Shown here: piece by piece, positions 1-64,000 of the stretch | How positions within the stretch are numbered: position 1 is the stretch's first letter | Layout of the letters: each line of letters begins with the position of its first letter | Source of the DNA: Caulobacteraceae bacterium | GTDB taxonomy: Bacteria > Pseudomonadota > Alphaproteobacteria > Caulobacterales > Caulobacteraceae | Direction of reading: 5' to 3' | Length of the DNA: 64,000 bases | Assembly: GCA_019695035.1 (NCBI GenBank) | Contig: JAIBAU010000005.1 | Span: forward strand, 62,001 to 126,000 | Translations under genes and position numbers: made by a program | The notes under the pieces: model-generated | Database searches by the model: none | The model's input: the letters and a program-made list of their open reading frames with translations, nothing else | What the model was told of the DNA's origin: nothing

Positions 1-8
1 TCCTCTGC

Positions 9-767
9 GTGCTTCTGGGCGGAGCCCTGTGGGCCGCGCTCTGGTACGGCTGGGTGGCCAGGAGGGGCCGCGAGGTGGGCGCGACCCTGTTCGGCGTGGT
101 GTTCGTGGCGACCCTGGCCGGGGCCGGCGGGGCCGTCTGGACGAAGCGCCAGGCCGAGGCGGGGCCGCGCGAGGTCGCAGCCATGGAAGTCCAGTGGAGC
201 CGTACCCAGGACCGCGACGTCGGCGCCCTGGTCGGCGAGCTGAACGCCATGCGCCTGGCCGAGGTTCTGGACGCCAAGGCGATCGACAAGGACAAGGACT
301 TCTCCGAAGCCGCCGCCCGCCTGGCCCGCGCGCGGTCCGTCATCGACAAGCACCGCCGCTGGCGCGAGCAACGCATCAATGATTACCGCAAGAAGATCGC
401 CGGACTGCCGGGCAAGGCCGCCGACCGCCGGCGCGTGCTCGCGGCCTTCGAGCGCCAGCGTCTGAAGACCGAGGTGATCGTCCAGGAATTCTACGACGAG
501 GTGGAGAACGCCCTGATCGAGACCGAGGCCCTGTCCAAATTCCTGCATCGAAACCGGGGCCGCTGGCGGGTCGACCGCAACATGATCACCTTCAGCTCCA
601 GGTCGGATTTCGACTACTTCGCCCGCGGCGTGCGCCACTTCGAGGAGGCCTTCTCGAGCCAGGCCTCGCTGCGCTGGGACCTGCGCGGCAATCCCTTGCT
701 GGACCACAGCCAGCCGCTGTTCCCCGACCTGAAACCTTCCCCGAGGCACAACTTCGTGCTCTTCTGA
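9..767 (+). CDS. Hypothetical membrane-anchored coiled-coil protein (5' end may lie outside window)
   Basis: The frame is open to the window edge, and the first usable codon is a GTG at position 9, so the true N-terminus may be missing. The visible protein has about 252 residues: one or two hydrophobic segments in the first 45 residues, then a charged helical region (roughly residues 60-180, rich in Ala, Arg, Lys, Glu) that looks like a coiled coil, then a mixed C-terminal part. I do not recognise a family. The arrangement suggests an inner-membrane protein with a soluble helical domain; the function is unknown. Confidence 0.7.
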   Translation: MLLGGALWAALWYGWVARRGREVGATLFGVVFVATLAGAGGAVWTKRQAEAGPREVAAMEVQWSRTQDRDVGALVGELNAMRLAEVLDAKAIDKDKDFSEAAARLARARSVIDKHRRWREQRINDYRKKIAGLPGKAADRRRVLAAFERQRLKTEVIVQEFYDEVENALIETEALSKFLHRNRGRWRVDRNMITFSSRSDFDYFARGVRHFEEAFSSQASLRWDLRGNPLLDHSQPLFPDLKPSPRHNFVLF

Positions 768-837
768 GGCGGTCTATAGCCGGTGGGTGGGCCTTGCTTG
801 GCTATCGTCAGGCCCTGTCTGCCCGCCGGCCAATCCC

Positions 838-1590
838 CTAAAGCGCCATCGACGAGGTCGTGAGCCGCCCGTTCGCGTTGAGCGCCGCTGCGTCCAGGCT
901 CGACGTGCTCAACGCCGCCTTCAGCATCTCGACCGTGCGCCGCTTGACCCGCGAGCGCCCGGAGGTCGGCGCATAGCGCACCGCCCCGAACACGACCGAC
1001 GCCAACTCGACCACGTCCCTGAAGCGCGCGCCGTCCAGCACCACCGTCGCCCCGGAGCCCAGCGCCGCCTGCAGATCGGCCTGCAGCTTGCCGTCGCGCA
1101 CCCCGCCTGAACTACGCCGCGCCAGGTGCACCACAAGACCCGGCCGCTCCGCGGCCGGGATGGCCTCGACCAGGCGCCTGTAGAGCGACGCATGGGCCGC
1201 CTGCCGGGCGGCGGCGGGCCGCCCCGCCCAGTTGGTGAAGCCGGGAGCGGTGACAGACGTCAGCTTCACAGCGGGATCACCGGCGAGGTGTTTGAACGCC
1301 GGTTCCAGGTAGGCGAGCTTGTAGCGATTGGTGGAGGCGAAGCTCAGGTCGGTGCGGAACCTTGACTGCCGCCGCAGCGTCGCCAGCGCCAACACCAGCG
1401 CCGCCGGGTCACGCGTCGCCAGCAGGCCGACGGAGAATCCCGGCTGCCCCACCGCGCCGTTCTCGACCGGAAACAGGTGCAGCACGCCGTCGGCGCCGGC
1501 CCGCGCACTCTGCGCCTTCTTCTGGCAAGCCGCGAGTCCGGTCGCGGCGGCAAGACCGGCGGAGATCAGGCGCCTGCGGTCGGTGGCCAT
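838..1590 (-). CDS. Hypothetical lipoprotein with Tat-like signal
   Basis: A 250-residue protein. The N-terminus has a twin-arginine-like RRR run, a hydrophobic stretch and a lipobox-like LAAC near residue 22, so it is probably exported and lipidated. The mature part is predicted soluble, with a Ser/Arg-rich middle. No catalytic signature or family was recognised. It converges with the preceding gene and is followed on the same strand direction by nothing closely coupled. High GC at third codon positions supports real coding. Confidence 0.7.
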   Translation of the reverse strand: MATDRRRLISAGLAAATGLAACQKKAQSARAGADGVLHLFPVENGAVGQPGFSVGLLATRDPAALVLALATLRRQSRFRTDLSFASTNRYKLAYLEPAFKHLAGDPAVKLTSVTAPGFTNWAGRPAAARQAAHASLYRRLVEAIPAAERPGLVVHLARRSSGGVRDGKLQADLQAALGSGATVVLDGARFRDVVELASVVFGAVRYAPTSGRSRVKRRTVEMLKAALSTSSLDAAALNANGRLTTSSMAL

Positions 1591-1667
1591 GGGCTTCCTC
1601 CAACACCGGAGGGTCGGGGACGCGCTACTGACCGGGACTGTGACGCTTTCAGCCGGGAAAGGTCAAA

Positions 1668-2111
1668 TCAGGCAGGGCAGAGCGGCACGCCGGCGTCGCG
1701 ATGGATCGTGTCGCGCAAGGCGCGGGCGTCCCAGCCCTGTTCGCCATAGACCACCACCTCGCCGCCGGTGATCGGATCGCGCAGCACCGGGGCCATCAGC
1801 ACCTTGCCGTTCAGCACGATCGCGATCTTCTCACCGACATGGGCGGTGGTGACCTCGCTCAGGCGCTGCCTGTGCGAGCCATCGAAGACCAGCCTCACGT
1901 TCGGCCCCACGGCGGGCGCATCGTCCGGCGCCCCCGCGAGGCCGACGCACGTCACATCCGACCCTGACAGCAGCAGCGCCCCGTCGGCGTTCTCGGTCCG
2001 GAAGCTGAGATTGGCGGGATCTGGAGCGGCCTCGACCATGGCGGGGACACACATCCCCAGAACCATGACGAGGGCCATGAAAGCGAGGCCGATGCGGCGC
2101 AGCATGCGCAT
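1668..2111 (-). CDS. Exported protein resembling a stand-alone SecD P1-head subdomain
   Basis: A 147-residue protein with a clear signal peptide (hydrophobic residues about 8-28, cleavage after the AxA-like VEA-A). The mature part contains a stretch of the form LVFDGS...Q..LSEVT..HVGEKIAIVLNGKVL.APVL.DPITGGEVVVYG. That matches the P1 head region of SecD, where a similar phrase (IA-V-DG-V---P-I---I--G) is conserved. It lacks all SecD transmembrane helices, so it cannot be the translocase subunit itself. It could be an independent periplasmic fold of the same superfamily. The match is from memory of the SecD motif, not a search. Confidence 0.75.
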   Translation of the reverse strand: MRMLRRIGLAFMALVMVLGMCVPAMVEAAPDPANLSFRTENADGALLLSGSDVTCVGLAGAPDDAPAVGPNVRLVFDGSHRQRLSEVTTAHVGEKIAIVLNGKVLMAPVLRDPITGGEVVVYGEQGWDARALRDTIHRDAGVPLCPA

Positions 2112-2221
2112 GAGATCATCTCCGGTCTGTCTGAACCGGATTTCGGGAGCGCGGCCGGGCCGATCAAGCTCTGGCGCAGAAGCGAATGGCGCCTATGTGA
2201 GACGGCTGGCCGCTCGGCGGC

Positions 2222-2446
2222 CTATTCGCGGTCTTTCGGCTCGACCCACTCCATCTCGTTGTCCTTGCCGGCCTTCCAGTGCGGCGGCGTGCCCATCTTC
2301 GGGCTGTGGCGCTTGGCCTGGCCGTTGCAGACGATGATCAGCTCTTCGACCTTCTTCCCGTCGCGCTCGTAGCTGTCCATGACCAGGACCGAGAAGCCCT
2401 CCCGATTGCGGGCGCGGGTGTTCGTGGTTCGCTTGGGGCGGCTCAT
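2222..2446 (-). CDS. Small conserved hypothetical protein (74 aa)
   Basis: A 74-residue, soluble, basic then acidic protein lying one base downstream of the phosphomannomutase gene on the same strand, so very probably co-transcribed. It has a single Cys in a VCNGQAKR context and a tryptophan-containing C-terminus ending in charged residues. I do not recognise a named family. Its translational proximity to the sugar-phosphate mutase is the only functional hint. Confidence 0.7.
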   Translation of the reverse strand: MSRPKRTTNTRARNREGFSVLVMDSYERDGKKVEELIIVCNGQAKRHSPKMGTPPHWKAGKDNEMEWVEPKDRE

Positions 2447-2447
2447 C

Positions 2448-3953
2448 TCAGATCTCCTGGTTGTAGGCGCCGACTTCGGCGTGGGCGGCGAGGCGGGGCT
2501 TCACTTCCTCGCGGAACAGGCGGCGCATGTCGTCTTCCGACTGGGTGCTTTCGACCACGACGACGATCTCGGGCTTGTTGGACGAGGCGCGAACCAGCAC
2601 CCAGGAGCCGTCCTCTAGCGCGACGCGCACGCCATTCACGGTGATCACCTCGGTGATGGCGCGGCCGCAGACCTTGCCGCCGGCGGCGGCGAGGTCCTGG
2701 TACGCCCTCACCACTGCCTCGACCACGCCGTACTTGGTTTCGTCGGCGCAATGCGGGCTCATGGTCAGCGAGGTCCAGGCCACCGGCAGGGCGGCCTTCA
2801 GTTCGCTCAGCTTCTTGCCGGGATTGCGGTCCAGCATCGCCAGAATGGCCGAGCCGGCGACGATGCCGTCGTCATAGCCACGGCCCAGCGGCGGGTTGAA
2901 GAAGAAGTGGCCCGACTTCTCGAACCCGGCCAGGGCGCCCAGCTCGGCCGTCTTGCGCTTGATGTAGCTGTGGCCGGTCTTCCAGTAGACGGTGGTTGCG
3001 CCGTTGGCCTTCAGCACCTCGTCGGTGGCGTAGAGGCCGGTCGATTTCACGTCGACGACGAAGGTGGCGGCGGGATGCAGGGCGCTAAGGTCGCGGGCCA
3101 GCATCAGGCCGATCTTGTCCGCGAATATCTCCTCGCCGGTGTCGTCCACGACGCCGCAGCGGTCGCCGTCGCCGTCGAAGCCCAGCGCCAGGTCCGCCCC
3201 CGTCTCGCGCACCCGCTTGGCCATCTCCATCAGCATGTGATGGTCTTCGGGATTGGGATTGTACTTCGGGAAGGTCCAGTCGAGCTCGCAATCCATCTCG
3301 ATGACCTCGGCGCCCATGGCCCGAAGCGCATCGGGGGCGAAGGCGCCGGCCGTGCCGTTTCCGCAGGCGCAGACCACCTTCAGGGACCGCGTCAGCTGCA
3401 CCCGGTCGGTGATGTCCTTGAGGAAGCGCTCGCGTACGCCCTCGACGACGGTGACCGACCCGCCGGGCCGTTCGACCCAGCGGGCCTCCAGCACGATGTC
3501 CTTCAAGGGCCCGATCTCGTCGGGGCCGAAGGTCAGGGGCGGCTGGGCGCCCATCTTCACGCCGGTCCAGCCGTTCTCGTTGTGCGAGGCGGTGACCATG
3601 GCCACGCAGGGCGCATCGAGGTCGAACTGGGCGAAATAGGCCATGGGCGAGAGCGCCAGGCCGATGTCCAGCACCTCGCAGCCCGAGGCGACGAGGCCCT
3701 TGATCAGGCTCTGCTTCACCGTCTCGGAATAGGAGCGGTAGTCATGGCCGACGACGATGCGCGGCTTGACCGTGGCCTGATGGATGTAGGTCCCCAGGCC
3801 CAGGCCCAGCGCCTCGATCCCCGGAAGGTTGATTTCCTTCTCCAGCACCCAGCGCGCGTCGTACTCGCGGAAGCCCGTCGGCTTCACGAGGGGGTCGGTG
3901 ACGAACGCCGGCGAGGCGGGATCCATCTCGGCGCGCGGCTTTGGCAGGGACAT
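2448..3953 (-). CDS. Phosphomannomutase/phosphoglucomutase (alpha-D-phosphohexomutase family)
   Basis: A 501-residue alpha-D-phosphohexomutase that interconverts hexose 6- and 1-phosphates, supplying mannose-1-P or glucose-1-P for nucleotide sugars used in LPS and capsule. The phosphoserine loop TASHNE is at residues 121-126 (Ser123), the metal loop is DGDGDR (about residue 260), the sugar-binding loop contains EKSGH, and the C-terminal phosphate-binding loop is RASSNKPE. All four active-site loops are present, so the enzyme should be active. Close relatives are called manB, algC or pgm; the exact substrate cannot be read from the sequence. An AAGGAG lies upstream of the start. Confidence 0.93.
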   Translation of the reverse strand: MSLPKPRAEMDPASPAFVTDPLVKPTGFREYDARWVLEKEINLPGIEALGLGLGTYIHQATVKPRIVVGHDYRSYSETVKQSLIKGLVASGCEVLDIGLALSPMAYFAQFDLDAPCVAMVTASHNENGWTGVKMGAQPPLTFGPDEIGPLKDIVLEARWVERPGGSVTVVEGVRERFLKDITDRVQLTRSLKVVCACGNGTAGAFAPDALRAMGAEVIEMDCELDWTFPKYNPNPEDHHMLMEMAKRVRETGADLALGFDGDGDRCGVVDDTGEEIFADKIGLMLARDLSALHPAATFVVDVKSTGLYATDEVLKANGATTVYWKTGHSYIKRKTAELGALAGFEKSGHFFFNPPLGRGYDDGIVAGSAILAMLDRNPGKKLSELKAALPVAWTSLTMSPHCADETKYGVVEAVVRAYQDLAAAGGKVCGRAITEVITVNGVRVALEDGSWVLVRASSNKPEIVVVVESTQSEDDMRRLFREEVKPRLAAHAEVGAYNQEI

Positions 3954-4024
3954 GCGGGAGTCGACTCCTTGGAGAGAGCGCCTTTAAGGTCGCCTCCGGG
4001 GTTCTTCGCAAGGGGGGACAACGC

Positions 4025-4750
4025 ATGACGCGCACGATCGTCGCCGCCGCGGCGGGACTGGCGGCGCTGCTCCTGGCCTCGGCCACTGCGGCCGAGACCT
4101 TCACCGTCCTGCCCGACCAGACCTTCGACGTCCGCCAGCCCGGCCCGCGCGGCGACATCGCCATCTGGGTCGCCGATCCGCCGCCGCAGCCGGGCTTCAA
4201 CGCCATCCGCGCCTGCGCCCGCGTCTCGGCTTTCGACGAGCACCGGCTGTTCTCGCCCCTGTTCAGCGTCATCCTCATCGCCGGCGACGAGGTGCTGCGC
4301 CTGCGCTTCGTCAACGACGACCGCAGCACGACCCTGCTGCCCGTCTACATCCGTCGGGACAGCGTGGAGTCGCCCGACACGGCCGTCACCTCCGGCAGCC
4401 GCCGCAAGGTGAAGAAGGAAGTGCGCATGGGTCCCGTGGTCGAACTCGGCCAGCCCTTCGACCTGGGACTGTCATGGACGCCCGACGGCGTCGTCGACGT
4501 CATGGTCAAGACCGGCGGGCGCGAGAACCACGTGTCCGTGCGCCTCAAGACCGCGCCAACCGGCGTGCGCGTCGTCGCCTCGACCGGGACCTGGCGGCTG
4601 ACTCCCTTCGAGTTCGGGGTGACGACGCCGGACGATCCGAACCTCGATCCAGACCTGCGGCCCAAAGCCGGCTGCGACTCGCCCGCCGCCGCGCACATCG
4701 ACGAGTCGCCGGACCCCGAGGAGGAGAAGATCGAGGATTCGCCGGTCTAG
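4025..4750 (+). CDS. Exported hypothetical protein
   Basis: The start is placed at the ATG at 4025 because a strong purine run (AAGGGGGG) lies just upstream and the codon opens a textbook signal peptide (MTR followed by about 18 hydrophobic residues, cleavage after TAA-A). The frame extends further upstream, but that part is unlikely to be translated. The mature protein is about 220 residues, soluble, beta-rich in appearance, with an acidic C-terminal tail. No family recognised. Its stop codon overlaps the stop of the convergent kdsD gene through a shared CTAG. Confidence 0.8.
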   Translation: MTRTIVAAAAGLAALLLASATAAETFTVLPDQTFDVRQPGPRGDIAIWVADPPPQPGFNAIRACARVSAFDEHRLFSPLFSVILIAGDEVLRLRFVNDDRSTTLLPVYIRRDSVESPDTAVTSGSRRKVKKEVRMGPVVELGQPFDLGLSWTPDGVVDVMVKTGGRENHVSVRLKTAPTGVRVVASTGTWRLTPFEFGVTTPDDPNLDPDLRPKAGCDSPAAAHIDESPDPEEEKIEDSPV

Positions 4751-5706
4751 AGCACGCCCGCGCGCAGCAGGTCGTGGACGTGCAGGATGCCGACCGGCGC
4801 CTGGGTCTCGTCGACCACAAACAACACGGTCACCCCGCGGTCGTTCATAAGCTTCAGAGCCTCCCCGGCGAGCATGCCGGGCGAAACGGTCAGCGGCCCC
4901 CGCGTCATCACCTCTCCGGCGGTATGGGTCAGCAAGCCGTCCATGTGGCGGCGCAGGTCGCCGTCGGTGATCATGCCTGCAAGCCGGCCGCCATCGGTCA
5001 CACCGACGCAGCCGAAGTGCTTCTCGGTCATCACCAGTAGGGCGTCCGGCATGGCGGCGTCGGGCGGCACAGTCGGCACCTCCGCACCCCGGTGCATCAG
5101 GTCGGCCACGGTGCGCAGCAGGGAGCCCAGCTTGCCGCCCGGGTGGAAAACCTTGAAGTCCCCGGCGGTGAAACCGCGCCGCTCAACCAGCGCCACCGCC
5201 AGGGCGTCGCCAAGTGCGATCTGCAGGGTGGTGGAGGTTGTGGGCGCATCCACGCCCTCGGCCGCTTCGGGCGCAGCCGGCAGCTCCAGCAGGACGTCCG
5301 AGGCCTTGCCGAGCGCCGATCCCGCGACCGCGGTCATCCCGATCAACGGGATGCCGAAGCGCTTGGCGTAGGCCACGACGTCGGCCAGTTCCTTGGTCTC
5401 GCCGGACTTGGAAAGCGCCAGCACGGCGTCTTCCTGGCGCACGATCCCGAGGTCGCCGTGGCTGGCCTCGGTGGCGTGCACAAAGACCGAGGGGGTCCCT
5501 GTGGACGCCAGGGTGGCGGAAATCTTCCGGGCCACGTGACCCGACTTGCCCACGCCGGTGCACACCAGCTGGCCCTTCAGCCCGTGCACCAGCTCGACGG
5601 CGCGGGAGAAGGCCCCGTCCAGGCCGTCAGCCATCTGGCCCAGCGCGTCGGCCTCGGTGCGCAGGACGCGGCGGCCGACCTCGGCGGCGTTGAAGGACTG
5701 GCTCAC
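4747..5706 (-). CDS. kdsD: Arabinose-5-phosphate isomerase (KdsD/KpsF)
   Basis: A 319-residue enzyme that converts ribulose-5-phosphate to arabinose-5-phosphate, the first step of KDO synthesis for lipopolysaccharide. An N-terminal SIS sugar-isomerase domain (about residues 30-165) carries TGVGKSGH, ATEASHGDLG and LSKSGET; a pair of CBS domains (about 200-319) follows. This is the full family architecture and normal length. The start overlaps the stop of the upstream 90-codon gene by four bases (ATGA), so the two are translationally coupled. The stop codon shares CTAG with the convergent gene. Confidence 0.95.
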   Translation of the reverse strand: MSQSFNAAEVGRRVLRTEADALGQMADGLDGAFSRAVELVHGLKGQLVCTGVGKSGHVARKISATLASTGTPSVFVHATEASHGDLGIVRQEDAVLALSKSGETKELADVVAYAKRFGIPLIGMTAVAGSALGKASDVLLELPAAPEAAEGVDAPTTSTTLQIALGDALAVALVERRGFTAGDFKVFHPGGKLGSLLRTVADLMHRGAEVPTVPPDAAMPDALLVMTEKHFGCVGVTDGGRLAGMITDGDLRRHMDGLLTHTAGEVMTRGPLTVSPGMLAGEALKLMNDRGVTVLFVVDETQAPVGILHVHDLLRAGVL

Positions 5707-5975
5707 CGGCTCTTCTCCGCGGGCAGGGCGTCGGGCGCCTGGATGCCGCCAGAGGCGCGCTCGCGCGCGGCCCGGGCGGCGCGCAGGATGTCCTTGCGCG
5801 CCTTGGCCTTCTTTTCATCGACCTTGACGTAGTCCGGGATGATCACGGCGTGGCCGAAGGGCGCCGGCGACCGCGCCCCGATCCCCTGGGGCCACACGGC
5901 CGCCAGGGCGATCATCAGCACGGCGGCGATCAGCAGTCCTCCGAAGAACCAGCGGTCGGGAAGGCGCAACAACAT
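5703..5975 (-). CDS. Small single-pass membrane protein upstream of kdsD
   Basis: A 90-residue protein with an N-terminal transmembrane helix (about residues 11-30) and a basic, Ala/Arg/Lys-rich tail that is probably helical. It overlaps the kdsD start by four bases. In other proteobacteria the kdsD region carries small bitopic Lpt proteins, but this one is much shorter than LptC and shows no recognisable LptC domain, so I leave the function open. Coupling suggests an envelope role. Confidence 0.7.
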   Translation of the reverse strand: MLLRLPDRWFFGGLLIAAVLMIALAAVWPQGIGARSPAPFGHAVIIPDYVKVDEKKAKARKDILRAARAARERASGGIQAPDALPAEKSR

Positions 5976-6114
5976 GGCCGGGGGCTATAGACCGCGCGGG
6001 GCGCCGCGTCACGGGGTTACGCCCGACGGATGCGCCCCAGGCGACCGGCAGGGGTTTGCGGCTCGCCGCTGCAGCCTCTAAACCCGCCCGCACAGCCGCA
6101 ATCCGGAGTCCCCC

Positions 6115-6828
6115 ATGCCGCGCCTTGTCCTCCTGCGCCACGGCCAGAGCCAGTGGAACCTCGAGAACCGCTTTACCGGCTGGGTGGATGTGGACCTGAC
6201 CGCGGAGGGCGAAGCCCAGGCGCGGCGCGCGGGCGAGCAGATCAAGGCCGAGGGGGTGCATTTCGACCGGGCCTTCACCTCGGTGCTGACGCGCGCCATT
6301 CGGACCTGCGGCCTCGCGCTGCAGTCGGCGGGCCAGTCCGACTGCCCGGTGACCGAGGACTGGCGCCTGAACGAGCGCCACTACGGCGGCCTTACCGGCC
6401 TGGACAAGACCGAGACGGCTGCCAAGCATGGAGCCGAGCAGGTCAAGCTCTGGCGCCGATCCTACGACATTCCGCCCCCGGACATGCCCGCCGACAGCCC
6501 CTGGAGTTTCGCCAACGATCCCCGCTACGCCGGCATCGACATCCCGGCCACCGAAAGCCTCAAGACCACCCTCGACCGGGTGTTGCCCGCCTGGCAGGGC
6601 GATATCGCGCCGCTGCTCCGCCGGGGCGAGACCCTTCTGGTCGCCGCCCACGGCAATTCCCTGCGGGCCATCGTCAAGCTGCTGTTCAACGTCGGCGAGG
6701 GCGAAATCGTCCATGTCGAGATCCCGACGGGCAACCCGCTGCTGATCGATCTGGACGGTGAGCTCAAGCCCCTGTCGGCCCGCTACCTCGACGAAGGCCG
6801 GGCCCAGCCTCTGCCGCGGGTCGCGTGA
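6115..6828 (+). CDS. gpmA: 2,3-bisphosphoglycerate-dependent phosphoglycerate mutase
   Basis: A 237-residue glycolytic mutase interconverting 3- and 2-phosphoglycerate. The catalytic [10 protein letters not shown] is at residues 5-14 (phospho-accepting His9), followed by [11 protein letters not shown], the [13 protein letters not shown] signature near residue 85, and the second catalytic His in [10 protein letters not shown]. Length and motifs are typical of GpmA rather than the broader phosphatase group. The stop overlaps the GTG of the following deaminase gene. Confidence 0.96.
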
Positions 6829-7271
6829 ACGCGGGCGACGAGCGCTTCATGCGGCTGGCCATCGCCGAGGCGCAACAGAACCACGGCCTGACCGCACCCA
6901 ACCCCTCGGTCGGCTGCGTGCTGGTCGTCGCGGGCGAGGTCATCGCCGCCGCCGCCACGGCCCCGGGGGGACGGCCCCATGCGGAGGAACAGGCGCTCGA
7001 CACGGCCGGCGAGGCCGCGCGCGGTTGCACGGCCTACGTCACGCTCGAACCCTGCGGGGCCCGCTCGTCGGGCTCGACTTCCTGCGCCGAACGGTTGGCG
7101 CGCGCCGGCGCCGCCCGCGTGGTCATCGCCTGCGAGGATCCGTCGCCGTTCGCGTCCGGCCAGGGTGTCGAGCGCCTGCGGGCGGCCGGAATCATGGTTG
7201 ACGCCGGCGTGCTCGCGGACGAGGCCGCTCCGCTCTACGCGGCCTGGGTCAAGGCGATGGGCGATCCATGA
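6825..7271 (+). CDS. Stand-alone RibD-type deaminase-domain protein
   Basis: A 148-residue protein of the cytidine/deoxycytidylate deaminase fold, with zinc ligands in HAEE (about residue 47) and PC-x9-C (about residues 72-83). The phrase [14 protein letters not shown] is typical of the RibD deaminase domain, which acts on the pyrimidine intermediate of riboflavin synthesis. The RibD reductase domain is absent and the protein ends where that domain would begin. The usual PPC of RibD is replaced by TSC. Starts with GTG overlapping the gpmA stop (GTGA). It may act on another substrate or be a second deaminase. Confidence 0.85.
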
Positions 7272-7320
7272 AGGGTTAACCGTCGCCGCGCGATAACACC
7301 GGCCGAACCTGGAGTCGTCC

Positions 7321-8565
7321 ATGGCCGCCCGCGAGGCCGGCGCGCGTCTCAAGCGCCTGAGCCAGCCCGAGATCGACGCGATCTGCAAGAAGCACGACCG
7401 CCTCTGGTCGTCGATGCCCGGCGGCGCGCGCGCCGTTTTCGCCTGGTGCGATCTTCAGGGCGCCAACCTGCGCGGCCGCAACCTGTCCGACGCCGACTTC
7501 ACGGGAGCCTGCCTGGTGGGGGCCGACCTCAGCGATGCGCGGCTGGAGGGCGCCAACTTCTTCGGGGCCGACGTGCAGGAGGCGAACCTCTCCGGCGCCA
7601 GCCTGCGGCGCTCGGACCTGCGCGGCGCCTGCCTGCGCGGCGCCAATCTGTCCGGAGCCGACCTGTTCGAAGCCGATCTGCGCGAGGGCGTCATCGCCGC
7701 CGCGGACGCAGCCCTCGGCATCCGCGTGCTGGAGAGCCCGCTACGGGCCTCCGAGGCCCAGGGCGCGAACCTTTCGGGCGCGAACCTGGAGCGGTCCAAG
7801 CTGTCGGGCATCGTGGCCCTGAAGGCGGACTTCTCCGACGCGGTGATGAAGGACTGCAAGCTGATCCGCGCCAACCTGAAACAGGCCAACTTCCACGGCG
7901 CGGACCTGGCCGGCGCGGACCTCACCTCGGCGGACCTGTCCGGAGCGGACCTCCGCGACGCCGTGCTGGTGGGCGCCAAGACCGGCATGTGGCGCACAGA
8001 CGGGGCGGACATGACCGGGGCCCTGACCGACAAGCCGGTCGGCGTGGCCGTAGAAAGGCTCCCCTACGACGAGATGCTGCGCGACCACGCCCTGTGGTGC
8101 GAGACCGCCGGCGCCCAGGGCAAGCCCTCCGCCTTCGACAAGGCCGACCTGAGGGCTCTCAGGTCCATCCGCGGTCTCAACCTCACAGCCCTGTCCGCGC
8201 GCGGCGCGGTCTTCTACGGCCTGGACATGGAGGGCGTACAGCTGCAGGGCGCTCACCTCGAGAATGCTGACCTCCGTGGCTGCAACCTGCGACACGCGGA
8301 CCTGCGCGGAGCGCGGCTGGGCGGGGCGCGGCTCTCGGGTTCGGATCTGCGCGAATGCCGCCTTGGGCCCCTGATGATCGGCGAGGACCGGATCCTGCCG
8401 GCCGACCTCACCGCCGCCCAGCTCAAGAACGCCGACTTGTCCGGGGCGGTGATGAACCGCGCCGTCCTGAAGGACGCTGACCTGACCCGCGCCAATCTCC
8501 GGGGGGCCGACCTGCGCAACGCCGACCTGACGGGCGCGCGCAAAGCCGGTGCGGTCGGCCTCTGA
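7321..8565 (+). CDS. Pentapeptide-repeat protein (first of tandem pair)
   Basis: A 414-residue protein made mostly of A(D/N)L-x-x pentapeptide repeats in two blocks, about residues 40-240 and 285-410, which should form two right-handed quadrilateral beta-helices. The blocks are separated by a non-repeat linker containing WCETAGAQGKPS. An N-terminal segment of about 35 residues (RLSQPEIDAI...) precedes the repeats. No signal peptide or enzyme domain is present. It is a tandem paralogue of the next gene. The function of such proteins cannot be told from the repeats; some mimic DNA. Confidence 0.9.
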   Translation: MAAREAGARLKRLSQPEIDAICKKHDRLWSSMPGGARAVFAWCDLQGANLRGRNLSDADFTGACLVGADLSDARLEGANFFGADVQEANLSGASLRRSDLRGACLRGANLSGADLFEADLREGVIAAADAALGIRVLESPLRASEAQGANLSGANLERSKLSGIVALKADFSDAVMKDCKLIRANLKQANFHGADLAGADLTSADLSGADLRDAVLVGAKTGMWRTDGADMTGALTDKPVGVAVERLPYDEMLRDHALWCETAGAQGKPSAFDKADLRALRSIRGLNLTALSARGAVFYGLDMEGVQLQGAHLENADLRGCNLRHADLRGARLGGARLSGSDLRECRLGPLMIGEDRILPADLTAAQLKNADLSGAVMNRAVLKDADLTRANLRGADLRNADLTGARKAGAVGL

Positions 8566-8635
8566 GTCGCGCGCCGGTTAACCGCTCGGCGACGATTGGC
8601 GGCGTAGAATAACGTCGTTACGGGGGAACTTGAGC

Positions 8636-9889
8636 GTGCAAGCTGCGTCCGCAGGGCGCCGGCGACTTTCGCCGGGCGAGCTGGAAATGATCGTTACCGC
8701 GCACGAGCGTCTCGTCGCGGGCAAGCCCGGCGGCCGCCGGGCCATCATGAAGTTCGTCGACCTCAGCGGCTGCGACCTGTCCGGCCGGAACCTCGCCGAC
8801 GCCGATTTCACGGGATCCAACTTCGACGGCTGCCGCCTGGTGAAGACTCAGTTCGAGCGCGCCGTCCTGTTCGGTTGCGACCTGCGTCACGCCGACCTGC
8901 GCGCCGCCAACCTGCGTCGGGCCGACCTGCGCGGCGTCTGCCTGCGCGGCGCCAATCTCTCGCTGGCCGATCTGACTCAGTCGGACTTCCGCCGCGCCGC
9001 CATCGGCATCCCCCACCCGACCAAGGGCCTGAAGACCATGCGCCACGTGGATCGCGTGGGCGAGCTGGACGGCGTGAACTTCAGCGGCGCGACCCTGGAC
9101 GGCTCGCACATGGACGAGGCCTCGGCCTTCGCCGCCGACTTCTCGGACTGCTCGATGCGCGGCGCCAAGCTGACCGGCGCCAACCTCAAGGACGCCAACC
9201 TGTCCGGCGCCATGCTGGAGGGCGCGGACGTGGCCGGCTGCAATCTGGAAGGCGCCAAGCTGATCGGCGCCGTCCTCACCGGCGTCGACGTGGCCAGCGC
9301 GCGCCTGATGGGCACCGACCTGACCGGTTCGATCCGCAGCGTCGGGGCGGACGCGGCCGCCCAGGCCGAGACCCTGTTCGCCGGCGCCTGCGAGGCCCAG
9401 ACCTGGTGCGACACGGGTGGGGCCCAGGGGGCGCCCGCCATCTTCGACGGCCTCGATCTGCGCCCGCTCTGTGACCGCCTGAAAGGATTCCGGCTGCCGG
9501 CCCTGCGCGCCAGGGGCGCCTGCCTGGTCGGACTCGATCTCTCGGGCGCCCAACTGCAGGGCGCCAACTTCGAAGGCGCGGACCTGCGCGGAGCGAACCT
9601 GCGCGGCGCGGACCTGCGCGGCGCGCGTCTCGCCGGCGCCAACCTGACCAAGGCCGACCTTCGCGGCGCCCTGCTCAGCCCCCTGCCGCTCGGCGCCAAC
9701 CGCTCCGTCGCGGTGATCTGCGAAGGCGCCCGCCTGCGCTACGCCGACCTGTCGGGCTGCGACCTCTCGGGCGCCAGCCTCGACCAGGCGGACGTCGTGG
9801 GGACCAACTTCTCCGGCGCCCGGGTCGCCACCGCCAGCTTCCGCGGCGCCAACGTCGACGAGGCCGTGGGTTTCGACCTGGCGGCCTAG
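8636..9889 (+). CDS. Pentapeptide-repeat protein (second of tandem pair)
   Basis: About 417 residues with the same plan as the preceding gene: a short N-terminal segment (RLSPGELEMI...), a first pentapeptide block, a linker with WCDTGGAQGAP, and a second block rich in ADLRGA repeats. The start is set at GTG 8636 because the GGGGGAA at 8622-8628 is well spaced for it; a TTG at 8630 in the same frame would be too close to that site. The linker and N-terminal similarities show duplication of the whole gene, not just of repeats. Confidence 0.9.
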   Translation: MQAASAGRRRLSPGELEMIVTAHERLVAGKPGGRRAIMKFVDLSGCDLSGRNLADADFTGSNFDGCRLVKTQFERAVLFGCDLRHADLRAANLRRADLRGVCLRGANLSLADLTQSDFRRAAIGIPHPTKGLKTMRHVDRVGELDGVNFSGATLDGSHMDEASAFAADFSDCSMRGAKLTGANLKDANLSGAMLEGADVAGCNLEGAKLIGAVLTGVDVASARLMGTDLTGSIRSVGADAAAQAETLFAGACEAQTWCDTGGAQGAPAIFDGLDLRPLCDRLKGFRLPALRARGACLVGLDLSGAQLQGANFEGADLRGANLRGADLRGARLAGANLTKADLRGALLSPLPLGANRSVAVICEGARLRYADLSGCDLSGASLDQADVVGTNFSGARVATASFRGANVDEAVGFDLAA

Positions 9890-9897
9890 ACGACAGG

Positions 9898-9924
9898 AAA
9901 AAGGCGGCCCGTCGCCGGGCCGCC
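9898..9924 (-). terminator. Rho-independent terminator of the hsp20 gene
   Basis: A perfect nine-base-pair stem (9903-9911 with 9916-9924) closes a four-base loop and is followed, reading the minus strand, by five T residues (9902-9898). It lies 39 bases past the hsp20 stop codon. On the plus strand no T-run follows, so it mainly serves the minus-strand gene. Confidence 0.75.
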
Positions 9925-9962
9925 CTGTCAGTTCAGGAAGGAAACGAGGTTGGTCAAACCGC

Positions 9963-10439
9963 TCAGGCGGCCGACTTTCCCTTCTTCGGTTGGGCGTTGA
10001 TCAGGCCGTTGGCCTCGCCGCTCGCAATCTCGATGCGACGCGGCTTCATGGCTTCCGGCAGCTCGCGGTTCAGGTCGATCGTCAACAGCCCGTTCTCCAG
10101 GCTCGCATTGGTGACGATGACGTAGTCCGCCAGCTGGAAGCGGCGCTCGAAGTCGCGCTCGGCCAAGCCGCGGTGCAGGTAGCGGCGCTCGACCGTGTCG
10201 TCGTTGGCGGCCTTGCGGCCGGTCACGGTGAGCAGGTTCTGGTTCACCTCTAGGTTCAGCTCGTCGGACTTGAAGCCGGCCACGGCCAGTTCGATGCGCC
10301 AGGCGTCCTCGCCGGTCGACTCGATGTTGTAGGGCGGCCAGTTCGACGCGGATTCGCTCTTGGCCTGTTCCAGTTGCTGGGCCAGGCGGTCGAAGCCGAC
10401 GAGGGAACGATAGAGGGGGGTGAAATCGACGGTACGCAT
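9963..10439 (-). CDS. Hsp20 / IbpA-type small heat-shock protein
   Basis: A 158-residue alpha-crystallin-domain chaperone that holds unfolding proteins until ATP-dependent chaperones act. The N-terminus (VDFTPLYRSLVGFDRL) matches the class A IbpA type of Alphaproteobacteria. The crystallin domain spans about residues 35-130, with YNIE...WRIELAVAGF, RKAANDDT, the L-x-RGLAER-F strand and ENGLL-IDL. The start is the ATG at 10439 with a near-perfect AGGAGG upstream. That ribosome site lies inside a ROSE-like hairpin, so translation is probably heat-controlled. Confidence 0.95.
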   Translation of the reverse strand: MRTVDFTPLYRSLVGFDRLAQQLEQAKSESASNWPPYNIESTGEDAWRIELAVAGFKSDELNLEVNQNLLTVTGRKAANDDTVERRYLHRGLAERDFERRFQLADYVIVTNASLENGLLTIDLNRELPEAMKPRRIEIASGEANGLINAQPKKGKSAA

Positions 10440-10567
10440 GCACGAACCTCCTTCAGGAGCAAGGTTGCGACGTCCCGGCGCTTTGTCCCGGGACGTTGGG
10501 TTTGAACCGATGCGGCCCCAAGACGGGCGTCCGCTCCGATCCGGAGGCCCGGCGAACCAGCGCCTCC
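10440..10567 (-). promoter_or_regulatory. ROSE-type RNA thermometer in hsp20 5' leader
   Basis: Read on the minus strand, the leader can form three hairpins. The first is a five-base-pair stem (10546-10542 with 10538-10534). The second is a perfect eight-base-pair stem (10495-10488 with 10478-10471). The third, next to the start codon, sets TTGCTCC (10465-10459 region) against the AGGAGG Shine-Dalgarno (about 10452-10447). The UUGCU-opposite-Shine-Dalgarno arrangement is the hallmark of ROSE elements that control alphaproteobacterial small heat-shock genes. The 5' end is inferred from the promoter. Confidence 0.75.
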
Positions 10568-10573
10568 GTGGAA

Positions 10574-10605
10574 ATAGATGGGATGCGATCGGCGGCCCGC
10601 AAGGG
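10574..10605 (-). promoter_or_regulatory. Candidate sigma32 (RpoH) promoter for hsp20
   Basis: On the minus strand CCCTTG (10605-10600) is followed, after two bases plus fourteen, by TCCCATCTAT (10583-10574). This fits the heat-shock consensus CCCTTGAA-N13/14-CCCCAT closely in both boxes and spacing. Transcription would begin near 10567 and give a leader of about 128 bases carrying the thermometer. Confidence 0.6.
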
Positions 10606-10700
10606 GGGCGATGGAACAGGCCCGGACCGGGTGGCAAAAGCCTTGTCTGAAGACGGTTTCCGCCTAGTTTGGCGGACCTTGATCGTCGGGGAAGAGCCAG

Positions 10701-11573
10701 ATGAAACCCTATTCCGTCGCCCTCGCCGTGGTGGCCTTGCTGGCCCTGGCCGCACCCATGGCGTCCGCCACCGCCCTGTTCCCCAACGCCACCCGCGCGG
10801 GAGCGCCCAGCTTCGAGGAGGACACCCAGCTGGCCAACGCAGTCGGCTCCCCGCTGCGAAGCGAGGCGCACAAGGCCCGCGACGTCTGGCGCCACCCCTA
10901 TGAGTCGCTGACCTTCTGGGGCTTGGCCCCCGGCATGACCGTGATCGAGATCGCCCCGGGCGGCGAGGCCTGGTGGACCGAGATCCTGCTGCCCTACGCC
11001 CGCGCCACCGGCGGGCGCTACGTCGCCGCCTACAACGATCCGCGCGTGCCGAACTATTCCGATGCGGCCCGCAAGGGCCGCGCCGATTTCGACGCCCGGT
11101 TCGGGGTCGCCTCCGTCGACTTCGGGATGATTTCCGGCCTTGGCGCGGCGGACGGCTCGGCTGACCTGGTGCTGGTCGCCCGGGCCTTCCACAACTGGGC
11201 CCGCACCGAAGGCCAGACCGATCGTTACCTGGCCGAGTTCTTCCGCGTGCTGAAGCCCGGGGGTGTCCTCGCCGTCGAGCAGCACCGCGCCCCGGCGGAC
11301 TCGGACGTCGCGGTCACCGCGCCCAATGGCTACGTCCCCGAGAGCTACGTCATCGCCGCGGCCCAGAGGGCCGGCTTCGTGCTCGAAGCCCGCAGCGAGC
11401 TCAACGCCAACGCGGCCGACACCCGCAATCATCCCTTCGGCGTGTGGACCCTGCCGCCGGTGCGCCGCTCGGCGCCGCCCGACCAGCCCGCCAACCCGGA
11501 CTTCGACCACCGCCCCTATGACGCCATCGGGGAAAGCGACCGGATGACGCTAAGATTTCGGAAACCGGCTTAG
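10701..11573 (+). CDS. Exported COG4798-type predicted methyltransferase
   Basis: A 290-residue protein with a signal peptide (hydrophobic residues 5-24, AxA cleavage). The mature part has a class I SAM-methyltransferase-like core: GMTVIEIAPGGEAWWTEIL (motif I region, about residue 80), then DLVLVARAFHNW and FFRVLKPGGVLAVEQHR. It ends with HPFGVWTLPP and a terminal IGESDRMTL. The same features recur in the next gene, so they form a tandem duplication. Because SAM is cytoplasmic, an exported member is puzzling; the protein may have lost methyltransferase activity or use another ligand. Confidence 0.85.
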   Translation: MKPYSVALAVVALLALAAPMASATALFPNATRAGAPSFEEDTQLANAVGSPLRSEAHKARDVWRHPYESLTFWGLAPGMTVIEIAPGGEAWWTEILLPYARATGGRYVAAYNDPRVPNYSDAARKGRADFDARFGVASVDFGMISGLGAADGSADLVLVARAFHNWARTEGQTDRYLAEFFRVLKPGGVLAVEQHRAPADSDVAVTAPNGYVPESYVIAAAQRAGFVLEARSELNANAADTRNHPFGVWTLPPVRRSAPPDQPANPDFDHRPYDAIGESDRMTLRFRKPA

Positions 11574-11665
11574 TCCACCGCTCACGCTTTGACGCCCGCC
11601 AAGGCGCGAGATACACGCGGGACCGGCGGGCCGCCCAAGGGGACTGGGGGCGCGGAAGGATATCG

Positions 11666-12595
11666 ATGAGCGATCGATCGCCCTGGCTGTCCAGGCGAAC
11701 CCTGATGACCGGCGCCGGAGCCCTGGCGGCGAGCGGCGGCCTTGTCGCCTGCGGCAAGCCCAAGTCGGATCAGCACGCCGCGCCCGCGGTCGCCCCGCCA
11801 CCCTCGGACGGACCGCCCGAAGGCACCCTGGAATGGGCGGTCGCCGGTCCCTGGCGGGCCTCTGACCGCGTTCGGGATCGCTATCGACACCCGGCCCAGA
11901 CCCTCAAGTTCTTCGGGCTCGGCGAGGACCAGGCGGTGGTCGAGCTGTGGCCAGGCGCGGGCTACTACACCGAAATCGTGGCGCCGTTCCTGGCCCGGAA
12001 TCGCGGCCGCTACTACGCCGCCCAGTTCGCGGTCGATGACGACGCCGATCCCGCCATGGCCCAGACCGTGGCCCGCTTTCGCGAGCACTTCGGCAAGGAC
12101 CGCACCCTGTACGGCGACATTCGCTTCACCCAGTTTCCCCCGGCCGGGGATCGGGCGTCGGCTCCACCCAATGGCGCCGACCTGGTGATGATGATGAACA
12201 ACTTCCATACCTGGATGGGCGCTGGCCTGGCCGAGATCGCGCTGCGGGAGGCCTTTGCGGCCCTCAAACCGGGCGGCACGCTGGGGGTCGAGCAGCACCG
12301 CATGCCCATGAAGGCGCTCGAGGACATCCAGGATCCGGCCGCCACCAATGGCTACGTGCAGGAAGCCTATGTGAAGGAGATGGCCGCCGAGGCCGGATTC
12401 ATCTTCAAGGCCTCGTCCGAGATCAACGCCAATCCCCGCGACACGCACGAGCACCCGTTCGGCGTCTGGACCTTGCCGCCGACGCGCCTCTCGGCGCCCC
12501 GCGGCGAGTCCGAGAACCCAAATTTCGACCATGCCAAATACGATCTTATCGGAGAGAGTGATCGTATGACGCTGAAGTTCAGGAAACCGAGTTGA
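11666..12595 (+). CDS. Tat-exported lipoprotein, COG4798-type predicted methyltransferase (paralogue)
   Basis: A 309-residue paralogue of the preceding gene. The N-terminus carries a twin-arginine motif (SRRTLMTG) and a lipobox ending in LVAC, so it should be folded before export and lipid-anchored. The methyltransferase-like core (VELWPGAGYYTEIVAPFL, DLVMMMNNFHTW, ALKPGGTLGVEQHRMP) and the HPFGVWTLPPTR and IGESDRMTLKF tail are conserved. Tat export implies that the fold, perhaps with a bound ligand, forms in the cytoplasm. Its stop overlaps the TTG start of the next gene (TTGA). Confidence 0.85.
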   Translation: MSDRSPWLSRRTLMTGAGALAASGGLVACGKPKSDQHAAPAVAPPPSDGPPEGTLEWAVAGPWRASDRVRDRYRHPAQTLKFFGLGEDQAVVELWPGAGYYTEIVAPFLARNRGRYYAAQFAVDDDADPAMAQTVARFREHFGKDRTLYGDIRFTQFPPAGDRASAPPNGADLVMMMNNFHTWMGAGLAEIALREAFAALKPGGTLGVEQHRMPMKALEDIQDPAATNGYVQEAYVKEMAAEAGFIFKASSEINANPRDTHEHPFGVWTLPPTRLSAPRGESENPNFDHAKYDLIGESDRMTLKFRKPS

Positions 12596-13827
12596 GCCGT
12601 ATCGCCGCCTTCGCCGCCAACGCCCCGCTGATGAGCGTGCCGGGCGCCCCTGCGCCCGCGGGAGGCGTGGGGGAATGGTACCGGGGCGCCGGGGGCCTGC
12701 GCCTGCGCGCCGGGTTCTGGCAGCCCGCCGGGCCGGCCCGTGGGACGGTCATCCTGTCGCCGGGTCGGACCGAGCCGATCGAGAAGTACTACGAGGTGAT
12801 TGGCGACTTCCTTCGCCGCGGCTTCTGCGTGCTGGCCCACGACTGGCGCGGGCAGGGGCTTTCCGCGCGGCTGACGCCCGATCGCCTCAAGGGCCACGCC
12901 CGCGCGGTCGAAGAGTTCCTCGACGATTTCTCCCGCCTGCTGGACGCCTACGAGAGCCGGGCCCCTAAGCCCTGGATTCTGGTCGGACACTCCATGGGCG
13001 CGGCGCTGAACCTCCTGTCCATCGAGGGCGGCGAGACCCGCCCCCTCGGCGCGGTGCTCTCCTCGCCGATGCTGAAGATCCGCACCGGCAAGCGATCGCT
13101 GTGGTCGGCGCGGTTCGCGGCCCGCTGGAACGTCAATCACGGCAAGGCGGCCGAGTACGTCCTCGACAATCCGGACGATCCCTTCGGCCACTCCTTCGAA
13201 CGCGACGCCCTGACGACCGACGCGGAGCGATACGAACTGTGGCGCGAGCAGCTCTACGCCTGTCCGCACCTGGCCGTGGGCGGGGTCACCTGGGGCTGGC
13301 TGGCGTTCGGGATCGAGGTCGGCGAGCGGGCGCTCAAGCCTAAGTCCCTGAAGAAGGTTCGCATTCCCGTTTCGATCGTGCAGGCCGCCGACGACGACCG
13401 GGTCTGGAAACAGACCAGTCGCTGGGCCGCCAAGCGGATCACGGGCTGTCGCTATGTCGAGGTCCCCGGCGCCAAGCACGAGGTGATCATGGAGACCGAC
13501 GAGAAGCGTCAGGTCTTCCTCGACGAATTCGACGCCCTGGCGGACGGCGTCGCCCCGCGGGTGATTGTCCAGGACCGGCCGGTGGTCGAAGCCGCGCCGG
13601 CGCACGAGCCCGAAGCCGTGGTGACGCCGCCGGTCGACGATCAGACGGCGGAATGGGTCGAGCCGAGTCCCGAACCCATGCCCCGGGAAGCGGCGATCGA
13701 GGATGCGCCCGAGGCCGATCCGGCTGCGCTCGAACTATCCACCGCCGCGGCGGTGGCCCCGGACACCCTGGATATTCCGGCGAGTTCGGACGAGGACAAT
13801 CCGCCCAAGGAATCGGCGGGAAATTGA
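12592..13827 (+). CDS. Alpha/beta hydrolase (monoacylglycerol lipase/lysophospholipase type) with long acidic tail
   Basis: About 411 residues. The hydrolase domain (about residues 20-320) has the nucleophile elbow GHSMGA, an HDWRGQG oxyanion-region motif, an Asp in QAADDDRVW and a catalytic His in GAKHEVIMET, giving a complete Ser-Asp-His triad of the COG2267 group. A Pro/Glu/Ala-rich acidic tail of about 90 residues follows and is probably disordered. The TTG start overlaps the previous stop; an ATG at 12631 is an alternative that removes 13 residues. Confidence 0.88.
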   Translation: MSRIAAFAANAPLMSVPGAPAPAGGVGEWYRGAGGLRLRAGFWQPAGPARGTVILSPGRTEPIEKYYEVIGDFLRRGFCVLAHDWRGQGLSARLTPDRLKGHARAVEEFLDDFSRLLDAYESRAPKPWILVGHSMGAALNLLSIEGGETRPLGAVLSSPMLKIRTGKRSLWSARFAARWNVNHGKAAEYVLDNPDDPFGHSFERDALTTDAERYELWREQLYACPHLAVGGVTWGWLAFGIEVGERALKPKSLKKVRIPVSIVQAADDDRVWKQTSRWAAKRITGCRYVEVPGAKHEVIMETDEKRQVFLDEFDALADGVAPRVIVQDRPVVEAAPAHEPEAVVTPPVDDQTAEWVEPSPEPMPREAAIEDAPEADPAALELSTAAAVAPDTLDIPASSDEDNPPKESAGN

Positions 13828-13879
13828 AGCTTGATCAGCATTGACAGGCGGGCGGCTCCGCAGGTCGGCGGCGCACGTG

Positions 13880-13932
13880 AAAAACCGCGCAGGCCCCGAT
13901 CACGATTTGCGTTCGGTGGGGGACCTGCGCGG
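13880..13932 (-). terminator. Terminator-like hairpin downstream of XRE gene
   Basis: A nine-base-pair stem (13885-13893 with 13924-13932) is extended by a C4/G4 pairing. It closes a loop of about 20 bases and is followed on the minus strand by five T residues (13884-13880). It lies about 68 bases past the stop of the minus-strand XRE gene. Confidence 0.55.
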
Positions 13933-13999
13933 CCTAGTCGCTAAGCGAGAGACTGATACTGGTACTGGTACGGGTACTCGGAACTGAACTCTGGGCGTA

Positions 14000-14380
14000 C
14001 TAGGCCGCGTCGCCTTCCTGATGCAGCGACTTGGCGAGATCGAGCAGCCGGCGGCGCGGACGCTCGCTGAGCTGGTAATAGGCCTGGATCAGGTCGAGCG
14101 TCTCCTTGCGGGAGAACATCTCGCCGCCGCGTTCGGCCTCGATGTTGGTGCGTTCGCTGGCTTCCGCCAGGCCGTCGTAGAAGTAGCCGACGGGCGTCTC
14201 CAGGGCTTCCGACAGCTGCCAGAGGCGCGCCGCGGAAATGCGGTTCGCGCCGCATTCGTATTTCTGGATCTGCTGGAAGCGGATGCCCACGGAATTCGCG
14301 AGCTGTTGCTGGGTGAGCCCGAGCAGGCGGCGACGACGCCGCAGTCTCTTGCCCAGGTGAAGATCGATATCGGTCGCCAT
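14000..14380 (-). CDS. XRE-family transcriptional regulator
   Basis: A 126-residue DNA-binding protein. The helix-turn-helix domain (about residues 10-65) is LGKRLRRRRRLLGLTQQQLA, then VGIRFQQIQKYECG and ISAARLWQLSEAL, a Cro/C1 type common in Caulobacter. A helical C-terminal part (about 75-126) may mediate dimerisation. The ATG at 14380 is chosen because homologues begin with a similar MATD...LG sequence; the frame runs upstream, but that part has non-protein-like composition. The target is unknown. Confidence 0.9.
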   Translation of the reverse strand: MATDIDLHLGKRLRRRRRLLGLTQQQLANSVGIRFQQIQKYECGANRISAARLWQLSEALETPVGYFYDGLAEASERTNIEAERGGEMFSRKETLDLIQAYYQLSERPRRRLLDLAKSLHQEGDAA

Positions 14381-14569
14381 GGCGTGCCTCGTACCCCGGT
14401 CCATCTCTTGTTGCGGCGCCCGTTCCATTCCGGGACGCCTCAACCGGTGAGGTTCAATCCTCGTGCCGTGGGAGAAGATTGCGCACCTGCCGGGTGAACG
14501 GAGGCTGACGCGAATGGACGGCGAGGCGTTCACCTCGCCGTCCCGCCTCGGTCGCAATCGGTCGGCGCC

Positions 14570-15361
14570 CTAGGTGCGGGGCTTGCCGACGTGGGGCCGG
14601 TCGTGGTCCGGCTTCTTCGGCTTCTCGGGCTTGCCCGGCGCCGCGTCGTCGGTGACGCCCGCCGCGTCATCCGTGGCGCTGGCGTCATCGTCCTCGGCCG
14701 TGGACTCGTCATCGCCCGGTGCCGGAGCGGCCACCACGGGATTGGCGGAAGGCGGCGTGGGATTGGCCTGGGCGGGGCTCGCGGGCGACGCCGGGGTGGC
14801 CGGGGTGGCCGGGCCGGCCATGGGATTGGGATCGCGCACCGGCGGCGTCGCGGGTGTCGCAGGCGTGGCCGGAGTGGCGGCGGCCGGGTTCCGTTCGCGC
14901 CCCGCCGGGGCCGCCGTGATCTGGGCGTCGGACCAGGTCGTGGCCACCGCGCCGTTACGGGCCGTGAAGGCGCTGGCCGGCAAGGTCTTCACTGCGCCGG
15001 AAGTGGTCCGCAGCAGCACGTTCACCGAGCCGTCGGGCGCGCGGTCCACGCTCACGACCTGGCCCACGCTGGCGCCGGTCATGTTCTGGACCGCCGCGCC
15101 GGCTTCCAGCCGCGGCGCGGCCGCGCCCGCATCGGGCGTCCCGGTCTGGGCCGCCCCGCGATAGGGCGGCGGGGTCGGGCTGGTCGAGGTCGTGGAAGTG
15201 GGTGGGGGGGTGGCCGCCGGGCCGGCGGACGGGTTGGTGGCGGCGGGTCCGGACGGCTCGGAGGCCGGCTGTTGCGCCGGGGCCGGAGCGGTCTGCGCCG
15301 CAACGGTCGAGGCGACGAACAGGGCGGCGGCGGCGCCGCCGACGAGAAGCGTCGTACGCAT
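14570..15361 (-). CDS. Exported PRC-barrel-like protein with low-complexity Ala/Pro/Thr segments
   Basis: A 263-residue protein starting at the ATG at 15361 with a signal peptide (about 22 residues, AQA cleavage). A Pro/Ala/Thr/Ser-rich linker precedes a PRC-barrel-like segment (about residues 85-150: GAAVQNMTGASVGQVVSVDR, then VLLRTTSGAVKTLPASAF). A second low-complexity region with repeated ATP tripeptides and an acidic/Lys-Pro tail follows. PRC barrels often bind RNA or form assembly adaptors, but exported versions have no settled role. Confidence 0.75.
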   Translation of the reverse strand: MRTTLLVGGAAAALFVASTVAAQTAPAPAQQPASEPSGPAATNPSAGPAATPPPTSTTSTSPTPPPYRGAAQTGTPDAGAAAPRLEAGAAVQNMTGASVGQVVSVDRAPDGSVNVLLRTTSGAVKTLPASAFTARNGAVATTWSDAQITAAPAGRERNPAAATPATPATPATPPVRDPNPMAGPATPATPASPASPAQANPTPPSANPVVAAPAPGDDESTAEDDDASATDDAAGVTDDAAPGKPEKPKKPDHDRPHVGKPRT

Positions 15362-15507
15362 GGGTTTCCCTCTGATGTGGTGCGGCCGGGGGCAGCCGCT
15401 CGCGGGGACAACCCACAGGGTTCGCGAAGAGTTGCGCTTGCGCCCCAAGGTCATTTCGGGGCGGCAACAAGGCGCCAACGGTGTTCGCGCCCCATTTTCG
15501 GCGCGCC

Positions 15508-17340
<1,833 letters not shown>

Positions 17341-17495
17341 GGCGGACGACGCGGCGGGAAGGCCGCGATGCCTTTCGGACTGGCGGATAGCGGGAGGAAG
17401 CGCGCGCCAGATACACGAGCGGAGGTGCAAAGGCTAGGGCGCGGAGGCCGCGGCGCGGGGCTTTCGTCGCGCGCCGCGGCCCAAATGCGTCAGGC

Positions 17496-19502
17496 TCAGC
17501 CGCGACGGCCCAGTTTTCCCGCCTTGCCCATGGTCCACAGGTAGAGGCCGAGGGTCACGACGGCGAAGGCCAGGGCGCCCACGACCACGCCGGTGGGCGC
17601 GAAGCTGTCGGGCACCACGGACAGGGGCGTGCCATTGTTGGTGCCCACGATCAACCCGGCCAGGATCACGCCGAACAGGCTTTCGCCGACGATCATGCCC
17701 GAGGCCAGCAGCACGCCCAGCCGCTTGCGCGCCTCGGCGTCGGCGTGGCGGCCGGCCCACTTGTCGTACAGCCAGCCCAGCACGGCGCCCACAACCACGG
17801 CCGAGGTCGTGGCCATGGGCAGGTAGATGCCGATGCCGACCGCCAGCGGCGGCAGCCGGATGGCCTTCACCCGTCCAAGCAGTTCGTCCAGGGCGATCAC
17901 CACGACGCCGAGCCCGGCGCCGTATCCGATCAGGTCCCAGCGCAGGTCCCCGGTGATGACACCCTTGGCCAGGGACGAGATCAGGGTCGCCTGGGGCGCC
18001 GGCAGGGGCTCGACCCCGGCGATGGTGCTGACGGGTCCGCCGGCGAAGCCGTAGGCGGTGTTCAGCAGGTCCAGGATGGGCGGGATCACCGCCGCGCCGG
18101 CGAGCACGCCGATCATCAGGGCGAACTGCTGTCGCCAGGGGGTGGCCTCGACCAGCTGGCCGGTCTTCAGGTCCTGCAGATTGTCGTTGGAGATCGTGGC
18201 GATGGTGAACACCACCGCGGTCGCGAACAGGGCGAAGGCGACCACGGCCGGATCGGCCGGGATCCCGGCCGCCACCATCAGGCCGAGCAGCAGCAGGGAG
18301 GCGGTGATCACCGCGAGGATGCCGACGCCCGAGACCGGGCTGTTGGACGACCCGATCAGCCCGGCCATGTATCCGCACACGGCCGCCACCAGGAAGCCGA
18401 TGACCACGACGTAGAGCATCGCCCCGCCGACGAGCGCGGGCGCCCACTGCGCCAGCGAGGCGCCCTGGCCGGCGGTGGTGAAGTCCCAGAACAGCCAGGC
18501 GATCGGGACCAGGCAGGCGATCGAGATCAGGCCGACCAGTCCGATCGGAATGTCGCGCTCGACGATCGGCAGTTCCGAACCCTTGCCGGAGACGCGCTTG
18601 GACTGGGCCGCCAGGGCCGCCTTCAGGCCGCCCGCGATCGGTCCGGCCAGCTTGGTGAGTGTCCAGATCGCCGCCACGGCGATGGTGCCGGCGCCCATCA
18701 GGCGCACGTCGCTGCGCCAGAGGTTGTTGGCGACCTCCTCGGCGGGGCCCTGCAGGTTCTGCATGGCGGTCATCAGCGGCACCGCCCCGCCCCAGGCGAT
18801 GAGCAGGCCGAACAGCATGGCCAGCCCGACCGACAGACCCACCAGGTGGCCGGCGCCCAGAAGGGCCAGCGAGAGACCGCCGGCGACGCCGGTCGATCCG
18901 GCTCCGACGCGGAAGAACACCGCCGCCTCGGCGGCGAACACCCGCATCGCCGCGCCGACGGCGAAGGCCAGGGAGGCGACCGAACCGACGATCACCGTGA
19001 CCAGGCCGGCCTTGCCCTCGGCCGCGGCCTCGGCGCTGTCCGACTTCGACCCCGAGCCGACCTTGAGCACCTCGGCGGCGGCGACGCCTTCGGGGTAGGG
19101 GAGGGAGGAGCCGGTCACCAGCGCGCGGCGCAGCGGCACCGAGAAGGTGACGCCCAGCACCCCGCCCAGGGCGCAGATCAGGAACGACGTCCAGAACGGG
19201 AAACCGGTCCACCAGCCGATCATGATCAGTCCGGGCAGGACGAAGATGATCGAGGCGAGGGTCCCCGCCGCGGAGGCGACGGTCTGGACGATGTTGTTCT
19301 CCCAGATGGTGGAGTTCCTGAACAGGCGCAGGACCGCCATCGAGATCACCGCCGCCGGGATCGAGGTGGCGAAGGTCAGGCCGACGCGCAGGCCCAGGTA
19401 GACGTTCGCGGCGGTGAAGAAGAGGGTGATGACCGCGCCGAGGATCAGGCCCCGGATGGTCAGTTCGAGGCGGCCGGAGCCGGGTCTGGAAGAATCTGTC
19501 AC
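17496..19502 (-). CDS. OPT-family oligopeptide transporter
   Basis: A 668-residue inner-membrane protein with about 14-16 predicted hydrophobic helices. The opening LTIRGLILGAVITLFFTAANVYLGLRVG is diagnostic for the OPT family (prokaryotic type), which imports peptides or metal chelates by proton coupling. Later family features include GSSLPYPEGVAAAEVLKVG and the C-terminal NNGTPLSVV region. A GTG start (19502) follows from the family N-terminus. The substrate cannot be told from sequence. It stands alone, 77 bases from the upstream XRE gene. Confidence 0.92.
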   Translation of the reverse strand: MTDSSRPGSGRLELTIRGLILGAVITLFFTAANVYLGLRVGLTFATSIPAAVISMAVLRLFRNSTIWENNIVQTVASAAGTLASIIFVLPGLIMIGWWTGFPFWTSFLICALGGVLGVTFSVPLRRALVTGSSLPYPEGVAAAEVLKVGSGSKSDSAEAAAEGKAGLVTVIVGSVASLAFAVGAAMRVFAAEAAVFFRVGAGSTGVAGGLSLALLGAGHLVGLSVGLAMLFGLLIAWGGAVPLMTAMQNLQGPAEEVANNLWRSDVRLMGAGTIAVAAIWTLTKLAGPIAGGLKAALAAQSKRVSGKGSELPIVERDIPIGLVGLISIACLVPIAWLFWDFTTAGQGASLAQWAPALVGGAMLYVVVIGFLVAAVCGYMAGLIGSSNSPVSGVGILAVITASLLLLGLMVAAGIPADPAVVAFALFATAVVFTIATISNDNLQDLKTGQLVEATPWRQQFALMIGVLAGAAVIPPILDLLNTAYGFAGGPVSTIAGVEPLPAPQATLISSLAKGVITGDLRWDLIGYGAGLGVVVIALDELLGRVKAIRLPPLAVGIGIYLPMATTSAVVVGAVLGWLYDKWAGRHADAEARKRLGVLLASGMIVGESLFGVILAGLIVGTNNGTPLSVVPDSFAPTGVVVGALAFAVVTLGLYLWTMGKAGKLGRRG

Positions 19503-19579
19503 TGGAATGCCCGGCGTTGTTCGGGGTCACCTAACCCTACGGAAGCCTTCGGGGCAATCGCGCACAACCGGCGCGCGGT

Positions 19580-19828
19580 TCAGTCGCCGCCTTCGCCCAG
19601 ATCGTCCTCGAGGGCGTCGGGCGGGCCCGGCTCGAAGACCAGCAGGTCGCCGGGCTGGCAGTTCAGCTCCCGGCACAGGGCGTCGAGGGTCGAGAAGCGC
19701 ATGGCCCGCGCCTTGCCGGTCTTGAGGATCGACAGATTGGCCAGGGTCACGCCGACGCGGTCGGCGAGTTCGGTCAGCGACATGCGCCGGTCGAGCAGGA
19801 TGCGGTCGAGTTGGACGCGAATGGGCAT
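19580..19828 (-). CDS. Small XRE-family regulator (YozG-like)
   Basis: An 82-residue protein consisting of a single Cro/C1 helix-turn-helix: MPIRVQLDRIL, RRMSLTELADRVGVTLANLS, ILKTGKARAMRFSTLDALC, ELNCQPGDLL. This fits the YozG type, which is typically encoded next to a DUF2975 membrane protein, as here (nine bases from it). The two probably form a regulator/membrane-sensor pair; the acidic C-terminal tail is variable. Confidence 0.9.
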   Translation of the reverse strand: MPIRVQLDRILLDRRMSLTELADRVGVTLANLSILKTGKARAMRFSTLDALCRELNCQPGDLLVFEPGPPDALEDDLGEGGD

Positions 19829-19837
19829 GGGGCGATC

Positions 19838-20362
19838 CTAGATCGTCAGTTCCGCTTCGCGGCGCAGGCGCGCCCCTTCGCGGAAGACTTCGGCCAGCAC
19901 GAACACAACGAGCACCGAGAACCAGGTCGGCATGTCGACCCAGCCGCCCGGCGCGTTCAGTCCGGGAATGAGCAGCGCCAGGCCCTTGCGGATCAGCACA
20001 TTGCCCACCGCCAGGCCGGCCAGTCCCAGGCCGATCAGGCGCATGCGGTTGATGTTCGAGGGGTGGAACGGGTCGCCGGCGGTGAGGGTCGCGAAGACGC
20101 GCCTCAGCTGGCGAACGACGTAGAGGATCACGCCGCAATAGGCGGCGATCGACGCCAAGCCTCCGGCCAGCAGCGGCTTGGTGAAATGGATTTCCCGGGC
20201 GGCGCCGTCGATGGTCGCCACCATCTTCTGGTCGACGGGAAGGAGCAGAGCGGAGATCGCGGCCACGGCCAGCGCGCCGATGATGCCCCACAGCGCGACG
20301 TAGACCACGTCCAGCGCGATTTTCAGGAGGCTCGATACAGAGCCTGGGCCCATCGCCCGCAT
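19838..20362 (-). CDS. DUF2975 membrane protein
   Basis: A 174-residue protein with four predicted transmembrane helices (about residues 10-38, 60-82, 108-130, 143-165). The signature GDPFHPSNINRMRLIGLGL marks the DUF2975 family. The gene directly precedes the YozG-like regulator in the same transcript. DUF2975 proteins are thought to modulate the partner regulator, but this is unproven. An alternative ATG three codons downstream is possible. Confidence 0.88.
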   Translation of the reverse strand: MRAMGPGSVSSLLKIALDVVYVALWGIIGALAVAAISALLLPVDQKMVATIDGAAREIHFTKPLLAGGLASIAAYCGVILYVVRQLRRVFATLTAGDPFHPSNINRMRLIGLGLAGLAVGNVLIRKGLALLIPGLNAPGGWVDMPTWFSVLVVFVLAEVFREGARLRREAELTI

Positions 20363-20564
20363 CCGTTGGTCTCCTCGACCCCTTCGTCGCTTGCTCCAGG
20401 GTTCGAGCCGTGGATGCCTTTTCTTCTTGGGTCCCCTGCCATCGGGCCGGGGGACCGGTTTCTGTCGTCAGTCGTCTGGTTCGTCAATCACACCGGCGCT
20501 TGGTTCGCCGTCCGTGGGCCTTACGCTCCACGAGACGGCGAACTCTCGGCCAGTCGGACCCGCA
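20363..20564. other. Intergenic region, no gene seen
   Basis: About 200 bases between the small membrane protein gene and the DUF2975 gene. No open frame with protein-like composition, tRNA or strong terminator was found. It probably carries the DUF2975 promoter. Confidence 0.4.
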
Positions 20565-20681
20565 TCAGATGGCGCGGACCAGGATGGCGACCAGGGCCAG
20601 CGGGAGGCCGGCGAGCAGGACGGCGTTGATGACCGTCATACCGGCCTTTTCCATCCACTGAGAGGTGCTCATCGATTGCAT
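20565..20681 (-). CDS. Small membrane protein of 38 residues
   Basis: A short gene starting at ATG 20681 with a well-placed GGAG eight bases upstream and a TGA at 20565. The protein begins MQSMSTSQWMEK, then has one continuous hydrophobic helix of about 22 residues (VINAVLLAGLPLALVAILV) and ends with RAI. Codon third positions are GC-rich throughout. A short polar head plus one transmembrane helix resembles small accessory subunits of membrane complexes. No family is recognised. Confidence 0.7.
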   Translation of the reverse strand: MQSMSTSQWMEKAGMTVINAVLLAGLPLALVAILVRAI

Positions 20682-21123
20682 GTCTAAGTCTCCGTTTCTT
20701 CAGTCCTGAGGGCCGAGGCCCAGTTGTGCGCTGCAACATTAACTCGCGGTCATATTTCGCGGTTGCGAACGGTGCAGCTCCGTTCTTGCTGATTATCAAT
20801 ACGAGATTGCCGAAACTCGATCAAGCGACTTTATCGAAAAACGATATTAAACTTTCGCAATGCATTAAAGCCGCGTAATTCGCCTCCGGAGTCCCTTGGC
20901 TTTCCCGGGGTTGCGGGGCGACGCCTTCCGGAACGGGGCGTGAGATAGGCGCCCGATCAGCCCGATGAAGGTCGCCCCGGATCACCTTTCATTACGGAAA
21001 CGCAATCCTGGTAACGGGTTTTTCGCGAGCGCGCGCCCGCCTCCGGCGCCGCCTTGCGCCCCGCTGGCCGGGCCGGGCGCGCCCGCGCTTGCGAACGCCG
21101 GCCGATTGCCCCATTCGTCCGCC
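20682..21123. other. AT-richer intergenic region with possible structured RNA
   Basis: A 440-base gap upstream of rdgB. The stretch 20740-20880 is clearly AT-richer than its surroundings and probably holds divergent promoters. Further on, an eight-base-pair pairing (20915-20922 with 20971-20978) encloses a smaller GGGCG/CGCCC hairpin and could be a structured leader or small RNA. No convincing open frame was found. Confidence 0.35.
20786..20799 (-). promoter_or_regulatory. FNR/FixK-like box
   Basis: TTGCT-GATT-ATCAA matches nine of ten conserved positions of the FNR/FixK consensus TTGAT-N4-ATCAA. It lies about 105 bases upstream of the 38-residue membrane protein gene on the minus strand. 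Spacing to a good promoter -10 is not ideal, so this is a weak call. Confidence 0.3.
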
Positions 21124-21726
21124 ATGGCTCTCTCCCTGCCCGCCGGAACGCGCCTCGTCGCCGCCACCCACAACCCGGGCAAGGCCAGGGAAATCGCTGT
21201 CCTGCTGGAGGACCGCTTCCAGGTGGTGTCCGCCGGCGAGCTGGGACTGCCCGAGCCGGCCGAGACGGAATCGACCTTCACCGGCAACGCCCTGCTGAAA
21301 GCCCGCGCGGCCGCCGACCGATCCCGATTGCCGGCGCTGGCCGACGACTCCGGCCTTTCGGTGCGGGGACTGGACGGGGCCCCCGGCATCTATTCGGCCC
21401 GCTGGGCGGGACCGGACAAGGACTTCGGCCTGGCCATGCGCAAGGTGGAGGAGCGGCTTCACGAGATCGGTTCGGACGATCGCTTCGCCTGGTTCACCTG
21501 CGCCCTGGCGCTGGCCTGGCCCGACGGCCCGGCCGTGGTGGTCGAGGGCCGCATCGAGGGCGAACTCACCTTTCCGCCGCGCGGCGACCGGGGCTTCGGC
21601 TACGATCCCATCTTCCTGCCTGAGGGGGGCCGCCAGACCTTCGGCGAGCTGGAACCGGCTGTGAAGGACGCCATGAGCCACCGCGCCCGCGCCTTCGCCC
21701 AGCTCAAGGCGGCCCTGTTTGACTGA
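21124..21726 (+). CDS. rdgB: dITP/XTP pyrophosphatase
   Basis: A 200-residue house-cleaning enzyme (HAM1/RdgB family) that hydrolyses non-canonical purine nucleotides such as dITP and XTP. Motifs: [10 protein letters not shown] near the N-terminus, the TGNALLKA segment, ADDSGLSV and RGFGYDPIF with the catalytic Asp. The ATG at 21124 matches the family N-terminus; the frame extends upstream as low-complexity sequence. Overlaps the hemW start by eight bases. The rdgB-hemW-rsmI order is conserved in Caulobacterales. Confidence 0.96.
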
Positions 21727-22870
21727 GGCGCCGCCCGTCGCGGTCTATGTCCACTGGCCCTACTGCAGCCGCATCTGCCCCTACTGCGACTTCAACGTGG
21801 TGCGCGACCGCGGCCGGGCGGCCGAACAGGCCGCGCTGGCGGCCGCGATTCTCGTCGACCTCGAGACCCAGGCCCGGCGACTCGGCCCTCGCCGGCTGGT
21901 CTCGGTGTTCTTCGGGGGCGGCACGCCCTCGCTCCTCGACCCCGAGGCCCTCGGGCGGATCGTCGAACGCGCCCGCACCCTTTTTCCCGGGAACGGACCC
22001 GCCGAGGTCACCCTCGAGGCCAATCCGACCGACGCGGAGGCCGCCCGGTTCCGCGCCTTCGCCGATGCGGGGGTGCAGCGGCTGTCGCTGGGCGTGCAAT
22101 CGCTTGAGGACTCGGCCCTGGCATTCCTGGGCCGCAATCATTCCGCCGCCGAGGCCCGGCGCGCCGCCGAAACCGCCCGGGCCGTTTTCCCGCGGCTGTC
22201 CCTCGACTTGATCTACGCGCGGCCGGAGCAGACGGCGCGCGCGTGGCGCGACGAGCTGGCCGAAGCCCTGGCGCTCGGGCCCGAGCATGTCTCGCCCTAT
22301 CAGCTGACCATCGAGCCGGGCACGGCCTTCGGACGCGCCGTCGAGCGCGGCCGCTGGCGCCCGCCCGACGGGGATCTGGGGGCCGACCTCTGGGACGTCA
22401 CCCAGGCCGTGCTCGAGGCGGCCGGGTTCGACGCCTACGAGGTCTCCAACCACGCGCGCGGTGACGCCGCCCGCTCGCGGCACAACCTCGCCATCTGGCG
22501 CGGCGCAGAATACGTCGGCGTCGGACCGGGGGCCCATGGGCGCCTCGACCTCGCGGCCGGAAGACTCGCCACCCGCGCCGCGCGCGCCATCGGCGACTAC
22601 CTGGACCGCGTTCGCGAAGCCGGGGTGGGATGGGACGAGGTCGAGGCGCTGGACTCAAGCGCCGCGGCCGAGGAGCGCCTGCTGCTGGGCCTGCGCATCC
22701 GCGAGGGCGTTCCCCTGGCGCAGGTCAAGGCGCTGGGGCTGGGCCCGGACTCGCCGCGGGCGGCGGTGCTGGTCGAGCAAGGGTTGATCGACATTGACGC
22801 CGAACGGATCCGCACCACCGAGGCAGGCCGACTGGTCCTCGACCGCGTGCTGGCCGAGCTGATCGCTTGA
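21719..22870 (+). CDS. hemW: Radical SAM heme chaperone HemW
   Basis: A 383-residue radical-SAM protein with the CxxxCxxC cluster motif at Cys16, Cys20 and Cys23 ([11 protein letters not shown]), followed by [10 protein letters not shown] and the HemW-type [10 protein letters not shown]. HemW binds haem and delivers it to respiratory enzymes; it is often misnamed oxygen-independent coproporphyrinogen oxidase (HemN), whose extra N-terminal features are absent. The TTG start overlaps the rdgB stop, so it is coupled to rdgB. Confidence 0.94.
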
Positions 22871-22901
22871 AGCCGACGCCCTTCCCGACTCATATGCCGC
22901 G

Positions 22902-23750
22902 ATGATCGCCCCGCCCGCCAAACCGGTGACGCCCGGCCTGTACCTGGTGGCCACGCCCATCGGGAACCTGCGCGACATCACCCTGCGCGCGCTGGACGTG
23001 CTGGCCGCCGCGGACATGGTGCTGGCCGAGGACACCCGGGTGAGCGCGCGGCTGCTGGCCGCCTACGGCCTGAAGAAGAAGCTGGTCCGCTATGACGACC
23101 ATATCGGCGAGAGCGTGCGGCCCAAGGTGCTGGCCGCCCTGCTGGCCGGACAGGTGGTGGCCCAGGTTTCCGACGCCGGCACGCCCCTGGTTTCGGACCC
23201 CGGCTACAAGCTGGCCCTGGACGCCATCGCCGCCGGCCTGCCGGTGCACCCCGTTCCCGGGCCGTCCAGCGCCCTCGCCGCCCTGACGCTGGCCGGCCTG
23301 CCGTCCGACCGCTTCCTGTTCGCGGGCTTCACGCCCCACAAGGCCGCCGGTCGCCGCACCCTGTTCGAGGAGCTGCGCGCGGTGCGCGCCACGCTCATCT
23401 TTTTCGAGACCGGGCCCCGCCTGCGCGCCAGCCTGACCGACATGGCCGGGGTCTTCGGAGCGCGCCCGGCCGCCGTCGCCCGGGAGCTGACCAAGCTCTA
23501 CGAGGAATGCATTCGGGGTCCTCTGCCGGACCTCGCCGCGGACTCCAGGCTGGAGGCCCCGAAGGGTGAGATCGTGGTGCTGGTCGGGCCGGGCCAGGAA
23601 GCAGCCGCCACCGAAGCCGACGCCGAGACCGCCCTGGCCGAGGCCCTGACCCGCATGGGCCCGGCGGACGCCGCCTCGGAGGTGGCCCGTTCGCTGGGCC
23701 TCAATCGAAAGGCGCTGTATCGCCGCGCCCTGGACCTGCAGGGGCGCTAG
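22902..23750 (+). CDS. rsmI: 16S rRNA (cytidine-1402-2'-O) methyltransferase
   Basis: A 282-residue SAM-dependent tetrapyrrole-methylase-fold enzyme that 2'-O-methylates C1402 of 16S rRNA. Motifs: LVATPIGNLRDITLRA (residues about 17-33), AEDTR, VSDAGTPLVSDPGYKL and VPGPSS. The C-terminal part ends with a normal RsmI tail (SLGLNRKALYRRAL). The stop is immediately followed by the GTG of yraN, with no spacer. Confidence 0.96.
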   Translation: MIAPPAKPVTPGLYLVATPIGNLRDITLRALDVLAAADMVLAEDTRVSARLLAAYGLKKKLVRYDDHIGESVRPKVLAALLAGQVVAQVSDAGTPLVSDPGYKLALDAIAAGLPVHPVPGPSSALAALTLAGLPSDRFLFAGFTPHKAAGRRTLFEELRAVRATLIFFETGPRLRASLTDMAGVFGARPAAVARELTKLYEECIRGPLPDLAADSRLEAPKGEIVVLVGPGQEAAATEADAETALAEALTRMGPADAASEVARSLGLNRKALYRRALDLQGR

Positions 23751-24143
23751 GTGACGCCGCCCCGACGCACCCGCCGGGAGAGCGGCTCGCGGGGCCGCCG
23801 GGAGGGCCGCTTCGCCGAAGCCGTGGCGGCGGTCTGGCTGATGCTCAAGGGCTACCAGATCCTGGGTTTTCGCCTGAAGACCCCTCAGGGCGAGATCGAC
23901 CTGCTGGCGCGCAAGGGACGAACCCTGGCCGTCGTGGAGGTCAAGCGGCGCGCCACGGTCGACCTGGCCTTGGCCTCGATCCAGTCCGCCCAGCGCGAAC
24001 GCCTGTTGCGCGCCGGCCGAACCCTGGCGGCGCGGCGGGCCCCGCTGCGACAATTGGCTTTGAGGCTCGATCTGATCGCACTGGCGCCCGGCCGACTTCC
24101 ACGGCATGTTCCCAACATCTTCAACGACCTGGGTCACGGTTAG
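23751..24143 (+). CDS. yraN: YraN / UPF0102 endonuclease-like protein
   Basis: A 130-residue member of the UPF0102 (YraN) family with a predicted Holliday-junction-resolvase/nuclease fold. It shows G-x-x-x-E-x-x-A (EGRFAEAVAAVWL), the metal-site motif GEIDLLARKG, and VVEVKRR. These match the conserved E, D and E-x-K of the fold. The GTG start directly follows the rsmI stop, as in other proteobacteria, where rsmI and yraN are neighbours. Confidence 0.93.
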   Translation: MTPPRRTRRESGSRGRREGRFAEAVAAVWLMLKGYQILGFRLKTPQGEIDLLARKGRTLAVVEVKRRATVDLALASIQSAQRERLLRAGRTLAARRAPLRQLALRLDLIALAPGRLPRHVPNIFNDLGHG

Positions 24144-24178
24144 GCTTGCAGACCGTCCCGGGCCACGCGGACGGGGCC

Positions 24179-24994
24179 ATGACCCGCGAGGAAGCGGAAG
24201 CCGTACTGACCAGCGCCGGCGAGGCCGCCGACGCCGATTTTCCGTTGCTCGAGGCCGCCATCGCCTGCGCCATCCACGACCTGCCTTTCCGGGATCCCGA
24301 GCCGGTTCGCGCCGTGGCCAACAACGCCGCCGAGCGGCTGGCCCAGCGGATGCTGCGCGAGAGCCCTGACGAAGCGCTCGCCGAAACCCTTTCGGGCGAG
24401 ATGCGCCTGACCGGAGACCTGCTGACCTACGACGATCCGGCCAACACCGACGTCATCGACGTGGCGGAACGCCGCCGCGGCCTCTCCGCCACCCTTGGCG
24501 TCTATTACCTGCACGCGGCGCGCAAGTGCGGCCTGCGGGCCGACGGGGTGGATTTCCCGGGCCACTTCCTGCTCAGGGTCGAGACCGAAGAGGGGCCCGT
24601 CGCGCTCGACCCCTTCAGCCAGGGGCGACTGGTGCTGCCCTCCGAGCTCACCCGCCGGGCGCTGCGCACCGGCCTGACGCCCGACGTGGCCGACCGGCTG
24701 GACGTCCTCATGAGCCCGGTCTCAGACCGGGAGATGCTCATCCGACTGCAGAACATGATCTTCGCCCGGGCGCTGGCCTACGCCGACTACGAAGCCGCGG
24801 AGCGCTCGGCCTTGCGCCGGGCCCTGCTCGACCCCCGGGACCACCGCCCCTGGCTGGACGTCGCCGCGGCGCGCGAAAAGCAGGGCGCCCTCACCGGCGC
24901 GCTCGAGGCCTTGGGCCGGGCGCACCGTCTCGACGGCGGCGTGGCCCAGGCCGCCCAGGCCGCTCGCGAACGGGTCCGGCTGCGGCTCAACTGA
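24179..24994 (+). CDS. SirB1-family transglutaminase-like/TPR protein
   Basis: A protein of about 271 residues with the SirB1 (transglutaminase-like superfamily) fold. The pattern includes YDDPANTDVIDVAERRRGL, TLGVYYLHAARKCGLRADGVDFPGHFLLRV and a C-terminal tetratricopeptide-like segment (AYADYEAAERSALRRALLD...). The catalytic Cys of true transglutaminases is not obvious, so it may be non-catalytic. A TTG at 24146 would add 11 residues; I favour the ATG at 24179. Conserved after yraN in this group. Confidence 0.85.
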   Translation: MTREEAEAVLTSAGEAADADFPLLEAAIACAIHDLPFRDPEPVRAVANNAAERLAQRMLRESPDEALAETLSGEMRLTGDLLTYDDPANTDVIDVAERRRGLSATLGVYYLHAARKCGLRADGVDFPGHFLLRVETEEGPVALDPFSQGRLVLPSELTRRALRTGLTPDVADRLDVLMSPVSDREMLIRLQNMIFARALAYADYEAAERSALRRALLDPRDHRPWLDVAAAREKQGALTGALEALGRAHRLDGGVAQAAQAARERVRLRLN

Positions 24995-25293
24995 GATCCT
25001 CTCGGGGTCCTCGCGAGATCTCGGAAATCCAGTTGGCGATAGTCTCGGTCCGGATCTGGCCGCCGGGCCAGGGGATGGAAGGCTCGAACCACCGTTCCGG
25101 CCGCGATCGCGGTGGCGGTACAGGACGTCGCGGCCGCCGCCTCGCGTTTCGCTTCGGTCAACCCCTGGTCCAGCCAGACGCGGAATCCCGGATTGTCCGG
25201 ATCCACGGGTCCCGGGTGGTCTGCCTCCAGAACGTCATGGATCGCGTCCAGGTCGCGAAGCGCCAGGACGGCCCGTCGAATCGCTACCCTCAT
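24987..25293 (-). pseudogene. Possible small gene disrupted by a one-base frameshift
   Basis: From ATG 25293 the minus strand reads sensible protein for about 70 codons (MRVAIRRAVLALRDLDAIHD..., Ala-rich middle). In the +1 frame it then continues as WFEPSIPWPGGQIRTETI..., ending in REDLS at a stop at 24987 with high third-position GC. The length is not a multiple of three, so the two halves need one frameshift. Without it, the first frame runs on antisense into the SirB1 gene. Either a sequencing error or true decay. The product is unrecognised. Confidence 0.35.
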
Positions 25294-25535
25294 GACCCGA
25301 ATTCCCCCCTGATCGACCGTCCCGACGACCATGCGGACGCGGGAAGGCCCGCCGAGCCTAGGGCTGCGTCCGTGAGGAAAACGCCCGAATTCGGGGGCCA
25401 TCACGATCCAGGCGCCCATCCGGCCGCGGTTTCGATACCCGCTGACCCCTCGTCTGCGGCGGAGTTTCTCTCGCCGTCCCTTCCCCCCGCCCGCGTCTGG
25501 CTTATGTTCGCGGCGAACAGAGCGAGGCGTCGGCC
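25294..25535. other. Intergenic region upstream of gshB
   Basis: About 240 bases with no convincing gene. It should carry the gshB promoter near 25490-25515. No terminator, repeat or RNA gene was recognised. Confidence 0.35.
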
Positions 25536-26480
25536 ATGAGCCTGAGAGTCGCGGTCCAGATGGACCCGATCCAGTCCGTCAACATCGAGTCGGACACCAC
25601 CTTCATGCTGGCGCTGGAGGCGCAGGCGCGCGGCCACCGGCTGTGGGTGCACCAGCCCGGGCAGCTGGCGCTGGAGAGCGGCCGCGTCACCGCCCGTGCG
25701 CGACCCATGACCCTGCGCGCCCAGAAGGGGAGCCATGTCGATCTCGGCGATCCGGTCGTGCTGGACCTGGGCGCGGACGTGGACGTGGTGCTGCTGCGCC
25801 AGGACCCGCCCTTCGACATGGCCTACATCACCACCACCTTCATGCTGGAGCTGATCCACCCGAAGACCCTGGTGGTGAACGACCCGGCCGAGGTGCGCTC
25901 GGCTCCGGAAAAGCTGTTCGCCCAGCACTTCCCGGACCTGCAGCCGCCCACCATGATCAGCGCCGACGTCGAGGCCATGGTCGACTTCCACCGCCGGCAC
26001 GGCGAGGTGGTGGTCAAGCCGCTGCACGGCGCCGCAGGCTCGGGCGTGGTCAAGCTGGGCAAGGACGATCCGAACCTGGGCGCGCTGCTCGACCTGCACT
26101 TCTCGATCCAGCGCGACCCTGTGGTCATCCAGGCCTTCGTCCCGGCTGTGGTGAAGGGCGACAAGCGCATCATCGTGGTCGACGGGGAAGCGGTCGGGGC
26201 CATCAACCGTGTTCCGGCCAAAGGCCAGATCCGCTCCAACCTGGCGGTCGGCGGGGCCGCCCAGCCGGTCGAGCTGACGGACCGCGACCGCGAGATCGTC
26301 GCCGCCGTCGGGCCGGAGCTGAGGAAGCGCGGCCTGCTTTTCGTCGGGCTGGACGTCATCGGCGGCTATCTTACCGAGATCAACGTCACCTCACCGACCG
26401 GGGCCCAGCAGCTCAAACGCTTCGGCGGGGGCGACGCGGCGGCGGCGCTGTGGGACGTGATCGAGGCGAGGCGCCGCTAG
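25536..26480 (+). CDS. gshB: Glutathione synthetase
   Basis: A 314-residue ATP-grasp enzyme joining gamma-glutamylcysteine and glycine to make glutathione. N-terminal residues ([21 protein letters not shown]) are typical of prokaryotic GshB; later [13 protein letters not shown] is the ATP-grasp phosphate loop, with [17 protein letters not shown] and EINVTSPTG at the metal site. Normal length. The stop shares CTAG with the convergent solA-like gene. Confidence 0.97.
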
Positions 26481-27646
26481 CGGCCGAACCGGGCCCACCT
26501 CACCGCGTCGAGGTCGATCAAGGGCGCCGAGGCGCCCAGGGCGCGATCGGCGACCGCCTCCCCCAGGGCGGCGGAATGCTTGAAGCCGTGCCCCGAGCAG
26601 GCGCTGACCACCGTGACCCGGTCGCTGTCGCCCAGCCGGTCGACGACGAAACCCGCGTCCGGCGTCACCGTGTAGAGACAGGCGGCGGCCTTGATCAGGC
26701 GGTCGGAGACGGCCGGCAGGAACGGAGCAATGCAGTCGCGATGGGTCTCGGCCGCCTCGGACGGGGCGACGCTTCGATCCACGTCGCGGGGATGGGTGGC
26801 GACGCCCTGCTGTTCGGTGGCGACCTTCACGCCGCCGGACGGGCCGTCGACGGCGGGAAAGCCGTAGATGACGCGGTCCGCGACCGGCAACTCCCAGATG
26901 AAGACAGGGCAGCGGGCGGGATCGAACAGCTCGGGCCGGTCGACGGCGAACCAGTAGAGGACCTGCCGGCGCACGGTGAAAAGGCCCCGCCGCGCCGCCG
27001 GAAGCTGCTCCGGCAGCCAGGCGCCGAGGCACAGCAGGACGCGGCCCGCTTCGAAGGCCTGTCCCCCCGCCTCGACACGGACCCCGCCGCCGGTCTCCGC
27101 CAGGCTCTGCAGGCGCGCGCCCGTCCGGATCACCGCCCCGTGGCGGCGCGCCAGGGTCAGCTGCGCCTCGATGCAGGCTTCCGGCCGCAGGAACCCGGCG
27201 CCCGGTTCGTAGTAGCCGAGTTCCTCGTCGGCGACGGCGAACTGGGGGAAGCGGCGACGCATCTCGTCCGCGTCCAGCCTTTCGTGGTCGACGCCATGAA
27301 GGTCCGCCGCCTCGAGCGTGTTGCGGAAGAAGTGCGGCACATGCACCGAAGCCCGGGTCGCCGAGGACGAGATCAGCAGCATGCCGGTCGTGGTCATCAG
27401 GTCGGCGCCGGTCTCGGCCTCGATCTCGCGCCAGAGCGCGTGGCTGCGCGCAGCCAGCGGCGAATAGTGCGCGCCCTCGCCGATGGCCAGGCGGGTGATG
27501 CGCGTGTCGCCGTGCGACGAGCCCAGGGCGTGGGGCGGCGAATACTGATCCACGCCGAGCACGCGCACGCCGCGCCGGGCCAGCTGCCAGACGGCGGCCG
27601 CGCCCATGGCGCCCAGGCCGACCACGATGACGTCGAAGCGATCCAT
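26477..27646 (-). CDS. solA: N-methyl-L-tryptophan oxidase / monomeric sarcosine oxidase type
   Basis: A 389-residue FAD-dependent amine oxidase. The N-terminal dinucleotide fold is [14 protein letters not shown], followed by [22 protein letters not shown]-x-x-F motif near residue 320 carries the Cys that binds FAD covalently in sarcosine oxidases. The enzyme oxidises N-methyl amino acids to formaldehyde, amine and peroxide; whether sarcosine or N-methyltryptophan is preferred is not visible. The C-terminal SGHGFKHS is also typical. Divergent from the small membrane gene. Confidence 0.9.
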
Positions 27647-27711
27647 CCCCGTCAGCCTAGCAGTCCCGGCAGCGGTGGCTAAGGCGTCGCGGGCGGGGTA
27701 TCGCTGTGGGC

Positions 27712-27987
27712 ATGGCCGAGGACGACGACAAGATCATTTCGCTGGACCAGCGCCGCCGCGCCGAGCAGGCGCGCCAGAAGGCCGAGGTGGCGTCCGCGGC
27801 CGCACGCCGGCGGCAGGCGAACGGCTCGGGACCGGCGAGCTTCCGGGGGGCGGCTCCTGCGCCCCGGCCGGCCAACGCACCCGGCGGCGGCCTGCGCCGC
27901 CTCGGGCGGTTGATGGCGATCCTGGTCTACGGCGGCCTGGCGATTTCGATCGCCCTGGCCCTCGCGGGCTGGCTGCTGAAGGGCTGA
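27712..27987 (+). CDS. Small bitopic membrane protein
   Basis: A 91-residue protein with a charged, Ala/Arg-rich N-terminal half (MAEDDDKIISLDQRRR...) and one transmembrane helix close to the C-terminus. A GTG at 27706 would add two residues. No family recognised. Its stop lies one base from the stop of the convergent SDR gene. Confidence 0.6.
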   Translation: MAEDDDKIISLDQRRRAEQARQKAEVASAAARRRQANGSGPASFRGAAPAPRPANAPGGGLRRLGRLMAILVYGGLAISIALALAGWLLKG

Positions 27988-27988
27988 G

Positions 27989-28825
27989 TCAGAGCCGGCC
28001 GAGCCGGCTGCCGTGCCGCGCGGTCAGGGCCAGGGTCCAGTCGTCCGGGAGGGCCTTCAGCAGGGCGGCGATGGTCTTGTACGGCGCGCCCGGCACGCAG
28101 ACCGGCCGGTTGGCCTCCACGGCCTCGTAGCCCGCCACCGCGACGTCCTCGGCCTGCATCCACAGCCAGTGCGGCACCGCCTGGTTCATCGCCGCACGCG
28201 ACCCGTTGACGTCGTGGAACTCGCTGAATGTGTAGCCGGGGCACAGGGCCGAGACGTGCACCCCGCGATCGCGAACCTCCAGGTGCAGCCCCTGGGAGAA
28301 CTTGATCAGGAAGCTCTTGGTCGGCCCGTAGAGGGTGTCGCCCCCCGTCGCCGGCAGCAGACCCGCCACCGAGGCCACATTGATGATTCGCCCGAAGCGG
28401 CGCTCCAGCATGTCCGGCAGCACCCGGTGGGCCAGCTCGACGGGCGCCTCCAGCAGCACCTGCAGGAAGGCGCGGTGATCGGCGAAGGCCGAGGCCGCGA
28501 AGCCGTGAGTGTTGGAATAGCCGGCGTTGTTGACCAGGGCGTCGACCACCCGGCCCTGGCCCCGGATCGCCTCCAAGAGCCGTTCGGGCGCGGCGGGATC
28601 GGTGAGGTCGGCGGGAGCCACGAGGGTCTCGATCCCGTGCTGCATGCGCAGGTCGTCGGCCAGCTGGTGCAGCCGCTCGGCGCGGCGGCCGGTCAGGGCC
28701 ACGTCCCAGCCGTGGGCCGCATAGACCCGCGCGAAGGCCTGGCCGATGCCGGCGGAAGCTCCGGTGATCAGGGCGAGGCGGCGCGTCACGGCCGCATCGT
28801 GGACCGTCTCGGCCCCGCTTGTCAT
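27989..28825 (-). CDS. Short-chain dehydrogenase/reductase
   Basis: A 278-residue classical SDR: cofactor motif TGASAGIG (about residue 20), NNAG (about 98), and catalytic Tyr/Lys in YGPTKSF (about 168) preceded by the serine of NVASVAG. NADP preference is likely from the Arg after the glycine-rich turn (TGRR). Substrate unknown. The start at 28825 overlaps the Rrf2 gene by four bases (ATGA), so the two are co-translated and the regulator may control this gene. Confidence 0.92.
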   Translation of the reverse strand: MTSGAETVHDAAVTRRLALITGASAGIGQAFARVYAAHGWDVALTGRRAERLHQLADDLRMQHGIETLVAPADLTDPAAPERLLEAIRGQGRVVDALVNNAGYSNTHGFAASAFADHRAFLQVLLEAPVELAHRVLPDMLERRFGRIINVASVAGLLPATGGDTLYGPTKSFLIKFSQGLHLEVRDRGVHVSALCPGYTFSEFHDVNGSRAAMNQAVPHWLWMQAEDVAVAGYEAVEANRPVCVPGAPYKTIAALLKALPDDWTLALTARHGSRLGRL

Positions 28826-29265
28826 CCCTGCCCGCCCGCCGGGAGGTCGATCTCGGCCAGCAGATCGGCCACGCTGATGAGCGAGAGCCGCGCCGTGGCC
28901 GCCTCGTCGGCCGCCGCAATGGCCCGGCCCACCACGCGCGGAATGCGCTCGCCCACCGGACAGCCGCGGGCGCCCGGCGGCGGCGCGCCGAGGTGGGCGC
29001 AGCCGTGCACCGCCTTCAACACACGGTCGAGGGTGATGGCCGCCGGGTCCAGCGCCAGCCAGGCCCCGCCGCCCGAGCCGGAACGGGTCTGCACCAGCCC
29101 CGCCTTGGCCAGCAGCGCCGTCACCCGCCGCACCACCACCGGATTGGTCGGCATGGAGGCGGCGAGGTCCGCGCTCGGCACGGCCCCGCCCGCCGCCCGC
29201 GCCCCATGATGGGCGAGGTAGACCAGGGCGTGCACGGCCACCGGAAAACGCTGGCTTTCGCTCAT
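28822..29265 (-). CDS. Rrf2-family transcriptional regulator
   Basis: A 147-residue Rrf2-type winged-helix protein: N-terminal FPVAVHALVYLAHH, helix ADLAASMPTNPVVVRRVTALLAKAGLV, then SGSGGGAWLAL (the wing). Two cysteines in the region HGC...RGC are spaced 13 apart, unlike the three-Cys motif of iron-sulfur members such as NsrR, so cluster binding is doubtful. It overlaps the SDR gene and probably senses a redox or thiol signal. Confidence 0.92.
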   Translation of the reverse strand: MSESQRFPVAVHALVYLAHHGARAAGGAVPSADLAASMPTNPVVVRRVTALLAKAGLVQTRSGSGGGAWLALDPAAITLDRVLKAVHGCAHLGAPPPGARGCPVGERIPRVVGRAIAAADEAATARLSLISVADLLAEIDLPAGGQG

Positions 29266-29409
29266 GCAATAAACGTAAGCACAGGCAGGGCGTCTTGATA
29301 GTCCCGCTCGGCGCGCCGGGGTGGCCGATTGAACCCCGGGCCGAAAGGGCGTAACAGCCGCGCCCGATCAGCAGGGACGGCGACGGTTCGCCGGGCCCGG
29401 AGGGATTGA

Positions 29410-31425
29410 ATGTCTGGGGAAGTCCCCGGCGCCGAGGACTCCTCCCCGAGTTCAGCGCCACAGGCGGCCGCCGCGGCCCCCGAAACCACTTCCGCCGCCA
29501 CCAGCGCGGGCGCCCACGGGGCCGCCGCAGGGAACGGCCATGGCCACGGCCACGGCGGACCGCTCAGCGCCAAGGCCTTCCTTGGCCTGGCCGTCGGCTC
29601 GGTCGGGGTGGTCTTCGGCGACATCGGGACCAGCCCGCTCTACGCGATGCGCGAGGCGCTGCACCACGCCCGCGGGGGTGCGCATGAACTGGCCATCCTG
29701 GGCGTCATCAGCCTGGTCTTCTGGGCGCTCCTGCTGATCGTCACGGTCAAGTACGTGATCTTCCTCATGCGCGCCGACAACAAGGGCGAAGGCGGCACCC
29801 TGGTGTTGATGGCCCTGGCCCAGCACGCGCTCGGCCGCCGCTCGGCGGTGGTCTTCTTCCTCGGCATGATCGGCGCGGCCCTGTTCTACGGCGACGGCAT
29901 CATCACGCCGGCCATGTCGGTGCTGTCGGCCGTCGAAGGCGTCAAGGACGCGCCGGGCGTGCCCGAGAGCTTCGGCGCCTACGTGGTGCCGCTGGCGGCC
30001 GGCATCCTCGTCGCGCTGTTCGCGGTGCAGCAGAAGGGCACGGCCAGCGTGGCCAACTTCTTCGGCCCCATCACCGCCGTCTGGTTCCTGGTGCTGGCGG
30101 CGCTGGGGGTCATGCACATCCAGGAGGATCTGACGATCTTCCGCGCGCTGTCGCCGCACTACGGCGTCATGTTCCTGTGGGAGAACGGCGCCATCGGCTT
30201 CGTCATCCTGGGCAGCGTCTTCCTGGCGGTGACCGGCGCGGAGGCGCTCTACGCCGACATGGGCCACTTCGGCAAAGGCCCGATCCGGGCGGCCTGGGCC
30301 TTTCTGGTGCTGCCCTGCCTGACCCTGAACTACCTCGGCCAGGGCGCCATGGTGCTGGCCCATCCGGAGGCGGCCGAGAACCCCTTCTTCCGCATGATCC
30401 CCGAGTTCGCCTACTGGCCAATCCTGTTGCTGGCCATGACCGCAACCGTCATCGCCTCGCAGGCGGTGATCACCGGCGCCTTCTCCCTGACCCAGCAGGC
30501 GGTGCAGCTGGGCCTCCTGCCCCGCATCCAGATCCGCCGCACCTCCGAGACCCAGGCCGGCCAGATCTACGTGCCCCAGGTCAACACCTTCCTCATGGTG
30601 GGCGTGCTGGTGCTGCTGGTCATGTTCCGCAACTCGACCAACCTGGCCGCCGCCTACGGCATCGCCGTCACCGGCGCCATGTTCATCGACACCCTGCTGT
30701 TCTTCGTCATCATCCGCTACCTGTGGAAGCGCCCGCTGTGGCAGGCGGTTGCGGCCGTGGCCGTGTTCGGCACGATCGACGTGGTCTTCATCGGCTCGAA
30801 CCTCTTGAAGATCCCCGACGGCGCCTGGATGCCGCTGGCGCTCGGCGGCCTGCTCATCGTGGTGATGTGGACCTGGACCCGCGGGGCGCAGATCCTGGCC
30901 GACAAGACCCGGCGCGAGGCGATTCCGCTCGACGACCTGATCGGCATGCTGAAGGCCCGCCCGCCCCATCGGGCGCCCGGCACGGCCATCTTCCTCACCT
31001 CGGACAATTCGACCGCGCCGGTCGCCCTGATGCACAACCTCAAGCACAACAAGGTGCTGCACGAGAAGAACGTCATCCTGACGGTGCAGACCGCCGACGT
31101 GCCGCGGGTGGCCGAGAACGATCGGGTGGTGATGGAGTCGGTGAACCCCGACTTCAAGAAGATCACCATCTCCTACGGCTTCATGGAAAGCCCGCACGTA
31201 CCCAAGGCGCTCGGCATCTGCCGCAAGCAGGGGCTGAAGTTCGACATCATGTCGACGAGCTTCTTCCTCGGCCGCCGCTCGGTGGTGCCCAGCGCCCATT
31301 CCGGCATGCCGCTATGGCAGGACAACCTGTTCATCTTCCTGATGAAGAACGCCGCCAACCCGACCGACTTCTTCCACATCCCGCCGGGACGCGTGGTCGA
31401 ACTGGGCGCCCAGGTGACGGTCTGA
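29410..31425 (+). CDS. kup: Low-affinity potassium transporter Kup
   Basis: A 671-residue K+ uptake protein of the KUP/HAK/KT family, with about 12 transmembrane helices and a C-terminal cytoplasmic domain. The signature VGVVFGDIGTSPLYAMREAL is in the first helix. An N-terminal His/Gly/Ala-rich extension of about 45 residues (HGHGHGG) precedes the core and could bind metal. Family length is about 625, so this extension explains the excess. Divergently placed from the Rrf2 gene. Confidence 0.96.
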   Translation: MSGEVPGAEDSSPSSAPQAAAAAPETTSAATSAGAHGAAAGNGHGHGHGGPLSAKAFLGLAVGSVGVVFGDIGTSPLYAMREALHHARGGAHELAILGVISLVFWALLLIVTVKYVIFLMRADNKGEGGTLVLMALAQHALGRRSAVVFFLGMIGAALFYGDGIITPAMSVLSAVEGVKDAPGVPESFGAYVVPLAAGILVALFAVQQKGTASVANFFGPITAVWFLVLAALGVMHIQEDLTIFRALSPHYGVMFLWENGAIGFVILGSVFLAVTGAEALYADMGHFGKGPIRAAWAFLVLPCLTLNYLGQGAMVLAHPEAAENPFFRMIPEFAYWPILLLAMTATVIASQAVITGAFSLTQQAVQLGLLPRIQIRRTSETQAGQIYVPQVNTFLMVGVLVLLVMFRNSTNLAAAYGIAVTGAMFIDTLLFFVIIRYLWKRPLWQAVAAVAVFGTIDVVFIGSNLLKIPDGAWMPLALGGLLIVVMWTWTRGAQILADKTRREAIPLDDLIGMLKARPPHRAPGTAIFLTSDNSTAPVALMHNLKHNKVLHEKNVILTVQTADVPRVAENDRVVMESVNPDFKKITISYGFMESPHVPKALGICRKQGLKFDIMSTSFFLGRRSVVPSAHSGMPLWQDNLFIFLMKNAANPTDFFHIPPGRVVELGAQVTV

Positions 31426-31435
31426 GACCGGCGGC

Positions 31436-31912
31436 CTAGGGCTGCACGTGACGGAAGAAGGTGACCACCGTCGTCACGGTGAGGCCGAACAGCTTGCCCA
31501 CGGTGACGCCGAGCGCGGTGTCGGGGGCGACCAGGGTGTAGGTGGCCTGGCTGCGGACCTTCAGCCAGCGACCCAGCGGACCCGGGGCCGGCGCCATGAA
31601 GACCCAGCGGAAGTCGCCGCCGATCGGGTGGCCCCGACCCTCCTGCCCGGTGCGCACGTCGCGGGCGTAGAAGTGGCCCTCGTCGTCCGAGAGGATGTCC
31701 CACTCGGTGGTCTGCACCTTCCCGCTGGCGAACTCGAAGGTCATCTTCGTGCTGGCCGAGCGGGTGCCGGTCTGCCCCTGCCCGTGGCACTCGAAGCGAT
31801 CCAGGGTCCGGCCCCGCGCGTCGCGCACCACGCCCCAGCCGCGCCACGGCTTCAGGAAGAAGGTGTCGGGTCGAAACAGCAGGGGTGGTTGCGGCGGCTT
31901 TTCGTCTGACAT
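31436..31912 (-). CDS. DUF3833 family protein
   Basis: A 158-residue protein with an F-x-L-x-x-W-x-G-x-G-V-V-R-D pattern (FFLKPWRGWGVVRDARGRTLDRF), then TTEWDILSDDEGHFYARD and TVGKLFGLTVTTVVTFFRHV. This fits DUF3833, a beta-barrel-like family sometimes found as a lipoprotein. Here no signal peptide is apparent, so it may be cytoplasmic or start elsewhere. Function unknown. It converges with kup, ten bases between stops. Confidence 0.75.
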   Translation of the reverse strand: MSDEKPPQPPLLFRPDTFFLKPWRGWGVVRDARGRTLDRFECHGQGQTGTRSASTKMTFEFASGKVQTTEWDILSDDEGHFYARDVRTGQEGRGHPIGGDFRWVFMAPAPGPLGRWLKVRSQATYTLVAPDTALGVTVGKLFGLTVTTVVTFFRHVQP

Positions 31913-32021
31913 GCCCGGACCCTGAGTGGCCTACTAAGCACGTTCACCGAAACCCAGAAACGCTTTTTCCCGCGCCCGGCCGCCCCGGCTTCGCCGTAAA
32001 GCGCGCGTCCCATCCGGCTCC

Positions 32022-32621
32022 ATGACCGATCGCCGCTCCCTCCTGCTCGGACTGTCCGGCGCCCTGCTGGCCCGCCCCGTCCTGGCCGCCCCCGAGCCGG
32101 CCTGGGACGCCCGCCTGATCGCGGCCGCCGAACGCCAGGTCGGGCGCACCCTGATCTATGATCCGGCCTACGTGCGTCTGGCCTATCCCGGCGGGGACGT
32201 GCCCCTCGTACGCGGCGTCTGCTGCGACGTGGTGGTGCGCGCCTACCGCGACGGCCTGGGCCTCGACCTGCAGAAGCTGGTGCACGAGGACATGAGCCGC
32301 CATTTCGCCGCCTATCCCCGCGCCTGGGGCCTGCGCCGCCCGGACCCGAACATCGATCACCGCCGGGTGCTCAATCTCGAGACCTTTTTCCGCCGCCAGG
32401 GCGCCAGCCTGCCGCAGGCCTCCGCCGCGGACTACCGCCCCGGCGACCTGGCCACCATGCGCCTGCCCGGGGCGCTGCCCCACATCGTGCTGGTGACCCG
32501 CCGCCGCGCCGCCTCCGGCCGGCTGCTCTGCGTCCACAACGTCGGCCGGGGCGCGCAATTGGAGGACGTGCTGGACGCCTGGCCCCGCGTCGGCCGCTTC
32601 CGCTGGACCGGCCCGGCCTGA
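32022..32621 (+). CDS. DUF1287 exported protein (NlpC/P60-like)
   Basis: A 199-residue protein with a signal peptide (LLLGLSGALLARPVLAA). The mature domain shows AAERQVGRTLIYDPAYVRLAYPGGDVPL, then GVCCDVVVRAYRDGLGLDLQKLVHEDM, MRLPG...HIVLVT and HNVGRG. These match DUF1287 (YijF), a family related to NlpC/P60 peptidases with a candidate Cys nucleophile in the CCDVV motif and a His in HIVLV. Probably periplasmic and acting on the cell wall. Confidence 0.85.
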   Translation: MTDRRSLLLGLSGALLARPVLAAPEPAWDARLIAAAERQVGRTLIYDPAYVRLAYPGGDVPLVRGVCCDVVVRAYRDGLGLDLQKLVHEDMSRHFAAYPRAWGLRRPDPNIDHRRVLNLETFFRRQGASLPQASAADYRPGDLATMRLPGALPHIVLVTRRRAASGRLLCVHNVGRGAQLEDVLDAWPRVGRFRWTGPA

Positions 32622-32739
32622 GCCTTTCCAGTTCCGCCCAGGGGGCGAGACCGCCGTTCAACTTGCATGCCTGCCCATAGGGCCCTAACACGCCCGCGCG
32701 CTTCTCCCCCGAGCGCGGCTCCCGCCGAGGATCACCCAA

Positions 32740-33975
<1,236 letters not shown>

Positions 33976-33992
33976 CGCCTGCCGTGGTTGGC

Positions 33993-35339
33993 CTAGGGCC
34001 GGTCGACCGCGATCCTGAGCACCGTCGCGTTCTTGTCCTCGGCCACCCAGATCGCCCCGTCCCGGGCCACCGCCAGGCCGACGGGCGTGCCCATGGGGCG
34101 CAAGCCGGGCTTCAGGTCCCAGCCCGGCGTCAGCACGCGGCTTTCCGCGGCCGGGGCGGGGTAGGGGCGGTTCACCACCGCGCCGCCCCGATAGACTGGA
34201 TAGCGCGCGCCGGGCTTCACCGCCGGCAGTCCGTCGGGGCCGACGTCGAAGGCGACGATGCGCGCGCCCGGCATGCGGTAGCCGTGCAGGCTGATCAGCA
34301 GCCGGCCCTTCAGCGAGGGAAACATCGCCCCGTCGTAGTAGAGCATGCCCAGCGGCGCGGAGTGCGGCGGCAGCAGGGTGTGCGGCCTGGCGTGCGCCGG
34401 TGAATTGCAGGGCATGAAGGTCTGGGCGGCCCAGACGGGGGCGACCATGGTGTCGTCGAAACAGTAGGGCCAGCCATAGTGCGCGCCGGCGCGCAGCACG
34501 TTCAGCTCCTCGTAGGGCCGATCCTCGCTGTCGTAGTCGATCGAGTTCTCGGCCTGCACCAGCGTGCCCGAGGCGTGCCGCGCAAGGGCGAGAGAATTGC
34601 GCAGTCCGCGCGCGAACATGGTGAAGCGCGCATCCCAGCGGCCGTTGCCGAGATAGGCGTAGCGCCGCACCCCCGCGGTGGGCTCGCCCCCCTCGCTCTC
34701 GGCGCAACGTCCGTTGGGCAGCTTGTTCGGCTTGCCGGGCGTCCCGCACTGGTCGGACGGGGCGCCGACGTTGACCAGCAGGCTCCCGTCTCCGTCGAAG
34801 ATGAAGTTGGAGAGCGGGTGGCGGTTGGCGTGCAGCTTGTTGTCCGGCAGGCCGGTGACGACGTAGCTGACCGTCGCGGCGGGATTCGCCGCCAGCGGAT
34901 CGAAGCGGAAGATGCGGCTCATCTCGCCGATGTAGACGGCTCCGTCCGGCCCCCGCCCCAGGCCATGCGGCATGGTCAGGCCGGACAGCAGGCGCGTCAG
35001 TTTCACCGGCTTGCCACTCTCGGCGGTCATCAGCCAGGCGGAGCCCTGCCGGTCGCCCCAGCCCCCCATGTCCACGACCAGCCAGTCCCGGGCCGAAAGC
35101 TGCAACAGGGTGCGCGGCATCTTCAGCTGACGGGCGGCGAACTGGCCGGGGGACGGTGCGGTCACCAGCCCCGCGCACAGGCCGGGCGCCATCACGATCG
35201 GAGCGCGCGGCCAGCCGTCGCAGGTCTGACGCGTGGGGGCGTAGGTCTTCTGCGCGGGCGCGGCCGGGGCCGATCCGGCCGCGGTCAGGGCGGCCAGGCC
35301 CAGGGCCAGGAACGGGGCGAGGAACGGGGCGAAACGCAT
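33993..35339 (-). CDS. Sorbosone/PQQ-dependent sugar dehydrogenase-like protein
   Basis: A 448-residue exported protein with a signal peptide of about 28 residues. The mature part has six-bladed beta-propeller features of the soluble quinoprotein dehydrogenase group: GLTMPHGLGRGPDGAVYIGEMSRIFRF, MFARGLRNSLALA, ENSIDYDSED and NVLRAGAHYGWPYCFDD. PQQ-ligand residues are therefore plausible. It may oxidise sugars or derivatives in the periplasm. Convergent to argG by 17 bases. Confidence 0.85.
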   Translation of the reverse strand: MRFAPFLAPFLALGLAALTAAGSAPAAPAQKTYAPTRQTCDGWPRAPIVMAPGLCAGLVTAPSPGQFAARQLKMPRTLLQLSARDWLVVDMGGWGDRQGSAWLMTAESGKPVKLTRLLSGLTMPHGLGRGPDGAVYIGEMSRIFRFDPLAANPAATVSYVVTGLPDNKLHANRHPLSNFIFDGDGSLLVNVGAPSDQCGTPGKPNKLPNGRCAESEGGEPTAGVRRYAYLGNGRWDARFTMFARGLRNSLALARHASGTLVQAENSIDYDSEDRPYEELNVLRAGAHYGWPYCFDDTMVAPVWAAQTFMPCNSPAHARPHTLLPPHSAPLGMLYYDGAMFPSLKGRLLISLHGYRMPGARIVAFDVGPDGLPAVKPGARYPVYRGGAVVNRPYPAPAAESRVLTPGWDLKPGLRPMGTPVGLAVARDGAIWVAEDKNATVLRIAVDRP

Positions 35340-35500
35340 GCGGGCTCCTTCTTGCGCCGGAAGCTTAACCTGCGCCGCGCCCCGCGCCAGCCGTTGTCGC
35401 CTTACCGAAGCTTAAGATGCGCCAGGCCGGGGGCTGGCCCATGCTCGCCGGGCCTGGGGAGGCCAACGAGACAAGAACCCCACACCAAGGAGGACATGCC

Positions 35501-36232
35501 TTGAAGCTCCACCCCGCCGCCCTCGCCGGCGTCGCCGCCATCGCCCTGCTGGCCGGCTCCACCGCCGTCGCCGCCCGCGAATCCGACCTCGGCGCCGCCG
35601 CCCGCGCCGAAGCCGCCGACGCCCGCCTGGACGAGGCGATCGACGCCCTGGTCGAAGCCATCGAGGCCCGCGCCGACGGGGTCGAGGCCGATGTCGAGGC
35701 GCGCCAGAACGCGCTCGAGGCCCTCATCGAGGCCCGGGTCGAGGCCGAGACCGCCGCCCACTTCCAGCGCGCCGCCGACCGCCGTATCCAGCTGACGGAC
35801 GCGCAGGTCGCCGAGATCCGCGCCGGCGCCGCCGAGGCCGCCGAGGAGGGCCGTCGCACCGCCGAGGAGGCGCGGCGCATCGTGGCCGAGTTGCAGCCCC
35901 AGCTGGCCGAGATCCGCGCCCGGGCCGCCGAGGCTCGCGCCGCCGCCCTGGCGGCCGCCCCCACTCCGGCCGAGATCGAGGCCATTCGCGTCGAGGCGCG
36001 CCAGGCCGCCGGTGAAGGTCGGCGCGCCGCCGCGGCGGGTCGGCGCGCCGCCGACGAGGCGCGACGCGAGGTCGCCGCCCTGCAGCCGGAGATCGCCCGC
36101 CTCAAGGAACAGGCGCGCCGCCTGAAGGCGGACTGTCTGGCCGGCCGGATCGCCTGCGAGCGGCATTCGGACGGCTCGGTGACCATCCGCAGCGGCGATG
36201 GCGTCTGGTCCATCGACGAAGACGACAACTAG
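35501..36232 (+). CDS. Exported Ala/Arg/Glu-rich coiled-coil protein
   Basis: A 243-residue protein starting at TTG 35501 with AAGGAGG eight bases upstream and a signal peptide (KLHPAALAGVAAIALLAGSTAVAA). The rest is a long helical, Ala/Glu/Arg-rich region with heptad-like spacing. Two similar segments of about 50 residues, each with E(G/A)RRxAxEARR...ALQPxxA, point to an internal duplication. The C-terminus has two Cys (DCLAGRIAC) and an acidic end. Function unknown. Confidence 0.75.
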   Translation: MKLHPAALAGVAAIALLAGSTAVAARESDLGAAARAEAADARLDEAIDALVEAIEARADGVEADVEARQNALEALIEARVEAETAAHFQRAADRRIQLTDAQVAEIRAGAAEAAEEGRRTAEEARRIVAELQPQLAEIRARAAEARAAALAAAPTPAEIEAIRVEARQAAGEGRRAAAAGRRAADEARREVAALQPEIARLKEQARRLKADCLAGRIACERHSDGSVTIRSGDGVWSIDEDDN

Positions 36233-36238
36233 GCCGCG

Positions 36239-36275
36239 GCCGCCTTCCCTTCGGCCGGAAGCGGAAGGCGGCTTT
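36239..36275 (+). terminator. Terminator-like hairpin after coiled-coil gene
   Basis: A perfect ten-base-pair stem (36239-36248 with 36263-36272), extended inward by four more pairs beyond a bulge, is followed by only three T residues. The short T-run makes it a weak intrinsic terminator. It lies seven bases past the preceding stop. Confidence 0.5.
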
Positions 36276-36362
36276 CGCCGAAAGACCCGGACATCGGATG
36301 TGACCGGGCGGCGCCCTGCCGACGGTTGAGCCGGCGCGCGTCTGGCCCTAGAGCCTTCGCCC

Positions 36363-37004
36363 GTGACCCTCCCCGTCGATCCCGGCCGCTTCGGCGCCTT
36401 CGTGGCCACCATCGCCGTGCTGTCGGTGACGCCCGGGCCGGCCAATGTCTTCGCCGTGGCCACGGGCATGCAGCGCGGCAAGGCGGCGGCTCTGGTCGGG
36501 GTGCTGGGCATGAACGCCGCCACCCTGGTGTGGTTCTTGGCCGCCGCCCTCGGCCTCGGCGCCCTGGTGACGGCCTTTCCGGCGCTGTTTCGCTGGGTGG
36601 CGGTCGGCGGCGGCCTCTACGTCGCCTGGCTGGGGCTCAAGGCCCTGTCCCGCGCCTGGCGGGACAAGGTGGAGGCGGTCGAGACGGTCACCGCGGCCCG
36701 CAGCCGGCGCGGGGCTTTCGTGGATGGCTTCACGGTGCAGATCGCCAATCCCAAGGCGGTTCTGTTCTTCTCGGCCGTCCTGCCGCCCTTTCTCGACGTG
36801 GTCCGCCCCGTGCCGCCGCAGCTGGTGATGTTCGGTGCGGCCACCATCTTCTTCGACCTGCTGGCCATGAGCGCCTACGGCCTGGGCGGGGCGGCGCTCG
36901 CGCGCTTCATGAACGAGGCCCGGTTCCGGCGCGGCTTCGAGGCCTTCGTCGGCGTGCTGCTGCTGACCTCGGCCGCGCTGATCCTCTCGCGCCAGGTCCA
37001 CTGA
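36363..37004 (+). CDS. LysE-family exporter
   Basis: A 213-residue inner-membrane protein with six predicted helices and the family opening SVTPGPANVFAVATGMQRGKAAAL. LysE/RhtB transporters export amino acids or similar metabolites. A GTG at 36363 is the only good start; the ribosome site is weak. Specificity cannot be told. Stands alone, 130 bases after the coiled-coil gene. Confidence 0.92.
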   Translation: MTLPVDPGRFGAFVATIAVLSVTPGPANVFAVATGMQRGKAAALVGVLGMNAATLVWFLAAALGLGALVTAFPALFRWVAVGGGLYVAWLGLKALSRAWRDKVEAVETVTAARSRRGAFVDGFTVQIANPKAVLFFSAVLPPFLDVVRPVPPQLVMFGAATIFFDLLAMSAYGLGGAALARFMNEARFRRGFEAFVGVLLLTSAALILSRQVH

Positions 37005-37106
37005 GCCCTGGCAGCACTGTCCCCTGAACGCTGCTAAAATACTGTATTCATAAAGCTTCTTGCATGATCGCCCGATCCGCGTCCAGATCATGCGGGGAGA
37101 GCGTCG

Positions 37107-37373
37107 ATGATGACCGAGTTCGAAAGGCAGCTGCGCGGGGAACGTCTGGCGACCGCGGAAGTGATCTATTTCATGCCGGACCACCCGCTGCTGCTGCAGG
37201 CCTTCACCTGGCAGACCCAGGACCAGGCGCCGGACTATCCGCGCATCAAGGCCTTCCTCGACCACTGGCGGCGCGAGATCGAGGCGGTGATCCACTCGGT
37301 GCGCGTGAGCGTGGCTGGCGGGGTCGGACCCTCCCGGTTCCGGGAAGTGGTGGATCTGGGGCTGCTGCAGTAG
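37107..37373 (+). CDS. usg: Usg family protein
   Basis: An 88-residue protein with the Usg signature: FERQLRGERLATAEVIYFMPDHP, then LLQAFTWQTQDQAPDYPRIKAFLDHW and HSVRV. Usg was named from an open frame near trp genes and is widespread in Alphaproteobacteria; its function is unknown. An AT-rich promoter-like stretch (37028-37060) lies upstream. Confidence 0.9.
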   Translation: MMTEFERQLRGERLATAEVIYFMPDHPLLLQAFTWQTQDQAPDYPRIKAFLDHWRREIEAVIHSVRVSVAGGVGPSRFREVVDLGLLQ

Positions 37374-37467
37374 GCTGGACCGGACGGAACGGCGTCCCGC
37401 CGGGCGAGTTGACTCGCCAGGCCGGGCCTCTCCGGTCATGATCCCGGCAGGGGCCAGGAGAAGCGAG

Positions 37468-38028
37468 ATGAAACAAGTCCTTATGGCCGCTGCGGCGGGC
37501 CTGGCCCTGACCCTCGGCGCCTGTGCGACGGCCACCCCCTACCAGCCGGTCGGGGCCACCAGCGTCCGCGGCGGCTACGCCGAGGAGCGGATCTCCGGAG
37601 ACCGCTGGCGGGTGACCTTCTCGGGCAATTCGGTGACCTCGCGCGATACGGTCGAGATGTACCTGCTGTACCGGGCCGCCGAGCTGTCGCTGCAGAACGG
37701 TTTCGACTGCTTCGAGGCCCAGAACCGCGCCACCGACCGCGACACCCGCTATGTCGGTTCGCCCGACCCGTTCTGGTCCGGGTCTGCCTGGGGGCCCTAC
37801 TGGCGGCCCTACTGGCGCTTCTCGGCGCGGGGCGCCTGGAGCCGCTGGGATCCCTACTGGGGCGACGACTGGGACGTGCGCGAGGTGACCCGCTACGAGG
37901 CCTCGGCCGAGGTGGTCATGCGCCACGGCTGCGCGGCGGACGACCGCTACGCCTTCCGGGCCCAGGAGGTCATCGACAACCTGGGACCCCGCGTGGTGCG
38001 GCCGGGACAGCCCGACGGCCGCATGTAG
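37468..38028 (+). CDS. CC0125/CC1285-type lipoprotein
   Basis: A 186-residue protein starting at ATG 37468 with GGAG upstream; the frame extends earlier without a plausible start. A lipoprotein signal ends in LGAC (about residue 19). The mature part has GGYAEERISGDRWRVTFSGNS, YLLYRAAELSLQNGFDCF and AEVVMRHGC, which I associate with the Caulobacter CC0125/CC1285 family. An aromatic stretch (WGPYWRPYWRFS) lies in the middle. Function unknown. Confidence 0.85.
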   Translation: MKQVLMAAAAGLALTLGACATATPYQPVGATSVRGGYAEERISGDRWRVTFSGNSVTSRDTVEMYLLYRAAELSLQNGFDCFEAQNRATDRDTRYVGSPDPFWSGSAWGPYWRPYWRFSARGAWSRWDPYWGDDWDVREVTRYEASAEVVMRHGCAADDRYAFRAQEVIDNLGPRVVRPGQPDGRM

Positions 38029-38043
38029 GCGCGGCCGCGCGGC

Positions 38044-38787
38044 TCAGAACATCCGCAGCGACTTCAGGCGGCGCTTGTTGGTGTGCGCCCCCTCGGGCGC
38101 GGCGCCCTTGTTGTCCGGCACCTCGCCCTTGAAATAGAAGCGCTGCCAGGCCTCCTTGATGGTCTGGGCGTCGCCCTTGGCCAGGCGCTTGTTGAACTCG
38201 CCCCGCTGGGTCTGCCACGCCTCGAACTGGCCCTTCAGGTTCAGGTCGCTGTCCATGTTGCGCAGCACCGGCTGAACCTGGTCCATCTTCATGTGCTCCA
38301 CCAGGGTGATGAAGCAGAAGGGTTCGCCTTTCTTGAAGTGCGCCCGCCCCGGCCGCGTGAAGCGCCAGTTCATGGTGAAGGGGAAGGGCAGCCAGTCCGT
38401 CTCCACCAGACCGGTCAGGGCCTGGATGCCGTCCTTGATGTGGTTGGGGGCGCCCGAGGTCCAGATGGCCCAGCCGGGCGGCGTGCGGAACAGGTAGCCG
38501 GGGTGCAGGGTCAGCACCCCGCCGGCGAAATGGCTCTGGGCGAAGTGGTGGAAGTCAGGGTGGGGCCGGTCGGGGGTGATGACGATGTCCTGCTGGTGCG
38601 GACCGCCGTTCCACTCCGCCGTGAAACCCACAGGGCAGAGGATTTCCCAGCCCGTGGTGTTGGCCATGGTCAGCGGCAGGCACTTGTACGGGTGGCGGTG
38701 GTGGTGGTTGTCCATCCACTCCCGGTCCGGCCGGCCCGGGACGATGTCCGGCGGCCGGAGGCCCATCGGGTAGCACTGCAGTTCCAT
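38044..38787 (-). CDS. Conserved hypothetical protein (DUF6065-like)
   Basis: A 247-residue soluble protein, rich in His, Trp and Pro, starting at ATG 38787 (a GTG at 38820 would add 11 residues). Segments such as [41 protein letters not shown] and [15 protein letters not shown] match what I recall of the DUF6065 group. His and Trp placement suggests a cupin or jelly-roll shape, but this is speculation. Divergent from the next gene, 62 bases apart. Confidence 0.75.
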
Positions 38788-38849
38788 CGCACGGTCCGAA
38801 ACGGCTAAGAGACGGCTCACCTATCCGCGAAAGCCCCGCCCGGCTCAAG

Positions 38850-39389
38850 ATGATCGACGCCCCCACCCCCCAGTCTTTTCCGCTCGACCGCAAGGGCTTC
38901 GAGGAATTCCTGACCCGCGCCGGCATCGCCTTCACCACCCACGAGCACGCGGCGGTGTTCCGGGTGGACGAGGGCCACGAGATCAAGGCCTCGATGCCCG
39001 GCGCCCACACCAAGAACCTGTTCCTCAAGGACAAGAAGGGCCAGCTGTGGCTGATCTCGGCGCGGCAGGACACGGTCATACCGCTGAACCGGCTGCACCC
39101 GGTCATCGGCTCGGACCGGCTGTCCTTCGGGTCGGCGGAGTTGATGTTCGAGACGCTGGGCGTGACGCCGGGATCGGTCACCGCCTTCGGACTGGTGAAC
39201 GATCGCGACCGGCGGGTGCGCTTCGTGCTGGACAAGGCCCTGGACGATGCGGCCCTGGTCAATTTCCATCCGCTCACCAACACCGCCACCACCGCGATGA
39301 GCCGCGACGATTTCCGCCGCTTCCTCGCCGCCCTGGGGGTCGAACCCCTGGTGATCGACTTCTCGACCGTGGGCGCGCCGGCCGCCTAG
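38850..39389 (+). CDS. YbaK/ProX-type aminoacyl-tRNA deacylase
   Basis: A 179-residue protein of the YbaK/ProXp editing family that hydrolyses mischarged tRNAs such as Ala-tRNA(Pro). It has [12 protein letters not shown], the [10 protein letters not shown] motif (with catalytic Lys), [15 protein letters not shown] and the HPLTNTATT signature. Length and motifs fit the ProXp-ala/PrdX group rather than YbaK proper. The stop shares CTAG with the convergent tetR gene. Confidence 0.9.
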
Positions 39390-40096
39390 GCCTCCGGCAG
39401 GCCCAGCACCCCCAGCGCGGCCCGGGTCAGGCTGTCGATCAGCGGCCGTTCCGCGAAACGCAGCGAGCCGTTGCGGGCGTCCCCGCGCAGGGCCGCGTCG
39501 TTGGCCCCCACCGCGATCAGCCAGACGGCGAAGGCGGTGCGGCGGCGGGCTTCGTCCGGCGCACAGCCGGCCCGGGCCAGGTCCGGGCCGACCAGGGTGA
39601 GCAGGGTCGCCGCGGCGTGGTCCGCCAGGTCGCCCCGGCGACGGGCGTAGGCGCCGCCGCCCCCGCCTCCGGCCAGCCAGGCCTGCACCGCCTGCAGCAC
39701 GGCCCGGCGGTCGCGGTAGTGCGCCACCCGCTGACCCACATAGGCCCGCACCCGGCCGGCGGCGGTCCCGTCCGAGGCCGCCGCCAGGGCGTCGGCGTCG
39801 ATCGCCGCCCGGCCGCGCTCGAAGGACTGGTCGAAGAAGGCTTCCAGGAAGGCCGCCTTGTCCGGGAAACGGCCGTAGAAGGCGCCGACGCTCACCCCCG
39901 CCTCGGCGACGATCCCGGCCACGGTCGCGCCCGCGAAGCCGTCGCGCACAAAGACCCGCTCCGCCGCCTCGAACAGCCGCTCCAGGGTGCGCCGGCTGCG
40001 CGCCTGCAGGGGCGGGCTGGCCCGCGGCGCCGCCGCCCCCTCCGCCCCGCCCAGTCCGCCCGGGCCGATGCGCCCGCCGAAATCCACCACCGACAT
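39386..40096 (-). CDS. TetR-family transcriptional regulator
   Basis: A 236-residue regulator. After a 30-residue Gly/Ala-rich extension comes the TetR helix-turn-helix ([56 protein letters not shown]). The C-terminal ligand-binding region is variable. A near-perfect palindrome sits nine bases upstream of the start (40105-40126), so the protein probably represses its own gene and possibly a neighbour. Confidence 0.93.
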
Positions 40097-40104
40097 GGGT
40101 TCAG

Positions 40105-40126
40105 AATCCGAATTTGCATTCGTATT
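40105..40126. promoter_or_regulatory. Palindromic operator upstream of tetR gene
   Basis: Nine-base arms AATCCGAAT and ATTCGTATT, separated by TTGC, form an inverted repeat with a single mismatch. It lies immediately upstream of the tetR start and 165 bases from the divergent cnoX gene. Its size and position are typical of TetR operators. Confidence 0.55.
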
Positions 40127-40291
40127 GATCGACGATCCGCCCGGAGCGTCAAGCCCGACGCGTGTTCCCCGGCGTTTCGGGCCGGCAGCGGGCGTCGCAG
40201 GCGGGCGCCCGTTGCGCCGGCCGCCCGCGGCGACCATCTTGTGCCCCGTGCGTTTCGCACCCGAGTTCCTCAGACGAAAGCCGACCCGCCC

Positions 40292-41188
40292 ATGCTTGGA
40301 GACGCCTCCTCCGTTCCCGCCGAAGCCCTGGTCATCGAGGGGTCCGACGCAACCTTCATGAAGGACGTGGTCGAGGCGTCGAAGACGCAGCCCGTCATCG
40401 TCGACTTCTGGGCCACCTGGTGCGGCCCCTGCAAGACGCTGGGCCCCATGCTGGAGCGCCAGGTCGCCGCCGCCGGCGGGGCCGTGAAGCTGGTCAAGAT
40501 CGACGTCGACCGGAACCCCGCCTACGCCGGCCAGCTGCGCGTGCAGTCGATCCCCACCGTCTACGCCTTCGTCAACGGCCAGCCGGTGGACGGCTTCCAG
40601 GGCGCCATCCCCGAGAGCGAGATCAAGAAGTTCATCGACCGCGTCTCCGGCCCGCCGGAGCCCAGCGAGGTCGACCGGCTCGTCGAGCTGGGGACCGAGA
40701 GCCTGGCGGTCTCGGACTGGGGCGGCGCGGCCCAGGCCTTCGCCCAGGCCCTGCAGATGGAGCCCCAGAACGTGAAGGCCCTGGCGGGCCTGGCGCGGGT
40801 GCATATCGAGGGCGGCGACCTCGACCAGGCCCGGCAGATCGCCGCCATGGCCCCCGCCGACTCTCGCGAGCCCGAGCTCCTCTCGGTCCGCTCGGCGCTG
40901 GAGCTGGCGGCCAACGCCCCGCCGCCGTCCGAGCTGGACCAGATGCTGGCCCGGGTGCGCGAAGCCCCCGGCGACCACGACGCCCGCTTCGAGCTCGCCA
41001 ACGCCCTGGCCGCCCAGAACCGCCTGGACGAGGCCGCTGACCAGCTGCTGACCATCGTCGAGAGCGATCTCGAATGGAACGACCAGGCGGCGCGAAAGCA
41101 GCTCCTCAAGGTGTTCGAAGCGGCCGGACCGATGTCGGAGACAGCCCGCAACGGCCGCCGCCGGCTCTCGTCCCTGCTGTTCTCCTAG
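40292..41188 (+). CDS. cnoX: Thioredoxin-TPR chaperedoxin CnoX (YbbN)
   Basis: A 298-residue protein with an N-terminal thioredoxin domain (about residues 10-115; active site WCGPCK) and a C-terminal tetratricopeptide region (about 125-298). CnoX protects proteins from aggregation during oxidative stress and hands them to GroEL. Unlike the E. coli protein, whose site is SQHC, this version keeps both cysteines, as in Caulobacter. Opens a cluster with a LON-domain and a Trm112-type gene. Confidence 0.94.
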   Translation: MLGDASSVPAEALVIEGSDATFMKDVVEASKTQPVIVDFWATWCGPCKTLGPMLERQVAAAGGAVKLVKIDVDRNPAYAGQLRVQSIPTVYAFVNGQPVDGFQGAIPESEIKKFIDRVSGPPEPSEVDRLVELGTESLAVSDWGGAAQAFAQALQMEPQNVKALAGLARVHIEGGDLDQARQIAAMAPADSREPELLSVRSALELAANAPPPSELDQMLARVREAPGDHDARFELANALAAQNRLDEAADQLLTIVESDLEWNDQAARKQLLKVFEAAGPMSETARNGRRRLSSLLFS

Positions 41189-41213
41189 GCGCTCCGCGCA
41201 TGGCGCCGGTCTG

Positions 41214-41870
41214 ATGGCCCAGGGTTACGTCCACGTCAGCGACCTGCCGCAGGTGATCCCCGTATTTCCCCTGGACGGGGCCCTGCTGCTGCCGCGCGGC
41301 CAGCTGCCGCTGAACATCTTCGAGCCGCGCTACCTGAACATGATCGATGACGTCATGGCCGGGGACCGCATCGTCGGCATGATCCAGACCGTGGGCGGAA
41401 CGCGCGCCCGCCCGCTGCTAGCCCCGGTCGGCTGCGCCGGGCGCGTCACCAGCTACGCCGAGACCTCGGACGGCCGCTACCTGATCACCCTGACCGGCGT
41501 GATCCGCTTCCACACCGGCGACGAGCTGCCCACCCGCACCCCCTACCGCCAGGTGCGCGCCGACTATTCCGCCTTCGCCGCCGACCTGGAGGCGCCGGAC
41601 GAGGCCCTCGACTTCGCCCGCGATCCCATGCTGGACGCCCTGCGCGCCTACCTTCACCGCCACCAGCTGGACGTGGACTGGGAGACCGCGCGCGAGGCGC
41701 CCCAGGAGGCCCTGGTGAACAGCCTGTCCATGGCCCTGCCCTTCGAGGCCGGCGCCAAGCAGGCCCTGCTGGAGGCGCCGGACCTCGCCGCCCGCGCCCG
41801 CACCCTCACCGCCCTCCTGGCCATCGACGCCGCCGGCCATGACGACGAGACCCCGCCATCCGTGCAATAG
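41214..41870 (+). CDS. LON N-terminal substrate-binding-domain protein
   Basis: A 218-residue protein of the LON-substrate-binding (PUA-like) domain only: [31 protein letters not shown], then [36 protein letters not shown]. The protease and ATPase parts are absent. It starts 25 bases after cnoX. Possible role in substrate recognition for a Lon protease or a quality-control system. Confidence 0.92.
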
Positions 41871-41878
41871 ATCGCGCC

Positions 41879-42076
41879 ATGACCGAGAAGCCCGCCGCCC
41901 CGCCCGCCAATTCCGTCGACCCGCGCCTCCTGGAGGTGCTGGTCTGTCCCGTCACCCACGGCCCGCTGGACTACGACCGCAAGGCCCAGGAGCTGGTGAG
42001 CAGGAAGGCCAGGCTCGCCTACCCGATCCGCGACGGCGTGCCGATCATGCTGCCGGAGGAGGCGCGCAAGCTGTAG
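41879..42076 (+). CDS. Trm112/YcaR (UPF0434) family protein
   Basis: A 65-residue protein with the Trm112 motif [14 protein letters not shown], ending in [19 protein letters not shown]. Only one Cys remains of the zinc-binding set, as in many bacterial YcaR. In other organisms Trm112 proteins activate methyltransferases; here the partner is unknown. Starts eight bases after the LON-domain gene. Confidence 0.93.
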
Positions 42077-42107
42077 GCCGCCCTGCTCCGCCCCCCGCGG
42101 AGAGGGG

Positions 42108-43361
42108 CTAGAGCGCCTCGCCCCGGAGCAGTTTCGGCAGATCCCCGACCGCCCCGCCGGCCTCGGTCATGAAGAAGCGCCGCGCCGGGGCGATGCGGTT
42201 GACCACGCCGAGTCCCACGCCCCGCGCGGCGCGCAGCAGCGGGTTGTCGTTCGAGAACAGGTGCACGAAGGCGTCGGTGGCCAGGGCCACGGTGGTGTTG
42301 TCGAAGCGCCGCCAGGCCGCATAGCGCTCGAGGACGGCCTCCGACCCGATGTCCTCGCCGAGCCGGCTCGCGTCGGCCAGCACCTCGGCCAGGGCGGCCG
42401 CGTCCTTCAGGCCCAGGTTCAGCCCCTGGCCCGCGATGGGATGGATGGCGTGGGCGGCGTCCCCCAGCAGGGCCAGCCGCGGCGCCGTCATCCGGTCGGC
42501 CAGGGACAGCGACAGGGGATAGACGAAGCGCGGTCCGGTCACCTCGACCCGGCCCAGGAAATCCCCGAAACGGCGCATCAGGTGGGCTGCGAAGGCCTCG
42601 TCGGACGCGGTGCGCAGGGCCGCCGCGCGGTCCTTGGGCTCGGTCCAGACCAGCGATGCGCGCGCGCCGTTCAGGGGCAGGATGGCGAAGGGCCCGCCGG
42701 GCAGGAAGTACTCGTGCGCCACATTGCCGTGGTCCTGGGCCATGCGCACGGTCGCCACCACGCCGCACTGGCCATAGTCCCAGCCCGAGACGCCGATCCC
42801 CGCCGCCTGGCGCAGGGCGCTGAACTTCCCGTCGGCGGCGATCACCACCGCCGCCTCGATGGTCTGCCCGTCCGACAGCGCCACCTGCGAGGCGCCCGGT
42901 CCGGCCTCGGCCGAGAGCACCTTCACCGGCGCATGCACGGCGATCAGCGGCTCGGCCTCCACCGCCTGCGACAGCGCCATGCGCGTGTAGCGGTTCTCCA
43001 TCATCCAGCCCATCGGCTCGCCGTCCGAGCGGTCGGCGATCTCGTCGGCGTCGAAGCGCAGGAAGAAGGGCGAGGCCGTGCCGGAGGCGGCTCCGGGCGT
43101 GCGGCCGTCGGTGACCAGGATGTGGTCGATGCGGCAGGCGTGCGGCTCCAGCATCTCGGCCATGCCCAGCACCTTCCACTGCCGGAAGGTCGACCAGGCG
43201 ATGGCCGAGGCGCGACCGTCGAAGGTCGGCTCCAGCTGGGTTTCGAAGGGCAGGGGATCGACCAGGGCGACCCGCAGTCCGGCGTGGGCGCAGGCCAGGG
43301 CCGCGGTGGCGCCCGCCATGCCGGCGCCCGCGATCAGGACGTCTGTGCGCGAAATCTTCAT
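42108..43361 (-). CDS. UbiH/UbiF/COQ6-family FAD monooxygenase
   Basis: A 417-residue flavoprotein hydroxylase of the ubiquinone pathway. FAD-binding GAGMAGATAALACAHAG, middle DG motif (VIAADGKFSALRQ), and GDAAHAIHPIAGQGLNLGLKD are present, along with DNTTVALATD. Which ring position it hydroxylates (UbiH, UbiF or UbiL) is not decided by these motifs. Its N-terminal opening MKISRTDVLIAG is standard. Confidence 0.92.
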   Translation of the reverse strand: MKISRTDVLIAGAGMAGATAALACAHAGLRVALVDPLPFETQLEPTFDGRASAIAWSTFRQWKVLGMAEMLEPHACRIDHILVTDGRTPGAASGTASPFFLRFDADEIADRSDGEPMGWMMENRYTRMALSQAVEAEPLIAVHAPVKVLSAEAGPGASQVALSDGQTIEAAVVIAADGKFSALRQAAGIGVSGWDYGQCGVVATVRMAQDHGNVAHEYFLPGGPFAILPLNGARASLVWTEPKDRAAALRTASDEAFAAHLMRRFGDFLGRVEVTGPRFVYPLSLSLADRMTAPRLALLGDAAHAIHPIAGQGLNLGLKDAAALAEVLADASRLGEDIGSEAVLERYAAWRRFDNTTVALATDAFVHLFSNDNPLLRAARGVGLGVVNRIAPARRFFMTEAGGAVGDLPKLLRGEAL

Positions 43362-43440
43362 CGGAACTGCTCAATGGACCCGCGCGGCTCTGCTCGCAAG
43401 GGCGGGAGAAACGTCCGGACTTCAGCCGGGACAGACGCCG

Positions 43441-43809
43441 ATGACCCTCGCCCTTCCGACCCTCCGCCTCCCCGCCCTCCGCCTGCCTGTCCTGCGTCTT
43501 CCGGACGCACGCCGGACGCATCGGGATCGCGCCCCCAACCCGCTCAGGACCGCGGCCCGGCTGCTGGCGGTCGGAGCCGCGACGGCCTTCCTGGCCCTGG
43601 TCGTGTGGTCCGTCGGACCGGGCAATCTCGTGGACGCCCTGGTCGAGGAGGCGCGCCGCAGCGCGTCGGTCTTCATCGCCCTCCTGGGCGGTGTGATCGG
43701 CCTGGCGCTGGCCGCCAGCGCGATCGCGCTCCTGCGTGGCCGGCCAGGCTGGTCGATGGGAATCGCCGTCGTCCCGCTCGTGGGCCTCCTGGTGATGCTG
43801 GTGAGCTGA
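43441..43809 (+). CDS. Small membrane protein with N-terminal LRLP repeats
   Basis: A 122-residue protein starting at ATG 43441. Residues 5-20 contain four near-copies of a five- or six-residue LRLPxL unit. A linker follows, then three hydrophobic segments (about residues 42-58, 72-92, 102-122). The repeats are also visible in the DNA as a CTCCGCCTSCC pattern. No family recognised. It lies 79 bases from the divergent hydroxylase gene. Confidence 0.55.
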   Translation: MTLALPTLRLPALRLPVLRLPDARRTHRDRAPNPLRTAARLLAVGAATAFLALVVWSVGPGNLVDALVEEARRSASVFIALLGGVIGLALAASAIALLRGRPGWSMGIAVVPLVGLLVMLVS

Positions 43810-43914
43810 CGCCGGGCGGCGTCCGCGGCGCACGCGGGCCGGCATCCTAAACGACCCCTTAACCCTCCTCGGCCACACCATCGGCGTTTGGTTTTCGGTG
43901 GGGAGCTAAGGCCC

Positions 43915-46275
43915 ATGACAGGCGTTGCGGCGGCGGTCGGAGCCCGGATCTACGAGACGGCGCGCTGGACGTGGTCGGCGCCCTGGTTCGCGCGCTTCCG
44001 CGGCGGGGTTTGCGCCGTGGTCGGGCTGGGCCTGGTCATCGCCTTCCTCAGCTACAATCCGGCCGATCCCTCCTTCAACGCCGTCTCCGATCGGACGCCC
44101 GCCAACTGGCTGGGCGAAGGCGGCGCCTTCTGGGCCGACCTGCTGGTCCAGTCCCTGGGCCTGACCGCCTGGCTGGCGGCCGGCTTCATGGTCTTCTTCG
44201 GCATCCGCCGGGCCGCCGGGGCCGATCCCGAGGCCGGGCGCCCCAACCAGCGCCTGCGGGTGCTGGCCTCGTTCGGCGGGGTGCTGATGCTGGCCGGGGG
44301 CCTCTCCGCCCTGACCCCGCCCAAGGCCTGGCCGCTGGCCAAGGGGCTGGGGGGCTTCTGGGGCGCGGGCCTGCACGACGCCGTGACCGGCTTCTTCCGC
44401 TTCCTGCACGCGCCGGGCGCCGGGATCATCGCCGCGATCCTGCTGCTGGCCGGCGCGCTCGCCCTGCTGGCCTGGTCGATCCGTCTGGGGTCGGGCGAGT
44501 TCGTCCGGGCCTGGGCCTGGATCAGCGCCGGACGGGCCCCGCCTGTCCCCGCCGGCGCCCCCGCCTCGGTGGCCCGCCGCGCCAGGGTCAAGGCGCGCGC
44601 CAAGGCCGCGCCGCGCCGCCTGGAGCTGGCCGACGACGACGCGCCGCCCTTCGACGTCGACGAGGGTCCCGAGATTCCGGTCGGCCCCGAGCCCCGGGTC
44701 ATGGACGTGAAGACCCCCCGGCCCTCCAAGCGCGAAGGGCGCGAGAACCAGGCCGCCTTCGACTTCGTGCAGCAGCCCGGCTTCAAGCTGCCCGAGCTGA
44801 ACATGCTGGCCAAGCCCAAGGTCCGTTCGGCCGCCATCGACGAGGCGGCCCTGCGCCAGAACGCCCGCCTGCTGGAGAACGTCCTGGCCGAGTTCGGCGT
44901 GCGCGGGACCATCGACCAGATCCGCCCCGGTCCGGTGGTCACCCTCTACGAGCTGGCCCCCGCGCCGGGCGTCAAGCACGCCCGCGTCGTGGCCCTCTCC
45001 GACGACATCGCCCGCTCCATGTCGGTCGCCGCCTGCCGCGTCTCGGTGGTTTCGGGCCGCAACGCCATCGGCATCGAACTGCCCAACCACAAGCGCGAGA
45101 CCGTGTTCCTGCGCGACCTGCTCAGCTCCGCCGAGTTCGAGAAGGCCTCCAACACCCTGCCCATCGCGCTGGGCGAGACCATCGGCGGCGAGCCCTATGT
45201 CGCCGACCTGGCCCGCATGCCCCACCTGCTGATCGCCGGCACCACCGGCTCGGGCAAGTCGGTCGGGGTCAACGCCATGATCCTGTCGATCCTCTATCGC
45301 CTGCCGCCCGAGCAGTGCCGCTTCATCATGATCGACCCCAAGATGCTGGAGCTGTCGATCTACGACGGCATCCCGCACCTGCTGGCCCCGGTCGTCACCG
45401 ACCCCAAGAAGGCGGTGGTGGCGCTGAAGTGGACCGTGCGCGAGATGGAGGACCGCTACCGCCGCATGTCCAAGATCGGCGTGCGCAACGTGGCCTCCTA
45501 CAACGAGCGGGCCCGCGAGGCCCTGGCCCGGGGCGAGCACTTTGAACGAACGGTGCAAACCGGGTTCGACGACGCCGGCCGGCCCGTCTACGAGAGCGAG
45601 AAGATCCGTCCCGAGCCCATGCCCTACCTGGTGGTGGTGGTGGACGAGGTGGCCGACCTGATGATGGTCGCGGGCAAGGACATCGAGGGCGCGGTGCAGC
45701 GGCTGGCGCAGATGGCGCGCGCGGCCGGCATCCACCTGATCATGGCCACCCAGCGCCCGTCGGTGGACGTCATCACCGGCACCATCAAGGCCAACTTCCC
45801 GACCCGCATCTCCTTCCAGGTCACCAGCAAGATCGACAGCCGCACCATCCTCGGGGAACAGGGCGCCGAGCAGCTGCTGGGCCAGGGCGACATGCTCTAC
45901 ATGGCCGGCGGCGGCCGCATCACCCGCCTGCACGGCCCCTTCGTCTCCGACGCCGAGGTCGAGGCCGTGGCCGGCTTCCTGCGCCTGCAGGGCGAGCCGC
46001 AGTACCTCGAGGACGTAACCGACGGCGGCGACGAGGAGGACGCGGGCGAAGCCTGGGGCGAGGGCGGCGGCTCCGGCGACGACCTCTACGACCGCGCCGT
46101 GGCCGTGGTCATCCGCGACCGCAAGGCCTCCACCAGCTACGTCCAGCGCCGCCTGCAGATCGGCTACAACCGCGCCGCCTCCCTGATCGAGCGCATGGAG
46201 CAGGAAGGGGTCGTCGGGCCCGCCAACCATGCCGGAAAGCGTGACATCCTGGTGGGCGGCGGCCAGGCGGCCTAG
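43915..46275 (+). CDS. ftsK: DNA translocase FtsK
   Basis: A 786-residue chromosome-segregation motor tethered at the division septum. N-terminal transmembrane helices (about residues 25-180), a Pro/Ala-rich linker, then the RecA-like motor with Walker A GTTGSGKS at residues 442-449, Walker B VVVVDEVADLMM, and a C-terminal gamma winged helix (KASTSYVQRRLQIGYNRAASLIERME) that reads KOPS. Start at ATG 43915 with GGGGAG upstream; the shorter linker than in E. coli is normal for Alphaproteobacteria. Confidence 0.97.
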   Translation: MTGVAAAVGARIYETARWTWSAPWFARFRGGVCAVVGLGLVIAFLSYNPADPSFNAVSDRTPANWLGEGGAFWADLLVQSLGLTAWLAAGFMVFFGIRRAAGADPEAGRPNQRLRVLASFGGVLMLAGGLSALTPPKAWPLAKGLGGFWGAGLHDAVTGFFRFLHAPGAGIIAAILLLAGALALLAWSIRLGSGEFVRAWAWISAGRAPPVPAGAPASVARRARVKARAKAAPRRLELADDDAPPFDVDEGPEIPVGPEPRVMDVKTPRPSKREGRENQAAFDFVQQPGFKLPELNMLAKPKVRSAAIDEAALRQNARLLENVLAEFGVRGTIDQIRPGPVVTLYELAPAPGVKHARVVALSDDIARSMSVAACRVSVVSGRNAIGIELPNHKRETVFLRDLLSSAEFEKASNTLPIALGETIGGEPYVADLARMPHLLIAGTTGSGKSVGVNAMILSILYRLPPEQCRFIMIDPKMLELSIYDGIPHLLAPVVTDPKKAVVALKWTVREMEDRYRRMSKIGVRNVASYNERAREALARGEHFERTVQTGFDDAGRPVYESEKIRPEPMPYLVVVVDEVADLMMVAGKDIEGAVQRLAQMARAAGIHLIMATQRPSVDVITGTIKANFPTRISFQVTSKIDSRTILGEQGAEQLLGQGDMLYMAGGGRITRLHGPFVSDAEVEAVAGFLRLQGEPQYLEDVTDGGDEEDAGEAWGEGGGSGDDLYDRAVAVVIRDRKASTSYVQRRLQIGYNRAASLIERMEQEGVVGPANHAGKRDILVGGGQAA

Positions 46276-46346
46276 CGCCAGCGGAGCCTTCTCCCGCGAC
46301 CTCGCCCCACCTTGCCCGCACGGCTCAGGTGGCGTAACGCGGCCGC

Positions 46347-46751
46347 ATGGCTGATCTTCCCCCCCAGAACGAACTGGAACAGGCGCTGGCCGACGGTCGC
46401 GAGGGCCGGCTGCCCATGCCGGACTTCCTCAAGCTGCTGCTGCGCTCCCCCCTCTATGTGCTGTCGGGCTCCGAGCCCAAGGAAGACGGCTCGGGCTTCG
46501 AGCCGCTGATCTATCCGCACCCCGAGGAGGGCGATCCCATGATCGCCTGCTATTCCTCGCCCCAGCGCATCGGCGAAGCGGCCCGCAAGGCGCCCTTCAT
46601 GTTCCAGGTCATCTGCGGCGAGTTCCTCGAGCGCCTGCCGGAGACCACCATCGGCGTGGTCATCAACCCCGGCGACGAACAGGGCTTCGAACTGCGCTCG
46701 CCGGCCATCCAGAGCCTGGTCCAGGCCATCAAGGCGCGCCGCACCAACTGA
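46347..46751 (+). CDS. SseB-family protein
   Basis: A 134-residue protein with an SseB-like domain: NELEQALADGREGRLPMPDFLKLLLRSPLYVL, then LIYPHPEEGDPMIACYSSPQRI and VVINPGDEQGFEL. The family has a mixed alpha/beta fold of unknown function, found in enterobacteria as a sulfurtransferase-linked protein. No catalytic residue recognised. Cytoplasmic. Confidence 0.9.
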   Translation: MADLPPQNELEQALADGREGRLPMPDFLKLLLRSPLYVLSGSEPKEDGSGFEPLIYPHPEEGDPMIACYSSPQRIGEAARKAPFMFQVICGEFLERLPETTIGVVINPGDEQGFELRSPAIQSLVQAIKARRTN

Positions 46752-46871
46752 TCGCCCCGGACGGGGCCTCGGCCGCCCGCCTTGACAGCCCCGGGTCCGG
46801 GCGCTGCAGTCCGCGCGAAAACCGGCTTTCCCTGTCGCCGTCGCGATGGATCGACCGGGCGGGGACGGATC

Positions 46872-47897
46872 ATGGCCAAGGTTCTGGTGACGGGCGGCTC
46901 GGGCTTCATCGGCGGGCATGTCGTGAAGTCGCTGCTGGAGGCCGGCCACGACGTGGTCGCCACCATCCGCAATCCCGACCGCGAGGCCGACGTGCGCACC
47001 ACCCTGGGGGTCGCCGGTTGCCCGCGCCTGAACCATCTCAGCTTCGCCATCGCCGACCTCGAGAAGGACGCCGGCTGGGCCGAGGCGGCGGCGGGCTGCG
47101 AGTTCGTGCACCACGTCGCCTCACCGTTTCCGCTGGGCAGCCCTTCGGACGAGCAGAAGCTGATCCGCCCCGCGGTCGAGGGCACCCTGCGGGCCCTGAA
47201 GGCGGCGCGCGACGCCGGCGCCAGGCGCACCATCGTGACCTCTTCCTTCGCCGCCGTCGGCTACGGCCATCCCGAACGGCGAGAGCCCTTCACCGAGACG
47301 GACTGGACCAATCCGGACTCGCCCGACAGCCAGGCCTACATCCGCTCCAAGTACTTCGCCGAGAAGGCGGCGTGGGACTTCGTGGCGCGCGAGGGCGGGG
47401 CCATGGAGCTGTCGGTGGTCAACCCCGTCGGCGTCTTCGGCCCGGCGCTGAACAGCGACCTGTCCAGTTCGGTGGGGGTGGTCAAGGCCCTGCTGAACGG
47501 CCAGATGCCGGCTGTGCCGAGGCTCTATTTCGGGGTGGTCGACGTGCGCGACGTCGCCGACCTGCACCTGCGCTGCATGACCGACCCGAAGGCGAAGGGG
47601 GAGCGCTTCCTGGCCGTGGCCGGCCGGGTCATGTCGGTGCACGAGGTGGCCACGGTGCTGCGGGCCCGGCTGGGCGCACGGGCCGCCCGGGTCCCGGCCC
47701 GGGAGACGCCCGACTGGCTGATCCGGATCGCGGCCCTGTTCAGCAAGCAGGCGCGCGGCGTGGTCCCGGGGCTCGGCCGCCGGCGGACCATGGTCGCCGA
47801 CAAGGCGCGCCGGCTGCTCGGCTGGTCCCCGCGTTCGAACGAGGAGGCGATCGTGTCCAGCGCCGAGAGCCTGATCGCGCTCGGCCTCGTCGACTGA
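46872..47897 (+). CDS. NAD-dependent epimerase/dihydroflavonol-reductase-type oxidoreductase
   Basis: A 341-residue extended SDR. The glycine-rich motif VTGGSGFIGGHVV opens the chain at ATG 46872. A catalytic-site YxxxK is represented by YIRSKYFAEK (about residue 158), with VTSSFAAVGYG and VVNPVGVFGP typical of the DFR/cinnamoyl-CoA reductase type. Substrate unknown; probably a small carbonyl metabolite. Confidence 0.92.
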   Translation: MAKVLVTGGSGFIGGHVVKSLLEAGHDVVATIRNPDREADVRTTLGVAGCPRLNHLSFAIADLEKDAGWAEAAAGCEFVHHVASPFPLGSPSDEQKLIRPAVEGTLRALKAARDAGARRTIVTSSFAAVGYGHPERREPFTETDWTNPDSPDSQAYIRSKYFAEKAAWDFVAREGGAMELSVVNPVGVFGPALNSDLSSSVGVVKALLNGQMPAVPRLYFGVVDVRDVADLHLRCMTDPKAKGERFLAVAGRVMSVHEVATVLRARLGARAARVPARETPDWLIRIAALFSKQARGVVPGLGRRRTMVADKARRLLGWSPRSNEEAIVSSAESLIALGLVD

Positions 47898-48008
47898 GGC
47901 CCGCAACCCCCGGCTTCACCGGACGTTCACACCGCCGCCGGAATTCCGCCGCGCCCGCCCGCTAGGACGGCCGTGCGTCGCCTCCGCCCCGGCGCTATAG
48001 GAGTCCGC

Positions 48009-48674
48009 ATGACCCGTCTGAAGAGCCTGCTGGCCGCCGTCGCCCTGGGCGCGACCGCCCTGACCGCGACCGTCGCCCTGTCCCAGCCCGCCGCCCGCCA
48101 GCGCGTGGCCGCGCCGCGCGCGCCGCTGTCGGCCGAGGACAAGGCCCTGGTCGACAAGGCCGCCGCCTACCTGCAGGGCCTCACCTCGGCGAAGGGCGAG
48201 TTCATCCAGACCGACGCGCGCGGCCGCACCTCGCGGGGGACCTTCTACCTGCAGCGCCCCGGCAAGGCGCGGTTCGAGTACGCTCCGCCCTCCGGCCTGC
48301 TGATTGTCGCCGACGGCTCCAACGTGAACGTGCAGGACCGGCGGCTGAAGACCTTCGACCGCTATCCCCTGGGCTCCACCCCGCTGACCCTGTTCCTGTC
48401 GCGAAAGATCCGCCTGTCCGAGGGCGTGGAGGTGACGCGGGTGCTGCGCTCGGCCGATGGCTTCCAGCTTTTCGCCCGGGACGGGAAACGGCAGGCGGAG
48501 GGATCGATCATTCTCGCCTTTGCGGGGAATCCGATGCGGCTGACCGAGTGGACCATCACCGACGCCCAGGGCGGCCGCACGCGCGTGCAGCTGACCTCGC
48601 TGGCCCCGGCCAGCGGCCTGTCGCCGAGCCTGTTCGTGCTGCGCGATCCGAATCGCCGGCCCGAGCGCTCGTGA
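48009..48674 (+). CDS. lolA: Outer-membrane lipoprotein carrier protein LolA
   Basis: A 221-residue periplasmic chaperone that carries lipoproteins from the LolCDE complex to the outer membrane. A signal peptide of about 25 residues (ATALTATVALS) precedes the LolA core: KGEFIQTDARGRTSRGTFYLQRPGKARFEY, VADGSNVNVQD and GNPMRLTEWTITDAQGG. The start is ATG 48009; an upstream extension of the frame lacks support. The ftsK...lolA order is common in Alphaproteobacteria. Confidence 0.94.
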   Translation: MTRLKSLLAAVALGATALTATVALSQPAARQRVAAPRAPLSAEDKALVDKAAAYLQGLTSAKGEFIQTDARGRTSRGTFYLQRPGKARFEYAPPSGLLIVADGSNVNVQDRRLKTFDRYPLGSTPLTLFLSRKIRLSEGVEVTRVLRSADGFQLFARDGKRQAEGSIILAFAGNPMRLTEWTITDAQGGRTRVQLTSLAPASGLSPSLFVLRDPNRRPERS

Positions 48675-48710
48675 CGTGACAGCCACGGGCAACTATTTTC
48701 CCCAAGTCGT

Positions 48711-48739
48711 TTGACTTATTTTTCTGATCGTGTGATTTT
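48711..48739 (+). promoter_or_regulatory. Candidate sigma70-type promoter of small RNA
   Basis: TTGACT (five of six to the -35 consensus) at 48711-48716, a 17-base spacer, and GATTTT at 48734-48739 preceded by TGT (extended -10). It lies in an unusually AT-rich stretch and would start transcription near 48746, just before the first hairpin of the candidate RNA. Confidence 0.5.
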
Positions 48740-48745
48740 GAACAC

Positions 48746-48855
48746 AGGCAGGGACGGCGGTCCCTGGCCTCCCTTGCCGGACCCTATCCCCTCCCGGCAG
48801 CGGCGTGAGAGACGATCTGCCGGCCGGCTCGAACCTCCCGAGCCGGCCGTTTTTT
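48746..48855 (+). ncRNA. Candidate small RNA with C-rich loops between lolA and xth
   Basis: A stretch of about 110 bases that can fold into three hairpins. The first pairs 48749-48755 with 48760-48766 (seven base pairs, four-base loop). The second pairs 48775-48780 with 48794-48799 and has a 13-base C-rich loop (ACCCTATCCCCTC). The third is the terminator stem 48821-48831/48839-48849 with loop AACCTCC. The C-rich loops are complementary to purine-rich Shine-Dalgarno sites. A promoter-like element stands directly upstream. It resembles C-rich-loop riboregulators of Alphaproteobacteria in style, but identity with any known RNA is unproven. Confidence 0.6.
48821..48855 (+). terminator. Strong rho-independent terminator
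   Basis: A perfect eleven-base-pair stem (48821-48831 with 48839-48849), seven-base loop AACCTCC, then six T residues (48850-48855). It ends the candidate small RNA and possibly read-through from lolA, 147 bases upstream. Confidence 0.85.
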
Positions 48856-48917
48856 ATCCGGCTCAAGGCGCCGGGAAAGCTGTCGGACCGACCGGATAAG
48901 GGGTTAGTCCTGCCGCC

Positions 48918-49724
<807 letters not shown>

Positions 49725-49789
49725 AGCGTCGCGGAACCTCCATGACGGGCCCTCTTGAGCCCGGGGCCGACGGTGACCACATACCGCCC

Positions 49790-50725
49790 ATGAACCATCT
49801 GAAAACCTTTGCCCTGCTGGCTTTCCTGACCGCGATCTTCGGCGTCGTCGGCTATTGGATCGGCGGCGTCGCCGGCATGCTGATCGCCCTGGTCGTCGCC
49901 GCCGCCATGAACCTCGGCGCCTACTGGAACGCTGACCGGATCGTGCTGTCCATGTACCGCGCCCAGCCGGTGGACGAGAGCCATCCCGACCCCGCCGTGC
50001 GCCGCTACGTCTCCGACATCCGCATCCTGGCCGAGCGCGCCGGCCTGCCGGTCCCCAAGGCCTACGTGATCGACGAGGACCAGCCGAACGCTTTCGCCAC
50101 TGGCCGGGATCCGGACCACGCCGCCGTGGCCGCCACGCGCGGCCTCCTCGCGTTGCTCAGCCCTGCCGAGGTGCGCGGCGTCATGGCCCACGAACTGGCG
50201 CACGTGAAGAACCGCGACACCCTGACCATGACCATCACCGCCACCCTCGCGGGGGCCATCGGCGCCCTGGCGAACTTCGCCATGTTCTTCGGCGGAGGCC
50301 GGGATTCCGAGGGGCGCGGCGGCGGCCTCGTCGGCGGCCTGCTGGTGATGCTGCTGGCGCCCATGGCCGCCGGCCTTGTGCAGATGGCGATCAGCCGGTC
50401 GCGCGAGTACGAGGCCGATCGCGTCGGCGCCGAGATCGCCGAGGATCCGGAAGCCCTGGCCTCGGCGCTGCAGAAGATCGAGGCCTATGCCCGCCGCCTG
50501 CCCAATGTCGACGCCCGCCGCAACCCGGCGACCGCTCACCTCTTCATCATCAATCCGCTGGCGGGAGGTGGCCGTGACAACCTGTTCTCGACCCACCCCT
50601 CCACGGGCAATCGGGTCCGAGCCCTCATGGAGCTGGGCGCGCGGATGGGTCTGTCTCCACGGGCGCGGGGCTCCGCCGTCCCGGTTACGGCCGCGCCGGA
50701 CCGGCAAGCCGGCCCCTGGGGCTAG
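49790..50725 (+). CDS. htpX: Zinc metalloprotease HtpX
   Basis: A 311-residue membrane-bound protease of the heat-shock and envelope quality-control set. Two N-terminal helices (about residues 5-45), the HELAH zinc motif (about residue 129), two more helices, and the third ligand in [13 protein letters not shown]. The ATG at 49790 gives the family N-terminus [14 protein letters not shown]; an in-frame ATG at 49742 would add 16 residues. The stop shares CTAG with the convergent gene. Confidence 0.96.
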
Positions 50726-50910
50726 AAGTCGACCGCCAGCCCCTTGCGTTCCCAGTCCCCGTAGCGCGTCGGCTCGGGACCCTTCGGCCCGCCCTCCTCG
50801 GGCGGCAATGCCTCGGCCGCGGCCTGGCGGGCGGCGGCTTCCTCGAGCGCGCGCCGGGCGGCCGGGGTCAGGGCCTTGCCGCGGGCGGCGTTGGGGGGAA
50901 GGTCGGTCAT
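50722..50910 (-). CDS. DUF1674 / SDHAF4-like succinate dehydrogenase assembly factor
   Basis: A 62-residue protein ending with [19 protein letters not shown], the signature of DUF1674. Eukaryotic members (SDHAF4) bind the flavinated SdhA subunit and help succinate dehydrogenase assembly; the bacterial role is inferred from that. The N-terminal part is an Ala/Arg-rich helix. Converges with htpX and overlaps its stop. Confidence 0.9.
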
Positions 50911-50950
50911 GAGGGGCAGATAGCGCCGCCGCCGTCGGCCCTCAAGGGTG

Positions 50951-51529
50951 TCAGACGAAACGGCGGTTCAACTGGTTGACGAGCGCCGTCAGCCGCGCGT
51001 CCTCGTCAGCGTCGATGGCGCGGCGGAGTTCGGGAAACAGCGTCTCCTCCTCGCGGCGTGCCTGGGTTTCGAACGCGCGCAGGAGCGTCCCCAGCTGCGG
51101 CCTCCAGGTTTCCTCGTCCACCGGCGTGCGTTCGAGGTCGAATACCGCGGCCTTGATGTCGGCGTGGCCCCCACACAATTGGGCCGCAGCCTCAGCCAGG
51201 TCATTGAAGCGGAGCGCCGGATAGATGATCGCCTCCTCCCAAAGGGCGTGCCGCGCGAAAGCGTCGCGGGCGCGGCCAAACAACATGGCGCGGCGGGCGC
51301 GTGCGGCGGGCTTGGCAGCCTGGGCGCGCTCCAGCAGGTCAAGGATGATCAGGTGGTCCGCCTTGGCGATGTCCAGCCAGTGACCGGCGAGAGGTTCGGC
51401 CGCCTTGGCCAGCCCCCGCGCGCTGGCCCGCGCCGCCAGTCCCGTCAGCAAGCCGACGCCGGCGGCGACGGCTGCGAGCGCGGCGCGGTTTCCGGCAAGG
51501 GGCGGAAGGTCATCTGTGGAGGAGCGCAT
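50951..51529 (-). CDS. Hemerythrin-domain protein
   Basis: A 192-residue four-helix-bundle protein. Iron-ligand-like residues are seen as HWLDIAKADH, FARHALWEEAIIYPAL, HADIKAAVFDLE and ARREEETLFPEL. The N-terminal 35 residues contain a hydrophobic stretch (AALAAVAAGVGLLTGLAARA), so it may be membrane-tethered. Hemerythrins bind oxygen or iron; a stress or respiration link is possible. The final His pair is incomplete. Confidence 0.82.
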   Translation of the reverse strand: MRSSTDDLPPLAGNRAALAAVAAGVGLLTGLAARASARGLAKAAEPLAGHWLDIAKADHLIILDLLERAQAAKPAARARRAMLFGRARDAFARHALWEEAIIYPALRFNDLAEAAAQLCGGHADIKAAVFDLERTPVDEETWRPQLGTLLRAFETQARREEETLFPELRRAIDADEDARLTALVNQLNRRFV

Positions 51530-51650
51530 GGGTTCACCGGAGTCCGGGGGCTAAATCCCTCACCAGCGTTGCGGTTCCTTCAGGCAGGACGGCGCGCGAA
51601 GTTCGGCGGCGGCCTTGCCCCGTCGCCGGAAATCCCCCACTGACCCGGCG

Positions 51651-52958
51651 ATGAACCAAGTCGCCGCAGAGCCCCCCGCCGCCAGTGACCCTGGCCTGCC
51701 CGCGCGACAGGCGGCGATGCAACTGGTGCATGCGGCCACGGCCCGGCGCGGCGGTCTGGACGAAGCGCTCAACCTGCCCGCCTTCCGCAGGCTGTCCGTG
51801 CAGGAGCGGGCCTTCGCCCGCGCCCTGGCCATGGCGGTCCTGCGCAACCATGGCCGTATCGAGCGCGCCCTGGCTCAGAGACTGCAGAAGCGCCCCGGCG
51901 CCGCGGTGATCGATTTGCTGAGGCTGGGTCTGGCCCAGATCTACGCCCTTGACGTGCCGGACTTCGCCGCCGTCGCCACGACGGTGAAACTGGCCGAGCG
52001 CGACAGCGCCACCCGCCCGTTCAAGGGACTGATCAACGCCGTGCTGCGCGGCCTGATCCGCGAGCCGGCCAAGGCGGTTCCCTCTGCCGCGAACGCTCCC
52101 GACTGGCTCTATCAGCGCTGGAAGGCGAACTATGGCGAGGCGGCCGAGGCGATCGCCGCCGCCATACCCGACGAGCCGCCCACCGACCTTACGCCGCGGA
52201 CGGACGCGGACGCCGACGCCCTGGCGGCCGACCTGGACGCCGAGGTCCTGCCGGGACCATCCCTGCGCACCCGCCGCAAGGGCGACATCGCGGCCTGGCC
52301 CGCCTTCGACGAAGGCCGCTGGTGGGTGCAGGACGCCGCCGCCGCCATTCCCGCCCGCCTGCTCGAGCCGCAAGCCGGGCAGTCCGTTCTCGACATGTGC
52401 GCCGCTCCGGGCGGCAAGACGTTGCAGCTGGCCGCCGCCGGCGCCGTCGTCACCGCCACCGACCGCTCGGCCGGTCGCCTCAAGCGGCTGGCGGAGAACC
52501 TCGCGCGGACGGGCCTGGCCGCCGAGGTCATCGCGGCGGACGCCGAGACCTGGGAGGACCCGCGGACGTTCGACGCCGTCCTGCTGGACGCGCCCTGCAC
52601 CTCGACAGGGACCTTCCGGCGCAATCCGGACGTCCTCTGGGCCACGCGCCCGGCTGACATCGGCAAGCTGGCCGACGTCCAGCATCGCCTTCTCGACGCA
52701 GCCGCCGCCCGGGTGAAACCAGGTGGCCGTCTGGTCTACTGCGTCTGTTCCCTGGAGCGCGAGGAGGGAGAGACCCAGGCCATCGCCTTCCTGCGGCGAC
52801 GCCCCGAGTTCTCCACCCTGGCGGTGCGGCCGGGGGAGGCCGGCGCCCCGGAGACCGCCGTCACGCCCGAGGGCTGGCTCCGCATCCTGCCCTCCCACCG
52901 CGAGTCAGCGGGCGGGATGGACGGCTTCTTCGCCGCCCGGTTCGTCCGCTCGGCCTAG
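51651..52958 (+). CDS. rsmB: 16S rRNA (cytosine-967-C5) methyltransferase RsmB family
   Basis: A 435-residue protein with an N-terminal NusB-like RNA-binding domain (about residues 15-150) and a C-terminal Rossmann methyltransferase with motif I LDMCAAPGGKTLQLA, motif IV LLDAPCTSTGTFRRNPDVLW and motif VI VYCVCSLEREEGE (catalytic Cys in VYCVCS). It methylates C967 of 16S rRNA. Start ATG 51651 chosen; a TTG at 51615 would add 12 residues. Followed by rpe 96 bases later. Confidence 0.93.
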   Translation: MNQVAAEPPAASDPGLPARQAAMQLVHAATARRGGLDEALNLPAFRRLSVQERAFARALAMAVLRNHGRIERALAQRLQKRPGAAVIDLLRLGLAQIYALDVPDFAAVATTVKLAERDSATRPFKGLINAVLRGLIREPAKAVPSAANAPDWLYQRWKANYGEAAEAIAAAIPDEPPTDLTPRTDADADALAADLDAEVLPGPSLRTRRKGDIAAWPAFDEGRWWVQDAAAAIPARLLEPQAGQSVLDMCAAPGGKTLQLAAAGAVVTATDRSAGRLKRLAENLARTGLAAEVIAADAETWEDPRTFDAVLLDAPCTSTGTFRRNPDVLWATRPADIGKLADVQHRLLDAAAARVKPGGRLVYCVCSLEREEGETQAIAFLRRRPEFSTLAVRPGEAGAPETAVTPEGWLRILPSHRESAGGMDGFFAARFVRSA

Positions 52959-53054
52959 GCACTGTCCGTCGCGGAGGCCGGCGATCACAAACCGTTGGTC
53001 GTCCTCACGGCGCACAAGCCTTGCCCCGTCGCGGCCTAGACCGTAAGCGAAGGC

Positions 53055-53717
53055 ATGCCCGCCGCGCCCCTGATCTGTCCGTCGATCCTGGCCAGCGACT
53101 TCGCCCGTCTGGGCGAGGAGGTCGCCGCCATCGAAGCCGCGGGCGCCGACTGGGTTCACGTGGACGTCATGGACGGCCACTTCGTGCCCAACATCACCAT
53201 CGGCCCCGAGATCGTGAAGGCGCTGCGGCCCCATGCGCGCATCCCGTTTGATGTCCACCTCATGGTCGCCCCGGTGGACCCCTGGCTGGAGGCCTACAGG
53301 GAAGCAGGCGCGGACTACCTGACCGTACATCCCGAGAGCGGTCCGCATCTGCACCGCACCCTTCGACGCATCCGCGAACTGGGAGCCAGGGCCGGAGTCG
53401 TGCTCAACCCCGGGACCCCGCTTTCCGTGCTCGAGTGGGTCGTCGAGGATATCGACCTGTTGCTGCTCATGTCCGTGAACCCGGGGTTCGGCGGCCAGAG
53501 TTTCATCCCCTCCACCCTGCGCAAGTGCGAACAGGCCCGGGCCATGCTGGACCGCATCGGCTCGCCCGCAGTCCTCCAGATCGACGGCGGCGTGAAGGCC
53601 GAGAACGCCGCCGCTTGCGTTTCCGCCGGCGCCACGGCCCTGGTCGCCGGCACCGCCGTCTTCAAGGGCGGCCCGGACGCCTATGCCGCCAATATCGCCG
53701 CCCTGAAGGGGGCGTAG
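53055..53717 (+). CDS. rpe: Ribulose-phosphate 3-epimerase
   Basis: A 220-residue TIM-barrel enzyme interconverting ribulose-5-P and xylulose-5-P in the pentose phosphate and Calvin pathways. Motifs: CPSILASDFARL, HVDVMDGHFVPNITIGP with the metal-binding Asp, DVHLMV, and VNPGFGGQSFI with QIDGGV. Seven bases separate its stop from the heparinase-like gene. Confidence 0.97.
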   Translation: MPAAPLICPSILASDFARLGEEVAAIEAAGADWVHVDVMDGHFVPNITIGPEIVKALRPHARIPFDVHLMVAPVDPWLEAYREAGADYLTVHPESGPHLHRTLRRIRELGARAGVVLNPGTPLSVLEWVVEDIDLLLLMSVNPGFGGQSFIPSTLRKCEQARAMLDRIGSPAVLQIDGGVKAENAAACVSAGATALVAGTAVFKGGPDAYAANIAALKGA

Positions 53718-53724
53718 GCGCATC

Positions 53725-55473
53725 GTGACCGGGCCGGCCAGCGAAGACGAAAAGCCCCTGCTCGGCCGTTCGCCCGTGCGCTGGCCGCGCATGTTGTGGC
53801 TGCAGGCCCTGGGCAAACTCGCCGCCCGTCAGGGCATGATCGAGGGCTTCGGCGCGCCTGGGTACACCATGACCCTGTCCTGGCCGAGGACCGAAGGCTT
53901 CGCCGCCGGCGCCCGGGATTTCCGCCCAGTGGACCCCGGCGTGGGCCGCGCCGCCCTGGGCGGGCGGTTTGTCTTCGCGGGGGCCATGATGGACGCCCCC
54001 AAGCCGGCGGACCCCTGGAACCGGCCCAGTCCAAACCGGGCCTTCGCCATCGAGTTGCACCGCTTCGCGTGGCTGCCGCACCTGATGGCCGCAGGCGAGG
54101 CCGGAGCGCGGGAGGCGCTGCGCCTGACCCTCGCCTGGCGCGACGTATTCGGACGCTGGTCCCCCTTCGCGTGGGGCCGCGAGGTCATGGCCCGTCGGGT
54201 CTACAACCTCGCCTGCGCCGCGCGCCGTCTGGCGGGAGCCGCCACCGAAGCCGAGCAGCTGCTGCTCGCGGATCTGCTGGCCCGGCAAGCCCGGCACCTC
54301 CTGCGCCTCCCCGACGATCGGGCCTGGGCCGCCGAGCACAACACCGCCGCCGCCGCCGCAGGCGCAGCCCTGGCCGGGCGGGCGGGCGACCGGATCATGG
54401 CCCGCGCGATGCCGCGCCTGCGCCGGGCCCTCGAAAAGACAGTGAGTCCTGACGGCTGCCATGCTTCGCGCAGCCCCGAAGCCTCCATGGAGCTGCTGCT
54501 CGACCTGCTGACGCTCGACGACGCCCTCATGCAGCGCGGCGAGGTCGCGCCCGTCGAGATCACCCGCGCCATAGACCGCCTGACCCAGGCGATGCGCCTC
54601 TTGACCCTGGGGGACGGCCGGCTGGCCTGTTTCCAGGGTGGAGAGGCTTCGACTGCAGCCCGCACCGCCGCGGCCCGCGCGCACGACGACGCCGACGGCG
54701 TCATTCCGAACACCCTGCCGGACGGCCGATACCAGCGGCTGCAGGGGCAGCTGCTCCAGGTCATCGCCGACGGCGGCGCGCCGGCGCGCGGACCCTACGC
54801 CATCACCGCCTGCGCCCAACCGCTGGCGGTCGAGATCGTCTGCGGCAAGGACCGACTGATCACGAACGCCGGCTGGTCCGAGCGCGAGCCGGAACGGCAG
54901 GGGTTCCGCCTTACCGCGGCCGGTTCAACCGTGACCCTCGGGGAGACCTCGGTGCTGGAGCCGCTGCAGGGCCGCATGTCACGGATTCTGGGGCCCCGGC
55001 TGGAGGGCCCCGTGTTCCGGGTCGAGAGTCGTCGTCACGACGCCGACGACGCCCAGTGGGTCGAACTGGCTCACGACGGGTGGGTGAGCCGTTTCGGCCT
55101 CGCCCACGAGCGGCGCCTGTTCGTCGATGTCCGGGCCGACGAGCTCCGGGCGGAGGACCAGCTCGCGCCAGCGCCGGGCGCCCACCCCCGGGTCCTGGCG
55201 GTTCCCTATGCGGCCCGCTTCCACCTCCACCCCGGCGTGCAGGTCAGCCAGGCCCGCGACCGCAAAAGCGTGCTGCTGCGGGGACCATCCGGTAGGGGCT
55301 GGTGGTTCCGCTCCGACGCGGCCGAGGTGGCCATCGAGCCCTCGGTGTGTTTCGAGAACGGCCTCTCCCGCAAGACGGCCCAGATCGTCCTGCGGGGCGT
55401 GGCCCGCACCGATGCGGTGACGCGGGTTCGATGGAAGCTCGCCCCCGCCGGCGCCCCGGGAGAGGGCGGATAG
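53725..55473 (+). CDS. Heparinase II/III-family protein
   Basis: A 582-residue protein with an N-terminal helical toroid (about residues 60-300) and a C-terminal beta-sandwich typical of heparinase II/III-like lyases. Recognisable parts include HRFAWLPHLMAAGEAG, AAEHNTAAAAAG, SPDGCHASRSPEASMELLLDL and WVELAHDGWVSRFGLAHERRLFVDVRADELRAEDQL. A lyase active site is plausible; the substrate (an envelope or imported polysaccharide) is unknown. GTG start. Clustered with rpe and purH. Confidence 0.85.
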   Translation: MTGPASEDEKPLLGRSPVRWPRMLWLQALGKLAARQGMIEGFGAPGYTMTLSWPRTEGFAAGARDFRPVDPGVGRAALGGRFVFAGAMMDAPKPADPWNRPSPNRAFAIELHRFAWLPHLMAAGEAGAREALRLTLAWRDVFGRWSPFAWGREVMARRVYNLACAARRLAGAATEAEQLLLADLLARQARHLLRLPDDRAWAAEHNTAAAAAGAALAGRAGDRIMARAMPRLRRALEKTVSPDGCHASRSPEASMELLLDLLTLDDALMQRGEVAPVEITRAIDRLTQAMRLLTLGDGRLACFQGGEASTAARTAAARAHDDADGVIPNTLPDGRYQRLQGQLLQVIADGGAPARGPYAITACAQPLAVEIVCGKDRLITNAGWSEREPERQGFRLTAAGSTVTLGETSVLEPLQGRMSRILGPRLEGPVFRVESRRHDADDAQWVELAHDGWVSRFGLAHERRLFVDVRADELRAEDQLAPAPGAHPRVLAVPYAARFHLHPGVQVSQARDRKSVLLRGPSGRGWWFRSDAAEVAIEPSVCFENGLSRKTAQIVLRGVARTDAVTRVRWKLAPAGAPGEGG

Positions 55474-55548
55474 GCGACAGCGCGCCTTCCCCCCCGGGTC
55501 GGCAAGTGTTAACCGGCGCGCGCCCTCCCCCAGCCGCCCGGATTCGCC

Positions 55549-57162
55549 ATGCCCGCCGCCCCCGACTATCCGCCGCCGCCCGACCGCGTGAAGCCTCGGC
55601 GCGCGCTGATTTCCGTGTCCGACAAGACCGGGTTGACTGACGCGGCGCGGGCCCTGCACGACCTCGGTGTCGAACTGATCTCGACCGGCGGAACCCGGGC
55701 CGCCATCGCCGCCGCGGGACTGCCAGTCCGGGACGTCAGCGACGTGACGGGCTTCCCGGAGATGATGGACGGGCGGGTCAAGACCCTGCACCCCAAGGTT
55801 CACGGAGCCCTCCTTGGCGTGCGTGACGCGGCCGACCACGCCGCGGCCATGGCTGAGCACGGCATCGAGGGCGTCGACGTCCTCTGGATCGATCTCTACC
55901 CGTTCGAAGCCACGGTCGCCGCGGGCGGCAGCTTCGAGGCCTGCGTCGAGAACATCGACATCGGCGGACCTGCCATGATCCGCTCGGCCGCCAAGAACCA
56001 CGGCTATGTCGCGGTCTGCGTCGACTCCGACAGCGTCAAGGAGGCGATCGGGAGCCTGCGGGAGAGCGGCGTAACGACCCTGGAGCTGCGCCGGCGCCTG
56101 GCCGCCCGGGCCTTCGCCCGCACCGCCGCCTACGACGCCGCGGTGTCGGGCTGGTTCGCCGGCCAGGCGAGCGATGCATGGCCGCAGCGCAAGACCATCG
56201 CCGGCGAACTGGTCCAGACCATGCGTTACGGCGAGAACCCGCACCAGGCCGCCGCCTTCTACCGGACCCTCGAGCGCCGGCCGGGCGTGACCACGGTGCG
56301 CCAGCTGCAGGGAAAGGAGCTGAGCTATAACAACGTCGCCGACACGGACGCGGCCTATGAGCTGGTCGCCGAATTCGACCCCGCCGCCGCGCCCGCCTGT
56401 GTCATCGTCAAGCACGCCAACCCCTGCGGCGTGGCGGTGGGCAAGACGCTCGAGGACGCCTATCGACGGGCGCTTGAATGCGATCCCGTCTCGGCCTTCG
56501 GCGGGATCGTGGCGGTGAATCGCCGGCTGGACCGAGCGGCGGCGCTGAAGATGGTCGAGATCTTCACCGAGGTGGTGATCGCACCGGAGGCGGACGAGGA
56601 CGCCGTCGAGGTGTTCGCGGCCAAGAAGAACCTGCGTCTGCTGGTGGCCGGCGGGCTGCCCGATCCTCGCGCGGAGGGCGAGGTGTTCCGGTCTGTGGCG
56701 GGCGGTCTGCTGGTCCAGTCGCGCGACGCCAGCGGCATCACCGCCGAGGACCTGCGGGTCGTCACCCGCCGTCAGCCGACCGAGGACGAGGTGAAGGACA
56801 TGCTGTTCGCCTTCACCGTCGCCAAGCACGTCAAGTCCAACGCCATCGTCTACGCCAAGAGCGGCCGCACGGCGGGAATCGGCGCGGGCCAGATGAACCG
56901 GCGCGACTCCGCCCGGATCGCGGCCCTGCGGGCCCGCGAGGCCGCCGACGCCCTGGGCCTGAAGGACTCCCTGGCCAAGGGCTCCGCCTGCGCTTCGGAG
57001 GCCTTCTTTCCCTTCGCGGACGGCCTCCTGGAGGCCGCGGCGGCCGGCGCGACCGCCGTCATTCAGCCGGGCGGGTCCATGCGCGACGCCGAAGTGATCG
57101 CCGCCGCCGACGAGGCCGGCCTGGCCATGGTCTTCACCGGAGTGCGCGTGTTCCGCCACTGA
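55549..57162 (+). CDS. purH: Bifunctional AICAR formyltransferase/IMP cyclohydrolase
   Basis: A 537-residue enzyme for the last two steps of IMP synthesis. The N-terminal IMP cyclohydrolase domain (about residues 18-210) has [11 protein letters not shown] and [17 protein letters not shown]; the C-terminal AICAR transformylase domain has [12 protein letters not shown] with catalytic Lys-His, KSNAIVYAK and [10 protein letters not shown]. Length is normal. The upstream GTTAACCG hexanucleotide-like box (55509) is also found before both pentapeptide genes. Confidence 0.97.
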
Positions 57163-57245
57163 GTGGGCCGACTCGGCGTCGGGACGCGTGACGGGCCCGC
57201 TCGCCTGGGCTACCCAAGGCGCAGTCGGAACGCGCCGGGAACCGC

Positions 57246-58007
57246 ATGGACACGATTGCCGATCGCTGGGCGATGCTCGCCCCGGGGGTGAAGGCCTACG
57301 GGCCCGACGACGGAGTGAAGCGGCCGGCGGTGCTGCTCTATCACGGCTGCGGCGGCCTGCGTCCACACCTGCCGCTCTATGCGGACGCCGCGGTGAAGGC
57401 CGGTTGGCGGGCGTTCGTGGTCGACAGCTTTGCGCCGCGCGGCTGGACCCGTGAGTTCGGCCTGGCCTTTGTCTGCACCGGGGTGATGCTGCAGGGCTCA
57501 CAGCGCGCCGGTGACGTGCTGGCGACCGCCTGGGGCGTCTCGCAGCGGCCCGACGTGGACACAGCGTCCCTGGCTCTGGCCGGGTGGAGCCACGGCTCGT
57601 GGTCGATCATGGATCTGATGACCATGCCGCTGACCAATCGCGGCGAGGCGGGTCTTTCCGATCCCGATCCGGCGATCCTCGCCAAGCTGAAGGGCCTGTT
57701 CCTGGCCTACCCCTATGGGGGCTATCCGGCCCTGACCCGGTCCCACGACTGGATCCGCACGCCCCGGACCTATGCGATCATCGCGCGGGGCGATCACATC
57801 ACCGCCGCCAGCCAGGCCGCCCGTCTCTATGAGCGCGCGCGCCTGTCGGGGGCCCAGGTGGAGGTCTGGACGGTCGACGCCAGCCATGCCTTCGACGAGC
57901 CGACCGCCGCACCCCCCATGCGTTATGACGCCGCCCTCGCCGCCGACGCCGCTGATCGCTTCCGGCGGTTCCTGGAGGGCCTGAACGCGACGCGCCCCGC
58001 CTCCTGA
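57246..58007 (+). CDS. Dienelactone-hydrolase-type protein
   Basis: A 253-residue alpha/beta hydrolase: YHGCGGLRPHLPLYADAAVKAGWRAFVVDSFAPRGWTR near the N-terminus, nucleophile elbow AGWSHGSW with Ser, AIIARGDHITAAS with the acid region, and DASHAFDEP with the His. This fits the dienelactone hydrolase family of cytoplasmic esterases. It ends three bases from the convergent protease gene. Confidence 0.88.
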   Translation: MDTIADRWAMLAPGVKAYGPDDGVKRPAVLLYHGCGGLRPHLPLYADAAVKAGWRAFVVDSFAPRGWTREFGLAFVCTGVMLQGSQRAGDVLATAWGVSQRPDVDTASLALAGWSHGSWSIMDLMTMPLTNRGEAGLSDPDPAILAKLKGLFLAYPYGGYPALTRSHDWIRTPRTYAIIARGDHITAASQAARLYERARLSGAQVEVWTVDASHAFDEPTAAPPMRYDAALAADAADRFRRFLEGLNATRPAS

Positions 58008-58010
58008 GTC

Positions 58011-59000
58011 TCAGGGATTGAACACCACTTCGTGGCGCCCGAAGTCGAGGGTGACCTGGCTGAAGGCGGACAGGGAATCCGCCCCGATCAGCAGCGCCGG
58101 CGTGTCCCTTAGGCCCCAGAGGTCGAAGGTGTGCAGGTCCGAGAAGATCACTGGCAGGTTGCGCAGACGGGCGTCCCCGCCGAAGGTCAAGAGGCGCACC
58201 ACCTCGAACTGGCCGTAGGCCACCTGGCTGGTCACCGAATAGATCGGCACGATGCGTCCCGCCCCTGGGACGGCGAGCTTGCGGGTGGCCACCGCCCGCA
58301 GCAGCGCAGAATTGCCGACCGTCGCCTGGCTGCCGGAATCGATGAAGGCCGTCACCGGCGAGTTGCCCGCCCTGGCCAGCACGATGGTCAGTTGACCGAA
58401 GCGATACTTGGCGTTGACCACCGCTCCCGGCTGACGCGTGTCCGGGGTCAGGCGGGACGAGCCCACCGTGCGGACGCGCGAACGGAACAGCCGCACCCGG
58501 TGGCGTCGGAAGTCCAGTTCGACGGCCCGATTGGCCAGGGCGTCCAGCCCCAGCAGACCGTCCGCGCCGAGCCGGCGGCGCGGCAGGACAGGCATTTGCA
58601 GATTGTGCGAGACGATGCCTCCGACCTCGAAGCGCGGCACGAGGGCGGTGGGAACGTCCTCCGCCCCGGCGATGCCGTGCAGGGTGATGCGCGGACCCGC
58701 CGCCAGGCCAAGCGACCGGGCCAGATCCTCGGCGATGACCGAGCGGTTGGCGCCGGTGTCGACGACGAACTGGTGCGGTCCGCGGTCCTCAACGCTCACG
58801 GCGCCCAGCATGCGCAGGCTGGGGTCGAAGGAAGCGTTGAACTCGGCGTCATCCGGATCGACGACAGGCGGCGGAGACGATCCCGACGCCAGGCCGGACG
58901 CCGCCGGCGCGTCCGGCGCTTGCGCGAACGCGTTCAGGGGCAGGCCTGCGCCGCCCAGCCCCAGGCCGAGCGCCTGGGTTATGGCCCTGCGTGTCAGCAC
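58011..59000 (-). CDS. Two-lobed retropepsin-like aspartic protease
   Basis: A 329-residue protein with two aspartic-protease half-sites: VVDTGANRS (Asp81) and FIDSGSQAT (Asp221), about 140 residues apart. This is the arrangement of a single-chain pepsin-like molecule made by joining two retropepsin-like domains. The first lobe ends with GLLGLDALANRAVELDF, the second with LLIGADSLSAFSQVTLDF, both typical flank sequences. A Tat-like N-terminus (TRRAITQALGLGLGGAG) suggests export. Bacterial members with duplicated domains are uncommon. Confidence 0.88.
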   Translation of the reverse strand: MLTRRAITQALGLGLGGAGLPLNAFAQAPDAPAASGLASGSSPPPVVDPDDAEFNASFDPSLRMLGAVSVEDRGPHQFVVDTGANRSVIAEDLARSLGLAAGPRITLHGIAGAEDVPTALVPRFEVGGIVSHNLQMPVLPRRRLGADGLLGLDALANRAVELDFRRHRVRLFRSRVRTVGSSRLTPDTRQPGAVVNAKYRFGQLTIVLARAGNSPVTAFIDSGSQATVGNSALLRAVATRKLAVPGAGRIVPIYSVTSQVAYGQFEVVRLLTFGGDARLRNLPVIFSDLHTFDLWGLRDTPALLIGADSLSAFSQVTLDFGRHEVVFNP

Positions 59001-59128
59001 GCTTCGGTCCCGCTCCCCACGGGGCGCACCTTATCACCCCGATCCGGGTCCGGAGATAATGTCGGCGCCTGTGCAATTGATCGGTCGGCGCGGTCCGGCG
59101 GGGTTAGGCCCCGGCCCTCAGGCCAGGA

Positions 59129-59950
59129 TTATCCCTCGACGTCGTCGGGCATGCCCATGATGTGGAAGCCGGCGTCGACATGCACGACCTCGCCGGTGGT
59201 CGAGCGACCCAGATCCGACAGCAACCACAGCGCGCAGCCGGCGACGCCCTCCATCGAGGTGTCCTCCTTCATGGCGCTGAAGTTGCGGCCCTGGGCGATC
59301 ATTCCCCGTCCGCCGGAGATGCCGGCGAGGCTCAGGGTGCGCATGGCGCCGGCCGAAATGGCGTTGACCCGGATGCCGCGCGGTCCGAGGTCGCGGGCGG
59401 CGTAACGGGTCGCCGCCTCCAAAGCCGCCTTGGCGACGCCCATGGTGTTGTAATTGGGGATGGTCCGCTCGGAACCCAGGTAGGTCATGGTCACGATCGA
59501 GCCGTTCGGGTTCATGATCGCGGCGGCGCGGCGGGCCGAGTCCACGAAGCTGAAGGCCGAGATGTTCATGGCCGTCAGAAATCCCTCGCGGGTGGTGTTG
59601 TCGATGAAGGAGCCCTTCAGCTCGTCCTTGTTGGCGAAGGCCACTGAGTGGACGAGGAAGTCCAGCTTCCCGAATCGCTTCTCGATCTCGGCGAAGGCGG
59701 CGTCCATCGAGGCGTCGTCGGTGACGTCGGCCTGCACCAGGAAGTCCACGCCGACGCTCTCGGCCAGGGGCCGCACCCGGCGCTCAAGCCCTTCGCCGAG
59801 GTAGGTGAAGCACATCTCGGCGCCCTGGGCGGCGAGCTGGGAGGCGATTCCCCAGGCGATGGAGTTCTGGTTCGCGATCCCCATGACCACGCCCTTCTTT
59901 CCCGCCATGAGATTGCCCTTGGGCAGGGCCCAGCCTTCGCTCTCGGCCAT
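59129..59950 (-). CDS. fabI: Enoyl-ACP reductase (NADH)
   Basis: A 273-residue SDR of fatty-acid synthesis that reduces trans-2-enoyl-ACP. N-terminal GKKGVVMGIANQNSIAWGIA is the FabI cofactor signature; the catalytic Tyr-Met-Lys set is in YLGSERTIPNYNTMGVAKAALEA, and IRVNAISAG follows. The length is normal for proteobacterial FabI. Third gene of the fabA-fabB-fabI operon. Confidence 0.97.
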   Translation of the reverse strand: MAESEGWALPKGNLMAGKKGVVMGIANQNSIAWGIASQLAAQGAEMCFTYLGEGLERRVRPLAESVGVDFLVQADVTDDASMDAAFAEIEKRFGKLDFLVHSVAFANKDELKGSFIDNTTREGFLTAMNISAFSFVDSARRAAAIMNPNGSIVTMTYLGSERTIPNYNTMGVAKAALEAATRYAARDLGPRGIRVNAISAGAMRTLSLAGISGGRGMIAQGRNFSAMKEDTSMEGVAGCALWLLSDLGRSTTGEVVHVDAGFHIMGMPDDVEG

Positions 59951-60047
59951 GGGATGCGTCTCCTCGATCTGGTGAGCGGGTTTTGGACGGGCGCGCGGCG
60001 GGCTGCAACCGCAAATCCTCCCCCTTGGGGGCGGCGGCGGCCTGCGA

Positions 60048-61259
60048 CTAGACCCTGCTCAGGATCACGCAGCCGTTGGTGCCGCCGAAGCCGAAGCTGT
60101 TGGACATCACCGTGTCCAGCTCGACGTCCTTGCGGGCGCGCAGGATCGGCAGGTCCTCGAATTCGGGGTCGAGGGCCTCGATGTGAGCGCTCTCGGCGGC
60201 GAAGCCGTGGTTGAGCATCAGCAGGGAGTAGATCGCCTCCTGCGCGCCGGCCGCGCCGAGGCTGTGACCCGTCAGGGACTTGGTCGAAGAGATCAACGGG
60301 GCGTTGGCCCCGAAGACGTTGCGGACCGCGGTCATCTCCTTGCTGTCCCCGACCGGCGTCGAAGTGCCGTGCGGGTTCAGGTAGTCGACCTTGCGGCCGC
60401 CCGCCTGCTCCAGCGCCAGCTTCATGCAGCGCTCGGCGCCCTCGCCCGAGGGCGCGACCATGTCGTAGCCGTCCGAGTTGGCCGCGTAGCCGGTGATCTC
60501 AGCGTAGATCTTGGCCCCGCGGGCCTTGGCGTGCTCCATATCCTCGACCACCACCATCCCCGCCCCGCCGGCGATGACGAAGCCGTCGCGACCGACGTCA
60601 TAGGCGCGCGAGGCGACCGCGGGGGTGTCGTTGTACTTGGACGACATGGCGCCCATGGCGTCGAACATGACGCTGAGGGTCCAGTCCAGCTCCTCGCAGC
60701 CGCCGGCGAAGACGATGTCCTGCTTGCCGAGCTGGATCTGCTCCGCCGCCGCCCCGATGCAATGGGTCGAGGTCGCGCAGGCAGACGCGATCGTATAGTT
60801 GACGCCCTTGATCTTGAACCAGGTCGCCAGCGTCGCCGACGGGCCCGAGCTCATGGCCTTGGGCACCGCGAACGGCCCGACGCGCTTGGGGCCCCTCTCC
60901 AGGGTGGTGTTGGCCGCCTCGATGATCGAGCGGGTGGAGGCGCCGCCGGCGCCGACGATGATGCCGGTCCGCTCGTTGGAGACCTGGCTTTCCTCCAGGC
61001 CGGAGTCCTTCAGCATCTCCTCGAAGGCGATGTGGCCCCAGCCCGTGCCCTCGGCCAGGAAGCGGGCGGCGCGCCGGTCGACGTGCTCCTCCCAGTTCAG
61101 CTGCGGCGCGGCCTCGACCTGACTGCGGAATCCCAGCTCGGCGTAGCGCGGCGCCGAGCGCACGCCGGAACGGGCGTTGCGCAGGGAATCCAGAACCTCT
61201 CCCGCGTTGTTTCCGATGGAGGAAACGATGCCCAGTCCGGTGATCGCAACGCGCCGCAT
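60048..61259 (-). CDS. fabB: Beta-ketoacyl-ACP synthase I
   Basis: A 403-residue condensing enzyme for the unsaturated branch of fatty-acid synthesis. Catalytic Cys in [11 protein letters not shown], His in [11 protein letters not shown] and His in [25 protein letters not shown] opens the chain, and [11 protein letters not shown] closes the active site. It lies between fabA (20 bases upstream) and fabI (about 100 bases downstream). Confidence 0.97.
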
Positions 61260-61279
61260 TCAGGAGTCCCTGTTCAACA

Positions 61280-61798
61280 TCACATGGATTTGGGGTCGAA
61301 GAGGCCGACCCGCAAATCGGTGGCGGTGTAGATAACCTCTCCGTCGCGCTCCATCACCCCGTCGGCGATGCCCATCACCAGGCGGCGGTTGATCACCCGC
61401 TTCAGGTCGATCTTGTAGACCACCTTCTTCGCAGTCGGCGGAACCTGGCCGGTGAACTTGACCTCGCCGACGCCCAGCGCGCGGCCCTTGCCGGGCCCGC
61501 CCGACCAGCCGAGGAAGAAGCCGACCAGCTGCCACATGGCGTCCAGGCCAAGGCACCCCGGCATCACCGGATCGCCGATGAAGTGGCACTGGAAGAACCA
61601 GAGGTCCGGGTTCACGTCGAGTTCGGCTTCCACGTAGCCCTTGCCGTGCGCGCCCGCGCCCTCGCCCTCGATGCGCGTGATGCGGTCGAACATCAGCATG
61701 GGCGGGGCGGGCAACTGGGCGTTGTCGGCCCCCCAGAGGTCGCCGCGGCCGTGCGCCAGCAGTTCTTCGTAGGAGTAGGCGTTCTGCTGGTCAGGCAT
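61280..61798 (-). CDS. fabA: 3-hydroxydecanoyl-ACP dehydratase/isomerase
   Basis: A 172-residue hot-dog-fold enzyme that dehydrates and isomerises hydroxydecanoyl-ACP, the committing step of unsaturated fatty-acid synthesis. The catalytic His in [22 protein letters not shown] and the matching Asp side are present. The ATG at 61798 gives the usual N-terminus ([16 protein letters not shown]). First gene of the fab operon. Confidence 0.97.
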
Positions 61799-61922
61799 CG
61801 GTCTTGGAGCGCTCCCTGTGCGCCGGCTTTTCAGTGGGGTTACACGAGGCGGGCGAGAACGCCAACCACCGGGGGGAACGCGCGGCCGGCTCACCTGCGC
61901 CGCCGGTCCGCGAACGGCTTCG

Positions 61923-62492
61923 CTAGCGGCAGACGCGCCGGTCGGCCAGGCCCCACAGGCTGGCGGCGCGGGCCCACCCCTTGTCGCGCCCCACCTCGAT
62001 GCGGCACCAGCCCTTCTCGCAGCGGTCCAGGCGCGCGATGCCGCGGACCGCGAGCAGGGCCTTCACCCGTGCGCTGTCCTTGGGAGCGGTTCGCAACGGC
62101 AGCAGCTGGGCGCCCCGGTGGAATACGGTGCGGACCCCGATGGTGGTGCGCCGGTGTATCCAGGCGGAGCCGCCGTCCGGATCGCACACCTTTCGCCATT
62201 CTCGGGTCTCGGCGACGACCTGCACCGGCAGGCCCTTGGCGCGATAGGTCCAGACCGCCGGATAATCGTCGCCGGGTCCGGAGCGGGCGTTGACCTCGTT
62301 GAACTTCAGCGAAACCCAGCGCGGTACGGGCAGGCGCGAGGGGGTCGGGCGGTCGCCGGCGCGATAGCGATCGTCCGCGAAGCCCGGCTGCGGCGACAGG
62401 ACCGACGCCATCAGTAGGAACGCGAGCGCGGCTTTGCTAAACCGGCCCCGCTTCCCAGGCCCCAGGAACCCGATGTCCGTCCGCAAGCTCAA
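61923..62492 (-). CDS. Exported SH3-domain protein
   Basis: A protein of about 189 residues if started at TTG 62492, where GAGGA precedes the start. It has a signal-peptide-like hydrophobic segment ([21 protein letters not shown]), then two bacterial SH3-like domains: [25 protein letters not shown] with WIHRRT, and [15 protein letters not shown] with [21 protein letters not shown]. An ATG at 62411 would cut most of the signal. Such proteins bind cell-wall or signalling partners in the periplasm. The long start overlaps the divergent gene by about 20 bases. Confidence 0.8.
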
Positions 62493-63453
62493 GGTCGTCC
62501 TCACACGCAAACTGCCCGAGCCGGTCGAGACGCGCATGCGCGAGCTGTTCGACGCCGAGCTCAATCTGGATGATCGCCCATTTGGTGAACAGGAGCTTAA
62601 GGACGCTGTCGGCCGCGCCGAAGTTCTGGTCTCCACCATTACCGACCCCATCACCGCCGACATCATCGCCGCCCGCGGCGAGCAGCTGAAGATGATCGCC
62701 AACTTCGGCGCCGGCATGGACCACGTCGACGTGCCGGCCGCCGTCGGCGCCGGCCTGATCGTCACCAACACGCCCGGCGTGCTCACCGAAGACACCGCCG
62801 ACATGACCATGGGCCTGATCCTGGCCACCGCGCGACGGTTCGTTGAGGGGGCGGACGTGGTCCGGGCGGGCTCCTTCACGGGCTGGACGCCGACCTGGAT
62901 GTGCGGGCGACGGATCTGGGGCAAGCGACTGGGGATCATCGGCATGGGCCGGATCGGCCAGGCGGTCGCGCGGCGCGGCCGCGCCTTCGGCCTTTCGATC
63001 CATTACCACAATCGCCGACCGGCCAATCCGGCGGTGGTCGAGGAACTGAACGCCACCTTCTGGGACGATCTGGACCAGATGCTCCAGCGAGTGGACATCG
63101 TCTCCGTCAACTGCCCGCTGACCCCCCAGACTCACCACCTGATCGACGCGCGGCGGCTGGCGCTGCTGCAGCCCCACGCCGTCCTGGTGAACACCGCGCG
63201 CGGCGAGGTCATCGACGAGTCGGCCCTGGCCGAGGCGCTCAAGGCGCGGGCCTTCGCCGGAGCGGGACTGGACGTCTTCGAGCACGAACCGGCCATCCAC
63301 CCGGGCCTGCTGGGCCTCAACAACGTGGTCCTGCTGCCGCATATGGGATCGGCCACCATCGAGGGCCGCATCGACATGGGCGAGCGGGTCATCCTCAATA
63401 TCAAGACGCTGCAGGACGGGCACCGCCCGCCGGACCGGGTGATCCCGATCTAG
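62473..63453 (+). CDS. D-2-hydroxyacid dehydrogenase (glyoxylate/hydroxypyruvate reductase type)
   Basis: A 326-residue NAD(P)-dependent D-isomer-specific dehydrogenase. NADH-binding GIIGMGRIGQAVA (about residue 155), catalytic-Arg motif NTARGEVIDESAL, Glu in LDVFEHEP and the catalytic His in LLPHMGSAT. Probably reduces glyoxylate or hydroxypyruvate. Start at ATG 62473; the frame extends upstream without a better start. Its stop lies one base from the convergent hydrolase stop. Confidence 0.93.
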   Translation: MSVRKLKVVLTRKLPEPVETRMRELFDAELNLDDRPFGEQELKDAVGRAEVLVSTITDPITADIIAARGEQLKMIANFGAGMDHVDVPAAVGAGLIVTNTPGVLTEDTADMTMGLILATARRFVEGADVVRAGSFTGWTPTWMCGRRIWGKRLGIIGMGRIGQAVARRGRAFGLSIHYHNRRPANPAVVEELNATFWDDLDQMLQRVDIVSVNCPLTPQTHHLIDARRLALLQPHAVLVNTARGEVIDESALAEALKARAFAGAGLDVFEHEPAIHPGLLGLNNVVLLPHMGSATIEGRIDMGERVILNIKTLQDGHRPPDRVIPI

Positions 63454-63454
63454 G

Positions 63455-64000
63455 CTACTGGAAGATCAGGGAGGGGTCCGTGGGGCCGCTGGCCGGCGGC
63501 AGGGTGTGGTTTTCCTCGACCGGGGGGCGGGGCGACGCAGGGGCCTCCGCCGGCGGCGCGGCCTCGTCCAGCTTGAGCGCGCCCACGAAGGCGAGGACAT
63601 CGGCGGCGGACCGGTCGGCGGCCTCTTCCGGAACCATGTGGCCCTGACCCTGGTAGATGATGAGGCGGCTGTCCGGGATGACGGCGTCGAACTGCCGGGC
63701 GGCCGACAGGGGGATCAACACATCGTGCTCGCCCTGCAGCACCAGCGTGGGGGTGCGCAGCGCGGACAGGCGTTGGGCGTCGGCCATGGGCCAGGCGTCC
63801 CAGTTCACGAACAGGTCGGTGATGATGCGGCGGTGGCCGGGAGCCCGGTTATAGGCCCAGTGCCGATCGACCACGGCGTCGGTGACGCGACGGTCATCCT
63901 CGTAGGCCGCCAACAGACCGTTCTTGAGATTGTTGCGGGCGTCCAGGGGTTCGAGGATGGCGCGACCGAGCGGATTGTGCAGGGCCCGCGCCAGGAAGCT
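63455..64000 (-). CDS. Alpha/beta hydrolase (C-terminal part; start outside window)
   Basis: The frame is open through the right window edge, so only the last 181 residues are visible. They show the acid residue in LVLQGEHDVLIPLSAARQF and the His in YQGQGHMVPEEAADR, typical of the C-terminal half of alpha/beta hydrolase 1 proteins. A Pro/Ala-rich tail of about 35 residues follows. The nucleophile lies beyond the window, so the substrate class cannot be given. Confidence 0.85.
   Translation of the reverse strand, partial: SFLARALHNPLGRAILEPLDARNNLKNGLLAAYEDDRRVTDAVVDRHWAYNRAPGHRRIITDLFVNWDAWPMADAQRLSALRTPTLVLQGEHDVLIPLSAARQFDAVIPDSRLIIYQGQGHMVPEEAADRSAADVLAFVGALKLDEAAPPAEAPASPRPPVEENHTLPPASGPTDPSLIFQ

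Follow-up and report, generated by a model that had tools for sequence, protein, structure and literature searches.

The window, a stretch of 64,000 nucleotides (nt) from a Caulobacteraceae genome, carries on its minus strand the gene hsp20, which encodes a small heat-shock protein of approximately 158 residues whose ATG start codon occupies positions 10439–10437 (Table 1). Orthologues in the Caulobacteraceae are 66–77% identical, and Hsp20 is present in 148 of 149 genomes of the family. A terminator-like hairpin behind the gene suggests that hsp20 forms a one-gene transcript. Convergent to it lies a pentapeptide-repeat gene (8630–9889, plus strand), and a simple motif scan of 104 Caulobacteraceae loci, some of them from duplicate genomes, found pentapeptide repeats just 3′ of hsp20 in 86, nearly all convergent; the pairing of the two genes looks conserved. 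On the other side, two adjacent plus-strand genes (10701–11573 and 11666–12595) encode similar proteins with the common motifs VEQHR, NPDFDH/NPNFDH and IGESDRMTL.FRKP; the former has a methyltransferase match, and the latter has no Pfam match. The same genome contains a second hsp20 (C42:30673–31047, minus strand; 44% identical), whose leader is not ROSE-like, with no UUGCU before the start codon and no Rfam ROSE match.

Table 1 Features of the hsp20 locus (positions in the window)
Feature	Positions	Strand	Basis
hsp20, small heat-shock protein, IbpA type	9963–10439	minus	Pfam PF00011 HSP20, E 2.4e-17; orthologues
Terminator-like hairpin after hsp20	9901–9926	minus	1 found versus 0.9 expected in shuffles; weak alone
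−35 element CCCTTG, sigma32-type promoter	10600–10605	minus	Sequence; CTTG conserved in orthologue leaders
−10 element TCCCAT (TCCCATCT), same sigma32-type promoter before hsp20	10578–10583	minus	Sequence; column consensus
5′ untranslated leader	10440–10571	minus	Start placed by promoter spacing; blind covariance model match 10575–10437
Hairpin I, 5′ end, bulged G	10542–10568	minus	6–7 base pairs, bulged G, 4 base pairs; covariation
Hairpin II, CGG/CCG and GCC/GGC type helix	10512–10534	minus	Covariation
Hairpin III, nine perfect pairs (10470–10478/10488–10496)	10470–10496	minus	Sequence, covariation
Hairpin IV, probable ROSE thermosensor, UUGCU and a bulged G facing AGGAGG	10445–10466	minus	RNAalifold on relatives, covariation
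Shine–Dalgarno AGGAGG, masked in hairpin IV	10447–10452	minus	Sequence

The leader of hsp20 is preceded by a sigma32-type promoter, in which a CTTG-type −35 element and a CCCA-type −10 element stand 16 nt apart, within the 13–17 nt spacing of such promoters, and are kept in orthologues. An earlier note on this DNA had described exactly these two hexamers at this spacing, and its coordinates are right. Of 46 non-redundant leaders anchored by script on hairpin I, 40 have CTTG 35–38 nt upstream of the hairpin; the anchor was misplaced in at least some of the remaining 6, where CTTG is nonetheless visible, so the count is at least 40. The −10 columns of the anchored leaders read t-C-C-C-A-n-n-T, with the central C in 40 of 40 and the A in 38 of 40, and this pattern, together with CTTG, agrees with the consensus of sigma32 promoters. 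The distance from promoter to hairpin I is fixed among relatives. It was this anchoring that settled the promoter question: a simple sigma32 consensus score over 300 nt was weakly discriminating, with some loci wrongly oriented, and a generic promoter scan found nothing because it is built for sigma70. In Caulobacter crescentus, accumulation of small heat-shock proteins is reported to be restricted to stresses in which sigma32 acts (PMC8119881), and the hsp20 promoter of the present species is probably used by RpoH. Promoter spacing points to a transcription start near 10571, just 5′ of hairpin I, which would place the entire conserved structure within the transcript.

With this expected start the leader is approximately 132 nt long and ends at the hsp20 start codon; the earlier estimate was about 128 nt. 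It folds into four hairpins, designated I to IV from the 5′ end, each backed by covariation in relatives, where three had been counted before, and the perfect stem of hairpin III is nine pairs long, not the eight (10471–10478/10488–10495) previously given. The pairing that had been proposed for the last hairpin holds: a UUGCU strand (10462–10458, minus strand) and the AGGAGG of the ribosome site are both present, and RNAalifold recovers their pairing in relatives. The distal part of hairpin IV lacks one pair in the present species, with C–A where relatives have G–C or U–A, and the window leader has a competing CUCC/GGAG hairpin, which likewise masks the Shine–Dalgarno sequence. We rejected a FourU thermometer, which has four consecutive U opposite AGGA; the strand here is CCUUGCUCC, without UUUU. 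We also rejected a protein-coding reading of the leader, which falls within a mechanically called open reading frame (9963–11510), given that length differences among relatives are not multiples of three and that the leader has compensatory pairs.

The single-sequence folding energy of the leader is weakly unusual (z −1.70 versus shuffles), so the comparative evidence decides whether the hairpins are real. We took 80 orthologous loci, mostly from Brevundimonas, Phenylobacterium and Caulobacter, from genome contigs. UUGCU lies shortly 5′ of the Shine–Dalgarno sequence in all 80, and one further relative (L083) has CUGCU. From 35 four-hairpin leaders in a plain MAFFT alignment, with the window left out, RNAalifold returned four hairpins, the last of them, unprompted, as CCUU-G-CUG against CAG-GAGG with the bulged G characteristic of ROSE; compensatory changes occurred at 17 of 30 pairs. 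The covariance model built from these leaders (model R1) scores the window leader at 67.3 bits (E 8.1e-15), compared with 10.1 bits for the runner-up in the window, and this constitutes independent confirmation, as the window was absent from model building. Across the whole of its own genome the next score was 22.5 bits, from a match near the second hsp20 that we attribute to chance: it lies on the opposite strand, without UUGCU and without an Rfam ROSE match. At E 0.01 or better with strict filters, model R1 matches in 104 of 149 Caulobacteraceae genomes, a lower bound because R1 favours leaders with four hairpins.

Over the 80 leaders aligned to the model, 97.6% of cells pair, compared with 84.6% in shuffles and 37–54% with slid partners; double changes number 279 cells, compared with 86 in shuffles, and compensation is seen at 20 of the 30 pairs. 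This alignment was fitted to the structure and is thus biased towards it; the RNAalifold result on the plain MAFFT alignment agrees. Hairpin I (helix 1) is paired in 99.4% of cells, with compensatory changes in 4 of 9 pairs and a bulged G that is invariant (80 of 80). Hairpin II (helices 2 and 3) is paired in 92.4% and 96.6% of cells, with compensatory changes in all 7 pairs, and hairpin III (helix 4) in 97.0%, with such changes in 6 of 7. Hairpin IV (helix 5) is paired in 99.1% of cells and has its bulged G in 79 of 80 leaders; the aligned UUGCU columns hold U, U, G, C and U in 79, 79, 79, 80 and 79 of 80, respectively, and the Shine–Dalgarno strand is near-invariant. Compensatory double changes relative to the commonest pair are also seen in the window leader, at two pairs of hairpin I and in hairpins II and III. 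The leader hairpins are thus confirmed as real, beyond chance.

Curated Rfam models recognize this clade weakly and do not admit it. Rfam 15 at gathering thresholds gave no match in the window, the ROSE model RF00435 gave none across the whole genome, and in neither the window nor the 18 relatives tested did any Rfam ROSE model attain its gathering score. When 501 bases were searched under permissive filters, ROSE (RF00435) ranked first of 4,227 Rfam families with 19.6 bits and E 1.4, short of the 45-bit cut-off. This match appears only with a short stretch and lax filters; it spans the full model length (1–94) and ends at the hsp20 start codon. Dividing this E value by the number of families gives, by our own arithmetic, approximately 3e-4 for a ROSE family named in advance. 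Scores in relatives were 34.0 and 31.3 bits for ROSE_3 (RF02523; cut-off 43) and 25.6 bits for ROSE_2 (cut-off 65). In the window's own genome RF02523 did not match the leader, and weak RF02523 matches over 21 genomes were dismissed as chance because all 14 control genomes also match at E up to 10. The Rfam search that the earlier note had proposed as a check thus yields sub-threshold matches only, as the curated models fit the Caulobacteraceae poorly, whereas the clade-specific model passes by a wide margin.

We conclude that the leader is very probably a ROSE-type RNA thermometer under a sigma32-type promoter; the promoter and hairpins are observed, and the opening of hairpin IV by heat is expected from homology. 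The same identification had been made before, and the Hsp20 gene, promoter, position, hairpin order, pairing of UUGCU to the Shine–Dalgarno sequence with a bulged G, covariation and conservation all fit it. Counting against it are the sub-threshold Rfam scores, the pair lost from the distal part of hairpin IV and the competing CUCC/GGAG hairpin. The leader is the 5′ untranslated region of a small heat-shock protein gene and abuts its start codon, a U(U/C)GCU strand pairs with the Shine–Dalgarno sequence in the last hairpin and leaves out a bulged G, and the four covarying hairpins fall within the two to four stem-loops of ROSE-type elements (PMC4166951). More than 40 such elements had been found before small heat-shock genes of alpha- and gammaproteobacteria by 2005 (PMC4166951), and C. 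crescentus is listed among the organisms with classical ROSE elements (PMC3669281); for Brevundimonas, our literature search found no paper on such an element.

At growth temperature, hairpin IV would hold AGGAGG in an imperfect helix with UUGCU, marked by the bulged G, a U–G pair and a short distal stem, and with the site masked little Hsp20 would be made even when mRNA is present. Upon heat shock, RpoH would boost transcription, and the imperfect helix of hairpin IV is predicted to open and let ribosomes enter; hairpins I–III would remain folded and may assist the correct folding of hairpin IV. Temperature sensing in ROSE elements relies on non-canonical, heat-labile pairs (PMC4166951). Computed for the ROSE register, the free energy of hairpin IV rises from −6.5 kcal/mol at 20 °C to −2.7 kcal/mol at 42 °C, a modest predicted stability, as expected of ROSE. 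In a ViennaRNA fold of the whole leader, using a nearest-neighbour model that omits the non-canonical ROSE pairs, the mean unpaired probability of the Shine–Dalgarno sequence barely changes with temperature, being 0.19 at 20 °C and 0.23 at 42 °C. The strong homology suggests that hsp20 is under dual control, of transcription and of translation.

In another reading, the leader masks the ribosome site but is opened mainly by a cue other than heat, for example by relief of self-repression, with Hsp20 binding its own leader, perhaps at hairpin I, and being titrated off by unfolded proteins. Escherichia coli IbpA is reported to repress its own translation via the 5′ untranslated region (PMC10474464), and a hairpin with an invariant bulged G at the transcript 5′ end would suit such a site. 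However, the features of hairpin IV are those of ROSE elements with a heat-opened helix, and the bulged-G layout of hairpin I equals that of the Rfam ROSE and ROSE_3 models, so no separate function is needed; self-repression would also act alongside a thermometer, not replace it. We therefore regard a mainly heat-independent switch as very improbable.

A slightly fainter prospect is that hairpin IV is not the main mask of the Shine–Dalgarno sequence and that GGAGGUU instead forms a long-range pair with GGCCUCC, the 3′ arm of hairpin I. In the present species the arms of hairpin I hold a Shine–Dalgarno-like GGAGG and an anti-Shine–Dalgarno CCUCC, which makes an alternative long-range fold with the real site possible, and this pair is the minimum-energy fold of a 141-nt stretch at 37 °C. 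Folding from the likely transcript 5′ end, by contrast, gives hairpin I at every temperature tried, and hairpin I of relatives compensates internally (GAGAGC/GCUCUC, GAAGGC/GCCUUC, GAGGAC/GUCCUC), which breaks the pairing to the Shine–Dalgarno sequence. Least credible is regulation by the promoter alone, with the hairpins a by-product of high G+C content and without effect on translation. The mildly greater stability of the single-sequence fold relative to shuffles would be in keeping with this, yet the strong covariation, the far lower slid and shuffled controls, the blind model match and the invariant UUGCU and bulged Gs argue against it; short of an alignment artefact, it is already refuted by the covariation. 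The thermometer reading leaves room for an addition, which we offer as a long shot: hairpin I may be a second sensing or binding site, for example for Hsp20 or an RNase, through which the leader integrates temperature and chaperone demand, with extra middle hairpins gained in the Caulobacteraceae to tune the response.

The 5′ end of the leader has a counterpart in the curated models. In the consensus structures of both RF00435 and RF02523, the first hairpin consists of six to eight pairs, a bulged G and then a short top rich in C and G, an arrangement that hairpin I shares (for example, GAGGGC-G-CCG...CGG-GCCCUC). Although cmscan aligned the first hairpin of RF00435 to hairpin II, the layout suggests that hairpin I is its better counterpart. 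One relative (L020) has a 62-nt leader in which the ROSE hairpin comes straight after hairpin I, and it is there that ROSE_3 reaches its best score (34.0 bits), because the leader consists of these two hairpins only. Leaders measure approximately 100–107 nt in Phenylobacterium and 120–133 nt in Brevundimonas and the window; orthologous hsp20 leaders thus come in short, middle and long forms of 62, approximately 105 and approximately 130 nt (relatives L003–L083). What is new is an architecture in which the ROSE_3-like bulged-G 5′ hairpin and the ROSE hairpin are separated by extra, inserted hairpins. The simplest reading would be one ancestral two-ended element to which one or two hairpins were added in the middle, and leaders with two, three or four hairpins before the same gene offer a natural series in which to probe the role of the upstream hairpins.

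Compared with known systems, the window leader shares with RF00435 its place before a small heat-shock gene, a 5′ hairpin with a bulged G, a long middle hairpin and a last hairpin that sets UUGCU and a bulged G against the Shine–Dalgarno sequence; it differs in having four hairpins where the model has three, and in falling short of the gathering score. With ROSE_3 it shares a first hairpin that carries a bulged G and is topped by CCG/CGG, and a last hairpin with a UUGCU-type strand, but all relatives tested stay below the gathering score of 43, and the two further hairpins between first and last in the window explain why that model does not align to it. The ROSE element of C. crescentus, from the same bacterial family, has three to four hairpins and is likened here by its description (PMC3669281). 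The short ROSE-like ibpA thermometers of Pseudomonas (PMC3669281) likewise place a ROSE-type Shine–Dalgarno hairpin behind a stable first hairpin, but have two hairpins only. Across the Caulobacteraceae the ROSE layout recurs widely ahead of hsp20, yet no Rfam ROSE model detects it at its cut-off, a gap that our alignments and model R1 could close; the window leader is a further case of a known type of element, in a clade whose elements Rfam misses.
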